Positions 1 through 64,000 of a stretch of 64,000 nt of DNA are shown piece by piece. This DNA comes from Cystobacter fuscus (GTDB lineage Bacteria; Myxococcota; Myxococcia; Myxococcales; Myxococcaceae). Each line of letters begins with the position of its first letter. The first letter of the stretch is position 1. Under the pieces are notes generated by a model. That model saw nothing but the letters and a program-made list of their open reading frames with translations, made no database searches and was not told the origin of the DNA. A program made the translations under genes and the position numbers. The stretch covers positions 9,362,001-9,426,000 of the forward strand of contig NZ_CP022098.1 in the NCBI RefSeq assembly GCF_002305875.1, read 5' to 3'.

Positions 1-1155
1 GTTGCGCGCCCCGGCCTCGTCCCCGGAGTGCTCCAGGCACACCCCGAGCAGGAAGTGGGCCGAGGCCTCCGTGTCCCTCACCGACAGGAGTTGCTGCCCC
101 GCGTGCTCGGCCTCGGCGAAGCGGCCCGCGTTCAGGTGCAGCACGGCACGCAACAACTGCCCCTGGGGCAGTGCCGCCTGGGGCAGCGCGTCCAGCCGGG
201 CCCAGGCCTCGGCGTAGCGCTCCGCGTCGAGCAGCGGCAGCAGCGCGTCCAGCCCCTCCTGCGTCGGCGGCGGCTGCCGGACAGGTGCCTTCACCGTCGC
301 GGGCACGGGCGCGCTCACGGGCTCGGGGGCGACGGCCGGGGCGGGCGCCTTGCGGCGGTAGTAGAAGGCATCCGCGCTGCGCAACAGCTCGAAGTCCTCG
401 GAGATCCCGCGCAGCGTCTCGCTGGGCCCCAGGAAGAGATAGCCGCCGGGGACGAGCGCCTGCGACATGCGGGCGATGATCTTCCGCGTCACCTCGGGGG
501 GAAAGTAGAGCATGACGTTGCGGCAGAGGATGACGTGGAAGGAGGCCGGGGCCCAGAAGGCGGGGGCTTCCTCCAGCAGGTTGCGCTCCTCGAAGAGCAC
601 CTGATCCCTCAGCACGGGCCGCAGGAAGAAGCCCTCGGAGGAGCGCTGGAACCAGCGCTCGCGCAGGGCCTGGGGCACGGAGCGCAGCGACCAGGGCGAG
701 TAGCGCGCGTTGCGGGCATGGGCGATGGCGCGCGGGTTGACGTCGATGCCCAGCACGCGCAGCTGCGCGGGGTCCACCTTGCCCTGCTCGCGGCACAGCA
801 GCGCGATGGAGTAGGGCTCTTCTCCCGTGGAGCACCCGGCGCACAGCACGCGGAGGGAGGACCCCGGCTGAGCGAACGAGGGCAGCACCTTGGACACCAG
901 CGCCTCGAGCTGGGCGGGATGGCGCAGGAAGTACGTCTCCCCCACCGTGAGCCGCTCCGCGAGCGCCCTCCACTCGGCCTCGGAGGCCGTGGAGTTCAAC
1001 AGCGACAGGTACTCCTCCACCCCGCGGCTGGACGAGCGCTCGAACAGCAGGGGCGCCAGCTCGCCCCACTGCTCCGGTTCGTAATGCAGGCCCAACCGCT
1101 GCTCGACCAGGGTGATGAAGCGGGCGAGGGGTGAGCGCGACAGGGCTTCGGTCAA
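1..1155 (-). CDS. cheR: CheR-type chemoreceptor methyltransferase with C-terminal TPR region (3' end outside window)
   Basis: S-adenosylmethionine-dependent glutamate O-methyltransferase of a chemosensory pathway; it would methylate the receptors that signal through the adjacent CheW. Read from a TTG codon at 1155-1153 that overlaps the cheW stop (TTGA), so the two are translationally coupled. The N-terminal helical domain is followed by the SAM-binding motif CAGCSTGEEPYSIAL and by ILCRNVMLYF, both hallmarks of CheR. After about residue 275 comes a Pro/Ala linker and then helical, TPR-like sequence that runs off the window edge. No stop codon is seen on this strand down to base 1. CheR proteins with TPR tails are common in myxobacterial Che clusters, so the rest of the cluster probably lies to the left. 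Confidence 0.92.
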   Translation of the reverse strand, partial: MTEALSRSPLARFITLVEQRLGLHYEPEQWGELAPLLFERSSSRGVEEYLSLLNSTASEAEWRALAERLTVGETYFLRHPAQLEALVSKVLPSFAQPGSSLRVLCAGCSTGEEPYSIALLCREQGKVDPAQLRVLGIDVNPRAIAHARNARYSPWSLRSVPQALRERWFQRSSEGFFLRPVLRDQVLFEERNLLEEAPAFWAPASFHVILCRNVMLYFPPEVTRKIIARMSQALVPGGYLFLGPSETLRGISEDFELLRSADAFYYRRKAPAPAVAPEPVSAPVPATVKAPVRQPPPTQEGLDALLPLLDAERYAEAWARLDALPQAALPQGQLLRAVLHLNAGRFAEAEHAGQQLLSVRDTEASAHFLLGVCLEHSGDEAGARN

Positions 1156-1628
1156 GACAGTTCCTTCCCCTCGGACCGCCCCAGGCGCTCCCACACTTCC
1201 CGGGGCAACAGGTGGGACGAGCCCAACACGGCCAGCAGGTGGCCGTCGAGCGCCCCCAACCGCTGCACATGACCCTGGGCCGTCTCGCGCAGCAGGGAGG
1301 GGACGGCCTCCAGGGCGTCCGCCTCCAGCGAGGACAGGCCCCGCACCTCATCCACCTCGATCACCAGACGGCCCTCGGGCACGCGCAGCGAGACGAAGCG
1401 CCCACCCATGCAGGGCTCGGCGGCCCCGCCACTCAGCAGCGCCCCCAGGCTCACCACCGGGGCCGACGTGCCTCGCACCAGACTGACTCCGCGCACGAAG
1501 GCGGGCGCCGACGCCACCGGAGTGATCGGCAGCGGCCTCATGGTCTCCTCGACCTCATCGAGGGGCAGCGCGCACATCCACGACCGTGCCCTCACCAAGA
1601 GGAAGCGGCGTGACCCCGTCCCGGGCAT
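1152..1628 (-). CDS. cheW: CheW-like chemotaxis coupling protein
   Basis: Adaptor of about 158 residues linking chemoreceptors to a CheA kinase in the cytoplasm. The whole length fits one CheW SH3-like domain: RRFLLVRARSWMCALPLDEVEETMR at the start, GVSLVRGTSAPVVSLGALL in the middle and RLVIEVDEVRGL further on. The ATG at 1628 has a clear ribosome-binding site (AAGGAG, about 9 bases upstream). Its stop overlaps the cheR start, which argues for a single unit cheW-cheR reading leftwards. The specific Che system cannot be told from these two genes. Confidence 0.88.
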   Translation of the reverse strand: MPGTGSRRFLLVRARSWMCALPLDEVEETMRPLPITPVASAPAFVRGVSLVRGTSAPVVSLGALLSGGAAEPCMGGRFVSLRVPEGRLVIEVDEVRGLSSLEADALEAVPSLLRETAQGHVQRLGALDGHLLAVLGSSHLLPREVWERLGRSEGKELS

Positions 1629-1803
1629 GACTGGCTCCTTCGGGTTCGTCGTTCAGGCCACAGCATGCACCCTTCGAGGGTGTCAAGGCGAGAGCGAGCG
1701 GCGACCCCGCCCACCGCCTGCCTGGTGCGAGGGGCCGAGCGCCGGGAGAAGTGGACGGGGAGGGTTGAACCCCACACGCCCGGCGGATAGGGAAGCCGGT
1801 TGC

Positions 1804-3696
1804 ATGCCGCCCCCCCGCCGCCCCCTGTCCAAGAGGCTCCTCGTCGCGTGTCTTCTCCCCGTGCTGCTCGCCGGGGGGGCCGTGGCCGGGAAGGCCTGGC
1901 TCGAGGGGGACGAGGTTCGCGCCCGGGTGATGGCCCGGGCCAGGCCCGCCCTGGAGTCACGGTTGGGCCCGGTGCGCCTGGGTGAGGAGTTCCACGTGGG
2001 CTGGACGGGCACGGTGACGCTAGGGCCGCTGGAGGTGCCGGGCACCCGTCCCGAGGGCCCTCCGGTGGTGCGCATCGAGCACATCACCGTGCGCCCCCGG
2101 TGGCGGGCGCTGCTGGCGGGCCGGATCGAGGTGGGCCGGGTGGTGCTCTCGGAGGTGATGATCGAGGCGGGCCCGTCCGGGCGGGAGCTGCGGGCCCTGG
2201 TCCAGCGGATGCGCGCGCCACGTCCCGCCTCGGTCCCCGCGGCCTCCTCGGGGAGTGGGGGCGCGTGGCCGGAGGTGGTGGTGGAGGACCTGCACCTGGC
2301 CTTCGAGCGGCGCGGCCGGGTGGAATGGGGCCCACTCTCCGCCCGGGTACGGCGCGAGGACGTGGATGGCATCCCCGGGCTGGAGGCCAAGGCCGGACTG
2401 CCCGGCGGAGGACACGCGGAGCTGTCCCTCCGGAAGGCGGAGTCCGGCATCACCGGGACGCTCCAGGTCCGCGAGGTCCCGGCGGGGTCCGTGCTGTCGC
2501 TCGCGGAGCCGCCCTGGACCATGGAGGGAGGAATCCTGGAGGCGGAGGCGCGGGTGGACGGCCGGGAGGCCACCTTCTCGCTGGCGGTGAAGGGCCTCGC
2601 ACTGAGAGATGCCCGGCTCGCGCCCGAGCCGGTGGGGCCGCTCGCCTTCTCGGCGGAGGGCCGTGCGCGCTGGGAGCTGGAGCGCCGGCACGCGAAGCTC
2701 GAGTCCCTCCGGGTGGCGGTGGGCGAGCGCCGCGAAGCGGGCGTCGAGGTGACGGGCGAGGCGGACTGGAAGCAGGCCCCGCGCTTCTCGCTGCGCGCCG
2801 AGCTGCGGCCGCTCACCTTCGAGCAGGCCCTGGCGGCGCTGCCTCCGTCCCTGGTGCCGGATCAGGAGCTGGCGAAGCTGGAGGGACACTTCCAGGGGAC
2901 GCTCACGGTGGCCGGCCCCGTGGCCCGCCGGGAGGAGTGGGAGGTCAAGGCGAAGCTCGACGTGTCCAAGCGCAAGGCGTCGGATCCGCCAGGGCCGCTG
3001 GCGTGGTTGCGCGCGCCCTTCGACTACCGGCCGCTGACGGCGGAAGGACGCGGGCGGGAGCTGCACATCGGCCCGGGCAACCCCCGCTACGTGCCCTCCG
3101 CCGAGCTGCCCCGGGTGCTGGTGCGCGCGGTGCTGCGCAGCGAGGACGCCGCCTTCTGGGTGCACCGGGGCTTCGACTTCGACTCGTTGAGCACGCTGCT
3201 GCTCAAGCCCCCGGACGACAAGGTGCGGGGGGGTTCCACCCTCACCCAGCAGCTCGCCAAGAACCTCTTCCTGTCGCGGGAGAAGACATACGCGCGCAAG
3301 GTGAAGGAGGCCTACCTCACGCTGGGACTGGAGAGCAGCCTCTCCAAGGAACGGATGCTGGAGGTGTACTTCAACATCATCGAGTGGGGCCCGGGCATCT
3401 ACGGCATCGGCGAGGCGGCGCGGCACTACTTCGGCAAGGACGCGCGCGAGCTGAGCATCCGCGAGTCCGCCTTCCTCGCCACCATCATCCCCAACCCGGT
3501 GCGCTACCACGTGTACTGCACTCGCGGAGAGCTGTCCGAGGTGTGGAAGAAGAACGTGGACAGGCTCCTGGGTGTCCTGCACGAGGGCGGGGACATCACC
3601 TTCACCGAGTACCAGGAGGCCCTCGACGCGCCCCTCCCCTTCGCCTGCGGAGACAGCGAGGCCCAGGCGACGGAGGAACAGACGTCCGTCGAGTGA
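1804..3696 (+). CDS. AsmA-like / GT51 monofunctional peptidoglycan transglycosylase
   Basis: Polymerises lipid II into glycan strands at the outer face of the inner membrane. Of 630 residues, 8-28 form a membrane anchor, about 35-400 resemble AsmA/DUF3971-type envelope proteins, and only the last 200 or so form the GT51 domain. That domain shows the catalytic Glu in SEDAAFWVHRGFD (about residue 447), then GGSTLTQQLAKNLFL and later EVYFNIIEWGPGIYGI. No penicillin-binding transpeptidase domain follows, so it acts like MtgA but with a long periplasmic extension. The ATG at 1804 was chosen because it begins directly at the basic residues and membrane segment; the open frame continues upstream without a plausible leader. 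The gene converges on the toxin-immunity cassette at 3722. Confidence 0.88.
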   Translation: MPPPRRPLSKRLLVACLLPVLLAGGAVAGKAWLEGDEVRARVMARARPALESRLGPVRLGEEFHVGWTGTVTLGPLEVPGTRPEGPPVVRIEHITVRPRWRALLAGRIEVGRVVLSEVMIEAGPSGRELRALVQRMRAPRPASVPAASSGSGGAWPEVVVEDLHLAFERRGRVEWGPLSARVRREDVDGIPGLEAKAGLPGGGHAELSLRKAESGITGTLQVREVPAGSVLSLAEPPWTMEGGILEAEARVDGREATFSLAVKGLALRDARLAPEPVGPLAFSAEGRARWELERRHAKLESLRVAVGERREAGVEVTGEADWKQAPRFSLRAELRPLTFEQALAALPPSLVPDQELAKLEGHFQGTLTVAGPVARREEWEVKAKLDVSKRKASDPPGPLAWLRAPFDYRPLTAEGRGRELHIGPGNPRYVPSAELPRVLVRAVLRSEDAAFWVHRGFDFDSLSTLLLKPPDDKVRGGSTLTQQLAKNLFLSREKTYARKVKEAYLTLGLESSLSKERMLEVYFNIIEWGPGIYGIGEAARHYFGKDARELSIRESAFLATIIPNPVRYHVYCTRGELSEVWKKNVDRLLGVLHEGGDITFTEYQEALDAPLPFACGDSEAQATEEQTSVE

Positions 3697-3721
3697 GCCC
3701 AGGCCAGGGACTCGTCCCGGC

Positions 3722-4952
<1,231 letters not shown>

Positions 4953-5004
4953 GGGGATTGTCCTTGGCCGGTATTTCGGTAGGTGTCACAGGACCCGTCT
5001 CCGC

Positions 5005-6235
<1,231 letters not shown>

Positions 6236-6317
6236 GGAGCTTGTTCTTAGCCGGTATCAGGCGCCTCGTGTCAGGAGCCTGTGCTCCTTCTCGATGCCGC
6301 TCAGACTCACCGCACCC

Positions 6318-7523
6318 TCAACCCTCCGCGCGCAGCGTGAGGAGCGTCACCTCGGCGGGAACCCCGAGCCGGAAGGGCAGCCAATGCCCCGTGCCACCCG
6401 ACACATAGAGCTGACCATTCCCCTTGCGGTAGCGGCCGAGCATGTAATCGAAGGCGAACCAGAACACGGGCACGCCCCAGATGGCCACCTGGCCACCGTG
6501 GGTGTGTCCCGCGAGCGTGAGCCGCGCCCCCTTCTCCAGCGCCAGGGGAAAGAAGGAGGGATGGTGCGTGAGGCAGATGACCACCTCGTCCGCGGAAGCC
6601 CCCGCGAAGGCCACCTCCGCCGATTGTTCCATGCGGTCCGCCTGCACCCTCATGCTGCGCCCCCGCATGGGGTAGTCCACGCCCACCACGCGCACCTTCT
6701 GCCCGGCATGCTCGAACACCTGGGCCTCGTCCACCAACAGCCGCACCGGACTGCCCCGGCGCGCGCTGCGCGCATAGCCCTCGAGCACCTCCTCCAACCC
6801 CCGCCAGTGCTCGTGGTTGCCGAGGATGGCGAGCATCCCGTGTGGCGCCTCGCACGTCTCCAGCGCCGCCATCGTCTCGTCGAGCTGCGAGAGATCGTCG
6901 ATCAAATCCCCCGTCATCACCTGGAGGTCCACGCGCGCCGCGTTCATCGCCGCCACCGCCGCGCGCACGTAGGTGGTGTCGATGAACGTCCCCACGTGCA
7001 CGTCGGTGATCTGCCCGATGCGAAAGCCATCGAGCGCCCGGGGCAGGCCGCGCAGCCGCACCTCCACCTCGCGGATCACGAAGCCCGAGGAGCCTTCCAC
7101 GAGCCCCACCGTGCTCGTCCCCACCGCCGCGAAGGGCAGCGCGCGCCCCACCCCCGAGAGCAGCCCGCGCCGCTCCAGATCGACTCCCGCCGGCAGCGGA
7201 GTCGCGACAGGCTCGGCGGCGCGCTTCTCCCGGGCGCGCTCCCGCCGCGAGAGCACCAGCGCCAGGGGCCAGCCGAGCAGCAACACGATGAGCGCGGAGA
7301 TGAGCCACGCCGAGCCGAAGAGCCGCAGCGGCGCGTCCACCCACGGCACGCCGCCGTGCGCTCCGTGCCCGAGCAGCCACGGCAGCACGAGCGACACCCC
7401 CGAAAACACGGCCAGGCCGAGCAGCACGCTCCGGCGCCACCCCGTGCGGACCTCGGGCCACAGCCGGCGCAGGACGAGCCAGGCCCCCAGATTGATGAGA
7501 ACGAAGAAGACGAGTCGGCTCAT
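6318..7523 (-). CDS. Membrane-anchored metallophosphoesterase (YaeI/YkuE-like)
   Basis: Calcineurin-like phosphoesterase of 401 residues. The first 85 or so hold three hydrophobic segments; the catalytic domain follows from about residue 165. The metal-binding blocks are all present: ITDVHVG, TGDLIDD, GNHEHW, THHPSFF and GHTHGGQ. Family members act on phosphomonoesters or lipid pyrophosphates such as UDP-diacylglucosamine; the substrate here cannot be told. It is transcribed leftwards from an 82-bp gap shared with the divergent ABM protein gene, and the toxin array follows downstream. Confidence 0.85.
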   Translation of the reverse strand: MSRLVFFVLINLGAWLVLRRLWPEVRTGWRRSVLLGLAVFSGVSLVLPWLLGHGAHGGVPWVDAPLRLFGSAWLISALIVLLLGWPLALVLSRRERAREKRAAEPVATPLPAGVDLERRGLLSGVGRALPFAAVGTSTVGLVEGSSGFVIREVEVRLRGLPRALDGFRIGQITDVHVGTFIDTTYVRAAVAAMNAARVDLQVMTGDLIDDLSQLDETMAALETCEAPHGMLAILGNHEHWRGLEEVLEGYARSARRGSPVRLLVDEAQVFEHAGQKVRVVGVDYPMRGRSMRVQADRMEQSAEVAFAGASADEVVICLTHHPSFFPLALEKGARLTLAGHTHGGQVAIWGVPVFWFAFDYMLGRYRKGNGQLYVSGGTGHWLPFRLGVPAEVTLLTLRAEG

Positions 7524-7605
7524 GTGCGCCCGTGCATAACAAAGCCGGCGCCCCCTTGCCGTCCGAAGATCCCTTCCCTCCCCCGCCCGGCGCTATGGTC
7601 GGCGC

Positions 7606-7923
7606 ATGCCCCACAGCCTGCTGGTCGTCCACGTGCAGATCCGCGTCAAACCCGAAGCCATCGACGCCTTCCGCGAAGCCACCCTGGCCAACGCGAGCCA
7701 GAGCGTGAAGGAGCCCGGCGTCGCCCGCTTCGACGTCATCCAGGACTCCGAGGATCCCACGCGCTTCGTGCTCGTCGAGGTGTACCGGACCCCCGAGGCC
7801 CCCGCCGCCCACAAGGAGACGGCCCACTACCTGACCTGGCGCGACACCGTGGCCTCCATGATGGCCGAGCCGCGCACCTCCCGGAAGTTCACCAACCTCT
7901 TCCCCTCGGACGAGGGCTGGTGA
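7606..7923 (+). CDS. ABM-family monooxygenase-like protein (LsrG/YgiN type)
   Basis: Small protein of 105 residues with one antibiotic-biosynthesis-monooxygenase (dimeric alpha-beta barrel) domain: [20 protein letters not shown] at the start and a later NLFPSDEGW tail. Such proteins act as quinol monooxygenases or as isomerases of small sugars and quinones. The next gene, an iron-dependent dehydrogenase, starts two bases after its stop, so the pair is probably co-expressed; a role in a quinone or aromatic breakdown step is possible but not shown. Confidence 0.8.
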
Positions 7924-7924
7924 C

Positions 7925-9091
7925 ATGGCGGTGACGGGTTTCGAGTTCGCCACCGCCACCCGCATCCTCTATGGGGCGGGCCGTCTGGCCGATGCCCCCG
8001 AGGCGATACGGGCCCTGGGCGGCCACCGGGTGCTGCTGGTCACCGGCCGCGACACCACGCGCGCCGCCCCCTTGCGCGAGGGCCTGGAGCGGCTCGGGCT
8101 GTCCTGGGTGCCCTTCACGGTGGAGGGAGAGCCCACGGTGGAGCGCGTCCGGGAAGGCACCGCGCTCGCCCTCCACGAGCGCTGTGACGCGGTGGCCGCC
8201 CTCGGCGGCGGCAGCGCCCTGGATGCGGGCAAGGCCATCGCCGCGCTGGCCACCCACGGGGGAGATCCGCTCGACTACCTGGAGGTGGTGGGCCGGGGAC
8301 AGGCGCTGACCAGGCCCTCGCTGCCCCTCGTCGCCATTCCCACCACCGCTGGCACCGGCTCCGAGGTGACCCGCAACGCCGTGCTCGGCGTCAAGGACGC
8401 CCAGGTGAAGGCGAGCCTGCGCGGCCCCACCCTCCTGCCCCGCCTGGCCCTCGTGGACCCGGACCTCTTGAAGGGCGCGCCCCCGGGCGTGCTCTCCTCC
8501 AGCGGCCTGGACGCGCTCTCCCAGCTCATCGAGCCCCTGGTGTCCGCCCGCGCCAACCCGCTCACCGACGCGCTCGCCCGCGAGGGCATCCAGCGCTCGG
8601 CGCGCTCGCTGCGGCGCGCGGTGCTCGACACTCCGGACGCGTCCGCGCGCGAGGACCTGGCGCTCGCGAGCCTCCTGGGTGGCCTGTGTCTGGCCAACTC
8701 GGGGCTGGGCGCGGTGCACGGCTTCGCGGCCCCGGTGGGCGGCATGTACGACGCACCCCATGGCGCCGTCTGCGCGGCCCTGCTGCCCGCCACGATGGAG
8801 GTGAACCTGCGCGCGCTGCGAGCCCGGGCACCCGAGCACCCCTCGCTCGCGCGTTTCCAGGAGGTGGCGGCGCTGCTCACCGGACGCGTGGAGGCGCGGG
8901 CCGAGGAAGGCATCACCTGGGTGCGCGAGCTGTGTCAGGCGTTGCGCGTGCCCGGACTCGGGGCCTACGGCCTGACGGAAGCGGAGGTGCCCCGGCTGGT
9001 GGCGCGAGCCCGCGCGGCCAGCAGCATGAAGGCCAACCCCTTGACCCTCACCGACGAGGAACTCATGGAGATCGCCCTCCGCTCACGCTGA
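7925..9091 (+). CDS. Iron-containing alcohol dehydrogenase / maleylacetate reductase-like
   Basis: NAD(P)-dependent oxidoreductase of the group III (iron) alcohol dehydrogenase family, 388 residues. It shows the nucleotide-binding segment GGGSALDAGKAIAAL, then IPTTAGTGSEVTRNAV, and the metal-binding region with DALSQLIEPLVS and HGFAAPVGGMYDAPHGA. Together with the ABM protein just before it, a reduction of an oxidised ring product is plausible, but the true substrate is unknown. Nothing in the motifs looks damaged. Confidence 0.85.
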   Translation: MAVTGFEFATATRILYGAGRLADAPEAIRALGGHRVLLVTGRDTTRAAPLREGLERLGLSWVPFTVEGEPTVERVREGTALALHERCDAVAALGGGSALDAGKAIAALATHGGDPLDYLEVVGRGQALTRPSLPLVAIPTTAGTGSEVTRNAVLGVKDAQVKASLRGPTLLPRLALVDPDLLKGAPPGVLSSSGLDALSQLIEPLVSARANPLTDALAREGIQRSARSLRRAVLDTPDASAREDLALASLLGGLCLANSGLGAVHGFAAPVGGMYDAPHGAVCAALLPATMEVNLRALRARAPEHPSLARFQEVAALLTGRVEARAEEGITWVRELCQALRVPGLGAYGLTEAEVPRLVARARAASSMKANPLTLTDEELMEIALRSR

Positions 9092-9219
9092 GCTCGCGTC
9101 AAGTCCCCCTCCGCGGAGAATCTTCCGCCCACGGTGCGATTCCCCTCGTCCCCAGGCCCTCGGAGCACTTGTTGCGTCATCAACAGACCGAGGGCGTCCG
9201 CGCTATAACCAGAGGCCCT

Positions 9220-10059
9220 ATGGCGCGTCGTTCCTCCGTGCGTTTCTCGATGGTGTTGGTGGTGCTCGTCGCGAGTGCTTGCGCGTGGACGCCCCCCGAG
9301 GAGCCCGAGGCCCCCGAGCCCCCGCCCCCCTCCGCTCCGGCCGCCGCCGCCGGGCCCACCGCGTGCGTGACGGCTCCCATCGTGACGAACGGCTCGCGCC
9401 TGCGAAAGCGCATCGCCCTCACGTTCGACGCCTGCACCACGCGCAAGAACGAGTACGACGAGCGCGTCATCCGCACCCTGCTGGAGACCCAGACGCCGGC
9501 CACCCTCTTCATCGGAGGCGGCTGGGCACTGGCCAATCCGCGGCGCCTCCAGGAGCTCGCGCAGTACCCGGGCTTCGAGCTCGGCAACCACACCTTCTCC
9601 CACGCCAACATGCCCAAGGTGAGGGATGACCGGCAGGTGATCGAGGAGCTGCAGCGCGCCCAGCGCGTCGTGTACGACCTGACGGGCCAGATTCCCCGCT
9701 ACTTCCGTCCGCCCTTTGGCGAGGTGGACGGGCGCGTGGCGTGGCTCGCCTCCCAGGCGGCGCTCACCACCATCAACTTCGATCTCCCCTCGGGTGACCC
9801 GGACGGGACCGTCACCCCCAAGCGCATGGTGGACTGGGTGCTCAAGCAGGCGAGCCCCGGAGGCATCGTGGTGATGCACATGAACCACAAGCGCTTCCCC
9901 ACCGCCGAGGCGCTCCCGGCCATCATCAAGGGGCTGCGCAAGCGCGGCTTCGAGCTCGTCACCGTGGGCACGCTGCTGGATGACAACACCTGGCCCACGT
10001 GCCAGCCCACCACCGCCCCCACCCTCGAGCCCGCCCTGGTGGCCGGCGTCATCCCCTGA
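9220..10059 (+). CDS. Polysaccharide deacetylase lipoprotein (NodB fold) with altered motif 1
   Basis: Carbohydrate esterase family 4-like protein of 279 residues. It has a lipoprotein leader (VLVASAC, Cys 20 or so) and a Pro/Ala linker, then the NodB domain with HTFSHANM (motif 2), RPPFGEVD (motif 3) and VVMHMNHKRFP (motif 5). Motif 1 reads ALTFDACTTRKN; the usual TFDDG has a second Asp that binds metal, here Ala. The enzyme would deacetylate GlcNAc polymers at the cell surface if active. The start at 9220 gives the lipoprotein leader; longer frames upstream have none. It overlaps the convergent GNAT gene by 11 bp. Confidence 0.82.
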   Translation: MARRSSVRFSMVLVVLVASACAWTPPEEPEAPEPPPPSAPAAAAGPTACVTAPIVTNGSRLRKRIALTFDACTTRKNEYDERVIRTLLETQTPATLFIGGGWALANPRRLQELAQYPGFELGNHTFSHANMPKVRDDRQVIEELQRAQRVVYDLTGQIPRYFRPPFGEVDGRVAWLASQAALTTINFDLPSGDPDGTVTPKRMVDWVLKQASPGGIVVMHMNHKRFPTAEALPAIIKGLRKRGFELVTVGTLLDDNTWPTCQPTTAPTLEPALVAGVIP

Positions 10060-10519
10060 CGCGCGGCTTCCAGAAGATGAGCTCGGAGACGCCCGGCATG
10101 GCGAAGTCCGGAAGCTGGCCCACCTGACGGTAGCCATGCCGCTGGTAGAAGCGCTGGGCCGCGGTGTTGAAGTCCGAGGTGAGCAGGAAGTAGCCCCCGG
10201 TGGGCGAGTCACACCCGGCCTCGTAGGCCTCGAGCAGCCGCGCGCCCAGGCCCGAGCCCTGCCTCGCCTCGCTCACCGCGAGCGTGCGCAGATAGGCGCC
10301 CGTGCCGAAGGTGCCCCGGGTGAGGAACCAGCAGACCCCCACGGGACCGCTGTCCCCGGTGGCCAGCAACAACCCCTCGCCGCGATCGAGCGCGCCGTGG
10401 AAGCGCGCCGTCAGGGCGCTCGCGTCCAGCTTGTACGCCTGGAAGAGCGGCAGCGGTGCCAGGGCGGTGGCCAGCGAGGAAAGGTCCTCCCGCGTCGCGG
10501 GGCGGATGACGGTGGACAT
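10049..10519 (-). CDS. GNAT-family N-acetyltransferase
   Basis: Acetyl-CoA-dependent acyltransferase of 156 residues. The GNAT core is clear: YLRTLAVSEARQGSGLGARLLEAYE (acetyl-CoA loop Q/R-x-x-G-x-G/A) and AAQRFYQRHGYRQVGQL near the end. The ATG at 10519 was preferred to one further upstream because AGGAGG lies about 10 bases before it. The substrate is unknown. It is preceded on the same strand by the sirtuin gene, an acetylation/deacetylation pairing that may be chance. Confidence 0.85.
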   Translation of the reverse strand: MSTVIRPATREDLSSLATALAPLPLFQAYKLDASALTARFHGALDRGEGLLLATGDSGPVGVCWFLTRGTFGTGAYLRTLAVSEARQGSGLGARLLEAYEAGCDSPTGGYFLLTSDFNTAAQRFYQRHGYRQVGQLPDFAMPGVSELIFWKPRVRG

Positions 10520-10551
10520 CGAAGAAGGCCTCCTGGGGTGCGCGCGGCAGC

Positions 10552-11415
10552 CTATCCGGCGCCGAGCGCGCTCGCGAGCCGCGGCAGCACCTCGCCGGCG
10601 CGCGCCTCCACGCGCACCTCCATCCATTCATGTCCCCGGCACTCACCGATGTTGATGAGCCCCACGGGCATGCGGCGATCCACGGCGCGCTGCAGGAAGC
10701 GGTAGCCCGAGTAGATGGCCAGCGACGAGCCCACCACCAGGAACGCATCCCCCTCCTCGAGCAGCGCGAACGCCTCCTGCACGGTGGGCACGGGCACGTT
10801 GTCGCCGAAGAACACCACGTCCGGCTTGAGCGTCCCCTCGCACTCGAGACACGCGGCGACCTGGAAGGCGCGCACCGCGTCGTCGTGCAGCTCGGCGTCG
10901 CCGTCGGGCCGGGACTCGGCGCTCGCGGCGGTGAAGCCGGGGTTGAGCTCCAGCAGCCGCCGCTGCAACTGCTCGCGCGGCTCGAGCGCGCCACACAGGA
11001 GGCAGCGCACCCGGGCGAGCGCGCCGTGCAGCTCGATGACGCGTCGGCTGCCCGCGGCGTGGTGCAGCCGGTCCACGTTCTGGGTGATGAGCCCGAGCAC
11101 GTGGCCAGTGTCCTCCAGGGCGGCGAGCGCCTGGTGCGCCGCGTTGGGCCGGGCCGCGGAGAAGCGGGGCCAGCCGATGAGGCTGCGCGCCCAGTAGCGC
11201 GCGCGCACCTCGGGCCGGGCGAGGAACTCGCGGTGCTGGATGGGGTTGCGGGCGCGCGCGCGCGTGCCGGGGCCACGGTAGTCGGGGATGCCCGACTCGG
11301 TGCTGCACCCGGCGCCCGTGAGCACCACGACACGGCGGCCGCGCAGCAGCGCCGTCAGGGCGTCCACGTCCCCGGGCCCGGTGGCCACGGACGGTGTTTC
11401 CAGGGAGGTCGTCAT
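10552..11415 (-). CDS. Sir2-family NAD-dependent protein deacetylase
   Basis: Sirtuin of 287 residues that removes acyl groups from protein lysines at the cost of NAD. Seen in order: GAGCSTESGIPDYRG (NAD site), TQNVDRLHHAAG, the catalytic His in ELHG, a zinc ribbon with CLLCG and CLEC, then GDNVPVP and VVGSSLAIYSGYRF. All diagnostic residues are present. It reads leftwards, 32 bp before the GNAT gene, so the two may share a transcript. Confidence 0.92.
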   Translation of the reverse strand: MTTSLETPSVATGPGDVDALTALLRGRRVVVLTGAGCSTESGIPDYRGPGTRARARNPIQHREFLARPEVRARYWARSLIGWPRFSAARPNAAHQALAALEDTGHVLGLITQNVDRLHHAAGSRRVIELHGALARVRCLLCGALEPREQLQRRLLELNPGFTAASAESRPDGDAELHDDAVRAFQVAACLECEGTLKPDVVFFGDNVPVPTVQEAFALLEEGDAFLVVGSSLAIYSGYRFLQRAVDRRMPVGLINIGECRGHEWMEVRVEARAGEVLPRLASALGAG

Positions 11416-11531
11416 GCGGCACTCCTCATAACCGCCCCGCGCCCCGGGCGCCCGACTCCCCCGGGGAGTGGCCCGCCACGAGGAAGCCCTCGTGCGTCCG
11501 GCCGCTCCAGGTGTGGCATAGTCGACAACCC

Positions 11532-12122
11532 ATGCCCGGCCTACCCGCCATCCGCGGCTTCGTCTGCAAGACCATCCTGGACGCGGCCCGGAGTCTGCCC
11601 GAGGACCAACAGCGCCGGATCTTCATGGACATCCCCCCCGCGACGCTCGCCCTGCTCGAGTCCACGCCGCGGCTGGGCTGGATCCCCATGCCCGAGAGCA
11701 TGTGGCTGACGGATGCCCTCCATCTCACCCTGGGCACTCCCGGCTTCCGCCAGTTCTTCTCCCTCCTCGCCGAGCACCTGGTGTCCGCCCCCCTGATGCA
11801 GTCGCTCTTCGATGGCGCGGTGCGTCTGCTCGGCCTGACGCCCCAGGCGATGCTCAAGTGGTCCACCTACGCCTGGGAGCAGGCGTTCCGCGACTGCGGA
11901 CGGCTCACCTACCGCCCCATCCGCGACACGCCCTCCCACGGCCGGGTGGAAATGATTCTCGAGGACTTCCCTCCCCTGCTGCACCGCGGCGGCACCTTCG
12001 CCGAGGCGCTCGCGGCCACCTTCGAGATGTTCCTGCGCCGGGTCTCCAAGAAGGGCCGCGTCGAGCTGCGCCCGATGCAACCCCACACGAACCGCCTCGT
12101 GTGTGACGTGTCCTGGGACTGA
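11532..12122 (+). CDS. TIGR02265-family protein (Myxococcales-specific)
   Basis: Protein of 196 residues of a family found in large numbers in myxobacteria and of unknown function. The typical pattern is an N-terminal helical part (GFVCKTILDAARSLPEDQQRRIFMDIP), a central region resembling a heme-NO-binding-like fold and a C-terminal RLVCDVSWD. No signal peptide or membrane segment is present. The ATG at 11532 begins at the family's usual N-terminus; the open frame extends further upstream without homology. Confidence 0.75.
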   Translation: MPGLPAIRGFVCKTILDAARSLPEDQQRRIFMDIPPATLALLESTPRLGWIPMPESMWLTDALHLTLGTPGFRQFFSLLAEHLVSAPLMQSLFDGAVRLLGLTPQAMLKWSTYAWEQAFRDCGRLTYRPIRDTPSHGRVEMILEDFPPLLHRGGTFAEALAATFEMFLRRVSKKGRVELRPMQPHTNRLVCDVSWD

Positions 12123-12300
12123 CACTCCGCCAATTCCTGGCGCACGGCGTCACGCCTGGCCGCGTCCGCACGCAATGCGTTACATCCGCGTTGAATCATC
12201 AAAAGTTATTAGAACCTGGGATTTTGTGTTATGCGGGCGCAATCGACGAGTCCGTCGATCCCCGCCTTACCCCCAAACCCAGTTACAGCAGGAGCCTCTC

Positions 12301-13395
12301 ATGTTTTCTCGTTTCGACGGGCAGAGGGTTTCCCTTGCCTGCGCGCTCACCGCCTCCCTCGTGGTGGGTGGCGACGCGCTCGCGAGCACCATCAATCAGA
12401 ACACCTCGTGGACCATCAACCGCGGAGCCTCCACGACGTACCGCGTCGTGGCCTATGGTGACTCCATCTTCGCGGGCTACAAGGGCTCGCTGAGCAGCGT
12501 GGCCAAGCGCTCCGGTCCCCAGGTGCAGGGGGAGTATCTGGCGCGCGAGTTCAACTCGAACATGGAAGTCTTCCGGCGCACCAAGTCGGGCGCCAAGGCC
12601 GACGACATCTACAACAACAAGATCGTCTCCGAGCGCTCGTACATGCAGGCGAGCAACACCCGCGTGGTGATGTTCGAGATGTGCGGCAACGACTATCTCC
12701 AGGCGCGCTCTGCCTTCGAGGATCAGAGCGGGACGTGCAGCTACAGCGGCCTGGACACGGCCCTGGCCAACTGTACCACGTACACGGAGAAGGCCATGCA
12801 GGCCATCAACCAGTACGCCACCACGGCCAAGGCGAAGATCGTGATGAACATCTACTACCCGGGGTTCAACACGGACAACAAGCTCACCAGCTGCTCGGAC
12901 TCGGCGACGGGCAAGCCCATCAACCAGCGGCAGAAGTTCCTGCCCTACCTGGCCAAGAGCAACTGGCGCACGTGCAGCCTGGCGGAGAAGTATGGCTTCA
13001 AGTGCGCGGACGCCTTCGCCGAGTACATGGGCGCCGACTACGACTCCAACGGCGACGGGCAGATCGACCGCGAGGCGCTGCGCTACAAGTCGGGCGAGAC
13101 CGAGGCCGCCTACGTCACCCGCATCACCAGCACGCTCGTGGCCACCCTGCGTGACTCCAACACGCACTTCGTCAACGCGAGCACCAGCTACGACTACATG
13201 CAGTCGGACGACACGCACCCCACGTTCTACGGCAGCTCCGTCTCCGTGGGCACCTTCGGCGGCACGGCCACGGGCTCCAGCGCCCCGGACTTCGCCGACT
13301 CGGCGGTGACCAACGGCCAGAACACGGAGTGGAACAAGTCCGGCCACGAGCGCATGGGCTGGATCTTCTCCACCCTGGATCCCACCACGCCGTAA
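12301..13395 (+). CDS. Secreted SGNH/GDSL-type hydrolase
   Basis: Exported esterase/lipase-like protein of 364 residues. A signal peptide ends near ALAS (about residue 28). The nucleophile block is VVAYGDSIFAGYKG, block III is MCGNDYL and the catalytic Asp/His pair is SDDTHPTFYG. A DYDSNGDGQIDREAL segment looks like an EF-hand calcium loop, uncommon in this family. The ATG at 12301 has AGGAG 9 bases upstream. The 178-bp upstream gap contains a distinctly AT-rich stretch (12191-12235), a likely promoter. The substrate could be an acylated polysaccharide or lipid. Confidence 0.82.
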   Translation: MFSRFDGQRVSLACALTASLVVGGDALASTINQNTSWTINRGASTTYRVVAYGDSIFAGYKGSLSSVAKRSGPQVQGEYLAREFNSNMEVFRRTKSGAKADDIYNNKIVSERSYMQASNTRVVMFEMCGNDYLQARSAFEDQSGTCSYSGLDTALANCTTYTEKAMQAINQYATTAKAKIVMNIYYPGFNTDNKLTSCSDSATGKPINQRQKFLPYLAKSNWRTCSLAEKYGFKCADAFAEYMGADYDSNGDGQIDREALRYKSGETEAAYVTRITSTLVATLRDSNTHFVNASTSYDYMQSDDTHPTFYGSSVSVGTFGGTATGSSAPDFADSAVTNGQNTEWNKSGHERMGWIFSTLDPTTP

Positions 13396-13446
13396 GCCCT
13401 CAGTCCGCCCAACATCCCGGAGGGGAAGGCGGCTAGGGTGCGGCGC

Positions 13447-14271
13447 ATGAATCGGACGATCGATCTGCGATCCCGGTGGACACTCGTCACCGGGGCCTCT
13501 TCGGGGCTGGGATTGGAAATGGCCCGCGCCATCGCCAGGGACCACGGGGGCAACGTGGTCCTGGTGGCGCGGCGCAAGGAGCGCCTGGAAGCCCTGTGCG
13601 AGGAGCTGCGCACGCGACACGGCGTCCAGGCCGCCTTCATCGTGGCGGACCTGTCGCGCCCCGAGGACGTGGAGCGGGTCTTCGCCGAGGCCACCCGGGA
13701 GCGCGTGCTCCACGGCGCCATCCTCAACGCGGGCGTCACCTACTGGGGCGAGGCGATGAAGCTGGACTGGGACGCGTTCCAGGCCCTGCTCAACACCAAC
13801 GTCACCAGCATGGTGCGCCTGTCGAGCCTGCTGCTGCCCCACCTCATTGAACAAGCAGGAGGGCAGGCGCGCGGCGGCGCGGCCGGGCTGATGCTCATCT
13901 CCAGCGTGGCGGCGTTCATCCCCGTGCCGTACCAGGCGGCCTACAGCGGCACCAAGGCCTTCATCCTGAGCTATGGGCAGGCGCTGGCGCAGGAGCTGCG
14001 GCACTCGGGCGTGTCCGTCACCGTCTTCGCCCCGGGCGGCATCTCCACCGAGCTGCTGGAGAACTCCGGGCTGTCGCGGCGCTTCAAGGCGGGAGACCTG
14101 GGGGTGATGACGGCCGCGCAGTGCGCCACCCATGCCGTGCGCGCCTTCGTCCAGCGCAAGGAGCTGTCCGTCCCCGGACTGCTCAACCAGACGCTGGCAC
14201 TGGCCGCGAGGCTGCTGCCGCGCGGCCTGCTCGCCCAACGCACCGCCGCCATGTACCGGCCCGGGCACTGA
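13447..14271 (+). CDS. Short-chain dehydrogenase/reductase
   Basis: Classical SDR of about 274 residues that oxidises or reduces a hydroxyl/carbonyl with NAD(P). It shows TGASSGLGLEMARAIA (dinucleotide loop), LNAG, the catalytic Ser in LISSVAA and the YxxxK pair YSGTK. The C-terminal 60 residues are basic and Leu-rich, as in SDRs that act on lipids (DltE/YqjQ type). A GTG at 13438 in the same frame is an alternative start. Confidence 0.88.
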   Translation: MNRTIDLRSRWTLVTGASSGLGLEMARAIARDHGGNVVLVARRKERLEALCEELRTRHGVQAAFIVADLSRPEDVERVFAEATRERVLHGAILNAGVTYWGEAMKLDWDAFQALLNTNVTSMVRLSSLLLPHLIEQAGGQARGGAAGLMLISSVAAFIPVPYQAAYSGTKAFILSYGQALAQELRHSGVSVTVFAPGGISTELLENSGLSRRFKAGDLGVMTAAQCATHAVRAFVQRKELSVPGLLNQTLALAARLLPRGLLAQRTAAMYRPGH

Positions 14272-14304
14272 GCCGCCCGGGGCCGGGCACGCGGCGCGGC
14301 CGGG

Positions 14305-14943
14305 CTACTTGTCGCACTCCACGTCGTTGAAGGTGTTGAGCGGCACGCCCGCGATGACGACCAGCTCCTCGTTGCCACACGGGGACGTGCTCAGCTTCGC
14401 GTCCTTGGTGGCGATGTGCCAGGTGTCCACGCCCCCGGTATCCCCGTCGATGTCACCCGCCGCGAACGCGTCGATGTTGCAGCCCGGGCAGCTTCCCGAG
14501 ATGCCCGGCGACTTGGGATCCTCCCCGTTTCCCGCGTTCCAGGAGAACGAGATGGGCACGAAGGCGGGCTGGGCCACCGCCACCTTGAACTTCGCCTCGT
14601 CCACGGAGATGCAGTTGGCGTTCTTGGGCAGGGTGACTCCCGAGGCCTGGCGCTGCTCGCACGTCTGCGTCTGCGCGAAGTAGTAGGCGTAGCGGTTGCC
14701 GCGCTCCGGCGAGAAGCCGATCGTCGTCGAGAACTCCGAGTAGGCGCCCTTCTCCTGCTGGTAGGCGCGCTGGCCGACGAACCAGGTCCTCAGATTCGAC
14801 TTGGCTTCCGCCTGCTTGGAGCGGGCCTGGAACTTGATGAAGTTCGGAATGGCGACCGCGGCGAGGATTCCGATGATGGCCACGACGATCATCAGCTCGA
14901 TGAGCGTGAAGCCACGATTCGACGGAGAGGCGGACTGGCGCAT
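14305..14943 (-). CDS. Type IV pilin (PilA-like)
   Basis: Prepilin of 212 residues. The N-terminus has the type III leader with cleavage at G/FTLIELMIVVAIIGILAAV followed by the hydrophobic spine AIPNF. The globular part has Cys residues near the end (GSCPGC, SPCGNEE, VECDK). Length and start match the major pilin of Myxococcus-type S-motility pili. No assembly genes lie next to it, so it is either a stand-alone pilin gene or a minor/alternative pilin. The upstream 150 bp to the patatin gene are free of genes; no confident sigma-54 site was found there. Confidence 0.88.
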   Translation of the reverse strand: MRQSASPSNRGFTLIELMIVVAIIGILAAVAIPNFIKFQARSKQAEAKSNLRTWFVGQRAYQQEKGAYSEFSTTIGFSPERGNRYAYYFAQTQTCEQRQASGVTLPKNANCISVDEAKFKVAVAQPAFVPISFSWNAGNGEDPKSPGISGSCPGCNIDAFAAGDIDGDTGGVDTWHIATKDAKLSTSPCGNEELVVIAGVPLNTFNDVECDK

Positions 14944-15095
14944 GAATGAATCTCGAGGACAGCGGGAACGACGAGCCCAGGCGGGGTGGGGGCCCGTGTA
15001 CCTGTAAAGGTATCACCAGGGTGTGGCTTCCTGGAAACCAGGCCCCTGTCCTGCTCCGTGGTTGGAGGTCCTACTACACCCCCCCTGCTCCGCGG

Positions 15096-16157
15096 TCAGT
15101 GCAGGGGTTGGAGGCGCTCGGCGAGCCTTCCGGTGGCCAGCAACTCCCGCAGCTCGTCGCCCATGCGCTCGCCTTCGCTCAGCACCTGGCGCCAGGTGCG
15201 AATCCGCTCCGCGTCGGACAGGCGGTAGAAGTCATCCAGGTCGGGAATCTTCCCGAAGGGCAGGCGCGCGACGAACTCCGGCGACGGGGAGAGCAGCAGG
15301 GCCCGGCGGAAGTTGGCGGGCCCGGCGCGGCGCCACAGGAGCGCGCTGTCGAAGTAGCCGGGCACGAGGTAGGGGTAGAAGTGGGGGTAGAGCACCAGCC
15401 CCTCGCCCACGCCGAAGTCCAGGTCCGGGTGGTAGTCGAGAATCCCACCGTCCCGATGGACTCCGGGTCCGGCGCCATCGATGCGCACCCCGCTCATGGC
15501 CAGGGGAATGGAGCCCGAGGCCAGCAGCGCGGACCGCAGGTTCTCGCGCGTCAGGGGCAGGTGCACGGAGGGCAGATCCTTGAGGCCCCGGAAGGGGCTG
15601 GTGTCTCCGGCGGTGTGGAAGATGACGCGATCGATTTGAAGCCCCAGGGTGCGGCGGCTCAGCAGATTGCCCAGGGCGCTCAGGGTGAGCCCCAACGTCT
15701 GCAGGTGACGTTGCTCGCTGGCGGACAGGCCCCGGCACCGGTTGGTCAGCACGTGCAGCCGCGCCCAGGGGTGGCCGAGGATCTGCGCCTCGCCATCGGT
15801 GCCCACGATGGCGTCCACGACGCCCCGGCTGGTGGTGCTCACCAGCTCGGCGGAGGGATTGGGCGGATAGCGCTGGGAGATGTACGCCTCGGCGAAGCGC
15901 CCCAGGGCCGCGACGGGATCGTTCTGGGCGAGGCAGCTCAGGCGCCAGCTGCCGATGGACGAGCCGATGAGGTGGAGCGGACGGGTGCGCGCGCGGAAGA
16001 ACTCGCCGAAGAGCATGCGATCCAAGCCGGCCAGCACCAGCCACCGCGGTCCGCCCGAGGCGCCCGGCACCACGTCGACGTCCTCCGCGCGCAGTCCTCG
16101 TTCACGAATCAGGCGCACGGCGTCCGGACCGGCGCGCAGGGTGAGGCTCGAACTCAT
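15096..16157 (-). CDS. Patatin-like phospholipase
   Basis: Serine lipid acyl hydrolase of 353 residues. The oxyanion stretch is VVPGASGGPRW, the nucleophile elbow is GSSIGSW (GxSxG) and the catalytic dyad Asp is in HRDGGILDYH. There is no signal peptide, suggesting a cytoplasmic or injected enzyme. It is divergent from the sphingolipid-type desaturase gene, with about 155 bp between starts; a shared role in lipid turnover is possible. Confidence 0.85.
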   Translation of the reverse strand: MSSSLTLRAGPDAVRLIRERGLRAEDVDVVPGASGGPRWLVLAGLDRMLFGEFFRARTRPLHLIGSSIGSWRLSCLAQNDPVAALGRFAEAYISQRYPPNPSAELVSTTSRGVVDAIVGTDGEAQILGHPWARLHVLTNRCRGLSASEQRHLQTLGLTLSALGNLLSRRTLGLQIDRVIFHTAGDTSPFRGLKDLPSVHLPLTRENLRSALLASGSIPLAMSGVRIDGAGPGVHRDGGILDYHPDLDFGVGEGLVLYPHFYPYLVPGYFDSALLWRRAGPANFRRALLLSPSPEFVARLPFGKIPDLDDFYRLSDAERIRTWRQVLSEGERMGDELRELLATGRLAERLQPLH

Positions 16158-16312
16158 GGACCCACCAAGAAAAACTGGGGAGGGGTTGGAGATGAAAGCA
16201 TGGTCGTCAGAGGAGGAAGGGGGCGAGGAATCCCATGAAGTGCCGCATGGCGTCGAGCGGGAGCGGTGTGCGAAGCTGCGCGCCCGTTTTCGCCCGAGCG
16301 AAAGGAACCCCT

Positions 16313-17311
16313 TTGAGTCAGCCGCGCCCCTTGGAGTTTTTCCGTAGCACGGAGAAGGAGCCCCATCTGGAGCGGGCTCGCACCATCCTGCGTGCCCACC
16401 CCGAGCTCAAGGACCTGTGCGGCCCGACCCCCATCACCGCCGCCTTCGTGCTGCTGGTGGTGGCGGGACAGGTGGGGCTCGCCTGGGCCCTGCGCGACTC
16501 GCCCTGGTGGGCGCTGCTCGCCGCCGCGTGGTTCGTCGGCGCCTTCCTGGACCATGGCCTGTGGGTGCTCATCCACGAGTGCACCCACAACCTCGTCTTC
16601 AAGACCCCCCGCGCCAACGCCCTCCTGCAGATCTTCGCCAACCTGCCCATCCTCTTCCCGGCGGCCATCTCCTTCCGCAAGTACCACCTCATCCATCACC
16701 GCTTCCAAGGGGACCTGGAGCTGGACGCGGACCTGGCCTCGCCCTTCGAGGCGAAGGTGATTGGCAACACGTTCTTCGGCAAGGCGTTCTGGATGCTCAA
16801 CTTCTGGGCCTTCCAGGCGCTGCGCGTGCAGCGGCTCAAGCGCGTGCCGTTCTTCGACGGGTGGTACATCGCCAACCTCGGCGTGCAGTTGGCCTTCATC
16901 GGGGGCAGCTACGCGCTCATGGGGCCGCGCGCGCTCGTCTACATGTTCCTCTCCTCCATCTTCGCCATCGGCCTGCATCCGCTGGGCGCGCGGTGGATCC
17001 AGGAGCACTACCTCGTCAAGCCGCCGCAGGAGACGTACTCGTACTACGGCCCGCTCAACTGGGTGGCGTTCAACGTGGGCTACCACAACGAGCACCACGA
17101 CGTGATGCGCGTGCCCTGGACGCGCCTGCCCCAGGTGAAGAAGATCGCCCCCGAGTACTACGACACGCTGCACTCCCACCGCTCGTGGACGGCGCTGTGG
17201 CTCAAGTTCCTCTTCGATCCGTCCCTGTCGCTCTACAGCCGCATGACGCGCTCGGGCGACTCGGGCCAGGGCACGCTCAAGCTCCCCGACGAGCCCGCCA
17301 AGGCCGCGTGA
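16313..17311 (+). CDS. DES1-like sphingolipid delta-4 fatty acid desaturase
   Basis: Integral membrane di-iron desaturase. With a TTG start at 16313 (AAAGGA six bases before) it is 332 residues, close to eukaryotic DEGS1 (323). The N-terminal stretch EFFRSTEKEPHLERARTIL then HPELKDLCGP matches the Lipid_DES domain that marks dihydroceramide desaturases. Histidine boxes are HECTHN (residue 88), HHRFQ (128) and HNEHHD (258), and there are several membrane segments. Myxobacteria make ceramide lipids, so a dihydroceramide-type substrate is reasonable but not proved. An in-frame ATG at 16235 would add 26 unrelated residues. Confidence 0.83.
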   Translation: MSQPRPLEFFRSTEKEPHLERARTILRAHPELKDLCGPTPITAAFVLLVVAGQVGLAWALRDSPWWALLAAAWFVGAFLDHGLWVLIHECTHNLVFKTPRANALLQIFANLPILFPAAISFRKYHLIHHRFQGDLELDADLASPFEAKVIGNTFFGKAFWMLNFWAFQALRVQRLKRVPFFDGWYIANLGVQLAFIGGSYALMGPRALVYMFLSSIFAIGLHPLGARWIQEHYLVKPPQETYSYYGPLNWVAFNVGYHNEHHDVMRVPWTRLPQVKKIAPEYYDTLHSHRSWTALWLKFLFDPSLSLYSRMTRSGDSGQGTLKLPDEPAKAA

Positions 17312-17335
17312 GCCGTCCCCCGAGCGCCCCCCTCC

Positions 17336-17355
17336 GGAGCCCCGCTCAGGGCTCC
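17336..17355. terminator. Small hairpin in the convergent gap
   Basis: GGAGCCC and GGGCTCC form a 7-bp stem with a 6-base loop between the convergent desaturase and HAD genes. It overlaps the HAD stop and has no T-run, so it is only a weak terminator candidate. Confidence 0.3.
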
Positions 17356-18017
17356 GTGGCCAGAGGGGACTCGGCGTAGCGCGCGAGCAGATCCTGCGGC
17401 GAGCCGAAGACGGCCATCGCCCCGGCGCCCCGCAGGTCCTCCTCCGAGAAGCCCCCGCACACCAGCCCCAGGCAGCGCAGGCCCAGGCGCACGGCGCCCT
17501 CGATGTCATGGGGCAGCGCGGCCACCGTGAGCGCCTCGTCGGTGCCGTCGAGCCCCAACAGGCGGATGGCCTCCGCGGGAATCTCCTCGTTCAACCGGTG
17601 GCCCTCCACCTCCGCATCCGTGGTGCGCGCGTCGATGAGGTCCGCCACCCCGAGCAGTTCGATGTAGTGCTCCAGCTCGTCGGGCTCCGCGCTGGAGGCC
17701 AGGGCGATGCGCCAGCCCTCGTCCCGCAGGCGCTGGAGCAGCTCGGTGACGCCCAGGAAGGGCCGCACGCGCGCGAGGTACTCCTCGTGGAAGAGCGCCC
17801 GGTGGTAGCTCGTCAGCTCATCCGCGTGGCGCAGGTAGTCCTCCTCCGAGAGCAGGGCGGACAGGAACCGGTCTCCCTCTCGGCCCAGCTGCGCGAGCAC
17901 CCGCGGCAGCCGCACCTGGACGCCATAGCGCGCCAGCGACTCCTGCCAGGCCCGCGCGCGCAGCACATTGGAGTCCACCAGCGTCCCATCCACCTCGAAG
18001 ATGATTGCCTTGGGCAC
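17346..18017 (-). CDS. HAD-superfamily protein with altered catalytic residues
   Basis: Beta-phosphoglucomutase/phosphoglycolate-phosphatase type HAD protein, 223 residues. The GTG start at 18017 has AGGAGG just upstream and begins right at the first strand. Motif I reads IIFEVDGTLVDS: the nucleophile Asp of FDxDGT is Glu. Motif II is LASSAEPDEL (Ser present). The motif III Lys is not found (HRLNEEIP where GKPxP is expected), and motif IV reads LPHDIEGA where GDS...D is usual. The fold is kept but three active-site positions are changed, so it is probably not a working phosphatase and may bind a phospho-ligand. Confidence 0.78.
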   Translation of the reverse strand: MPKAIIFEVDGTLVDSNVLRARAWQESLARYGVQVRLPRVLAQLGREGDRFLSALLSEEDYLRHADELTSYHRALFHEEYLARVRPFLGVTELLQRLRDEGWRIALASSAEPDELEHYIELLGVADLIDARTTDAEVEGHRLNEEIPAEAIRLLGLDGTDEALTVAALPHDIEGAVRLGLRCLGLVCGGFSEEDLRGAGAMAVFGSPQDLLARYAESPLATEP

Positions 18018-18183
18018 GAGCCTCCTCCGCCCCACCAACCTGCACACGCCTCCCTGCCCTCGCCAGACACCCCGGCCGCGTGTCCCGCCTCCCTCCTCGG
18101 GAGCGCCCCCCCACGCCAGATGGAAGGCCCATGTCCGCTCCCTCCGGCACCAGGCGGGCGAACGACAGGGCCCTCCCGAGGGT

Positions 18184-19944
18184 TCACGAGCGCAGCGGCA
18201 ACTCCACCACGAAGGTCGCGCCCTGGCCGAGCGCGCTGTGCACGTGCACCCGGCCCCCCTCGGCCTCCACGATGGCCCGGGTGATGTAGAGACCCAGGCC
18301 CAGGCCCCCATAGTTGCGCTCGGACACCGCGCGGGCATAACGCTCGAAGATGCGGCGGGACTGATCCGGCGCGATGCCGATGCCCTTGTCCCGCACCGAC
18401 AGGCGCGCGAAGCCGTTGTCCACCGTCACGCGGATGACCACGGGCGCGCCCGCCCCATACTTCAGCGCGTTGTCCAGCAGGTTGGTCACCACCTGCTCCA
18501 ACCGGGAACGATCCCACCGGCCGACGACCGGGGAGTTGGCCTCGACGACCAGGGGGGCCCGGAACTTGCCGGCGCGCGGCGTGAGCCGGGCGACCACCTG
18601 GCGCACCACGGAGAGCAGATCCACCTCCTCGCGCCGCAACTCGAAGCAGCCCGAGGCGATGAGCGAGACATCCAGCAGACCATTCATCAACGTGGTGAGC
18701 TTGCGCAACTGCTGCCGCCCCGACTCGACGGTGGAGCGCACCAGCGGCGCCAGGGACGAGTCGGGGTGGGCCTCGGCGGAGCGCTCGAGCGACTGCAACT
18801 TGAGGCTCAAGGGCGTCAGGGGCGTCTTGAGCTCGTGACTGGCGATGGAGAGGAACTCGTCGCGCAGGCGGATGGCTTCCCGGGCCTCACGGTAGAGCCG
18901 GGCGTTGTCCACCGAGAGCGCCGCGCGATGGGCGAGCTCCTGGGCGAAGCGCAGATCCTCCTCGTCATAGCGTCGGCCCGAGGTGGACGAGGAAAGGGTG
19001 AGCGCCCCGAGGATGCGCCCATGGGCGAGCAGGGGGACGGTGAGCAGCGAGCGCATGCCCACGCGGCGCATGATCGAGAGGTGCCGCGCGTCCTGCGCCG
19101 CCTGCCGCATCAGCTCATCCGTCACGTCCCGAAGCAGCGAGGCACGGCCCTCCACGAGCGCCACGGTGGGAGGATAGGTGGACCTGGCGTGGGGCAGCGG
19201 AGTGAGTCCGCGCACCTCCTGCGCCAGGGCCTCCAGGGAGGGGTCCGCCGCCACCACCTGGGCACGGAAGAACTGTCCGTTCGGGCCCAGCACGTCCAGG
19301 ATGCACCAGTCGGCGAGCGCGGGCACCGGGATCCGGGCGAGCGCGGCGAGCGTGGCGTCGTAGTCCAACGAGGCGGAGAGCACCTCACCCGCCCGGGCGA
19401 GGAAGGACGCGCGCTCCTGCGCCTGGCGATAGGCATGGATGTTCGTACTGGTGCCCACCCACTCGCGCACCCCGCCATTCGCGTCGAGCAGGGGGACGGC
19501 CCGCCCCAGCATCCAGATGTACTGGCCGTCCGAGCGGCGCAGCCGGAAGGACACGGAGAAGGCGGCGCGATCGGCCTGACCCCGCGCCAGGGCCTGCTCG
19601 ACGTGGGACCGATCCTCCGAGTGGACGAAGTTCAGCCACCTCCTGCCCCGCAGGGCCTCGGGGGGCTGTCCGGTGAAGTCCATCCAGCCTGGCAGACCCC
19701 CCACCGACTTCTCGATCCCCGCGCTCGTCCAGAAGATCTGGGAGGACACGTCCGCCAGGGCGAGCAGGCGCTCGTGCTCCTCCTCCAGGGGCACGACTTC
19801 CCGAGCGCGAGACTCGCTGGCCTTGGAGGCGGAGGTGGAGCTGGCCGGAACCTCCTCCGAGTGACTGGAACGAGATGACGTCATGGACCGGGAAGCATCA
19901 GGCGAGGAAGCGTCCTGTCCGGGCTCGGCTGAGAGCGAAAGCAT
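18184..19944 (-). CDS. PAS-GAF sensor histidine kinase
   Basis: Soluble hybrid-free sensor kinase of 586 residues. After a Ser-rich N-terminus come a PAS/PAC domain (about 60-185, with FRLRRSDGQYIWMLGRAVP), a GAF domain (about 195-350), the dimerisation/phosphoacceptor helix with SHELKTPL (His 370) and the ATPase domain with NLLDNALKYG, DKGIGIA and GLGLGLYI. No membrane segment is seen, so it senses a cytoplasmic signal. No response regulator is adjacent, as is common for orphan kinases in myxobacteria. An ATG at 19887 is an alternative start. Confidence 0.9.
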   Translation of the reverse strand: MLSLSAEPGQDASSPDASRSMTSSRSSHSEEVPASSTSASKASESRAREVVPLEEEHERLLALADVSSQIFWTSAGIEKSVGGLPGWMDFTGQPPEALRGRRWLNFVHSEDRSHVEQALARGQADRAAFSVSFRLRRSDGQYIWMLGRAVPLLDANGGVREWVGTSTNIHAYRQAQERASFLARAGEVLSASLDYDATLAALARIPVPALADWCILDVLGPNGQFFRAQVVAADPSLEALAQEVRGLTPLPHARSTYPPTVALVEGRASLLRDVTDELMRQAAQDARHLSIMRRVGMRSLLTVPLLAHGRILGALTLSSSTSGRRYDEEDLRFAQELAHRAALSVDNARLYREAREAIRLRDEFLSIASHELKTPLTPLSLKLQSLERSAEAHPDSSLAPLVRSTVESGRQQLRKLTTLMNGLLDVSLIASGCFELRREEVDLLSVVRQVVARLTPRAGKFRAPLVVEANSPVVGRWDRSRLEQVVTNLLDNALKYGAGAPVVIRVTVDNGFARLSVRDKGIGIAPDQSRRIFERYARAVSERNYGGLGLGLYITRAIVEAEGGRVHVHSALGQGATFVVELPLRS

Positions 19945-20296
19945 AGCAAGCAGGGCCTACCTCGCGCGAACCGCGCGGCATCCGTCCTCCCTCTTTCTTC
20001 TCAACGCTCAAACGCCCCCCTTCATCCTCGTACCCGAGGACAATCCTCCCACGCGGCCGAACCCGGGGTCACGACCGAGCGGGCACAGGGAGGGTGAGTC
20101 CCCCGCCCCGTCCCCACCAATCACTCGCACGTCCCGCCATGGACAGACACCTCCCCTGGTGCCGGGGCGGAGGACTGGTGGGGCCAGCGGGGCGCCAGGC
20201 CTCGCGCTCCGTCTTCCGACGCCGCGCCCCCGGGAGGAACGAGGGGGCCGGGGATTGACGTGGCCCCCGTCTCCTTCGCAGCATGGGCCTCCGCCC
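19945..20296. other. 352-bp divergent intergenic region
   Basis: Gap between the histidine kinase (leftward) and the thioesterase operon (rightward). It must hold promoters for both. I see a C/T-rich stretch near 19990-20010 but no confident -35/-10 pair, repeat or RNA gene. Confidence 0.4.
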
Positions 20297-21058
20297 ATGT
20301 CCGTCCCCCCCGTCTATCGCCGCTGGGTGACCTGCCCCGAGCCGCGTCCCCAGGCGAGCCTGCGTCTGTTCTGCTTCCACTTCGCGGGAGGAGACGCCTC
20401 GATCTACCGGCTATGGACCACCCAATTGCCCGCCGCCATCGAGGTGTGCCCCATCGAGCTGCCGGGCCGGGCCACGCGCCGCACCGAGCCCCCCATCACC
20501 GACTTCCCCACGCTCATCGAGACGTTGGCGCGCCGCGTCCTGCCCTTCCTCAAGGAGCGGCCCTTCGCCTTCTTCGGCCACAGCTTCGGAGGCGTCATCG
20601 CCTTCGAGCTGACGCGGACGCTGCGCCGGCTGGGCGCCCCCATGCCCGTGCGCCTCTTCCTGTCCGCCTGCCCGGCGCTGCATCTGCGGCCCCGGGCCGC
20701 GCCCCCCATCAGCCACCTGCCGGACACGGAGTTCCTGGAGCAGATCGCGCTGCGCTTCGGCACGCCCCGGGAGGTCCTCACCAGCGACGACGTGCGCGAG
20801 ACGGTGCTGCCCGCGCTGCGCGCGGATCTCTTCCTCGCCGAGAGCTACCGGTACGTGCCGGAGCCGCCCCTGGACGTGCCCCTGTCGTCCTTTGGCGCCA
20901 CCGAGGACGCGACGGTCCGCCCCCAGGAAGTGCATGAGTGGGGAGAGCAGACCACCGCGGACTTCCGCCCGAGGATGTTTCCGGGCAACCACTTCTACCT
21001 CACCGCCGAGCGCCCCCGGCTCTACCAGGCCCTGCTGGAGGACCTGCAATTTCCGTGA
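20297..21058 (+). CDS. Type II thioesterase (alpha/beta hydrolase, GrsT-like)
   Basis: Stand-alone thioesterase of 253 residues of the kind that clears wrongly loaded carrier proteins in nonribosomal peptide and polyketide pathways. It shows LFCFHFAGGDASIYRLW, the nucleophile motif FFGHSFGGVIAFEL and the catalytic His in FPGNHFYL. The ATG at 20297 starts just before the first conserved strand. No NRPS or PKS gene lies in the window; its partners are the next two genes, with which it overlaps by start/stop. Confidence 0.85.
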   Translation: MSVPPVYRRWVTCPEPRPQASLRLFCFHFAGGDASIYRLWTTQLPAAIEVCPIELPGRATRRTEPPITDFPTLIETLARRVLPFLKERPFAFFGHSFGGVIAFELTRTLRRLGAPMPVRLFLSACPALHLRPRAAPPISHLPDTEFLEQIALRFGTPREVLTSDDVRETVLPALRADLFLAESYRYVPEPPLDVPLSSFGATEDATVRPQEVHEWGEQTTADFRPRMFPGNHFYLTAERPRLYQALLEDLQFP

Positions 21059-22113
21059 CGACGCCGGTGTTTCCGGTCATCTACCGCCCGCCCCCCCGCC
21101 GCGGAGGAGACCCCTCTCGTGGGCGGGCCGCGAGGAAGGCGCACGTGCTCATCCGCTACTCCGATTGGAAGAAGCCCACCGACGCGGCCTACGCCTTCCG
21201 GCTGCGGCCGGTGGCGGACGGCGCGCGCGAGCCAGGTGGCGTGCGCGTGGCGGTGCCCGGCCTCGGCCACCGCTCGGACATCCGCGAGGTCATCCGCGAG
21301 GTGCTCCAGGAAGGCGAGGCGGAGCGGTTCGAGCAGCGGGTGCACCGGTGGACGGGTCCGGAGGACGTGGTCGGGCCCACGGGAGAGCAGCCCTACCTCC
21401 GCCAGCAGCTCCTCTTCGAGGAGGCGGAGTGGCGTGACGCGCTCGGCGCGGCGGAGCTGGACGAGGTGCTCCGGGGCACCGTCCGGGTGATGAGGGACGC
21501 GAAGGGACGCACGGACTACGTGCTGCGCGACCACCACATGCTCGACGTGGCGCTGTACCACTACCGCACCACGGGCGGGCTGCCGCGCTCGCTCTTCCAC
21601 GCGGACCGCCACTCGGATTGGTGCAAGGACAGCTACCTGGAGTCGCGCACACCCCAGCAGGCGGCCACCTGGTGGCGGCTGTTCGAGGGCCTCAAGCGTC
21701 CCGGGGACGCCACGCCCGTGCTCACCGAGGAGGACATCTTCTTCACCACGGCCAAGGCCGAGCCCACCGCCCGGATGAGCGGCCGGGACGTGGGCTTCTC
21801 CACCCTGGTGCCCTGGTTCGTGGACACCACGGCGCTGCACTGGCGACAGGTGCTCGAGCGACCCGGCGTGACGGAGGCGGACTGGCTGTCGTTGGATCTC
21901 GACTGCTTCCAGCCCTCGCCCCAACTGCGCGCGTGCGGAGGATTGCTGCGCGACCCCCGCTTCCACGCGATGATGGAGAAGGCGCGCGTGCGGGTGTTCG
22001 TGCTCTCGCCCCAGTTCACCAATGGCGGGGACAAGATCGATCCGTGGATCATCCAGGGCAGCCGCTCCTCCTCGCTCCGGCTGCTGAACCTGTTGAGGCG
22101 GCGTCCTTCATGA
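21055..22113 (+). CDS. UPF0489-like (arginase-superfamily-like) protein
   Basis: Protein of 352 residues starting at a GTG that overlaps the thioesterase stop (GTGA). The middle holds DHHMLDVALYHY, then FHADRHSDWCKDSYLESR and LSLDLDCFQPS. These His/Asp clusters look like the metal-binding DxHxD and DxD pairs of the ureohydrolase/arginase fold and fit the UPF0489 family. Some UPF0489 proteins are peptide arginases that turn Arg into ornithine in ribosomal peptides. Assignment to the family is by motif memory; the function here is not known. Its stop overlaps the ATPase start. Confidence 0.55.
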   Translation: MTTPVFPVIYRPPPRRGGDPSRGRAARKAHVLIRYSDWKKPTDAAYAFRLRPVADGAREPGGVRVAVPGLGHRSDIREVIREVLQEGEAERFEQRVHRWTGPEDVVGPTGEQPYLRQQLLFEEAEWRDALGAAELDEVLRGTVRVMRDAKGRTDYVLRDHHMLDVALYHYRTTGGLPRSLFHADRHSDWCKDSYLESRTPQQAATWWRLFEGLKRPGDATPVLTEEDIFFTTAKAEPTARMSGRDVGFSTLVPWFVDTTALHWRQVLERPGVTEADWLSLDLDCFQPSPQLRACGGLLRDPRFHAMMEKARVRVFVLSPQFTNGGDKIDPWIIQGSRSSSLRLLNLLRRRPS

Positions 22114-23399
22114 AGCTCACAGAGCTGCGCATCCACCAGTACCGGGACGTGGCGCCGGGCGCCCACCTCGTCTTCGGCCCCTCGCTCAACCTGGTGCTCG
22201 GCGAGAACGGCACCGGCCGCACGACGCTGCTGGATCTCCTCTCGCGCGTGCTCGCCTCGGACTTCTCCGGGCTCATCCGCGAGGAGTTCTCCCTGGAGTA
22301 CGCCTTCACCTTTCCCGGGATGACGCTCCAGGTGCGCGTGCGCAACACGCGCCCCGACTTCTCGCGGCCCGAGGACGCCGGACCCGAGCCCCTGGCGCTC
22401 GTGCCACGGGGCGAGCCCGTGAACGAGCCCACGCTCCAGCCCTTCATGGAGGTGACGCTCGAGCTCGACGCGCCCGCCGCGCGGCTGGTGCTGCGCGCGG
22501 ACGCGCAGGGACTGGCCTGGGAGGTGAACGGACAGCCCGCCTACTCCCAGACGATGCACTGGTCGCTGTTGGATCGCACCGTCTGGGTGGTGCTCTTCCT
22601 GGGAGCCCAGCGGCTGGAGCCCGAATTCAAGGAGCGGCTCAAGGAGCTGTTGCGCCGCACCTTCCTGCTCGCCCCGGCGCGCTTCGACGAGGGGCTGGGC
22701 ACGTACGAGCGGATTGCCCAGGCGCAGTACGGCATGGAGATGAGGGGCGAGGAGGTGTTCCCGCTCGGACTGATGTCGCTGCCCACGTGGCTGCCCGGGG
22801 TGCTGCGCGAGCGCGCGGAGCAGGCGCTGGCCACGGGCTTCATCGACATCCGCCACGACGAACTCGAGCGCGGCTTCCTCGGCCGCTTCGTCACCCTGGC
22901 GGGGCTGGGCGCGGGGCGCTTCCGCGTGGAGTTGATGGACAAGCGCAGCTACGAGGGCGGGGGACGTCTGGAGTTCGGCCACTTCGGCTTCGGCTTCACC
23001 CGGCGAGACGGCGCGGTGCTGTCGCGCGAGCACCTGGGCTACGGCCAGAAGCGGCTCCTGTCGCTCCTGTACTACCTGGACGTCAACGAGGACTTCCTCA
23101 TCGCCGACGAGCTGGTCCATGCGCTGCATCCGCGCTGGGTGGAGGCCGTCGTGCGCGAGCTGGGCGGCCGGCAGTGCTTCGTGACCAGCCAGAACCCGCT
23201 GCTCTTCGAGTACGTCACCTTCGCGTCCGCGGACGAGGCGCGCGCCTCGCTCATCCACTGCGGCCTGGAGGTGCACGAGGAGCGCGAGCGCAAGGTCTGG
23301 TCCAACCCCACCGTGGACACCGCCGAGCGGCTCTTCGGCGATTACCGGCGGGGCGGCTCGTCGCTGGCGACCCTCTTGCGCATCCACGGATTGTGGTGA
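22110..23399 (+). CDS. SMC/RecF-like AAA ATPase with Arg in Walker A
   Basis: ATP-binding protein of 429 residues of the ABC-type/OLD-like class. The N-terminus is MKLTELRIHQYRDVAPG, then a Walker A-like loop LGENGTGRTTLL (about residues 30-41), a signature-like HLGYGQKRLLSLLYYLD, Walker B FLIADELVHALHP and a switch His-like TSQNP. The invariant Lys of Walker A is Arg (codon CGC), which normally weakens nucleotide binding. It shares a 4-bp ATGA overlap with the UPF0489 gene, so three proteins are made from one coupled transcript. A role in sensing or powering the enzyme beside it is possible. Confidence 0.8.
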   Translation: MKLTELRIHQYRDVAPGAHLVFGPSLNLVLGENGTGRTTLLDLLSRVLASDFSGLIREEFSLEYAFTFPGMTLQVRVRNTRPDFSRPEDAGPEPLALVPRGEPVNEPTLQPFMEVTLELDAPAARLVLRADAQGLAWEVNGQPAYSQTMHWSLLDRTVWVVLFLGAQRLEPEFKERLKELLRRTFLLAPARFDEGLGTYERIAQAQYGMEMRGEEVFPLGLMSLPTWLPGVLRERAEQALATGFIDIRHDELERGFLGRFVTLAGLGAGRFRVELMDKRSYEGGGRLEFGHFGFGFTRRDGAVLSREHLGYGQKRLLSLLYYLDVNEDFLIADELVHALHPRWVEAVVRELGGRQCFVTSQNPLLFEYVTFASADEARASLIHCGLEVHEERERKVWSNPTVDTAERLFGDYRRGGSSLATLLRIHGLW

Positions 23400-23417
23400 G
23401 GCCGTGGTGGGCCCGCG

Positions 23418-24296
23418 TCACGTCCGCGCGTCGCGCTCGCGCTCCAGCTCCGCGCGGAAGAAAGCGCTGTGGCGCGCGAGCGTCTCCATGTAGGGCCGCA
23501 CGTCCTCGCGCGCCTCGGGGGAGAGCCGCGCGAAGGGCGTCACGTGCGCGTCCGGCACATAGCGGAAGGTGAGGTTGATGCGCCGGGTCTTGAAGTCCGG
23601 CATCTCGGGGGGCATCACGTGGCCCACGCGCGTGTCCACCCGCTGCACCCGGTGGAAGGTCTGCTCCTTCCAGCGCGCCCCACCGAAGAGCTGCAGGGCC
23701 CCATCATCGAGCCACTGCTCGAGCACCACCTCGTCGCGCTCGCCCGGGCGGCTGGAGGTGACGAATTGGATGAGCGCGCGCTCGCCCAGGGACAGCGAGG
23801 CCACCGGCCCGGGCTCGAAGTCCTTGTGCTCCCCCACTCGCGCGGTGTCCACCCACTGTCCGTCCTCCAGGCGGCTGCCGTAGAAGTTCACCAGGCACGT
23901 GTTGAGGTGCCAGCCCTCGGGCATGTCCGGGCCCCGGAACATCCGGCGCGCGAGCTCCTCCACCTTCTTCACCTGCCGCTGGAGCACCGCCGGAAAGGGC
24001 TCCGCCTTCACGCAGCGGTCCTTCACGCCCTTGGGGGGCCGGTAGTAGTCGAGACAGGCGAACTGCCAGTTGCCCAACCAGTACACCGGCCGCAACAGGC
24101 GCCGCTGGGACTGGCCCGGGGGCGGAGGGAAATGCTTGGAGTAGCGCTCCTCCCACAAGGGGTGCAGCTGGCCCAACCAGCCGAGGATGGCGGCGCGCTC
24201 GGCCGCGGGCAGGAAGCTCGCGTTGTAGTGATGGCCCGGCGTGCGCTGACGGGCCTTGTGCGCCAGCGAGCGGCCGTAACGGGGAGGAGAAGCCAT
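23418..24296 (-). CDS. AlkB-like 2-oxoglutarate/Fe(II) dioxygenase
   Basis: Protein of 292 residues. The double-stranded beta-helix shows NTCLVNFYG, the iron ligands His and Asp in GEHKDFEPG, a later His in TFHRVQRVD and the 2-oxoglutarate-binding RRINLTFRYV. This pattern fits AlkB homologues that demethylate nucleic acid bases, though some act on proteins. The ATG at 24296 lies near GGAGGAG. It converges on the ATPase operon with an 18-bp gap. Confidence 0.75.
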   Translation of the reverse strand: MASPPRYGRSLAHKARQRTPGHHYNASFLPAAERAAILGWLGQLHPLWEERYSKHFPPPPGQSQRRLLRPVYWLGNWQFACLDYYRPPKGVKDRCVKAEPFPAVLQRQVKKVEELARRMFRGPDMPEGWHLNTCLVNFYGSRLEDGQWVDTARVGEHKDFEPGPVASLSLGERALIQFVTSSRPGERDEVVLEQWLDDGALQLFGGARWKEQTFHRVQRVDTRVGHVMPPEMPDFKTRRINLTFRYVPDAHVTPFARLSPEAREDVRPYMETLARHSAFFRAELERERDART

Positions 24297-24321
24297 GGAG
24301 GCTTCCCCTACCACACGGCGC

Positions 24322-24963
24322 CTAGTGTGTGGCCTCCACGACGAAGTGCTCGCGCACCTGGCGCGCGTCCGAGGCATGCGAGACGCGGAACTCGTACCGG
24401 CCCGGCTTGTCGATGCGCACGCGCAGCGGCGTGGCGTCCGCGCCGGTGTCCGCGGTGAACTGGTGGATGCAGCGCCCCGCGTCACACCCCACCAGCCGCA
24501 CCGAGGGAAGTCCATCCGCATGCAGGTGGAGGTTCAGTTCCTCTGGAGCCTCCAGGTGGACGGTGGCCGGCTCACCCGAATGCACCCCATGCGTCCAGGG
24601 CAGCTCCAGCCACCCGGGGCTCCCGTGGGACAACTGAAAGGAGACATGGCGCAGCGGCATGATCTCGCTGAGGACCTCCGAGTCCCCGCTCCAGTCGTCC
24701 GCCCGCACCGCCAGCAGGATGACCGAGGTGACCAGGGCCAGGCCCATCACCTTGCGGGTGACGCGGTGCTCCAACCAGGCCAGGCGCGCCTGGCGCTCCG
24801 GGGGCTTGGGCCTCGCCGGCGTCTTCCCCGACGCGGCCGCCTGGAGCGCCAGCTGGATGCGGTTCTCGAGATGCGTGGACGGCCGTTCGTCTCGAAACGC
24901 ATCCAGGGCCTGGACGGCCTCTCCCGGCAAGGGGGGCAAGGACTTGTCATTGGGAGCGCTCAT
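24322..24963 (-). CDS. Putative anti-sigma factor (single-pass membrane protein)
   Basis: Protein of 213 residues. The first 75 are cytoplasmic and charged (LENRIQLALQAAASG), one membrane helix is VMGLALVTSVILLAV (about 73-88), and the rest is a periplasmic beta-rich domain with one Cys pair (GCDAGRC). It overlaps the ECF sigma gene by ATGA, the standard sigma/anti-sigma order. No zinc-binding ZAS motif (HxxxCxxC) is present, so the identification rests on gene order and topology. Confidence 0.65.
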   Translation of the reverse strand: MSAPNDKSLPPLPGEAVQALDAFRDERPSTHLENRIQLALQAAASGKTPARPKPPERQARLAWLEHRVTRKVMGLALVTSVILLAVRADDWSGDSEVLSEIMPLRHVSFQLSHGSPGWLELPWTHGVHSGEPATVHLEAPEELNLHLHADGLPSVRLVGCDAGRCIHQFTADTGADATPLRVRIDKPGRYEFRVSHASDARQVREHFVVEATH

Positions 24964-25559
24964 GAACGACCTCCTGCGTTGACGGCGGCCGGGGTCTGGG
25001 CGAGCTGCGCCTTGAAGGCGGCACCCAGCTGGGCACGTCCCCGGAAATGACGGCTCTTCACGGTCCCCACCGGAATCCCGAGCACCGCGGACACCTCTTC
25101 GTACCCAAGCTCTTCCACGTCACAGAGCAACACCACCAGACGGAACTTCTCGGGCAGGGCATGCAGGCAGCGCAACATCAGCTCGGCCTCCTCACTGCCG
25201 CACAGCCGGGCCTCGGGATCCTTCTGCTCCACCCCACCGGTGAAGAGCGAGCCCAGCACCGACGACGCCCCCTCGAGCACCGAGTCCAACAACGACCGGC
25301 GCCGGGCGAGCGCGCGCCGCGTTTCGACGAACTGGTTGCGAACGATTCCACACAGCCAGCCAAACAAGGACCCCCTCTCCTGGTAACTCTCCCGATGGAC
25401 GTAGGCCCGCACCAGGGCGTCTTGCAGCAAGTCCTCCGCCTCCTGCTTGTTCCGGCACAGCGTCAGGCAGAGCCGGTGAAGACGCGGCAGCAACGGCTGG
25501 ATCTCCGCCTCGAAACGCTCCCGCCCCCACCCCCCCGCGCCCTCCACCCCGCCGCTCAT
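24960..25559 (-). CDS. ECF (group IV) RNA polymerase sigma factor
   Basis: Sigma-70-family factor of 199 residues. Region 2 is seen in LCRNKQEAEDLLQDALVRAY and GSLFGWLCGIVRNQFVETRR, region 4 in LPEKFRLVVLLCDVEELGYEEVSAVLGIPVGTVKSRHFRGR. A loop of about 40 residues with VEGASSVLGSLFTGG separates them. The ATG at 25559 is chosen because it starts close to the family N-terminus; an in-frame start at 25625 is also possible. It is transcribed away from the SulP-Dab operon, with a matching 29-bp promoter-like element in front of each. Confidence 0.88.
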   Translation of the reverse strand: MSGGVEGAGGWGRERFEAEIQPLLPRLHRLCLTLCRNKQEAEDLLQDALVRAYVHRESYQERGSLFGWLCGIVRNQFVETRRALARRRSLLDSVLEGASSVLGSLFTGGVEQKDPEARLCGSEEAELMLRCLHALPEKFRLVVLLCDVEELGYEEVSAVLGIPVGTVKSRHFRGRAQLGAAFKAQLAQTPAAVNAGGRS

Positions 25560-25644
25560 CGCCGCCCCGCCCAGGACGGACCCCACCCCACGCACCCTTC
25601 CGGGCGATGGTCTGCTGCATTCCACGTCACGACACTGTCCATAA

Positions 25645-25673
25645 GGATGGAACGACTCACACGCGGGTTCCCG
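25645..25673 (-). promoter_or_regulatory. 29-bp shared element, sigma-operon copy
   Basis: Read on the minus strand it begins CGGGAACCCG, then has GTGA, TCGTTCC and a final TCC, and points at the ECF sigma gene 86 bp away. It matches the plus-strand copy at 25786-25814 at 24 of 29 positions. GGAAC is the classic ECF -35 core; 17 bases later comes CATC. GGAAC and GTTCC also form an inverted repeat with a 13-base spacer, so it may be a promoter, an operator or both. Confidence 0.7.
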
Positions 25674-25785
25674 AACGACGTCAATCGGATTTCACTCTAT
25701 TTCTCTTCCCCAGGCATGGAACTTGCTTTGCTCACAAATATTTCACTCGCCAACGGAAAAAAACCACGAGGGAAGAATAAAACAC

Positions 25786-25814
25786 CGGGAACCCGGAAGT
25801 GAATCGTTCCGTCC
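25786..25814 (+). promoter_or_regulatory. 29-bp shared element, SulP-Dab operon copy
   Basis: Begins CGGGAACCCG, has GTGA, TCGTTCC and TCC at the same spacing as the copy at 25645-25673. GGAAC (25788-25792) is followed 17 bases later by CGTC (25810-25813), a good ECF-type -35/-10 pair. If so, transcription starts near 25820 and the SulP gene must start downstream, which supports the ATG at 25884. Confidence 0.72.
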
Positions 25815-25883
25815 CTGCCTCTCGTGAAGCACGCGCCGCGTCAAGAACGCCGCGAGCCCGTGCGCCTCAAGAGGATGGAACCC

Positions 25884-27530
25884 ATGCAGCCTCAGCCTTC
25901 CGGTACTCCCCCCCAGGCCGCGTCCGAGAGCGCGTCGACCTGGAAGAGTGACATCGTCTCCGGCTTTCTCGTGTTCCTCATCGCGCTGCCGCTGTGCCTG
26001 GGCATCGCGATGGCCAGTGGCTTCCCGCCGGTGGCGGGCATCCTGACGGCGGTGGTGGGAGGGGTGGTGTCCTCCTGGCTGGGCAGCGCGCGGCTCACCA
26101 TCAAGGGGCCCGCCGCGGGGCTCATCGTCATCGCGCTCGGCGCGGTGACGGAGCTGGGCGGGGGTGACGGAGTGCTGGGCTACCGCCGGGCACTGGCCAC
26201 CATCGTGGTGGCCGCGGCGGTGCAGATCGTCTTCGCGCTCTTGCGCGCTGGGACCCTGGGGGACTTCTTCCCCTCGTCGGTGGTGCACGGAATGCTCGCG
26301 GCCATCGGCATCATCATCTGCTCCAAGCAGATCCACGTCCTCCTGGGCGTGGCGCCCGAGGCCAAGGAGCCGCTGCACCTGCTGGCGGAGATTCCCCGGA
26401 GCGTGATGAAGCTCAACCCGGAGATCGCCTTCATCGGCGCGATGAGCCTCGTCATCCTCTTCGGTCACGCGGCGGTGGCCAAACGCGTGGCGGCGCTGCG
26501 GCGTGTCCCCGCGCCCCTGCTGGCGTTGCTGTTCGCGGTGCCCATGGGGCTCTACTTCGACCTGGACCACGAGCACACCTTCACCTTCTCGCACAGCCTC
26601 TTCACGGTGGGCCCCAAGTTCCTCGTGAACCTGCCGAGCAACCTCCTGTCGGCCATCACCCTGCCGGACTTCTCCGCCGTCTTCAGCGCGACCTCCATCA
26701 AGTACATCGTCATGTTCGCGCTGGTGGGCAGCATCGAGTCGCTGCTGACGGCCAAGGCCATGGACATGATGGATCCGGAGAAGCGCCGCTCGGATCTCGA
26801 CAAGGATCTGCTCGCCACGGGCGTGGGGAACTTCATCTCCGGCATGCTCGGTGGCCTGCCGATGATCTCCGAGGTGGTGCGCAGCTCGGCCAACATCGGC
26901 TACGGGGCCAGGAGCCGGCTGTCCAACTTCTTCCACGGCCTGTTCCTGCTGCTCTTCGTGGCGTTCGTGCCCATGCTCATCCACCGGATTCCGCTCGCCG
27001 CCCTGGCCGCCATGCTCATCTTCGCGGGCGTGCGGCTGGCGTCGCCCAAGGAGTTCGTGAACACGTTCCGCATCGGGCCCGAGCAGTTCGTCATCTTCAC
27101 CTTCACCATCGGCGTGACGCTCGCCACGGATCTGCTGGTGGGCGTGGCGGCGGGCATGGCCCTCAAGGTGGTGGTGCACCTCATCAACGGCGCGCCGTTC
27201 GCCGGCCTCTTCAAGCCGCAGATCGAGGAGCACACCGAGGCGGGCCAGGTGGTGCTGCGCGTGCGCCAGGCGGCCGTCTTCACCAACTTCCTCAAGCTCA
27301 AGAAGCAGCTCGCGCGCCACGCCCACGCGACCCACGTGGAGGTCGACCTGACGGAGGCCCGCCTGGTGGACCACACGGTGATGGAGCGGCTGCACGAGCT
27401 GGAGGGCGAGTTCTCCCGCCAGGGCCGCCACCTGCACGTGCGCGGGCTCGAGCAACACCGCAGCCTCTCCGCGCATCCTCACTCCGCGCGCAAGAAGTCG
27501 GCGAAGGCCCCCCTGCCCGTCCGCTCCTGA
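25884..27530 (+). CDS. SulP-family anion transporter (probable bicarbonate)
   Basis: Inner-membrane transporter of 548 residues. About 10-12 membrane segments begin with VSGFLVFLIALPLCLGIAMASGFPPVAGILTAV; the conserved SulP core continues in SARLTIKGPAAGLIVI and GNFISGMLGGLPMISEVVRSSANI. A short STAS-like tail (HVEVDLTEARLVDHTVMERL) closes the protein. SulP proteins move sulfate, dicarboxylates or bicarbonate; the DabA gene 33 bp downstream favours bicarbonate. The ATG at 25884 has GAGG nine bases upstream and lies after the promoter-like element; GTG at 25824 would sit almost on the transcription start. Confidence 0.85.
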   Translation: MQPQPSGTPPQAASESASTWKSDIVSGFLVFLIALPLCLGIAMASGFPPVAGILTAVVGGVVSSWLGSARLTIKGPAAGLIVIALGAVTELGGGDGVLGYRRALATIVVAAAVQIVFALLRAGTLGDFFPSSVVHGMLAAIGIIICSKQIHVLLGVAPEAKEPLHLLAEIPRSVMKLNPEIAFIGAMSLVILFGHAAVAKRVAALRRVPAPLLALLFAVPMGLYFDLDHEHTFTFSHSLFTVGPKFLVNLPSNLLSAITLPDFSAVFSATSIKYIVMFALVGSIESLLTAKAMDMMDPEKRRSDLDKDLLATGVGNFISGMLGGLPMISEVVRSSANIGYGARSRLSNFFHGLFLLLFVAFVPMLIHRIPLAALAAMLIFAGVRLASPKEFVNTFRIGPEQFVIFTFTIGVTLATDLLVGVAAGMALKVVVHLINGAPFAGLFKPQIEEHTEAGQVVLRVRQAAVFTNFLKLKKQLARHAHATHVEVDLTEARLVDHTVMERLHELEGEFSRQGRHLHVRGLEQHRSLSAHPHSARKKSAKAPLPVRS

Positions 27531-27563
27531 GCGCCTGAACCTCTTCCCGTCTGGATTCCGACC

Positions 27564-30500
27564 ATGAGCCACTCCCCCTCGACCGACCGCGGACAGCACC
27601 TGAGTGAGGTGCTGGAGCACGCGGGCCACCTGTTGCCGGCGCAGGGTCCCATCGGCGTGTTCGTGCACCACAACACGCTGCACGCCTTCCAGCACCTGCC
27701 CTTCCACGAGGCGCTGGCCGCCGCGAGCGCCACGTTCGAGACGGAGACCTACCTCCCCGAGTCTCGCTACCGCGAGCTGTACCGGCGCGGGCGCATCACC
27801 GACGTGGATCTCAAGGCGGTGCTCGCCGAGCGGGAGCAGGGAGAGCGACGGGAGGAGATGGTGCCGGCCCCGCTGTCACGCCTGGACCTGGAGCTGCTCG
27901 CCCTGCTCCACCCGCCTCCGGTGGAGACGGCCGCCTCGCTGCGCTGGCGGATGAGTGAGTTGGCGGCGACCTCCTCGCTCCGGCCGGACGTGTCGACGGC
28001 CGCGCGCGAGCGGCTCCTGCGGCGCTCCACCGAGGGCATCCGCGGGTGGCTGGACCGGGTGGGCCGGGACTGGACGATGACCGATCTGGCCATGGCCCTG
28101 CTCGAGCCCACGCTGAACACCGCCGTGCGCGCCGCCGCCGCCGAGCCGCGGCGGGCCCTGGCCCAGGAGATCGCCCTGCGCCGCCTGGGCATCCCCTCCG
28201 CCCGGACCGAGGCCTATGTCGCGCAGGTGCGCGCCCGGCTGCTCGGCGCGACGACGACCCTGTCCGTGGAGGGGTGGTTGGGCGCCGAGGTGGCGCTCGT
28301 CCAGGACGCCCTGGCCACGGCGTTCGGGGGCGATGGCTCCCTGGCCTCCCTCAAGGAGCACCTGGAGCGCCACCCCGAGCGCTTCGCGGTGAAGGCGCTC
28401 TGGGCCGCCTGCCGCACGCCCCTGCTCACCGCGCCGGACTCGCGAGAGAAGGCCGAGCCCGGTGGGGTGCGCAGCCACCGCGAGCTGCTGCGGCTGGCCA
28501 CCGGGGAGGACATCAACGAGCTGGTCAACCCCCACCTCATCCGCATCTGCTCGGCCTTCCTCGACGAGGGCCAGTCGCACTGGAGCCTGCCGGAGCGCGA
28601 GTCGGGGCTGTACGCCGCCTGGCGCGCGCTGAAGCTCACCGGCATGGGCGTGCTGCCCGAGTGGCTGGAGGACCTCGAGGTGGACTTGAGACGGGCCTCC
28701 GCCCAGGGCCTGTCCGCGCGGGACGTGGTGCTCGCCGCGCTCGACGAGCTGGGCGTGCCCGAGGCGCAGTGGGAGCCCTACATCACCCGCGTGCTGCTCG
28801 CGCTGCCGGGCTGGGCCGGGATGTTCCACCGCTTGGAGCACAACCCGGCCGATCGGCCCGCGGGCTCGCCTCCGGCACACCTCATCGACTTCCTCGCGGT
28901 GCGCCTCACCCTGGAGCGCCACGCGCTGCGCACCGTGGCCCGGCGCCGGCTGGACTACCAGGGGCCGCTCTCCGGGCTCCTGGCCCGCGCGAGCGACGCC
29001 GCCGCGCACCGGCCCGCGGCCCTGGAGCACCCACTCGAGGAGGGCAGTTGGCGGCTCTTCCAGCTCATGCAGGTGGCGGGGCTGTCGGCCCTGGAGGTGG
29101 CGGACTTCCCGCTCGTCCGGCGCCAGGCCCTGCTCGCGTGGCTGGAGGCCTTCGACGCGCAGGCGCGCCGCCGCGTGTGGCACGAGGCCTACGAGCACCA
29201 CTACCGCATGGACATCCTCCAGGCGCTCGCGCAGAACCGGCTCCGCCCCGAGCCGGAGCGCACGGTGGAGGATCCGCGCTTCCAGGTCGTCTTCTGCATG
29301 GATGACCGCGAGGAGTCCTTCCGCCGGCACTTCGAGGAGCAGAGCCCGCGGCACGACACGTTCGGCATCGCCGGCTTCTTCGGCGTGGCCATGGACTACC
29401 GCGGCCTGGACGACGCGGGCCTCGCCGCCCTGTGCCCCATCGTGGTCACCCCGGCGCACATCGTCGAGGAGCGGGCCCACCCGGATCACGGCCACCTGGC
29501 CGAGACCCGCGCCCGGCTGCGCGCCCTCGGGGCCCGTCTCGAGCACTGGCTGCACGGCGGCTCGCACGCGCTCGAGTTCAGCTGGCTGCTCACGCCCCTG
29601 CTGGGACTCGTCTCCGCGCTGATGCTGCCCCTGCAGATCTTCGCCCCGCGCCGGGTGAGCCTGATGCGCCGGGCACTCGCCCAGCGGCTGCTGCCCACGC
29701 CCCGCACGCAGCTCACCAGCCTGAGGGACGAGGCGGCCGAGCAGCTCCACCTCAAGCCCCTGGGCTTCACCGTCGCCGAGAAGGCGGCGCGCGTGGCCAA
29801 CTCGCTGGAGAACCTGGGGCTGGTGGACGGCTTCGCGCCGCTCGTGGTGGTGCTGGGCCATGGCGCCATCAGCGTCAACAACCCGCACCAGTCCGCCTAC
29901 GACTGCGGTGCCTGCGGCGGCCGTCACGGCGGCCCCAACGCGCGCCTCTTCTCGGAGATGGCCAACCGGCCCGAGGTGCGGGCGCTCTTGCGCGAGCGCG
30001 GCATCCACATCCCCGACACGACGTGGTTCATCGGCGGCCTGCACAACACCACCACCGATGAGATCGTGCTCTACGACACCGAGGCGGTGCCCGAGGCCCT
30101 GCGCGGCGAGTTCACCGCCCTGAAGGAGTCGCTGGACAGCGCGCGCACCCTGTCGGCGCACGAGCGCTGCCGGCGCTTCGAGTCCGCGCCCCTGAGCCTG
30201 TCTCCCGAGGCGGCCCTGCGGCACGTGGAGGAGCGCGCGGCGGACCTGAGCCAGGCGCGTCCCGAGCTGGGCCACGTCACCAACGCCACGTGCGTGGTGG
30301 GACGCCGCGCCCTCACCCGAGGCCTGTTCCTGGACCGGCGCGCCTTCCTCATCTCGTATGACCCCACGAGGGACTCCTCCGGCGCCATCGCCGAGCGCAT
30401 CCTCGCCGCGGCGGGCCCCGTGGGCGCGGGCATCAACCTGGAGTACTACTTCTCCTGCATCGACAATGACCGCTACGGGTCCGGCACCAAGCTGCCCCAC

Positions 30501-30873
30501 AACCTCACCAGCCTGCTCGGGGTGATGGACGGCGTGGAGAGCGACCTGCGCACGGGCCTGCCCCGGCAGATGATCGAGATCCACGAGCCGGTGCGGCTGC
30601 TCCTGGTCGTGGAGGCCAGCGTGGAGGTGCTCGGGGGCATCTACGAGCGCCAGCCCATCCTGCGCGAGCTCATTGGCAATGAATGGGTCCAGCTCGTGAG
30701 CGTGGACCCGGTCACCGGCGCGCAGATGCGCTTCACGCCCCGGGGCTTCCAACCCGTCACCCCGCCGCCGGCGCCCCTGCCGGTGGTGGCCTCCTCGCCG
30801 GAGTGGTATCGCGGTCAGCGCGATTTCCTGCCTCCGGCGCTGATCGACGCTTCCCAGAAGAAAGAGTCTGACC

Positions 30874-30887
<14 letters not shown>
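27564..30887 (+). CDS. dabA: DabA: inorganic carbon uptake subunit (DUF2309/UPF0753)
   Basis: Large soluble/peripheral protein of 1107 residues that, with a proton-conducting DabB, converts CO2 to trapped bicarbonate in the cytoplasm using ion flow. The zinc-site residues known from Halothiobacillus DabA are all present with identical spacing: Cys 578 and Asp 580 in FCMDDRE, His 766 in VLGHGA and Cys 781 in YDCGACGGRHGGPN. It is longer than many family members but has no obvious extra domain. The ATG lies 33 bp after the SulP stop, and the next gene starts inside its 3' end (14-bp overlap), so the operon is tightly coupled. Confidence 0.93.
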
Positions 30888-32279
<1,392 letters not shown>

Positions 32280-32280
<1 letters not shown>

Positions 32281-33830
32281 TGCGGACGTCCCTTCCCCTT
32301 CTCTCCCTCCTGGTGGTGTTGCCCGCGCTGGGCGCCGCGGCGCTGCGCCAGCTCCGCCAGCCCGAGCGTCAGCGCCGGGTGGCGCTCGGCGTGGCGACGC
32401 TCACCCTGCTCCTGACACTGGGCGCGGTGGTCCTCTTCGAGGGCGGCGTCCCCGGCGTGCAGCTGCATGAGTCGTGGTTCCGCGTGCCGGGGCTCGGCGT
32501 GGAGCTGCGGCTGGGCGTGGATGGCATGAGCGTGCTGGCGCTGGTGGTCACCGCGCTGCTCACCCTGGGGCTGGTGGCGGCCGGTCCGCGCCAGTCGCTC
32601 GACCGGGGCACGCTCGGCGCGCTGCTGCTCACCGAGAGCATGACCCTGGGCTTCTTCTGCGCCGAGGACCTGGCGCTGATGACCGTCTTCTTCATCGCCA
32701 CCCTGGTGCCGACCGGCGCGCTGCTGGCGCGTCAGGCGCGGGCACGGCCCGAGGCCCGGGCGCTGCGCACCTTCGGCGTCTACATGCTCATGAGCGCGCT
32801 GCCCCTCGTGGTGGCCACGGCCCTGGTGGGCCTCGAGGGCTGGCGCACTGGAGCACCGGCGCCCTTCGGCCTGACGGAGCTGATCGCCCGGGGGCTGCCG
32901 GCGACGTGGCACCTGCCCGTGTTCGCGTTGTTGATGCTGGCGGTGTGCGTGCGCATGGCGGTGGTGCCCTTCCACTCCTGGCTGCCCGTGCTCATGGCGC
33001 GCGGCCCGTTCGGCGTGGGCTTGCTGCTGGTGAACGCGCACGCGGGGCTGTACCTGCTGGTGCGCGTGGTGATGCCGCTGCTGCCCGGGGAGTGGAACCG
33101 GGGCGGCGTGATGCTCGGAACGCTGGGCCTGTGCGCCGCCCTGTATGGCGCGGTGCTGGCGCTGGCGCAGACGGATCTGCGCCGCGTGGTGGGCTTCCTC
33201 CTGGCGAGCCAGTCGGGCCTGATGCTGGCGGGGCTCGCCATCGGCAACACGCAGAGCATCTCCGGCGCGCTCATCCAGAGCGTGGCCGCGGGCATCGCGC
33301 TCACGGGGTTGGATCTCGTCGTGCGCGCCATCGAGGCCCGCACGGGCACCACGGACATGACGCGGCTGGGAGGACTCGTGCGCCGCGGCCCGCGTCTGGC
33401 GGCCTTCTTCTTCCTCATGGGCTTTGGCAGCCTCGGCTTCCCGGGCACACTGAGCTTCGTGGGCGAGGATCTGCTGCTGCACGGCATCCTGGACACCCAC
33501 CCACTGGTGGCGCTGCCCCTGCTGCTGACCACCGCCATCAACGGCGTCACCTTCCTGCGCGCCTTCCAGCGCACCTTCCTCGGCTCGCCCGCCCATGGCC
33601 AGGCGGCCCTGCTGGAGACGGTGGAGGACTTGTTGCCCCGGGAGCGGGGGATGGTGTTCGCCCTGTTCGCCCTGGTGGTGCTCGGCGGATTGGTGCCGGG
33701 ACCGCTGCTGCACCTGCGCGCCTCGCAGGTGGAATCCCTGGCGGGCCCCGAGTCCTCCTCCAGTCACCACGAGGAGTCCGTGTCACGGGGTGAGCTCCCT
33801 TCCGAGGCGCTTTCCCTGGCATGTCCTTGA
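32280..33830 (+). CDS. NuoM/NuoL-like proton-conducting membrane protein (DabB-like 2)
   Basis: Second complex I-type subunit of 516 residues, starting at an ATG that shares one base with the stop before it (TGATG). Features: LGVDGMSVLALVVTALLTLG, FFIATLVPTGALLA, VPFHSWLPVLMARGPFGVGLLLVNAHAGLYLLVRV and GFPGTLSFVGEDLLLHG. The VDGMS and FHSWLP blocks are typical of NuoM. Most described Dab loci have one such subunit, so two in series is notable. A 33-residue polar tail ends the protein. Confidence 0.83.
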
Positions 33831-33860
33831 AGGTGCAAGGATTGACGCGAGGGTGAAAGC

Positions 33861-33889
33861 GGGCACCCACGGCATGTGGGTGCGCCTTT
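33861..33889 (+). terminator. Probable terminator after the SulP-Dab operon
   Basis: GCACCCAC (33863-33870) and GTGGGTGC (33876-33883) form an 8-bp stem with a 5-base loop, followed by GCCTTTC. It lies 33 bp after the last stop of the operon. Confidence 0.5.
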
Positions 33890-33969
33890 CCCTGGCGCGT
33901 CGCGCCATCGAAAACTTGACGAAGCCGGTCCCCCGCCTTCACTAGGGCGCGCCACCCGAGGGGATCCGC

Positions 33970-34824
33970 ATGAACCGTCGCTCGTTGTGTTTTGTCGCCC
34001 TGCTCGCCTCCCTGCTGACGTCGTCCACCGCCTTCGCCGGAGTCTGGTTCGAGCTGTTGCGCGCACCGTGCTTCACCGGGGACAAGGACAACATGGCCCT
34101 CGGAGGTCGCTACCGCGGCGCCGTGGACTGCTTCAACGAGGACTTCAATGGCGGCGGCGCGCGGACCACGCTGACCATCAAGGCGTTCCAGCAGTGGGAG
34201 TACGGGTCGGTGTTCCTGTACTACGACATCACCGGCCCCTTCACCCCCGCGAGCGTCTTCAAGCAGAGCGCCAACACGAAGGGCGGCTTCTTCGGTGGCA
34301 TCACGATCGCGGTGTCGCCCAAGTCGATCGCGGAGAAGGTGCTGGAGCGGAAGTTCGACTGGGGACCGCTGCGCGACGTCTCGCTCAAGTACGAGATGGA
34401 GCACGTGAGCAAGTTCGGCATGCTGCACTACTACGGCCTGCAGTGGGACCTGGCCGTGCCGGGCATGGACTTCGTGACGGCCACCACGGTCATCCGCGAT
34501 GACTGGGCGTTCCGGGGCGTGGACCTGCAGGTGGGCCTCGCCTGGCAGAAGTCCTTCTCGCTGGGCACGCAGGACTTCCTCTTCCTCGGCTTCTTCCAGA
34601 CGGGCCTGTTCGGCGAGGGCGAGGGCGTGGGCGCGATGGCGGGCTCGCGGGGCAACCGCTTCTTCCTGGCCCAGCCCGAGCTGCTGTGGGACTTCGGCAA
34701 GCTCGTCCACTTCACCCCGGGCAAGATCTACCTCGGTGGCGAGTACCAGCTCGCCTACAACCGCTACCTCATCCAGGGGAAGATCGAGAACGTGCTCCAG
34801 GGCATGATCCGCTGGAACATCTGA
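33970..34824 (+). CDS. Outer-membrane beta-barrel protein, Tsx/OmpK-like
   Basis: Exported protein of 284 residues with a signal peptide ending at AFA (about residue 23). The mature part alternates hydrophobic and polar residues in many aromatic-rich strands (YGSVFLYYDITGPF, FFQTGLFGEGEG, IYLGGEYQLAYNRYLI), and ends in an amphipathic strand typical of barrels. Sequence feel and size fit the Tsx-like nucleoside-channel family. A BMP-type nucleoside-binding lipoprotein lies 4 kb downstream, a weak functional hint. Family assignment is tentative. Confidence 0.55.
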   Translation: MNRRSLCFVALLASLLTSSTAFAGVWFELLRAPCFTGDKDNMALGGRYRGAVDCFNEDFNGGGARTTLTIKAFQQWEYGSVFLYYDITGPFTPASVFKQSANTKGGFFGGITIAVSPKSIAEKVLERKFDWGPLRDVSLKYEMEHVSKFGMLHYYGLQWDLAVPGMDFVTATTVIRDDWAFRGVDLQVGLAWQKSFSLGTQDFLFLGFFQTGLFGEGEGVGAMAGSRGNRFFLAQPELLWDFGKLVHFTPGKIYLGGEYQLAYNRYLIQGKIENVLQGMIRWNI

Positions 34825-34871
34825 TTCCCCGCTGAATCCCTCGTGAGTCCCCCCAGGGGGCGTGTGGAACA

Positions 34872-35945
34872 ATGGGCCGCCTCGTGACGACCCTCCACCG
34901 CCCCCTGTCCGTCTCGTTGCTGCTGTTGCTGTGGTCCGCGGCGCCGGCACTCGCCCGGGAACCCCGGACGTCCCGTGCTCCCGAGCCCCTGCTGTCCCTG
35001 CTCGAGCCCGCCGGAGAGGGCTGTGAGTGGGTCCGGCTCCAACCCCTCTCGGCCGTCCGCCAGGTCATCGCCCGGCTCGCCGTGGACTGTCAGGGAGGAG
35101 CCACCGCGCTGAGCCGGGATGGGAAACGCGGCGCGGCGAGGTTCTGGCGAGGCGGCGTCAGCGCGCCCGTGACGGGCAGGCCCACCTTCCCCGAGCGATT
35201 TCCCTCCCCCGCCTTCCGCGACCGCCTGTTCCTCGTGGACGTGGAGACGGCCGCCGCCACGGAGCTGCCGTTGCCGGGCTCGGGAGAGCTCATCGAGTTC
35301 GGCTTCGATGCCGAGGGCCAGTTGCTGGGGCTCACCCTCCAGAAGCCCAGCCCCGAGCAGGAGCGCCAGGGAGAGGCGGAGATTGACGGCACCCGCGTCG
35401 TGCTCGAGACGAGCGAGGGGAAGCGGCCCCTGCTCGCCCACGCCTTCCAGTGGCGGGACGGCGCCTGGAAGCGGCGGGAAGTGAAGGCCACCACCGACAC
35501 CACGGGGCCGCGGGTGCTCGCGCTGCGCCAGAAGCTGGGTGAGCGCTCGAGCCACACCCTGGATCCGCGCTTCATGCCCGAGGAGCTCGAGGACGACGTC
35601 GTCCTCGATCAACTGTATGCCTTTTCCCCGGAGGAGCCCGAGGGGGAGTGGACCCTGCTGCGCCCTGGGGGCTTCCGCCTCGCGGTCTGGAGCATCCCCT
35701 TCGGGGAGGAGGAAGCCCTGGCAACGGGGCTCGTGCGCAAGGTGGACAAGCAGAAGGTGTCCGCGCTCCCCGGCTTTCCCCTGCGGCCCAATGACCTGGC
35801 CAGCGTCCAGATACGGGGGACCTTTCTCCTGCTCTCGCTCGCCGACTCCGGTGCGCACCCGTACCTGTACCGGGGAGGCAAGCTCGTCTGGAATTCGGAG
35901 AGCGCCCGGGCGGTGACCTTCTGGCCGTCCCACCCAGGCAGGTAG
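34872..35945 (+). CDS. Secreted hypothetical protein
   Basis: Protein of 357 residues with a signal peptide (LLLLLWSAAPALA, cut near residue 28). The mature part is acidic, with short beta-type segments and no Cys cluster, repeat or enzyme motif I recognise. A Cys pair may form from GEGCEW and VDCQGG. The gene stands alone between the barrel protein and the repeat protein; RBS signals are weak. No function assigned. Confidence 0.65.
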   Translation: MGRLVTTLHRPLSVSLLLLLWSAAPALAREPRTSRAPEPLLSLLEPAGEGCEWVRLQPLSAVRQVIARLAVDCQGGATALSRDGKRGAARFWRGGVSAPVTGRPTFPERFPSPAFRDRLFLVDVETAAATELPLPGSGELIEFGFDAEGQLLGLTLQKPSPEQERQGEAEIDGTRVVLETSEGKRPLLAHAFQWRDGAWKRREVKATTDTTGPRVLALRQKLGERSSHTLDPRFMPEELEDDVVLDQLYAFSPEEPEGEWTLLRPGGFRLAVWSIPFGEEEALATGLVRKVDKQKVSALPGFPLRPNDLASVQIRGTFLLLSLADSGAHPYLYRGGKLVWNSESARAVTFWPSHPGR

Positions 35946-36101
35946 GCGGGCTCCACTGCTCGCCGACTCGCGGCGCTGGGGAGGGACGCTTCACCGAGCG
36001 TCCGCTCGTGAATACTTTTTCCTTGGAATCGCGATGGCTGGTCCTGGTCGGGAAGGAGGTTTCCCCCGCGGCCACGCGCCTCACGAATGAAAGGCGAGAA
36101 C

Positions 36102-36662
36102 ATGCGGACGAACATCCTGGCGGTCGCGGTGGTGACGACCTCGTTGGGCATGGTGGGAATCGCCAATGCGCAGCAACAAGACACCACCCAGTCCCAGCAA
36201 CCCATGGCTGGCAGCCATGCGCTCCAGCAACCCCTGACGGGCAGCTACACCTTCCAGCAACCGATGGCCGGCAGCTATGCGCTCCAGCAGCCCCTGACCG
36301 GTAGCTATGGCCTCCAGCAGCCCTTGACGGGCAGCTACACCCTCCAGCAACCCCTGACGGGCAGCTACACCCTCCAGCAGCCCCTGCTGGGCAGCACCCT
36401 GGGACAACAGTCTTCCTCCGGAAGCTTCAGCTCTCAGCTCCCCATGACTGGCTCCTCGAACTTCCAGACCACGCTGCCGGGTGACTCCAGCTCGCTGTCG
36501 AGCGGCTCCTTGTCGGGTAGCTCGCTGTCGAGCGGCTCCTCGCTGGGCAGCCCGCTGTCGGGCAGCACCACGACCTCGCCTGGAAGCACCCCGGTGCAGC
36601 AACCCGGGCTCTCGACCCTGCCCTCCACGCAGCCCGGAAGCACGACGTCCGGCGTGCGCTGA
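36102..36662 (+). CDS. Secreted decapeptide-repeat protein
   Basis: Exported low-complexity protein of 186 residues. A signal peptide ends at IANA (about residue 23). Seven 10-residue repeats, mostly LQQPLTGSYT, follow, then a Ser/Gly/Leu-rich region and a Pro/Gln/Thr-rich tail. There is no Cys and almost no charge. AAGGCGAG just upstream supports the ATG at 36102 over one at 36087. It could be a surface or matrix-associated structural protein; no homologue is recognised. Confidence 0.7.
   Translation: MRTNILAVAVVTTSLGMVGIANAQQQDTTQSQQPMAGSHALQQPLTGSYTFQQPMAGSYALQQPLTGSYGLQQPLTGSYTLQQPLTGSYTLQQPLLGSTLGQQSSSGSFSSQLPMTGSSNFQTTLPGDSSSLSSGSLSGSSLSSGSSLGSPLSGSTTTSPGSTPVQQPGLSTLPSTQPGSTTSGVR
36195..36404 (+). 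repeat. Seven 30-bp tandem repeats encoding a decapeptide
   Basis: Units start with CAGCA(A/G)CC and encode QQPLTGSYTL or close variants (QQPMAGSYAL, QQPLTGSYGL). Units 5 and 6 are almost the same at DNA level. The last unit is degenerate. In-frame units of this length can change in number by slippage or recombination. Confidence 0.9.
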
Positions 36663-36679
36663 CGCTCCGCGGTGAGACA

Positions 36680-36708
36680 ACGGGCCGGGGTCATTTGCCC
36701 CGGCCCGT
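36680..36708 (+). terminator. Strong hairpin after the repeat-protein gene
   Basis: ACGGGCCGGGG and CCCCGGCCCGT pair over 11 bp with a 7-base loop, 18 bp after the stop. Only ATTCC follows, so a full T-run is absent, but the stem is very stable. Confidence 0.65.
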
Positions 36709-36748
36709 ATTCCGTCAGGACGCGAGGCGCGGTACACCAGGGGCCATC

Positions 36749-37861
36749 ATGGCGGAACTCCCGATGAACATTCCCACTGTCGACCTCGCCGATCTCTCAT
36801 CAGAGGACCCTTCCCGAATCGAGCGCGGCACGATGGCGATCCGGGAGGCCTTCGGCGTCTTCGGGCTCGTCTACGTGAAGAACCATGGCGTCGATGCCCA
36901 GGCACTCGACCGGCTCTATGACGCGTTCGGTGCGTTCATCGCCCGGCCCACCGAGGCCAAGCGCCCCTACGGCCGTGCCGACATCTGGTACCAGCGAGGC
37001 TGGACACCGCCGAACACCGAGGTCGCCGTGGCCGGCAATGGTCAGCCCGACTTCAAGGAGTGCTACTTCGCCGCGCCCTACCCGCCCGACGAGAACTCCG
37101 TGCTCGAGTTCCCCAACCTCTACCCGGAGAACATCTGGCCGGAGGACGCGCCGCCGTACTTCCAGGAAGGACTGCTCTCGCTCGGCCGCTCGCTGCACGA
37201 GGCGGGCTTGTCGCTCCTGCGGGGTGCCGCCATGGCGCTCGGCGTGCCCCAGAAGACGTTCACCGATGTCTGCGAGCGGGGTCCCCACGTCACCCGGGTG
37301 CTGCAATACCTGCCGCTGAAGCCCTCGCAGGTGAACACCGGCATCCTCTGGGGCGAGGAGCACACGGACTTCAACCTGCTCACGCTGCTGCCCGGTGGCC
37401 GGTTCCTGGATCCCCAGGTCCGCCCCGCGCCCCGGCCGGATGAGCGGAGCGGGCTGTACCTGCGCACCCGCGCCACCCCCGAGGAGCCCAAGGGCCGGCT
37501 CGTGCAAGGCGTCGCCCCGGCCGGGTGCCTCGTCGCGCAGGTGGGCCAGCAACTGGAGATCCTCACCGGTGGCACGTTCCTGGCGACGCCCCACGTCATC
37601 ACCGCGCCCGGCGTACCCGGCTGGCAGCGGCAGTCCGCCGCGCACTTCATGCACGTGCACACGAGCACGGTGCTCTTCCCCCTGGAGAAGTTCCGCACCC
37701 CCGAGGCCATCCGGAACTACGCGCCCCCGGTGCTCGCGGGCACGTACGACATCAAGACCCTGGTGGACGTCGGCCTGGCGACCCCGGACGCGCTCGATCA
37801 GCTCGGCTACCGGCATTACGACCGGCTCCACCGCATGCGCGCGAACGGCTCCAGCACCTGA
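36749..37861 (+). CDS. 2-oxoglutarate/Fe(II) oxygenase, isopenicillin N synthase-like
   Basis: Non-heme iron oxygenase of 370 residues. The N-terminal DIOX_N part runs from IPTVDLADLSSEDP through GLVYVKNHGVD. The iron ligands are His and Asp in EEHTDFNLLTLL and the distal His in ATPHVIT; the typical RxS partner for 2-oxoglutarate is not obvious after it. Related bacterial enzymes oxidise small molecules or amino acid derivatives. The ATG at 36749 begins right before the family N-terminus. The gene stands between hairpin-terminated and lipoprotein genes, without an operon partner that reveals the substrate. Confidence 0.83.
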   Translation: MAELPMNIPTVDLADLSSEDPSRIERGTMAIREAFGVFGLVYVKNHGVDAQALDRLYDAFGAFIARPTEAKRPYGRADIWYQRGWTPPNTEVAVAGNGQPDFKECYFAAPYPPDENSVLEFPNLYPENIWPEDAPPYFQEGLLSLGRSLHEAGLSLLRGAAMALGVPQKTFTDVCERGPHVTRVLQYLPLKPSQVNTGILWGEEHTDFNLLTLLPGGRFLDPQVRPAPRPDERSGLYLRTRATPEEPKGRLVQGVAPAGCLVAQVGQQLEILTGGTFLATPHVITAPGVPGWQRQSAAHFMHVHTSTVLFPLEKFRTPEAIRNYAPPVLAGTYDIKTLVDVGLATPDALDQLGYRHYDRLHRMRANGSST

Positions 37862-37891
37862 CGCATCGCGTCCATGCTAGGACACGGGCCC

Positions 37892-39097
37892 ATGCGCCCG
37901 AGCCTCTCGACCCTGCTCCTCGCGTCATCCCTGCTCCTGGCCTGCAAGAGCGCCAAGGAGGAACCCGCCCCGGTGGCCCCCGCCGCCCCGTCCGCCCCGA
38001 CGGCCATGAAGCCCGCGCCGAAGACGACGCGGGTGGGCCTCGTGCTCAGCCTCGGAGGGCGAGGGGACCAGTCCTTCAACGACTCGGCCCTGCGGGGGCT
38101 GGAGGAGTGGGCCGCGGGCGTGAGGTACGAGGGAGGCGGCTACAAGGACCTCACCCCCGAGGAGCGGCAGGCCTCGCTCCAGGGCTCGTTGGGCCAGGAC
38201 CTGGCCCGGCGCGACTCGCCGGTGGAGCCGCTCGGCATCACCCCGGTCGTCATCCAGAGCCGCGTGGCGGAGGACTACGAGCCCAACCTGCAACTGCTCG
38301 CGGACCAGGGCGTGCCGCTGTCGCTCGCGGTGGGCTTCCAGTTGGAGAACGCGGTGGAGACGGCCGCGAAGCGCGACCCGGAGATGCACTTCCTGCTCGT
38401 GGACAGCCCGCTGGTGTCGCCCCAGGGCGAGCCGTACACCCTGCCCAACGTGCGCACCGTCGTCTTCCGTGAGGAGGAGGGCTGCTACCTCGTGGGCGCG
38501 CTGGCGGGACTCGCGACGAAGACGAACAAGGTGGGCTTCGTGGGCGGCATGGAGATACCGCTGGTCAAGCGCTTCGAGGCGGGCTTCCGCGCCGGCGTGG
38601 CGGCCACCAATCCCAAGGCCACGGTGGTGGCCAACTACACCGGGGGCTTCACCAACTTCGCCCTGGGCAAGCAGGTGGGGCAGGATCTGCTGACCAAGGG
38701 CTCGGACGTCATCTTCGCCGCGGCGGGAGTGGATGGACTGGGCGCCATCCAGGCGGTGAAGGAGGCGCGCGACGAGGGGAAGGTCGTCTACGTCCTGGGG
38801 GTGGACTCGGATCCCTCCCATCTGGCGCCCAAGGCCGTGCTGTCCGCGGTCATCAAGCGCGTGGACCTGGTGGTGTACGAGGCCGTGCGCGACCAGGTGC
38901 GTGGCCAGTTCCGGGGCGGCACCCAGTCCCTGGGCCTCAAGGAGGGCGGCATCGCCTACGCGCCGGTGCGGCTGGACTTCCCCGGCAAGGACGAGGCCCT
39001 GCGCACGATGGAGTCGCTCAAGGCGAAGATCATCGCCGGGGAGATCCAGGTACCCACCCACCCGTCACAGCTCACGGGCGCCAGGCCGAAGCCCTGA
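37892..39097 (+). CDS. BMP-family substrate-binding lipoprotein (PnrA-like)
   Basis: Periplasmic binding lipoprotein of 401 residues. The leader ends LLLAC (Cys 18 or so), then a Pro/Ala linker, then the BMP domain with VGLVLSLGGRGDQSFNDSA, GCYLVGALAGLATKTNKVGFVGG and VIFAAAGVDGLGAIQAV. BMP proteins deliver purine nucleosides or similar ligands to ABC importers; no ABC genes are adjacent, so it may serve a distant permease. The ATG at 37892 gives the lipoprotein leader directly. Confidence 0.85.
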   Translation: MRPSLSTLLLASSLLLACKSAKEEPAPVAPAAPSAPTAMKPAPKTTRVGLVLSLGGRGDQSFNDSALRGLEEWAAGVRYEGGGYKDLTPEERQASLQGSLGQDLARRDSPVEPLGITPVVIQSRVAEDYEPNLQLLADQGVPLSLAVGFQLENAVETAAKRDPEMHFLLVDSPLVSPQGEPYTLPNVRTVVFREEEGCYLVGALAGLATKTNKVGFVGGMEIPLVKRFEAGFRAGVAATNPKATVVANYTGGFTNFALGKQVGQDLLTKGSDVIFAAAGVDGLGAIQAVKEARDEGKVVYVLGVDSDPSHLAPKAVLSAVIKRVDLVVYEAVRDQVRGQFRGGTQSLGLKEGGIAYAPVRLDFPGKDEALRTMESLKAKIIAGEIQVPTHPSQLTGARPKP

Positions 39098-39123
39098 AGC
39101 GCGCGGGGGACGAGGGGCGGGCA

Positions 39124-40059
39124 TCACGACACGCCGGGTTCCTGGTCCCCACCGGGTGCCCGCGCCGCGAGCGGCTCGGTGGGCTGGGGTCCGCGCCAGA
39201 AGCGCAGGAAGGCCATGAGGTAGCCCGGCCGCTCGCGTGACGGATCGTCGTAGCGCGGCAGGTACAACCAGGGCACGCGCGGGTGCTGGTGGTGCGCCAG
39301 GTGCCAGTTGAAGTGCAGCAGCAGCACCTCGTAGACGCGCGCGGCGCGCAGGTTGTGCGCGCCATCCAGCACGTGCCGGGGACTCGCCGCGTGGGTGATG
39401 TACTGCTGCGCCGACCAGTTCAGCCCGAAGAGCGCGTAGAGCAGCAGATAGCGCCCGGGAGACAGACCGAGCCCCACCACCAGCCCCACGTGCAGCAGCA
39501 CCACGCCCACGCACTCCAGCCGGATGCGGCGGAAGAAGCCCGAGGGAATGCCGTTGAGCATGGCCACCGCGGAGGGGTCGCGCAGCACCTGGCCGCGCAG
39601 CAGCCCGGGCCACAGCAGCATCGACACCACGGCCACGGGAACGGCCAGCCAGAAGCCCCCCGTGTAGAGGAAGTAGAAGTACACCCGCTTCCACGCGAGG
39701 TTGTCCGAGGGGTAGTACAGGTCGAACATCTCCGCGTCGCCGCGGTTGCGCCGGTGATGGCCCAGGTGGCACGCGCGCAGGAACGTGAAGGGCCCCGGGA
39801 AGAAGGCGGCCAGCAGCACGCCGAAGGACTCGTTCACCCGCGCGTTCGAGTGGAACACCCGGTGCTCGGCCTCGTGCAGGAGCGAGTACAGCGGCAGGAA
39901 GAGGAACGCGAACACGACGCCCCACCCCACCACCGCCCCGGAGCTGGACGCCCGGGACGCGAGCCACTGCAGGCCCACGCCCCCGGAGACGATGCCCAGC
40001 GCCAGCACCACGTTGAGCGTGCCGGGAGGAGACGGCGGGGGCGCCAGGGGCTCGCTCAT
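39124..40059 (-). CDS. Membrane fatty acid desaturase/hydroxylase
   Basis: Di-iron membrane oxygenase of 311 residues. Histidine boxes are HEAEHRVFH, HLGHHRRN and HLAHHQHPRVPW, with membrane segments between them; a further HAASPRH lies before the last box. It is preceded by a PAP2-type gene whose stop overlaps its start (ATGA), so both are made together. The pairing of a desaturase or hydroxylase with a lipid phosphatase/phosphotransferase suggests one lipid-modifying step; the lipid is not known. Confidence 0.85.
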   Translation of the reverse strand: MSEPLAPPPSPPGTLNVVLALGIVSGGVGLQWLASRASSSGAVVGWGVVFAFLFLPLYSLLHEAEHRVFHSNARVNESFGVLLAAFFPGPFTFLRACHLGHHRRNRGDAEMFDLYYPSDNLAWKRVYFYFLYTGGFWLAVPVAVVSMLLWPGLLRGQVLRDPSAVAMLNGIPSGFFRRIRLECVGVVLLHVGLVVGLGLSPGRYLLLYALFGLNWSAQQYITHAASPRHVLDGAHNLRAARVYEVLLLHFNWHLAHHQHPRVPWLYLPRYDDPSRERPGYLMAFLRFWRGPQPTEPLAARAPGGDQEPGVS

Positions 40060-40706
40060 GAGCGGGCCTCCACCGTCGTGGGCACGGAAGCGGACGGCGC
40101 CGCGCGGCGGAACAGCAGCGCGTGAACGCCCCCCGCCACCGCGAGCCCGCCAAGCACGTCCACGACGAAGTGCTGCTTCACCGTGAGCGTGGACAGACAG
40201 ATGAGGCCCGCCCACACCAGCCACAACACACCGCCGCGCCGGTGGCGCAGCCGCAGCGCCCCGAGCCAGGTGGTGGCCACGTGGATGCTCGGGAAGGTGT
40301 TGCCCGCGTTGTCCGAGGCCCTCATCTGCGCGAACTGCTCCCGCCAGAAACCCGGGGGAATGCTGTCCACGGGAGGCCTCGGGTAGTGCGCGGTGAAGAG
40401 GAAGAAGCCCAGGTAGCACACGGCGTTGGCCACCAGCACCGCCGCGAGCATCCGCAGGTACTCGCGCGCCTCCAGGCACCACGCCGCCCCGAGCAGCAGC
40501 GCGAAGAAGCTGCAATAGACGGCGTACGTCCACGGCAGGAAGGGAATCGCCGTGTCCAGGGGCGTGAGGAAGTCGAAGCGCGGCGGCAGGTGATTGTTGA
40601 GCCAGAAGTACGGCTGGAAGGTGGCGGCGATCGTCACCCCCGTCGTGACCAGACGCCCCACGAACGGCTCGTTGAATCGGTACAGCCACGCCATCGCCCG
40701 CACCAC
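40056..40706 (-). CDS. PAP2-family membrane phosphatase/phosphotransferase (inositolphosphorylceramide-synthase-like)
   Basis: Membrane protein of 216 residues with five to six helices. The catalytic PAP2 motifs are NTFPSIHVATTWLGAL (motif 2, His) and STLTVKQHFVVDVLGG (motif 3, His and Asp); the KQHxxxDVLGG form resembles Aur1/PAP2_3 proteins that transfer headgroups to ceramide. It is the first gene of a two-gene leftward unit with the desaturase. The exact reaction is unproved. Confidence 0.75.
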   Translation of the reverse strand: MVRAMAWLYRFNEPFVGRLVTTGVTIAATFQPYFWLNNHLPPRFDFLTPLDTAIPFLPWTYAVYCSFFALLLGAAWCLEAREYLRMLAAVLVANAVCYLGFFLFTAHYPRPPVDSIPPGFWREQFAQMRASDNAGNTFPSIHVATTWLGALRLRHRRGGVLWLVWAGLICLSTLTVKQHFVVDVLGGLAVAGGVHALLFRRAAPSASVPTTVEARS

Positions 40707-40855
40707 ACGTGCCTCCTCCGCCCCACCGGGAAACGGACCCCCAGGCTACCCGAGGCACGGCCCGCCTACCGTCCGGGAACGGCCGTTGACGGGGGAGACC
40801 CTCCCCTTGGCAGGACGTTTGCTTAAGACTTCAGGACAGGTCGGAGGAGACGCAC

Positions 40856-41191
40856 ATGGACGGGCGGGTACAGGGGTCGGTGGAGGAGTGGGTCTCGCGG
40901 GCGGCCACGTTGTTCGCCGGGGACACCATCGTGGCGGCGCTCCGGGTGATGCAGGAACTCGGAGTGCGCCAGTTGCCGGTGGTGGACGAGGAGCACGGCG
41001 AACTCCTGGGAGAGATCACCGAGGAGGAGCTGCGCCGGTTGTGGAGGATCTCCCCCCTGGCCAGCATGGAGGAAATTCTTTCAGGCCAGCTCGAGACGGT
41101 CCTGGAGAATGATCCGGCCGGCCGGCCCCACCTCAAACATGCCGCGCCACTCGTGGACTTCCACGGAGCCCACGGGCGCTGGCCGCACTGA
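40856..41191 (+). CDS. Small CBS-domain protein
   Basis: Cytoplasmic protein of 111 residues. It contains one clear CBS motif (DTIVAALRVMQELGVRQLPVVDEEHGELLGEITEEELRRL, about residues 23-62) and a short tail, so it would need to dimerise to form an adenosine-nucleotide-binding pair. The ribosome-binding site GGAGGAG is strong. It is divergent from the PAP2 gene. No ligand can be inferred. Confidence 0.8.
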   Translation: MDGRVQGSVEEWVSRAATLFAGDTIVAALRVMQELGVRQLPVVDEEHGELLGEITEEELRRLWRISPLASMEEILSGQLETVLENDPAGRPHLKHAAPLVDFHGAHGRWPH

Positions 41192-41249
41192 GGAGCAGGG
41201 CACGGCGGACCGCCGGGGACGACCCCCGGCGTGGACCGCGCGCCGGGAA

Positions 41250-42137
41250 CTACCCGGCGTGGACCGCGGAGTCCTGGTCGCGCTCGGCCATGAGCGACAT
41301 CAGCTCGGCCTTGAGCTTGTCCTTGGCGCGGATCTCCAGCTGGCGCGCGCGCTCGCGCGAGAAGCCGAAGTGCTCGCCCAGCTCGCTCAGCGTCATCTCC
41401 GAGTCGCCCATCACCCGGTGCTCGATGATGAAGCGCTCGCGCGGATCCAACCGGGTGAGCGCCTGACGGATGCGGGCGCGCGTCAGGTCGGCCTCCTGGC
41501 GGTCGGCCACCTCGTCCACCTGGGAGACGGACTCGGACTCCACGAAGTCCATGTGCGTGGCGTCGCCGTCCTCGCCCACCGGCGCGTCCAGCGACAAATC
41601 CCGGCCGCCCATGCGCTGCTCCATCTCGCGCACCTCGGTGGCCTTCACGTTGAGCTTGCGGGCGATCTCCTCCGCGTCGACGATGTTGCCCTCGCCGGGG
41701 CCCATCTTCTCCAGCTCGCGGCGCGTGCGCGCCAGGGCGAAGAACAGCCGGCGCTGGGCCTGCGTGGTGCCCAGCTTCACCAGGCTCCAGTTCTTCAGCA
41801 CGTAGTTCTGGATGTAGGCGCGGATCCACCACACCGCGTAGGAGATGAGGCGGATGCCCTTGTCCGCGTCGAACTTCTGCACCGCCTTCATCAGGCCGAT
41901 GTTCGCCTCCTGGATGAGGTCGGACATCTTCAGCCCGTAGGAGCGGTACTCGTAGGAGACCTTCACCGCGAAGCGCAGGTTGCTCGTCACCAGCTTGTGG
42001 CCCGCGGCCATGTCGCCCTGCTTGAAGCGCCGCGCGAGCGCCTGCTCCTCCTGCACGGACAGCAGCGGGTACTGGCTGATCTCCGAGAGGTAGGTGGAGA
42101 GGGAGTCGGCGGAGGAGAAGGCGGAGGCCTGGGTCAT
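41250..42137 (-). CDS. rpoH: RpoH-type (sigma-32 family) alternative sigma factor
   Basis: Group 3/heat-shock-type sigma factor of 295 residues. Region 2 reads [41 protein letters not shown] then [13 protein letters not shown]; an RpoH-box-like [18 protein letters not shown] follows; region 4.2 is [27 protein letters not shown]. Myxobacteria carry several RpoH-like factors (SigB, SigC) used in stress and development, so it may be one of those and not the main heat-shock factor. No partner is adjacent. Confidence 0.88.
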
Positions 42138-42407
42138 GATGTCTCTCGGGGGAAGACGCGTGGGATGGGACCGCGAAGACTGCGTGCCCTTGCTTTCAGC
42201 AAGAGCGGTGCCAACCCGCGACCTGCACGGTCATCAATGAATACAAGGGCTTGCATCCAGCTCCCCCCATGCTTAGGGCTGAAACCCGGAAGTTTTTACG
42301 GGGCCGCCGCGAGGTCCGGCACGCGAATTTCAGTGAGCGCGGGACCTACAGGCCCCCGGGTACGGCACCTCCTTCCCGGAGCCGACCCACCATGAGATGG
42401 AGGCCCC

Positions 42408-43085
42408 ATGGACATGGAACCAAGGGAGCGGGCGAGCCGGGAAGAGCTGGTGCGCCGGCTCGAGCGGGAGGATGGCTTCGAGAACGAGACGTTCACGGAC
42501 CTCGAGCTGCAGGGGCTGGAGCTGAACCAGAAGGAGTTCTACCGCTGCACCTTCGAGCGCTCCCAGTTCCAGGAGAGCCAGTGGCGCCAGTGCAAGTTCG
42601 AGGACTGCACCTGGAAGGGGTGTGATCTCACCCGGGCGCGGTTTCCGCAGGCGGCGCTGCGGGGGGTGCGCTTCGAGGGCTCGAAGCTGATGGGCATCGA
42701 CTGGTCGAGCATCTCGGCCAACCCGGAGCTGGCGTTCGAGGGGTGCGTGTTGCGCTACGCCTCGTTCGTGGGGCTGAGCCTGAGGAAGACGGACGTGCTG
42801 CGCTGCACCGCGCAGGAGGCCAACTTCTTCGATCTGGACCTCACGGACTCGGACTTCGAGGGGACGGACCTGACGGGCAGCAACTTCCGTGGCTGCATCC
42901 TCACCCGGACGGACTTCTCGCTGGCGGTGGGGCTGGTGCTGGATCCCTCGCGCAACCGGCTCAAGGACACGCAGGTGCCCCTGGCCACGGCGGTGAGCCT
43001 GGCCGAGTCGATGGGCATGCGCGTGCCGGCGATGGGCGACACGACCGGGGCTCCGGCGTCCCGGGGCCGCAAGAAGAAGCGCTGA
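42408..43085 (+). CDS. Pentapeptide-repeat protein
   Basis: Protein of 225 residues. Residues 25-170 hold a run of A(D/N)LxX-type pentapeptides (CTFERSQFQESQWRQCKFEDCTW, DLDLTDSDFEGTDLTGSNFRG) that build a right-handed quadrilateral beta-helix, as in MfpA and Qnr. A basic tail ends in RGRKKKR. Such proteins can mimic DNA and bind gyrase, or serve as scaffolds. The 270-bp gap upstream has a region of lower GC (42230-42300) that may hold its promoter. Confidence 0.82.
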   Translation: MDMEPRERASREELVRRLEREDGFENETFTDLELQGLELNQKEFYRCTFERSQFQESQWRQCKFEDCTWKGCDLTRARFPQAALRGVRFEGSKLMGIDWSSISANPELAFEGCVLRYASFVGLSLRKTDVLRCTAQEANFFDLDLTDSDFEGTDLTGSNFRGCILTRTDFSLAVGLVLDPSRNRLKDTQVPLATAVSLAESMGMRVPAMGDTTGAPASRGRKKKR

Positions 43086-43088
43086 GCC

Positions 43089-43865
43089 TCAGCCGAAGAA
43101 GGACGCGCCCTGGCCCGACGCGGGGCCCGCCAGCGGCTTGTAGGGGAAGTAGAGGTTGCGCACGAAGCGGGTGAAGACGTGCTCCTCGTTCCAGCGCTGG
43201 CGCGCCATGCCGTACACCCCCGGCGCGCGCAGATCATGCGCGGTGACGGTGGGGATGAACTCGCGCTCGCTGTAGAGCGCGAACACCTCGTCCATGCGGG
43301 CGCGGACGCGGTAGGTGCGCCGCAGCGTCCGGTAGATGAGCTCGTTCTCCTCCTGGGTGAAGGCCATGCCCTGGATGGCATGGGCCAGCTCGTGGAACAC
43401 CAGATGGGGCTCGGGGCCCAGCTTGTCCTGGCGCAGCGCGATGCGGGCGCGAGGCCACTCCGGATGATCCCAGAACAGACCCGCCGCCTGGGGAGACACG
43501 GAGCGGGGATAGCCATACTTCGCCAGGGGCTGCCCCGGGGGGATGAGGTCCACCTCCACCGGCCGCGCCGCGTCCATGCGGCCGATGAGCTGGAGGTTGC
43601 CCGAGAGCTGCCGGACCATGTCCCCTTCCACGCGCTGGAGCAGCTCGGCGGGAGCACCATGCGCCCGGAGGCTCACCTTCGCCTGGAACCAGGCGCGGGC
43701 CCGGCTCACGCCGTCCTTGGGAGGCCGTCCCTGGACGGACTCGAACACGTCGCCCCCGGCCAGCACGGTGAACGCGGACAGGGGCAGCCGGCGCGCGTGC
43801 TCCGCCGCCAGCGGCGTGCTCTCCGGGGTCGAGCCATCCAGGGTTTCCGAATCCGGCATCGACAT
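43089..43865 (-). CDS. HExxH-motif protein, possible metallopeptidase
   Basis: Protein of 258 residues without signal peptide. VFHELAHAIQGMAF supplies an HExxH zinc motif at about residue 154, and a Glu-containing helix further on (MDEVFALYSEREFIPTV) could give the third ligand. The N-terminal 100 residues carry no known domain. It is divergent from a PrsW-like gene 90 bp away. Peptidase activity is inferred only from the motif. Confidence 0.65.
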   Translation of the reverse strand: MSMPDSETLDGSTPESTPLAAEHARRLPLSAFTVLAGGDVFESVQGRPPKDGVSRARAWFQAKVSLRAHGAPAELLQRVEGDMVRQLSGNLQLIGRMDAARPVEVDLIPPGQPLAKYGYPRSVSPQAAGLFWDHPEWPRARIALRQDKLGPEPHLVFHELAHAIQGMAFTQEENELIYRTLRRTYRVRARMDEVFALYSEREFIPTVTAHDLRAPGVYGMARQRWNEEHVFTRFVRNLYFPYKPLAGPASGQGASFFG

Positions 43866-43954
43866 CGCTCCTGCCTCCGCGTCCGGGAGTGCCGATACTA
43901 TCTGTTCTCAAGACCCATGCGACCTGGAGCCTTCGCGGGCTACCTTGCGTCCCC

Positions 43955-44905
43955 ATGTCTCCGTTCGCACTCGGGGCCGCCGCCGCCCTGCCCCCCATGC
44001 TGTTGCTCTGGTACGTCCACTCACGGGACAAGGATCCCGAGCCACGCGGGCTCCTGTGGCGCACGTTCTTCTGGGGTGTGGCCCTTTGCGTGCCCGTGGT
44101 TCCGGTGGCATTCGGCGTCCATGCGCTGGCGGTTCACTGGGGCTGGCGCATGCAGACCTGGGACATGGCGCTGCTGCTGGCCTTCCTCGGTGTCGCCCTG
44201 CCCGAGCAGTGTTTCAGGCTGCTCGTGCTGCGCCTGTACGTCTGGAACAAGCCCGCCTTCGACGAGCCCCTGGATGGCGTGGTGTATGGCGCCACGGTCT
44301 CGCTCGGCTTCGCGATGCTGGAGAACCTCTTCTACGTGATCGCGCTCTCGGATGAAGCGGGCCCGGGACTGGCGATGCTTCGCGCCGTCACCTCCGTCCC
44401 CCAACAGGCCTTCACCGGCATCATCCTGGGCGCCTTCGTGGGCCGCGCCCGCTTCGACGAGGATCGCGCGCGCGGCACCTGGCGGCTGGCCTCCGGATTC
44501 GCCGCCACCACCCTGCTGCAGGGTGCCTATTACACCCTCCTCTTCCGGGGCTCCTTCCCTCTCCTCCCACTGACACTCCTGGTGCTCCTGCTCGAGGTGC
44601 GCTGGGGCCGGCGCCTCTACAAGGAGCTCCAGGCCGAGCAGCGCTCCACGAATCCCTCCGTGACGGACGCCCCCTCCCTTCCCCAGCCCTCCACCCTCAG
44701 CGCGCGGCTGCGCTCGTTCGTGGGAGCGGCGGGCCTGTGGTGCTGCGTGATCGCATGGGTGGTGCTCCTCGCCATGCTCTTCGGTTCACCCTGGCCCTGG
44801 GACGTGGACACGAGTGACAAGAACGGATTCGCCGCGTCCTTGACGATCGTGTTCACGATCATCAGCCTGGTCGTCCGTCGCTCGGGACAGAGAGATCTGG
44901 CCTAG
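43955..44905 (+). CDS. PrsW-like membrane protein with altered protease motifs
   Basis: Membrane protein of 316 residues with about eight helices. FDEPLDGVVYGATVSLGFAMLENLFYVI matches the PrsW/PF13367 core, but the usual EE-x2-K motif reads PEQCFRLLVL and the catalytic-His helix reads SVPQQAFTGIILGAF, with Gln in place of His. PrsW proteins are intramembrane peptidases that cut anti-sigma factors; this copy may be inactive and act only in binding. The ATG at 43955 begins at the first helix. Confidence 0.72.
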   Translation: MSPFALGAAAALPPMLLLWYVHSRDKDPEPRGLLWRTFFWGVALCVPVVPVAFGVHALAVHWGWRMQTWDMALLLAFLGVALPEQCFRLLVLRLYVWNKPAFDEPLDGVVYGATVSLGFAMLENLFYVIALSDEAGPGLAMLRAVTSVPQQAFTGIILGAFVGRARFDEDRARGTWRLASGFAATTLLQGAYYTLLFRGSFPLLPLTLLVLLLEVRWGRRLYKELQAEQRSTNPSVTDAPSLPQPSTLSARLRSFVGAAGLWCCVIAWVVLLAMLFGSPWPWDVDTSDKNGFAASLTIVFTIISLVVRRSGQRDLA

Positions 44906-44956
44906 ACCGGCCCGTCAATCTCCTTTCTCCGCGGTCACCGAGAACGGCTGGCGGTT

Positions 44957-45586
44957 TCACTGTCGGCCGAGACGCTCGGAGACGGCACGGAGCACAGCCC
45001 CCAGACGGTTGAAGTCCACCGTGGTGGCGATGTCTTCCTTCAGCACCCGCTGGAGCTCCGCCCAATCATCGATGAGAGAACCCACGCAGAGCGACGGGTC
45101 CTTCTGGAAATCGGTCCAATCCGGGGGCTCGACAACCCAATAATAATCCATGTCGTCGATCTCCAGTGCGTCTACGCCTGCCTGCTGGTAGTGCTCGACG
45201 AGAATTGCAAGCAGGAGGAGCAGTTGCCGCAAATGGATGTCGATGCGCCTGGCCTTGCTCCCACCCGTTTCCGAGGTGGAAGGCTCGAGGATGCGATCGG
45301 AGACGACACGAAGCACTGCTCCCAGGCGCTCGAAATCAACCGCGGTGGGCGCGCTGCCCTCGAACATCCGCTGAAGTCCTGCCCAGTCATCCAGGAGAGA
45401 GCCCACGGACAGCTTGGGATCCTGGTGGAACTCGGTCCACTCCGGGGATCTGACCACCCAATAACGGTCCATATCGTCGATTGTCAGGACGTCTACCCCA
45501 AATAGCATGGCCTCCCCCCGGACGAGCCCTTCCAGCATCAGCATCAGCTCCTGCATGAGGATTCGCATGCGCTCACGGTCCTCCAT
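44957..45586 (-). CDS. Putative immunity protein made of two copies of one domain
   Basis: Protein of 209 residues. Residues 31-98 and 139-207 are the same module twice: IDDMDRYWVVRSPEWTEF / IDDMDYYWVVEPPDWTDF, GSLLDDWAGLQRMF / GSLIDDWAELQRVL and VDFERLGAVLRVVSDR / VDFNRLGAVLRAVSER. Acidic and without a signal peptide, it starts inside the large toxin gene (14-bp overlap), the layout of toxin-immunity pairs. Its GC content is visibly lower than that of neighbouring genes. No named family is recognised. Confidence 0.72.
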   Translation of the reverse strand: MEDRERMRILMQELMLMLEGLVRGEAMLFGVDVLTIDDMDRYWVVRSPEWTEFHQDPKLSVGSLLDDWAGLQRMFEGSAPTAVDFERLGAVLRVVSDRILEPSTSETGGSKARRIDIHLRQLLLLLAILVEHYQQAGVDALEIDDMDYYWVVEPPDWTDFQKDPSLCVGSLIDDWAELQRVLKEDIATTVDFNRLGAVLRAVSERLGRQ

Positions 45587-47057
45587 CTAGCGTGCGCAGG
45601 ACCTCTTCGACCCTCTTCAAGTTCAGACGCTGGCCCCTCAATTGCCTCTCCACGTCATCGATCCGTCCCTGGATGATTTTCCTTTGAATCTCAGGAGGCT
45701 GGTTCTTGAGCTTTCCAAGATTATCGTTGGCGAAGGGATCGGTACGGTACTCCAGCAGCTTCTTCTCATGCTCCTCGATCAGCTTGATGAAGCTTCTTCT
45801 TGACTTTTCGAGTTGCGCCCTCGTCAAGCCCACATAGGAATTCTTGCTTTCACCCCCTGGGGCATGATCATCCCTGCTGGCCATGTGGAGGATGGAGACG
45901 GAGCCCACGCCCACCTCCAGCGTGGTCGTCACCGTGCCCGCCGCCACCGCCACCGTCCTTACCGACAGTAGACCCTCGGCCGAGAGGGACAGCACGGGCA
46001 TGGTGACCTCCAACCCGCCCACTGCCCGCGTCAGCGTGCTCGTCGTGCCCCCGGCCGTGCCAAACGTGACGAGGAGGTGGGTCAGCAGCTTGGAGACTGC
46101 CTTCACCTGCTCGCCCCGAGTCATGTACCGGAAACGCTCGAGGTACTCGGGCGAGGAGGCGATGAGGGCCGCGACTCCCGCCGGGAGGTGTTGCAGCGCC
46201 GCGAGGCTGTCCAGCGGGCGCGTGAGCAGCTGGCCCATGGCCTGGTACAGCTCGACGAATGCCTCCTCCGCGCCATCCAGCGAGCGGCCAATGAGGTCGG
46301 CGTCGTCGTACACCTCGGCCAGCGGGGGACCTTCCAGTCTGGGGCGCAGTTGCGCATCCGCCTGCCGGAACACCCACCCCTTGACGACGTAGAAGCGGCC
46401 CAGCTCGAAGGCGCCCGCGCGAAAGGCTTCCTCCTTCCACTCCACCGGGCCCACCTTCTGCTGCGTGCGTCCGTTGAGCGTCCAGGCCAGATAGCCGTCC
46501 GGCCGTAGCACGGCCACCCCCTTGAATCGCTCCACCCGGCGCAGCAGCTCCTCGCGGGAGACGGCCCCTCCCACCAGCACCTCCCGTAGCAGGTGACAGG
46601 CAGCCATGCGCGGCGGGAACGAGCCCAGCGTCACGGGCTTGTTCAACAGCACCGTCAGTACCCGGGCCGCCTCCTCGGGCGTGAGGGGAGCACCTCGTGG
46701 GGGCTCGTCGTTGACGTTGTCCAGGCCCGCCAGCAGCAGCAGGTACTCGAAGGCGTCCGCCTGCCTGGCCCCGCTGGCCACCGCGCGCACGGCCATTTCA
46801 GCCGGGCTCACCATGGCCACCTCCGTGCCCTGTACGCGCTCTCCCCGTCGGCGCAGCAGCCTCGCGGGTGCATTCGCCCCCGTGGCCACGTGCTGGACGT
46901 CACCACGTACCTCGCCCACCAGCCCGGACGCGGCAGCCGGGTTGCGGTCCAGGAGCACACCGCGTCCCGCGGGCGGAGTCACCGTGATGCAGCCGGTGGA
47001 CAGCACGACGGCCCCAAGCACCAGGGCCGCCCACTTCCAATCCAACTCAGCGGGCAT
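45573..47057 (-). CDS. Large lipoprotein polymorphic toxin candidate (Sit-like)
   Basis: Protein of 494 residues. The ATG at 47057 gives a lipoprotein leader ending LSTGC (Cys 23). A long GC-rich N-terminal and middle part (about 24-400) resembles myxobacterial delivery scaffolds, with a Gly/Val-rich hydrophobic stretch near residues 345-400. The last 90 residues (YVGLTRAQLEKSRRSF, then KKLLEYRTDPFANDN) are Lys/Glu-rich and encoded by DNA of much lower GC, as if swapped in. With the overlapping immunity gene this fits a toxin handed over by outer membrane exchange. The toxic activity of the tip is unknown. Confidence 0.65.
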   Translation of the reverse strand: MPAELDWKWAALVLGAVVLSTGCITVTPPAGRGVLLDRNPAAASGLVGEVRGDVQHVATGANAPARLLRRRGERVQGTEVAMVSPAEMAVRAVASGARQADAFEYLLLLAGLDNVNDEPPRGAPLTPEEAARVLTVLLNKPVTLGSFPPRMAACHLLREVLVGGAVSREELLRRVERFKGVAVLRPDGYLAWTLNGRTQQKVGPVEWKEEAFRAGAFELGRFYVVKGWVFRQADAQLRPRLEGPPLAEVYDDADLIGRSLDGAEEAFVELYQAMGQLLTRPLDSLAALQHLPAGVAALIASSPEYLERFRYMTRGEQVKAVSKLLTHLLVTFGTAGGTTSTLTRAVGGLEVTMPVLSLSAEGLLSVRTVAVAAGTVTTTLEVGVGSVSILHMASRDDHAPGGESKNSYVGLTRAQLEKSRRSFIKLIEEHEKKLLEYRTDPFANDNLGKLKNQPPEIQRKIIQGRIDDVERQLRGQRLNLKRVEEVLRTLDGGP

Positions 47058-47118
47058 GCTCCACCCCCAGGCCCAGGAACACGAAGGCGCCTGGGCACAG
47101 CACGTCTGAGGAAAACGC

Positions 47119-47155
47119 CACCGGGGTGGGTGCAACGAGAGCACCCACCCCGGTG
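47119..47155 (-). terminator. Strong intrinsic terminator after the LPMO gene
   Basis: A perfect 15-bp stem (CACCGGGGTGGGTGC and its complement) with a 7-base loop lies 14 bp past the LPMO stop. On the minus strand it is followed by GCGTTTTCC, a T-run. It closes the leftward cellulase unit and isolates it from the toxin gene. Confidence 0.88.
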
Positions 47156-47168
47156 TATGACTTTCAAC

Positions 47169-48470
47169 TCATGGCGTGGTGCAGAGCGTGCCGTTGAGCA
47201 GGAAGGCGGCCGGCGCCGGAGCGTTGGGCGTCGGCGAGTTCGCGTTGAACCCGAAGGTGACCGAGCCATTCGGGGGGATGGTGCCGGTCCAGGCCTCGTT
47301 CTCCGCGCTCACCGAGGAATGGTGCTGGAAGAGCTTCGCGCTCCAGCCATTCACGACCGTCTGACCAGCGCCGAACTCCCACTGCAGCGTCCAGCCAGAG
47401 ATGGCGCTGGTTCCGGTGTTGGTGATCTGGATGTTGCCGGTGAAGCCACCGGACCACTTGTTGGGCTCGGTGTAGACCACGTGGCAGTTCCCGGTGGGCG
47501 CGGTCTCGGTCGTGGTGAACGAGAGCACGCCGGAGGCCGGGGAGAGGTTGCCCGCGGCATCACGCGCGACCACGTAGAAGGAGTACGCGGTCGAGGGCGT
47601 CAGGCCCGTGAGGCGGGTGGAGGTGCCCGTGGGCGAGGCCATCCGATGGGGGGTGGAGCCCATCAGGTGGTACACGTCGTAGCCCACCACGCCCTGGTTG
47701 TCGTGCGCGGCGGGCCAGCTCAGGTCGGCGGTCGTCCCGGTCACGCCGCTCGCGGTGGGCGTCCCAGGGGCGGTGGGCGCCTCGTTATCCGGCGCGCCGC
47801 TGTCGAAGAGCACGTCGGAGCAGTTGTAGAAGGCCTCCGGGCTGTCCGAGCGCTGCCAGATGGAATAGATGATGTGCCGTCCGCTCTTGCCCACCGGCAA
47901 CTGCGCGCTCCACGTGTACTCGGCGCCATCCGGGCCGCTGCCGTTGATCGGCGGATTGGTGACCGTGTCGAAGGGTGCCGGCTCCAGATCGGACCACTTC
48001 AGCGGCTGGCTCGGATCCCACCCATCCCGGGTCACGTACTGGTACCAGGTGCCGGGGTGCGGCGCCCACGCGTTGTACCGGATGGTGATGGTCGTGCCCG
48101 ACTTCAGGGTCGTCGTGGGCCAGGCCGGGTGCGCCAGGTTGTAGGCGTCGAAGAGCGCAGTGGGTCCGCACAGCTTCCCGTCCGGGATGATCTCCCGGTG
48201 CCGCCCCCCCGCGTTGCTGATGAGGTTGCCGAACCAGTTCCAGAGCGGATTCTTTCCGCCCAGGGCCACGGCCTCGACACAGGCCGGATTGGTGGGTTGC
48301 AGATCGCCTCCCCCACCACCCGCCTTGCCATCCAGGTAGCAGGCGTAGGTCCGGGTCGCGGGGAACGTCAGTCCGCCGTGGGCCAGCGCCGCGTCGAGGG
48401 GCAACACCAGCCCCAGGGAGGTCAGGCCGACGATCGCTGCACGAGACACGCTCTTGTTTGGCTTTCGCAT
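47169..48470 (-). CDS. AA10 lytic polysaccharide monooxygenase with FN3 and CBM2
   Basis: Secreted copper enzyme of 433 residues that cleaves crystalline cellulose or chitin oxidatively. The signal peptide ends at ALA, leaving His 31 as N-terminal residue (AHGGLTFPATR); the second brace His is 138 in NAWAPHPGTWY. The AA10 domain spans about 31-230, an FN3 module about 235-325 (TAPGTPTASGVTG), and CBM2 about 332-433 (CHVVYTEPNKWSGGFTGNIQI). The CBM2 and the cellulase neighbours favour cellulose. AAGGAG precedes the ATG. Last gene of the GH48-GH9-LPMO unit. Confidence 0.93.
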   Translation of the reverse strand: MRKPNKSVSRAAIVGLTSLGLVLPLDAALAHGGLTFPATRTYACYLDGKAGGGGGDLQPTNPACVEAVALGGKNPLWNWFGNLISNAGGRHREIIPDGKLCGPTALFDAYNLAHPAWPTTTLKSGTTITIRYNAWAPHPGTWYQYVTRDGWDPSQPLKWSDLEPAPFDTVTNPPINGSGPDGAEYTWSAQLPVGKSGRHIIYSIWQRSDSPEAFYNCSDVLFDSGAPDNEAPTAPGTPTASGVTGTTADLSWPAAHDNQGVVGYDVYHLMGSTPHRMASPTGTSTRLTGLTPSTAYSFYVVARDAAGNLSPASGVLSFTTTETAPTGNCHVVYTEPNKWSGGFTGNIQITNTGTSAISGWTLQWEFGAGQTVVNGWSAKLFQHHSSVSAENEAWTGTIPPNGSVTFGFNANSPTPNAPAPAAFLLNGTLCTTP

Positions 48471-48502
48471 GAAGTTCTTCTCCTTCGCTCGAAGTGCCGG
48501 GT

Positions 48503-51676
<3,174 letters not shown>

Positions 51677-54379
51677 TCACTTGACGACGATGTTGCAGTT
51701 CTGGCCTTCCAGACGGAGACCACTGGGCACCGGCTTGGCGCCGCTGTAGTTGGCCACGTAGCCGGCCTCGATGCTGCTGCCGCCCGGAACCGTCGAGTTG
51801 CCCTGGGGCGTCACCTCGACCGAGCGGCCCGTCTTCGTGAAGGTCGCGCTCCAGGAGTTGGCCAGCGTGAAGTCGTTGGTGGCCGTCCAGCTGATCTTCC
51901 AGTTGGAGATGGGCTGCGTGCCCGCGTTCTGGAGGATGACCCGGGCGACGTGACCGTTGCCCCAGTCGTTGCTGGCGTCCACGGTCACCGTGCAGCTCGG
52001 CGGGGCCGGGATGTCATTGTCGAGCTCGGTCGCGTTGACGGACACCGCCGACAGGCCCGTCGCGCTCAGCTTGAAGCTGGCCGTCCCGTTCGTCTGGTCC
52101 GCGTCCTCCACCGCGGAGATGGTGACCGTCTGCCCCACGTTCCAGTTGGCGGGGGTGAAGGTCAGCGTGGCGCCGGACGACACGAACAGGTCCGCGTCAC
52201 CGGAAGCCTTGGCCACGGAGACCGTGACGTTGCCCGCGGGGGCGGCGGACAGGCTCACCGTGAAGCTCGCGGAGCCCCCCTCGGCCACGCTGATGTCCGT
52301 CGACGAGGCCACGATGCCGGCGGCGGGAGGAGCACCCTCGAACAGCCGGGCGTAGTCCGCCATGGCCATGGCGATGTCCGCCTGGGCCCAGAAGCGGTGG
52401 TAGGTGAACTCGGGCACCGGGCCGCCGTTGAGGAAGCTCTGCACCTTCGCCCACTCCGGATCCTGCTTGTACTTCGGACGCAGGCTGAGGAACGTGGCGT
52501 TCGAGTCGACCGTCGCGCCCTGGGCCGTCGTGCCCGACCAGCCCGAGGGGACGAAGACGCCGTCGCCCGTCGTCGCGTTGTAGGTGTCGTCGAAGCGCTT
52601 GTAGTCCTCGCGCTTCTCGGGCACGGCCACGCCCTTGGGCGTCTGGTAGTTCGTCCACATCCGGTCGAGCAGCTCCTTGGCCAGGGTCTTGGCCGCCGTG
52701 TTGCCGGACCGGGCGGCGTAGAACACCAGCGTACGGGCGTACGCCGACGTCACGCCCACGTCGGTGGTGTGGTCCACGACCGTCACGTGCAGGTTGCTGT
52801 TGGTGCCCGGAGAGGCCGGGTTCCAGGTGTCCGGCGTACCCGACCACGCCAGGGTGCTGGGGACCTGGTACTTGCCATCCGTGGTGAGCTTGGTGTTCTG
52901 CGAGGCCCAGGCCACCCACTTGTCGAGCAGCTTCTTGGCCTGCGCGTCACCCGTGACGTAGTAGTACTCCGCCACGCGCTGCACGGACCACGCCTGGAAG
53001 CCGAACCACTGGTTGCTCGGGGGATCGTGGTAGACGGGCTGCCAGTCGTAGTACATGCCGTAGAAGGACGACGCGTTGTCCGGCTGCCCGTAGCGACCGT
53101 TCCAGCTGTTCGTGGCACCACCCGCGAAGCCGCCCTCGGCCGACTGCAACCAGGTGTAGAACTCGATCTGCCGCTTGAGGCTCGTCGCCCAGTCGGCGGC
53201 GCCGGTCGCGGACAGGGGCCGCAGGAACGACGTGCTGCTCAGCACGTAGGCCGCCATCGGGTTCTGGTAGCCGAAGTGGTTGTGGCTCGAGCCGATGCGC
53301 CAGGCCCAGCCAGCGCTCGTGTCGACGGCACCACCCCACGAGTAGTACCAGGACAGCAGATAGTGCATGCTGTTCTTGCCACTGCCCGCGGGGCAGTTGG
53401 TCTCGCCAATGCAATCACCGATGCGCTTGAAGTACTTGTCGAACATCGAGTAGCGCAGGTAGTCGCCCATCTTCGCCGCCTTCTTGACGGCATCGGCCAC
53501 CTGGGCCTCCTTGCCCTGCTCCTTGGCCCAGATGTGGGCCCAGTACGCCGCCTGCACCGCGCGGGCATCCGCGTCCGGCGCGTTGGTGTAGCGCCACTGG
53601 CGCGAGTAGTTGGCGTCACCCGTGAACAGGCTCAGGAAGCCATGGCCCGACTTGCCCCAGGCGAAGGTGTCGCAGGAGGGGTGCGGCACCGTCTCCCACA
53701 CGGACTCCTGCGAGCCGCGCTGGAAGGTGTTGATGTAGGACGGCGAGGTCGTGCCATCTCCGCAGCGGCCGTAGCCGTACCAGTTGTCCACGTCCAGCAG
53801 CCAGTGCATGCCATAGATGTCGCTGGTGCCGTACGCCGCCTGCAGCTCGGCCGCGATCGGGTCGTTGCCCACCGCCACCTCCGGGCGCAGCTGGGAGGGA
53901 TACTGCTTCGGCAAGTCCCACTCCGCGGCGTAGGTGGCCGGCTTGCTCGCGTTGTAGTACTGGTTGGTGGGCTGATCCGCGTGCGAGGGGATGATGTACT
54001 TCTCCATGTTGGCCCAGGCGGCGTTGAAGGGCGCCCAGTCCCCCGTCACCTGGCCATACACCGCCTCCAGCCACAGCCAATAGCCGTAGGCCTCCGAGGT
54101 GGTCTCGTGACCGTGGTCCGGCGCCTCCACCATCAGCGTCTCGATGGAGTGATAGGGCACGCCCTTGGGGCTGAAGTACCCGTTCGCCGGATCCTTGATC
54201 TTGTTGTACTGATCCAGGAAGCGCTGCGTATAGGCGGAAGACTCACCCGCGAGCGCCTTGGACAGCGTGCGCACGGGCGCGGGCCGGGGGCTGGCCGCAA
54301 CCGCTTGCGCGGGAACGGTCGCCGCGATGGCCAGACAGAGGGCACGCGTCATCGCTGCTTTGACAGGCTTCAAGAACAT
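51677..54379 (-). CDS. GH48 reducing-end exocellulase with Calx-beta-like domain and CBM2
   Basis: Secreted cellobiohydrolase of 900 residues that releases cellobiose from chain ends, a key enzyme of cellulolytic bacteria. Signal peptide to about 28 (QAVAASP). GH48 domain about 35-670 with the diagnostic [21 protein letters not shown], where a Glu is the acid catalyst, and [10 protein letters not shown] Calx-beta-like module follows (about 690-785, [16 protein letters not shown]), then CBM2 (about 790-900, [19 protein letters not shown]). The ATG at 54379 has AGGAGG with 5-base spacing. First gene of the leftward cellulase unit. Confidence 0.95.
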
Positions 54380-54889
54380 CACTTCCTCCTGGGGTAAGAT
54401 GAATGCACGACATGACCGGGGACGACCGTCCTGCCGGGACCGCGTCAGCGTTTTCCAACATCACGAAGAGATGACTTTCGAGGGATGGAAGTGGGGAGCA
54501 TCCCCATCCCCACGCATCTCACGCGGGACAACACATTCACTGCACAGACAATGAAAGGAATCACGGAGGCGGGCACGGCCCGTCTGACTCAGCAGGCCAT
54601 CGCGGATTCCCCTGATACATCAGTGAATTCTTGAATGCAAACGAAAACTGCTTTTCCACGTTGATGCGTATGTATGGAATAAGCAAGGAACGACCGGCCG
54701 GTCCGTGGCGCCCGGAGAAACAGGACACGGAGCCGTCTCGCTACCTGTTGGACTTCGTTGCCCGACGAAGACCGCCCAACCCACCAGCCCCTACCGCTCA
54801 GCAACCACGGCACCCGTATCCCACCCCGCCAGACCCATCCAAGCCCCGAGCGCTCGCATGACGAGCCGCTCCCGCTGGCGCGCGACAAG

Positions 54890-54909
54890 GAATCGTAACG
54901 TTTCGATTC
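54890..54909. promoter_or_regulatory. LacI-type operator 1
   Basis: GAATCGTAACGTTTCGATTC is a near-perfect 20-bp palindrome (18 of 20 positions) centred on AACGTT, the form of LacI/GalR-family operators with a central CG. It lies about 206 bp before the GH1 start codon and upstream of a candidate -35 box. Confidence 0.7.
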
Positions 54910-54992
54910 TTGATTCCTCCCATACTTTGACTCCGCCGTCAATGCGGTTCTAGCGGGTTTCCCGCAGAAAGAAACGGTCGAAATAACGAGCT

Positions 54993-55009
54993 GAGAACGT
55001 TACGATCTC
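54993..55009. promoter_or_regulatory. LacI-type operator 2
   Basis: On the minus strand this reads ATCGTAACGTT inside a GAGA...TCTC frame; the 11-bp core is the same as in operator 1 in the opposite orientation. Its AACGTT centre is exactly 99 bp from that of operator 1. It lies downstream of the candidate promoter, so the pair could support a repression loop. Confidence 0.6.
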
Positions 55010-55114
55010 CGTCAGTGTAGGCGACGCGGTGCGACAAGGAAAAACCATGTCGCGGCGCGCCAAAAACAGACGGCAACGCGGTGCGGCAAAGCCAGTACAA
55101 AAAGAGTTCGAGAC

Positions 55115-56452
55115 ATGACAATGCGCTTTCCCGAAAACTTTCTGTGGGGGGTGTCCACCTCCAGCTACCAGATTGAAGGCGGCGCCCCGGACGATGGGCG
55201 GGGCCGGAGCATCTGGGACACCTACTGCGCGACGCCCGGCAAGGTCGCCAACGGGGACACGGGTGAGGTCGCGTGTGACCACTACCACCGCTACCCCGAG
55301 GACCTGGATCTGCTGCGAGACCTGGGCGCCAAGGTCTACCGCCTCTCCATCATGTGGCCGCGGGTGCTCCCCGAGGGGGGGGGCCGGGTCAATGAAAAGG
55401 GGCTGGACTTCTACGATCGCATCGTGGACGGCGTGCTCGAGCGCGGCATGCGCGCCTGGCCATGTCTCTATCATTGGGATCTGCCGCAGGCGCTGCAGGA
55501 CCGCGGCGGCTGGACCAATCGAGACATCGCGGGCTGGTTCACGGATTACACGGCCCTCGTCGCCCGGCGGCTCGGGGATCGCGTCGAGAACTGGGTGACC
55601 TTCAACGAGCCGAGCGTCTCGGCCTGGGTCGGGCACGAGGAGGGGCGCCATGCGCCGGGCCTGACGGATCCCCGCGCCGCCGTGCGCGCCGCGCACCACC
55701 TCAACCTGGCGCATGGGCGGGCCGTCGCGGTGCTGCGCGAGCTGACGCCCCGCGCCGGCGTGGGCACGGTGATCCCCATCCACAAGGCCCGGCCGCTGCC
55801 CCAGTTCCAGGAGCGCGATGCCCACCTGGTGCCGCTCTTCGAGGACAAGTGGAACGGCGTCTTCCTCGATCCCATCTACCACGGCCGGTATCCGGCCTCG
55901 CTCGCGGACCGGTTCGCCGAGCACGTGCGCGACGGCGACCTCGCGGAGATCCACCGGCCGATCGACTTCGTGGGCGTCAACCAGTACTTCCCGAGCTACC
56001 TCCAGCAGTGCTCGAACGGCGCCTGGCCCTTCCAGCATGCCGACCCGCCACTCTACTTCCGCCGCACGGAGATGAACTGGGCCATCGACGGGCACGCCTT
56101 CTACGAGGCGCTCATGTTCGTCAAGGCGCGCTACGGCAACCCGCCCGTCTACGTGACCGAGAACGGCGGGGCCTTCATCGACGTGGTCGGGGCCGATGGC
56201 CGGGTTGACGATCAGGACCGTATCGCCTATTACCGGGAATACTTGATCGGATTGCAGCGCGCGATATCGGAGGGAGCGGACGTCCGTGGGTTCATGCCCT
56301 GGTCGTTGCTCGACAACTTCGAGTGGGCGCGCGGTTACGCCAAGCGCTTCGGCCTCGTGCATGTGGACTACCAGACCCAGAAGCGCACCCCCAAGGCGTC
56401 CTTCCACTTCATGCGGAAAGTGATCGCCGAGAATGCCTTGTCAGGCATCTGA
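55115..56452 (+). CDS. GH1 beta-glucosidase (cytoplasmic)
   Basis: Retaining beta-glucosidase of 445 residues that splits cellobiose and short cellodextrins to glucose. The family start FPENFLWGVSTSSYQIEG is intact; the acid/base Glu is in WVTFNEPSVSAW and the nucleophile Glu in VYVTENGGAF. No signal peptide, so it acts on imported sugars. It is the first gene of the rightward unit and is followed 59 bp later by the LacI-type regulator, with the operators in front of it. Confidence 0.95.
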   Translation: MTMRFPENFLWGVSTSSYQIEGGAPDDGRGRSIWDTYCATPGKVANGDTGEVACDHYHRYPEDLDLLRDLGAKVYRLSIMWPRVLPEGGGRVNEKGLDFYDRIVDGVLERGMRAWPCLYHWDLPQALQDRGGWTNRDIAGWFTDYTALVARRLGDRVENWVTFNEPSVSAWVGHEEGRHAPGLTDPRAAVRAAHHLNLAHGRAVAVLRELTPRAGVGTVIPIHKARPLPQFQERDAHLVPLFEDKWNGVFLDPIYHGRYPASLADRFAEHVRDGDLAEIHRPIDFVGVNQYFPSYLQQCSNGAWPFQHADPPLYFRRTEMNWAIDGHAFYEALMFVKARYGNPPVYVTENGGAFIDVVGADGRVDDQDRIAYYREYLIGLQRAISEGADVRGFMPWSLLDNFEWARGYAKRFGLVHVDYQTQKRTPKASFHFMRKVIAENALSGI

Positions 56453-56511
56453 ACCTGGACTCGAATGACGTGAGTGCCAAACGAAGCAAGCGCCAGGACG
56501 GGGATGAGACC

Positions 56512-57588
56512 ATGCGACCGGCAGGGTCGGAACGAGCGAACCTCAAGACACTGGCCACGCACCTCGGACTGTCGATCAGCACGGTGTCCCGCGCGCTGAA
56601 GGACGGTCCGGAGGTCAGGCCGGAGACGATCCAGCGGGTGAAGGAGGCCGCCGCCCGGTTCGGCTACGTGCCGAACATCGGCGGCATCCACCTGCGCACC
56701 GGCCGGACGTACAAGGTCTGCTCCATCCTCTACGCGCCCGAGGTCGGTGACTACGGAGAGCCGGGCTTCCTGGCGCAGGTGGAGAGCCTGTCCAACGGCA
56801 TGGAGACCGCGGGCTACAACCTGCTCGTCCTGGCGCAGACGGGCCACCAGGCGCCGTTGGATCCGGTCCGGAAGATCTACGATCAACGGCTCGCCGACGC
56901 GGTCGTCTTCTCGCGCACCACGCCCATGGACGAGCGGGCCCGGTTCTGCCTGGAGAAGGACTTCCCGTTCGTGAGCTTCGGACGGACCGAGCTGCAGACA
57001 CCGCACGCCTATGTCGACCACGACGACGAGCACGCGGTCTTCGACGCGGTCGTGCGTCTGTCGCGCGAAGGGCACCGGAAGATCGTCCTGCTCAACCCGA
57101 CGGGCGGGTTCAACTATGTCGGTCTGCGGTTGCGCGGCTATCAGCGGGCACTGGGCGAGGTGGGGCTGCCCTGGGACGAGGCCCTCGTCTACCAGGGAGA
57201 CCTGTCGGTGCGGCGCACCCGCGAGGCCGTCCGGCAGATCCTGCAGCGTGAGCCCTCCATCACGGCGATCATCTGCGCGAACCAGATGTCCATCGTGGGC
57301 ACGCTGGAGGGGCTGCTCGAGAGCGGGCGGGACACGAAGCGGGACGGCGTGAGTGTCGTCGGCTTCGGTGGTATGCCCTTCCTCACGCTCTCCGAGCAGC
57401 ACGTCACCTACTACTACCAGCCGCAGTCGCGCGTCGGCGCCGTGCTGGCCAAACACCTGACCGCGCTCCTCAACGGCGAGCCCGCGGAGAATCTGCGAAC
57501 GGTGCTGCCCTATGTGCGCATCGATGACCTGCGGCTGTTCCGCACGCAGGACGAGATCGATCTGACCCAGGAGCCTCCGCGCTCTTGA
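56512..57588 (+). CDS. LacI-family transcriptional regulator
   Basis: DNA-binding regulator of 358 residues. The N-terminal helix-turn-helix reads LKTLATHLGLSISTVSRALKDGPEVRPETIQRV with the hinge KEAAARFGYVPN; the rest is a periplasmic-binding-like sugar sensor (YVDHDDEHAVFDAV, GFNYVGLRLRGYQRAL, VSVVGFGGMPF). Located after the GH1 gene, it is the natural candidate to bind the AACGTT palindromes and release on cellobiose or a related sugar, as CebR does in actinobacteria. An in-frame GTG at 56470 would add 14 basic residues. Confidence 0.92.
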   Translation: MRPAGSERANLKTLATHLGLSISTVSRALKDGPEVRPETIQRVKEAAARFGYVPNIGGIHLRTGRTYKVCSILYAPEVGDYGEPGFLAQVESLSNGMETAGYNLLVLAQTGHQAPLDPVRKIYDQRLADAVVFSRTTPMDERARFCLEKDFPFVSFGRTELQTPHAYVDHDDEHAVFDAVVRLSREGHRKIVLLNPTGGFNYVGLRLRGYQRALGEVGLPWDEALVYQGDLSVRRTREAVRQILQREPSITAIICANQMSIVGTLEGLLESGRDTKRDGVSVVGFGGMPFLTLSEQHVTYYYQPQSRVGAVLAKHLTALLNGEPAENLRTVLPYVRIDDLRLFRTQDEIDLTQEPPRS

Positions 57589-57606
57589 GGTCCCCAGGCC
57601 CGGGCC

Positions 57607-58245
57607 TCAACAGCCCATGATCTCGAAGACCGCGGCCTCGCGCACGCCCCCCTGCTCCGCCCCGGAGAGAAACAGCCGGAAGTGGAGCACGTTGTAGTGG
57701 CGGGACGTGCGCAACACGAGGTCCAGCCCGCCGTCGTGGTTCAAGTCACCGGCCCAGAGCACCTCCCAGCTCCCATCGTCCGTCTCCTGGACCTCGTACA
57801 GGACGACGGGCGCGGGCCCCCCGTGGAGCGTCAGGCGGAAGCCGGTCTCACCCAGCTTCGTACGCTCGAGGCGCCACGTCCCGCCACGCAGCTCGATCCG
57901 CACTGAATCGGGTCCGATTCCGGAGGACGCGATGCCGGAGTCCGTCACCCGGGCACGCTCCACGGGGCCTTCGCGGACGCCCTGGACGTCACGCAACAAG
58001 ACCAACGGCTCACAGGGAGCGCTCACCTCCTTGCCCGTGGGCACCCCTCCCTCCCGGTCCAGTATCGGGTCCTCCACCTGATGGACGCTCAGCCGGACGA
58101 GGCGCAGCTCGGTGCCACCCTCACACAGCGCGAGGAAGGGCGCACCGTTGGCTGCCTGGACTTCGGTCCCATGAAAGGTCCCCGGCGTCAGCAACATGGG
58201 CTTGGGCGTGGCGGACAACAGCAAGAGCAGGAGGAGCGGGTTCAT
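57607..58245 (-). CDS. Secreted hypothetical protein
   Basis: Protein of 212 residues with a short, Leu-rich signal (MNPLLLLLLLSA). The C-terminal half has DLNHDGGLDLVL, an FG-GAP/dockerin-like calcium loop, and Cys residues in LALCEGG and FEIMGC. No enzyme motif is recognised. It converges on the LacI gene with an 18-bp gap and is not clearly part of the cellulose locus. Confidence 0.6.
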   Translation of the reverse strand: MNPLLLLLLLSATPKPMLLTPGTFHGTEVQAANGAPFLALCEGGTELRLVRLSVHQVEDPILDREGGVPTGKEVSAPCEPLVLLRDVQGVREGPVERARVTDSGIASSGIGPDSVRIELRGGTWRLERTKLGETGFRLTLHGGPAPVVLYEVQETDDGSWEVLWAGDLNHDGGLDLVLRTSRHYNVLHFRLFLSGAEQGGVREAAVFEIMGC

Positions 58246-58477
58246 GGGCTTCCCTCATTGCAGGAGGCACGCCGGGCCCAAGTGGCCGGAATAACGAGGC
58301 CTCCCCCCTCCGGGGCGAGGGTTCACACCCACACCCCGTGTCGCGGCGGCCACGGGGCTGTGATCCACGCCACGGCCCTGGAGTGAGGCGGCGCACTGCT
58401 CGGAAGTCCGCCTCGCCGCACCATGCGCCTCATCCCGGGTCACGAGACCCGCCCGGGACGAAGGGGCAGTGGAGATC

Positions 58478-59602
58478 ATGGTGATGAGCGAGCAGCAGGC
58501 AGGGGCGTTGGAGCCACATGTATTGGTCCTCGACAAGCAGCAGAGCTACAAGCGCCCGGAGGAAGATGCCCTCATCCGGACGCTCCGGGAGGGATGCCGG
58601 CGCGCCGCCGTCCGCTACCTGCCCTACCGCCTCTCCCCCGTCATCCTGGGCATGCCCGGGTTGCTGCTGCACCTGTTCCTGCTCGCCGCCGTCCATACCT
58701 TCGAGCGCGCGCGGTGGATGTATGGCCTCTGGGTGATCTGCCGGGTGCTCCACTTCTGTCTGGATGCCATGGACGGCACCCAGGCCCGGCGCAACGGGAC
58801 ACAATCGACCGCGCGCCACTTCTGGGACCATTGGGTCGACGTCGCCAATTCGGCCATGGCCGTGATGATCGTGGCGCGGCTCGGTCCCCACCAGGGCGTC
58901 TCCTTCATGCCCTACATCCTGCTGACCGCCACCGGCCAGTTGTTCTTCTACCTCGGGCTGTGCCGTTACTTCGCCACGGGCATCATGCGTGACCCCTATA
59001 TCAACCACCTCTGGAACTATGTCTTCTGTCTGTTCCTGGGGTTGTCCGTCTGTCTTCAGGGCGTGGAGCTCCTCGACACCCGCGGCTTCCAGCTCACCTA
59101 TGCGCTCGCGAGCCTCGCGGCCTTCGGGTGCGGCGTCGTGTCCCTCGTGAAGGATGTCGTGCTCATGGCCCGCTCGCGGCTGTCCTCCGGGCGCTTCTAC
59201 GTGCGGATCCTCACCGCGCCCGTGCTCATCCTCGGCATCCATGTGCTCTGGCTCCAGGACTCGAGCGATGTCTTCTACGCCCGGGCCCTCGTCGCCCTCG
59301 CCATGAGCAGCCTCGCGGTGAGCATCCACGCGCGCCAGCTCGTCAACAAGGCTCCGGCCTGGCTGACGGCCGAGGGGGCCTTGTTCCTCCTCGTGCTCCC
59401 CTTGTCGGCGCTGCCCTCGTCACTCCAGCCAGAACTCCACCGCGCACTGCTGCTGGTGATGGTGCTGGCCACGATCATCAACCTGGTCCGCTACCTCCGG
59501 GAGATGATCTCCCAGTACCCGGAGATTGGCTTCCCCTGGGTCTGGCTGCCCTCGACGTACCGGCCGGGGCTGCTTCAGGTGAGCAACAAGCTCGCGGCAT
59601 GA
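58478..59602 (+). CDS. Eukaryote-like CDP-alcohol phosphotransferase family protein
   Basis: Membrane enzyme of about 374 residues with roughly ten helices. The signature DAMDGTQARR followed by HFWDHWVD keeps all four Asp residues of D-x2-DG-x2-AR-x8-G-x3-D-x3-D and resembles DGKQARR...FDHGCD of choline/ethanolaminephosphotransferases. The conserved Gly is Arg here. Such enzymes move a phospho-alcohol from CDP to diacylglycerol or ceramide-like lipids. Length and helix number are those of the eukaryotic type, not of short bacterial PgsA-type proteins. GTG at 58469 is an alternative start. Confidence 0.75.
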   Translation: MVMSEQQAGALEPHVLVLDKQQSYKRPEEDALIRTLREGCRRAAVRYLPYRLSPVILGMPGLLLHLFLLAAVHTFERARWMYGLWVICRVLHFCLDAMDGTQARRNGTQSTARHFWDHWVDVANSAMAVMIVARLGPHQGVSFMPYILLTATGQLFFYLGLCRYFATGIMRDPYINHLWNYVFCLFLGLSVCLQGVELLDTRGFQLTYALASLAAFGCGVVSLVKDVVLMARSRLSSGRFYVRILTAPVLILGIHVLWLQDSSDVFYARALVALAMSSLAVSIHARQLVNKAPAWLTAEGALFLLVLPLSALPSSLQPELHRALLLVMVLATIINLVRYLREMISQYPEIGFPWVWLPSTYRPGLLQVSNKLAA

Positions 59603-59769
59603 GCAGCCCCCGTCACGGCACCGTCAGGGACATCTGCGAGGCGATGACCGCCGGGATAGCTGAAGCGGCTGCAGCTTCGACTGGAGGAGGTGCTGCGCCC
59701 GTGCAACTCGCGGGGCCCGCTCGGCTCTGCCGGAAGGTGGGGCTTTGGGCGCGGCCGCCCCGGCATCCG

Positions 59770-60552
59770 TCATTCATTCCGGAACCACTCGGCTGGGATG
59801 CCCAGTGCCGCCAGAATCCGTTCAGGCGACCTCTCGCCCTTGATGTCACCAACAACAGGCAGCCGAGGAAAGTCCTCAGGCGGCTGGGCGAACTCTTCGA
59901 CGCCCTCTCCACCTCGCCTCACGGTAACAAAAAACTCGTGCAAGTCCGGCGAGGCAATCACTGCGTATACGGTCGCGTGGGGATATAGCTCCGACACCGT
60001 GATGTCGGCGTACCCAATATTGCCTGTGCCGCTAGCAATGAGGAGCCCTCGCGGCGTGTCCTCAAGTCGGTAGTGTCCGGGAGGGAATGGGTCGTCGGCC
60101 TCCTGCAGCGCGCGGTGCGCCTCCTCTGCCCTGACGCCTTCCACCAGTGCGGCTTTGCGCAGAGGCTTGATTGTAGGCGAATCCGAAGGCTTCTCGCGGC
60201 TCGGCAGCGGACAGCCGAGAGACTCGGCCAGTGAGTCTGGGTCCACCTCCAGGATCTCCAGAGAACCGTTTCGCCACGACGTGACGGTCCAGGGATCGTT
60301 GGCGCGCTCAATCGAGTACACGGGCTCATCGGATTCGAGCGACAGGGCCTCGGCGATTTGCATCTCGGCGCCCACGTAGCTGGGGTCCGTACCTACTATG
60401 GCGTGGTATCCGCCACTGCCCGGGATGACCTCGAAGGGCTGCTCTTCGCCGTCCTCTTCGTTCCAGTCCGGCATTACCAAGGTCAGGGCACGGCTTTCCA
60501 GTCGTGCGGGCTCGCCTGGAGCCAGGACCGCCCAGAGAGGCCACCGGCTCAT
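59770..60552 (-). CDS. Putative immunity protein for the PD-(D/E)XK-like toxin
   Basis: Soluble acidic protein of 260 residues that starts inside the stop of the giant toxin gene (ATGA overlap). No known domain is seen; the middle third is a Pro/Ser/Lys linker between two beta-rich halves. Its DNA has clearly lower GC and more mixed codon use than genes to its right and left, as is common for polymorphic immunity genes. The role is inferred from position. Confidence 0.65.
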   Translation of the reverse strand: MSRWPLWAVLAPGEPARLESRALTLVMPDWNEEDGEEQPFEVIPGSGGYHAIVGTDPSYVGAEMQIAEALSLESDEPVYSIERANDPWTVTSWRNGSLEILEVDPDSLAESLGCPLPSREKPSDSPTIKPLRKAALVEGVRAEEAHRALQEADDPFPPGHYRLEDTPRGLLIASGTGNIGYADITVSELYPHATVYAVIASPDLHEFFVTVRRGGEGVEEFAQPPEDFPRLPVVGDIKGERSPERILAALGIPAEWFRNE

Positions 60553-63500
60553 GGCGCACCTCCAGACAAATTCTCCGGCAGATTCAGTGCCGCACGCAGA
60601 TGCTTCGTCGTCCCAAGTATTTGAGCTTCCTCCATCTCTATGACCTGAGTCCCTCGCGCGTTTGTTCGTAGAAAGTCGGATAGTTTTTCCTTGGTAGGGC
60701 CACTCAGCTTGTCGGTAACGACGAGGAACGGTTTTCCGCGAGGTGCGTTCGCCGCGTCCGCGAGTTGGTCGATCAGGTGCTGGAGTTGCTTGACGAGCGC
60801 CTCCTGCTGTTCGTCAAGCGTTCTGCCTGCATCTCGATTCAGCCAGGAGTCAAGCGCCCTGCGCCATCGATTGTCATTCCAGCCTTTGACTTCCACCCCA
60901 TGTTGAAGTCGCGAGCCCCCCATTGCCGTAAGCACGTTGTCGATGATGTGCCCCGCCTTCGTTTCCACCTGCCGACCGGTTAGTCGGAATCCCGGGAAGA
61001 GATTCTGCGCATTGCGCTCTGTTAGCATTTCCACCGCGATGCCTCGGAGGTGCTCGCGCGCCTGCAATTGCACCTTTAAGTTCCTCGGTTCGGCCGCTGC
61101 GCGCCGGAAGAGCCGCCAAGCCGTCTTCTCGCTCCTGCCCATGAAGTTGAGGTACTCCAGGCTCAGCCCTGTGGAGCGCAGCCAGCCCAGGTCGACGCTG
61201 TCTCTGCGCGCTTTTCTCGCCAGCTCAACGACTGCCTCGGCGTCCAGCTCCGGGTGGCTGACGAGCCACTCGGCCTCCTGCAGGAAGGCAAGCGGATCCT
61301 TCAGGCTCCGTGATCCTGAGCCCCTTAGCAACTCCGCGAGCGCCGGTTTCGCCGCGCTGCGGGTACCGGCACTCATCTTCTCCACTGCGGCAAGGTAGGC
61401 CTGGGCTTTTTCGGCCGGCAGCGCGGCCGCGCGCCGTGCCACCGCACCGTAGGCGAGCGCCATCTCCTGGCTCTCCGCCGCCAGCAGCTTCAATGCCTCC
61501 AGCGTCTTTTCGGCCTCCTCGGCCGCGAGCCCCGCGCCGCGAATGCCACCAAGGGCCCGTGCGGCGGCCATCTCCCCGCGTATGGCGAAGAAGGCCTGCT
61601 TGAATGCCTCGGCGCCGCCAGGAAGGGGAAACCGCAGTCCGTCCGGCGTCGCAACGGCTTTGCCCTCGGCGAGCATCCGCTCCAGCGTTTTCACCAGGGC
61701 TTGGACGGACTCCACCGACTCGCGCAGTCCGGACGAGGCCCGTGACCCAGCCGCGCTCAACGCCAGCCTGCCCCGGTGTGCCAGCTCGCGTCCGATGCCC
61801 GAGGTGGCGAGCTTGTAGATGTCCCGGCCAGCGAGCACCAGCATCGCCGCGTCATGCACTGCGAGAAAGTCCCGTCCCTCGGGCGTCTGCGACAGTTCGT
61901 CCCGGTACGTGTCAACCACCGCCAGCGTCGCCACCAGAGAGATACGGCCCACGAACAGGCGCACCGCCGCTCCGCGTATTGCCGCCAGCGTGCCACCTTG
62001 CGCGGCCATGGCTGGCACTCCTGTCAACAGGGGCGCCCGCGCCAGCGCCGACACGGCGCCGTACAACATCTGCATTTCGGTGATGCGGCTAATCGCGGAC
62101 CATATAAGCGACGTGTCCGGCGTGGAGGCGAGCAGGGCCAGTTCCATGGCCGTCATCAGGTGCGTGCGAGGCTGTGGCCCGGATACTTTCACCCGCACCC
62201 AGTCCAGAGGGCGCAGGGCCCGGCTGCGAGGCAGTTCGTCCACGGAGGGGAAGTAGCGCACCTTGAATTCCTGCTGCACCGGCTGGAAGTACAGGGCCAT
62301 GCGCTTGGAGGGCCCCACCGCTTCTCCGGGCAGAGCGGGTTCGGCTCCAAGGTGCACCCCTTGCTGTGCCTCCCATGCCTCCGGTGCCACCAGCACCGTG
62401 GACACCAGCCCATAGGGGACGTTGAGCAGGTATGTCTTTTCGCCCTCACGCCCCAGGTGGAAGGTGGGCAGGGACTCGAGGAGGTCCAGCGTGAGGGGAA
62501 ACGAGGCGAGGGCCTTCTGGGTGAAGGCCTGTCCCAGCAACACCTTGTTGTCCGGCGCGTTGCTGATGAGCAGCTTCTCCAGCGCCCCATTCGAAGTGAG
62601 CTTGCGCTCCAGAGAGGGGAATTCCAGATCAGGTGTGGACAGCAGCACACGCGTCAGCAGGTGCACTGCATCCTCTCTCATGTCGGAGGTGAGCGCAGAG
62701 CCACCGAGGATGGTGTTGAAGACGCCCAGGCGCTCGTCGGGGGTGAGCAGGGAGAGCACGTCGTGGTCGAGGGCGAGGAGAGGTTGGGGCTTCTGAGAGG
62801 TCGCCGCGGCGATGGCTGTCTGGAGAAGCTCCCGCCGCGGGGCCGCCAAATCCCCCGTGCCGGGTAGCCCCGGCCGCCAGTCTCCCGGGCGGATGAGGAG
62901 CGTCCCGGGGTAGTACCAGTAGGCGTTTCCCTCGGGCTGCTTGAGCGGCTGAGGCGCTCCGGCGGTGGTGTTGAATTCGGCGCTGTATCCCCGCCAGTGC
63001 CCGTCCTTCCCGGGGATGATGACACGTGGTGTGCTGCGGGGAAGGTTGCGTACCCTCAACTCCGCCCGCTCCAGGGACGTCTCCTCGGTGAGCAGCAGCA
63101 GGGCTCGTACCTGGACGCTGGAGCCGTCTGCCAAATAGAAGCGACCCACCACGCTGCCCGGGGTGAGGACGGGAGAGCCATCCGTGACGCTGTAGCTCGC
63201 CTTGAAGCGCTTGGAGCGCAGAGCGATGGCCTTCTGCAGGGGCTCGGCGGCTTCTCCGAGGATGTGCCCGCGCTGCGACTCGTCCCTCAAGGGCTCGAGC
63301 GCCTGGAGGTATTGGTCGAAGAAGCTCTGCCCGGCCCCATCCAGAATGTCCGAGCGTTGAGCCCAGCGCAGGCCGCGTTCCACCAGCGCGACGGCCCTGA
63401 CCCTGTCCAGGGAGGCCGCCGAGAGCTGGGAGCGGCTCCATGCGACATCCGCCTCGAGCTGCGCCTCCAGGGCGCGGCGCATGGTGGCGAGCAACTCCGG

Positions 63501-64000
63501 TACGAGCGCTTGCGGGTGGCGCACGCGCACGCAGACCTGGAGTCCTTCCTTGGCGCTGGAGGGTGGTGCACGGGGCTCGATGTCGAAAGCGCTCGCCGCC
63601 GCGGCATCCCCGAAGAGCCGCGAGGCTATTTCCTCACGCGAGGCATACCCGGGAACCCAGAGCAGCTCGGGCCGAGCCGGGTCCACCTGAACGGGGAAGG
63701 AAGCTTCCTGTGCCGAGAGGAGGGCGAGCGCGCCGTCCTCCCCGTTCTCTGGCGTGTCCTCCCGCTGCAGCTCAACCAGCTCGTCCTCCAGCCACTCTGG
63801 CGGGATGCCCTCCATGGGCGGGAGGCGCCAGGTACGCTCCAGGACGGGCGTGTCCTGGTGGTGCCAGGCCCACTCATGGGAGAGGGTGAGCATGGCTCCG
63901 GCGCCAATCCCCTCCGGTACGTCTACCTCCACCTCCTCCCGGCCTCGCTCGCGGCTCACCACTCGGGGGAGCGGTGTCGGCGGGTGGCCCTTGATTGGAT
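60549..64000 (-). CDS. Giant polymorphic toxin with putative PD-(D/E)XK nuclease tip (5' end outside window)
   Basis: At least 1150 residues; the frame is open to the window edge, so the true start lies to the right. The N-terminal half is GC-rich and looks like a DUF3857/transglutaminase-type scaffold (GAMLTLSHEWAWHHQD, LERTWRLPP). A hydrophobic, Ala/Gly-rich middle section (near 61980-62060) is followed by long Ala/Glu helices. The last 150 residues contain RQVETKAGHIIDNVL and HGVEVKGWNDN, a Glu...E-x-K arrangement typical of PD-(D/E)XK nucleases. The overlapping small gene fits an immunity partner. Confidence 0.7.
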   Translation of the reverse strand, partial: PIKGHPPTPLPRVVSRERGREEVEVDVPEGIGAGAMLTLSHEWAWHHQDTPVLERTWRLPPMEGIPPEWLEDELVELQREDTPENGEDGALALLSAQEASFPVQVDPARPELLWVPGYASREEIASRLFGDAAAASAFDIEPRAPPSSAKEGLQVCVRVRHPQALVPELLATMRRALEAQLEADVAWSRSQLSAASLDRVRAVALVERGLRWAQRSDILDGAGQSFFDQYLQALEPLRDESQRGHILGEAAEPLQKAIALRSKRFKASYSVTDGSPVLTPGSVVGRFYLADGSSVQVRALLLLTEETSLERAELRVRNLPRSTPRVIIPGKDGHWRGYSAEFNTTAGAPQPLKQPEGNAYWYYPGTLLIRPGDWRPGLPGTGDLAAPRRELLQTAIAAATSQKPQPLLALDHDVLSLLTPDERLGVFNTILGGSALTSDMREDAVHLLTRVLLSTPDLEFPSLERKLTSNGALEKLLISNAPDNKVLLGQAFTQKALASFPLTLDLLESLPTFHLGREGEKTYLLNVPYGLVSTVLVAPEAWEAQQGVHLGAEPALPGEAVGPSKRMALYFQPVQQEFKVRYFPSVDELPRSRALRPLDWVRVKVSGPQPRTHLMTAMELALLASTPDTSLIWSAISRITEMQMLYGAVSALARAPLLTGVPAMAAQGGTLAAIRGAAVRLFVGRISLVATLAVVDTYRDELSQTPEGRDFLAVHDAAMLVLAGRDIYKLATSGIGRELAHRGRLALSAAGSRASSGLRESVESVQALVKTLERMLAEGKAVATPDGLRFPLPGGAEAFKQAFFAIRGEMAAARALGGIRGAGLAAEEAEKTLEALKLLAAESQEMALAYGAVARRAAALPAEKAQAYLAAVEKMSAGTRSAAKPALAELLRGSGSRSLKDPLAFLQEAEWLVSHPELDAEAVVELARKARRDSVDLGWLRSTGLSLEYLNFMGRSEKTAWRLFRRAAAEPRNLKVQLQAREHLRGIAVEMLTERNAQNLFPGFRLTGRQVETKAGHIIDNVLTAMGGSRLQHGVEVKGWNDNRWRRALDSWLNRDAGRTLDEQQEALVKQLQHLIDQLADAANAPRGKPFLVVTDKLSGPTKEKLSDFLRTNARGTQVIEMEEAQILGTTKHLRAALNLPENLSGGAP

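Follow-up and report, generated by a model that had tools for sequence, protein, structure and literature searches.

In the genome of Cystobacter fuscus, the gene for an ECF sigma factor lies back to back with genes for a SulP-family transporter and a DAB-type pump, and the intervening DNA carries two copies of one 29-base element. Does the sigma factor act at both copies, and does it thus link the uptake of inorganic carbon to its own expression? We addressed this question in a stretch of 64,000 nucleotides of contig NZ_CP022098.1 (positions 9,362,001 to 9,426,000 of the forward strand), hereafter the window, and in related genomes. ECF factors typically have a membrane anti-sigma partner and an autoregulated promoter of the GGAAC/CGTC type. 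From the comparisons below we consider it highly probable that both elements are promoters of a dedicated ECF sigma/anti-sigma pair, which would control the uptake of inorganic carbon and, except in Myxococcus, also its own expression.

Gene content of the locus

The features of the locus are listed in Table 1. The sigma protein matches the region 2 and region-4 Pfam models only, with neither a region 3 nor a long region 1, which places it among the ECF factors, and it scores 71.3 bits against the sigma70-ECF superfamily model TIGR02937 (cut-off 42.9). A GTG at 25625 lies upstream in the same open frame, which leaves the exact start in doubt. The gene at 32280-33830 is probably the last of the SulP-Dab operon; its homologues reach 65-74% identity in L124, L128, L130 and L131 and 45% in L129, and the second-subunit homologues of other Dab operons (L123, L125, L127) 31-36%. 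A preliminary description of this DNA was silent on this second DabB-like gene, on the anti-sigma candidate and on the porin discussed below. Further along the window, an open reading frame at 36087-36662 has a secreted-looking start and repeated GSYxLQQPLTG-like units.

Table 1. Genes and predicted promoters of the locus, in window coordinates
Feature	Position	Strand	Details
Candidate anti-sigma factor gene	24322..24963	-	213 aa; overlaps sigma gene 3' end; adjoins ECF gene in 20/22 loci
ECF sigma factor gene	24960..25559	-	199 aa from ATG 25559; Pfam Sigma70_r2, Sigma70_r4_2, Sigma70_r4
Predicted ECF promoter, sigma/anti-sigma operon	25646..25671	-	-35 GGAAC 25667-25671, spacer 17, -10 CATC 25646-25649; element before 11/22 orthologous ECF genes
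Predicted ECF promoter, SulP-DabA-DabB operon	25788..25813	+	-35 GGAAC 25788-25792, spacer 17, -10 CGTC 25810-25813; element before 22/22 orthologous SulP genes
SulP-family transporter gene	25884..27530	+	548 aa; probable start ATG 25884
DabA gene, long type	27564..30887	+	1107 aa; active-site motifs CxDxR and H-x14-C
DabB-like membrane subunit gene	30874..32280	+	468 aa
Second antiporter-like membrane subunit gene	32280..33830	+	516 aa; Pfam Proton_antipo_M; overlaps preceding stop

By its layout, the 213-residue protein encoded beside the sigma factor is probably a membrane anti-sigma factor. Its model (mean pLDDT 71, with block values of 67-92 beyond residue 100) has N-terminal helices, one helix of membrane length (66-90) and an Ig-like beta-sandwich as C-terminal domain. 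The protein gave no sequence match in Pfam, NCBIfam or the PDB, and a Foldseek search with the outer domain returned no match at E <= 0.001. A second structure comparison of this domain gave Z scores up to 7.3 among the entries listed, three of the first four being the copper-binding YcnI (7.1-7.3). Many Ig-like domains score just below these entries and such a Z level is typical of a common arrangement, so the YcnI likeness is a lead at most. Four residues of the outer domain, H128, C160, C165 and H167, are invariant in an alignment of 19 rows; they might make a disulfide bond or serve as a binding site for a metal or another ligand.

The shared element and its counterparts in related genomes

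The two copies, at 25645-25673 (minus strand) and 25786-25814 (plus strand), are identical at 24 of 29 positions, exactly as the preliminary description had reported. To judge this figure, the 324-bp stretch separating both coding starts (25560-25883) was subjected to 500 dinucleotide shuffles: the best inverted non-overlapping pair of 29-mers reached 21 identities (mean 17.1), and 24 or more were obtained in 0/500. The core common to both copies is CGGGAACCCG-NNN-GTGA-N-TCGTTCC-R-TCC. Each copy contains a GGAAC followed after exactly 17 bases by CATC (minus) or CGTC (plus) and reads towards its own operon, an arrangement that had also been pointed out before and that we find in both copies. 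Just downstream of the predicted ECF-side promoter, an ATG at 25620 (minus strand) opens a frame other than that of the sigma gene, as noted by eye; a matching out-of-frame ATG occurs in L009-L014, with peptides such as MKRRGARG..., MQRRED... and MQQTIARKG..., and it is possibly a leader ORF.

A search of the whole genome, which had been proposed as a check, located GGAACCCGNNNGTGANTCGTTCCRTC with up to three mismatches at two sites in 12,349,744 bases, both of them here, and at none in the control; a more diverged third copy, before a porin gene, lies outside this limit. The bare pattern behaves differently: GGAAC-N17-CRTC occurs seven times in the window against 1.1 expected, and GGAAC-N17-CRTCY is common in the genome, with 172 matches versus 211 for the reversed control. 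The bare pattern, being no commoner than its reversed control, was therefore rejected as a means of finding a regulon. This commonness would also suit the idea that the two copies resemble each other by chance or through a recent functionless duplication. Against it stand the shuffle result and the retention of the element across five genera despite diverged flanks, and we give this idea next to no weight.

Orthologues of the sigma factor number 22 in 96 family genomes at an identity of at least 67%, the next matches being at most 40% identical. When 147 genomes of the class were searched with a profile, these 22 were again retrieved at E <= 1e-45. Named genomes, scanned for names and identities only, gave 19 sigma loci, eight of them close (68-79%; three in Archangium, one in Hyalangium and four in Myxococcus) and the remaining 11 distant (24-31%). 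The genus labels used here are g1 for the genus of the window, g3 for Archangium, g7 for Hyalangium, g19 for Myxococcus and g20 for an Archangium MAG, and G000 is the genome of the window itself. The 22 loci represent one family and five genera, and their sites are not independent. Alignments comprised 21 of the 22 loci (A1) and 19 of the 20 anti-sigma loci (A2), L019 being omitted as near-identical to L018.

A divergent SulP gene adjoins the ECF gene at all 22 loci. As for the anti-sigma candidate, the locus of G080 is cut by a contig end, and no match was found within the 13 kb examined around the locus of G007. DabA is present in all 22 genomes and, by position, lies behind SulP in 21 of them, an arrangement checked by tblastn in four of the 21. 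The exception is G007, in which a short-type DabA and a DabB are convergent to SulP. This genome provides a natural variant (L123, 2272-9761): the ECF and SulP genes have been kept, but there is no anti-sigma gene, no long DabA and no element on the ECF side.

The pattern GGAAC-N17-CRTC faces SulP at 22/22 loci, with the 17-base spacing and the orientation fixed. It faces the ECF gene at 11/22, namely at 11 of the 12 loci outside Myxococcus, where G007 is the one without it, and at none of the ten Myxococcus loci. The earlier proposal that the ECF factor may switch on its own gene would thus fit most loci outside Myxococcus, including the window, and is not general. With a weighted consensus, whose weights were chosen after the sites had been seen, the score of each of the 33 locus sites was equalled in 0/300 shuffles of its own region, whereas the 11 ECF sides that lack the element were equalled by 8 to 129 of their 300 shuffles.

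Column information peaks at GGAACC and at TCRTTCCRTC and is lower in the mid-spacer and the flanks; an A-rich stretch just upstream was noted by eye. The constancy of GGAAC and CRTC is partly by construction, both having defined the search. Outside the search pattern, over 37 sites (33 at the locus and four before porins), T16 and T19 are found at 37/37, C17 at 36/37 and C21 at 35/37. A TCRTTCC block is conserved inside the spacer; it is beyond what a plain ECF promoter explains, and it deserves an explanation.

One such explanation is that the element is the operator of a separate regulator, which would read a GGAAC-N13-GTTCC dyad and co-control both operons, the ECF gene being a mere neighbour. 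The preliminary description had noticed this dyad. It is indeed present in both window copies, and the conservation of TCRTTCC beyond the needs of a plain ECF promoter is what an operator might require. However, the second half of the dyad departs from GTTCC at 11 of the 37 sites, and conservation extends past the dyad on one side, to an RTC, so that the element as a whole lacks symmetry. Moreover, all 33 locus sites point at the gene, albeit in a set selected by that pattern, and the element tracks the ECF gene, with regulator genes surveyed among the immediate neighbours. We consider a separate regulator quite improbable.

How closely the element follows the ECF gene was judged from searches of different stringency. 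A degenerate consensus matched exactly at the ECF locus in 19/20 ECF genomes, a figure that is not independent because the consensus was derived from these loci, and anywhere in 2/72 genomes without the ECF gene; this search covered 92 of the 96 family genomes, omitting G053, G055, G061 and G068, two of which (G055 and G061) have the ECF gene. With one mismatch allowed, 62/92 genomes matched, versus 37 for the reversed control (hand count). The window letters at up to three mismatches matched in 35 of 145 order genomes and in one genome for the control; by hand count, 15 of the 35 match at the ECF locus, 19 have no ECF gene, and G006 matches elsewhere. Loose matches in genomes without the ECF gene count against the promoter reading; since such searches also match in controls, only exact matches and position were used. 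The strict consensus misses real-looking sites, for instance on the SulP side of G007, G034 and G003, and it has exact matches without a known link in G033 (C5:572296), G050 and G059.

A single genome, G042, serves as control with a related operon and no ECF gene: its SulP, DabA and DabB are 72-76% identical to those of the window, an ECF orthologue is absent (best match 35%), and the 800 bp before SulP contain no GGAAC-N17-CRTC. In G046 and G004, whose Dab operons are less closely related and which also lack an ECF orthologue, the 650 bp examined held no site with fewer than six mismatches.

A porin site and the nature of the cargo

The exact consensus search also located the element at C1:3746962-3746988 of the genome, outside the window and 117 bp before a gene with a Porin_O_P domain (79.2 bits, cut-off 20.9), whose product weakly resembles in sequence two porins of solved structure, Porin P and Porin O (E about 1e-6). 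A homologue of this porin is preceded by an exact site in G032 and G034 and by a site with one mismatch in G033. The porin-side element is thus found in 4/4 genomes of genus g1, in a form more diverged than the window copies; given the close relationship among G000, G032 and G033, these sites amount to fewer than four independent cases. None of the porin-side copies played a part in defining the element. In G034 the porin has a different neighbour gene, different flanks and a different distance (71 bp), yet the element is there, indicating that the site is kept where its surroundings changed. The porin of G032 (L145) is a remnant, its match starting at residue 237-246 with one stop inside and the first half missing, and the element before it is intact.

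In the eight ECF genomes of g3, g7 and g20, no such porin was found at E <= 1e-40. A homologue with 49-54% identity is present in each of the ten ECF genomes of Myxococcus, and the 700 bp preceding it contain no element, save one unlike match 695 bp away in L140. At these Myxococcus porin loci (L135-L144), a short leader peptide containing several cysteines in a row (e.g. MTLRTSIACCCCCARAVGTCPPVA) is encoded in 10/10 cases, at a distance of 265-355 bp ahead of the point where the porin alignment starts. It is followed by a terminator-like inverted repeat that is formed in the minimum-energy fold in 9/10, a count made without a shuffle control. Leader and hairpin together may form an attenuator that responds to cysteine, ahead of a gene for an anion porin.

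Other sites may point to further targets. GGGAACTCAACGAACTCTCGTTCCGTC, a form of the element with one mismatch at C1:11454565-11454591 of the genome, lies before a MarR-like gene and near a methyltransferase-like one, and it recurs unchanged in G032 and G033. In G034 a TetR-like gene is preceded by an exact site (C1:7517303). The MarR-like and TetR-like labels are readings of translations, and the two genes are possible additional members of the target set on the basis of these sites.

Which substrate would such a regulon serve? The window DabA belongs to the DabA family (850 bits), and its CxDxR and H/C motifs correspond in alignment to Cys351, Asp353, Arg355, His524 and Cys539, given as active-site residues of DabA2 in PMC13144422. 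With these zinc-site motifs and DabB-like membrane subunits both present, the locus has the gene content of a DAB pump. The active-site motifs are found in 21/21 ECF-linked long DabA copies, which makes inorganic carbon the likeliest theme; in the short DabA of G007 (L123) CxDxR is present and the pattern of the second motif is not matched. The window SulP matches solved SulP chains; against the NCBIfam BicA equivalog it reaches 127.7 bits, where the cut-off is 880, which makes any substrate of SulP a putative one. We infer bicarbonate as the probable ion.

True ECF promoters could also govern a regulon for sulfate or a different oxyanion, with inorganic carbon not being its cargo. SulP is the sulfate-permease family and the g1 porin is of the phosphate-selective O/P family, and the cysteine-rich leader of all ten Myxococcus porin loci suggests control by cysteine supply there; porin family and leader together make sulfate or another oxyanion conceivable as cargo of SulP and porin. 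In addition, of two Thiomicrospira SulP proteins one failed to rescue a carbonic-anhydrase-negative E. coli, but the other did rescue it, according to PMC12628692. The oxyanion reading is further weakened by the Myxococcus porin loci, which are without the element, and by DabA, which is in the operon at 21/22 ECF loci and shares its zinc-site motifs with DAB2, an enzyme that hydrates CO2 (PMC13144422). We regard an oxyanion regulon as unlikely, though less so than a separate regulator, and retain inorganic carbon as the preferred theme. Genes for beta-carbonic anhydrase were found in 90/92 genomes, including 20/20 ECF genomes searched. The pump is thus not the sole source of bicarbonate, and the notion that DAB stands in for a lost carbonic anhydrase was rejected.

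Proposed circuit and comparison with known systems

The preliminary reading of the two copies as promoters of the adjacent ECF factor agrees with the fixed spacing and orientation before SulP at 22/22 loci, with the absence of the element in the single genome G042 and with the porin copies. The sequences show which genes are present and that the elements are conserved; from this we infer how the promoters, the anti-sigma factor and its signal may work together. The sigma gene and the gene of its probable membrane anti-sigma factor would form one operon, and the divergent operon would comprise SulP, DabA and two DabB-like subunits. In the resting state, the sigma factor would be held by the anti-sigma factor, from which a periplasmic signal, most plausibly tied to the supply of inorganic carbon or to the ionic or pH state, would release it. 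The freed sigma factor would start transcription with RNA polymerase at GGAACC-N10-TCRTTCCRTC before both operons, raising its own level in a positive feedback, and the output would be a SulP anion transporter together with a CO2-hydrating pump of the DAB type. In genus g1 an anion porin of the outer membrane would be made from a third promoter, giving small anions a way across this membrane as well. In the most economical scheme, a single sigma factor would act at three promoters in g1, at two in Archangium and Hyalangium and at one in Myxococcus.

More tentatively, and with odds we would put rather against it than for it, a novel His/Cys domain of the anti-sigma factor may sense inorganic carbon, or else something that closely reflects it, for instance bicarbonate in the periplasm, pH or a metal. 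The system would then serve a two-membrane route from porin to SulP to DAB that has been rewired between genera, from the operon only in Myxococcus, through addition of the sigma gene in Archangium and Hyalangium, to that of the porin in g1. If the proposed circuit is true, a defined promoter, a sigma factor, an anti-sigma sensor and few targets would make the sensing of and response to low inorganic carbon in myxobacteria directly testable. The genera would moreover offer natural variants of the feedback loop, with the self-promoter, without it, or without the anti-sigma factor (G007).

Myxobacteria are typically heterotrophic predators. DAB-type pumps occur in heterotrophs too, as stated in PMC13144422. 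An Arcobacter ECF factor is reported to raise genes that include a carbonic anhydrase (PMC3445524), so a link between ECF factors and CO2 chemistry is not wholly new. Among the literature matches listed, mostly titles and abstract openings, none tied a DAB pump to an ECF sigma factor. ECF/anti-sigma pairs with self-promoters and DAB pumps are each known; as far as these matches extend, their joining as regulator and target set was not found in print. In Synechocystis, SigC under changed inorganic carbon likewise ties a sigma factor to the level of inorganic carbon (PMC12329169); the opening of its abstract describes no ECF factor paired with a DAB operon.

Compared with a typical ECF/anti-sigma system, the protein pair described here is alike in a sigma factor with regions 2 and 4 only and an adjacent one-helix anti-sigma candidate. 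The predicted promoter resembles the typical one in its GGAAC -35, its CRTC -10, the 17-base spacing and, outside Myxococcus, a copy before the sigma gene itself. It differs in the TCRTTCC block of the spacer, and the system differs in an anti-sigma candidate without family match, in target genes that are probably for inorganic carbon and in that no self-promoter was found in Myxococcus. With BicA-like bicarbonate transporters, the SulP protein has the family in common, and it scores far under the BicA cut-off. Finally, the pump shares with the known DAB/DAC pumps (DabA-DabB; MpsAB in Staphylococcus) the DabA family and its CxDxR and H/C motifs, whereas its DabA is long (1107 aa), a SulP gene comes first, two DabB-like subunits follow, and an ECF/anti-sigma pair is linked to it.
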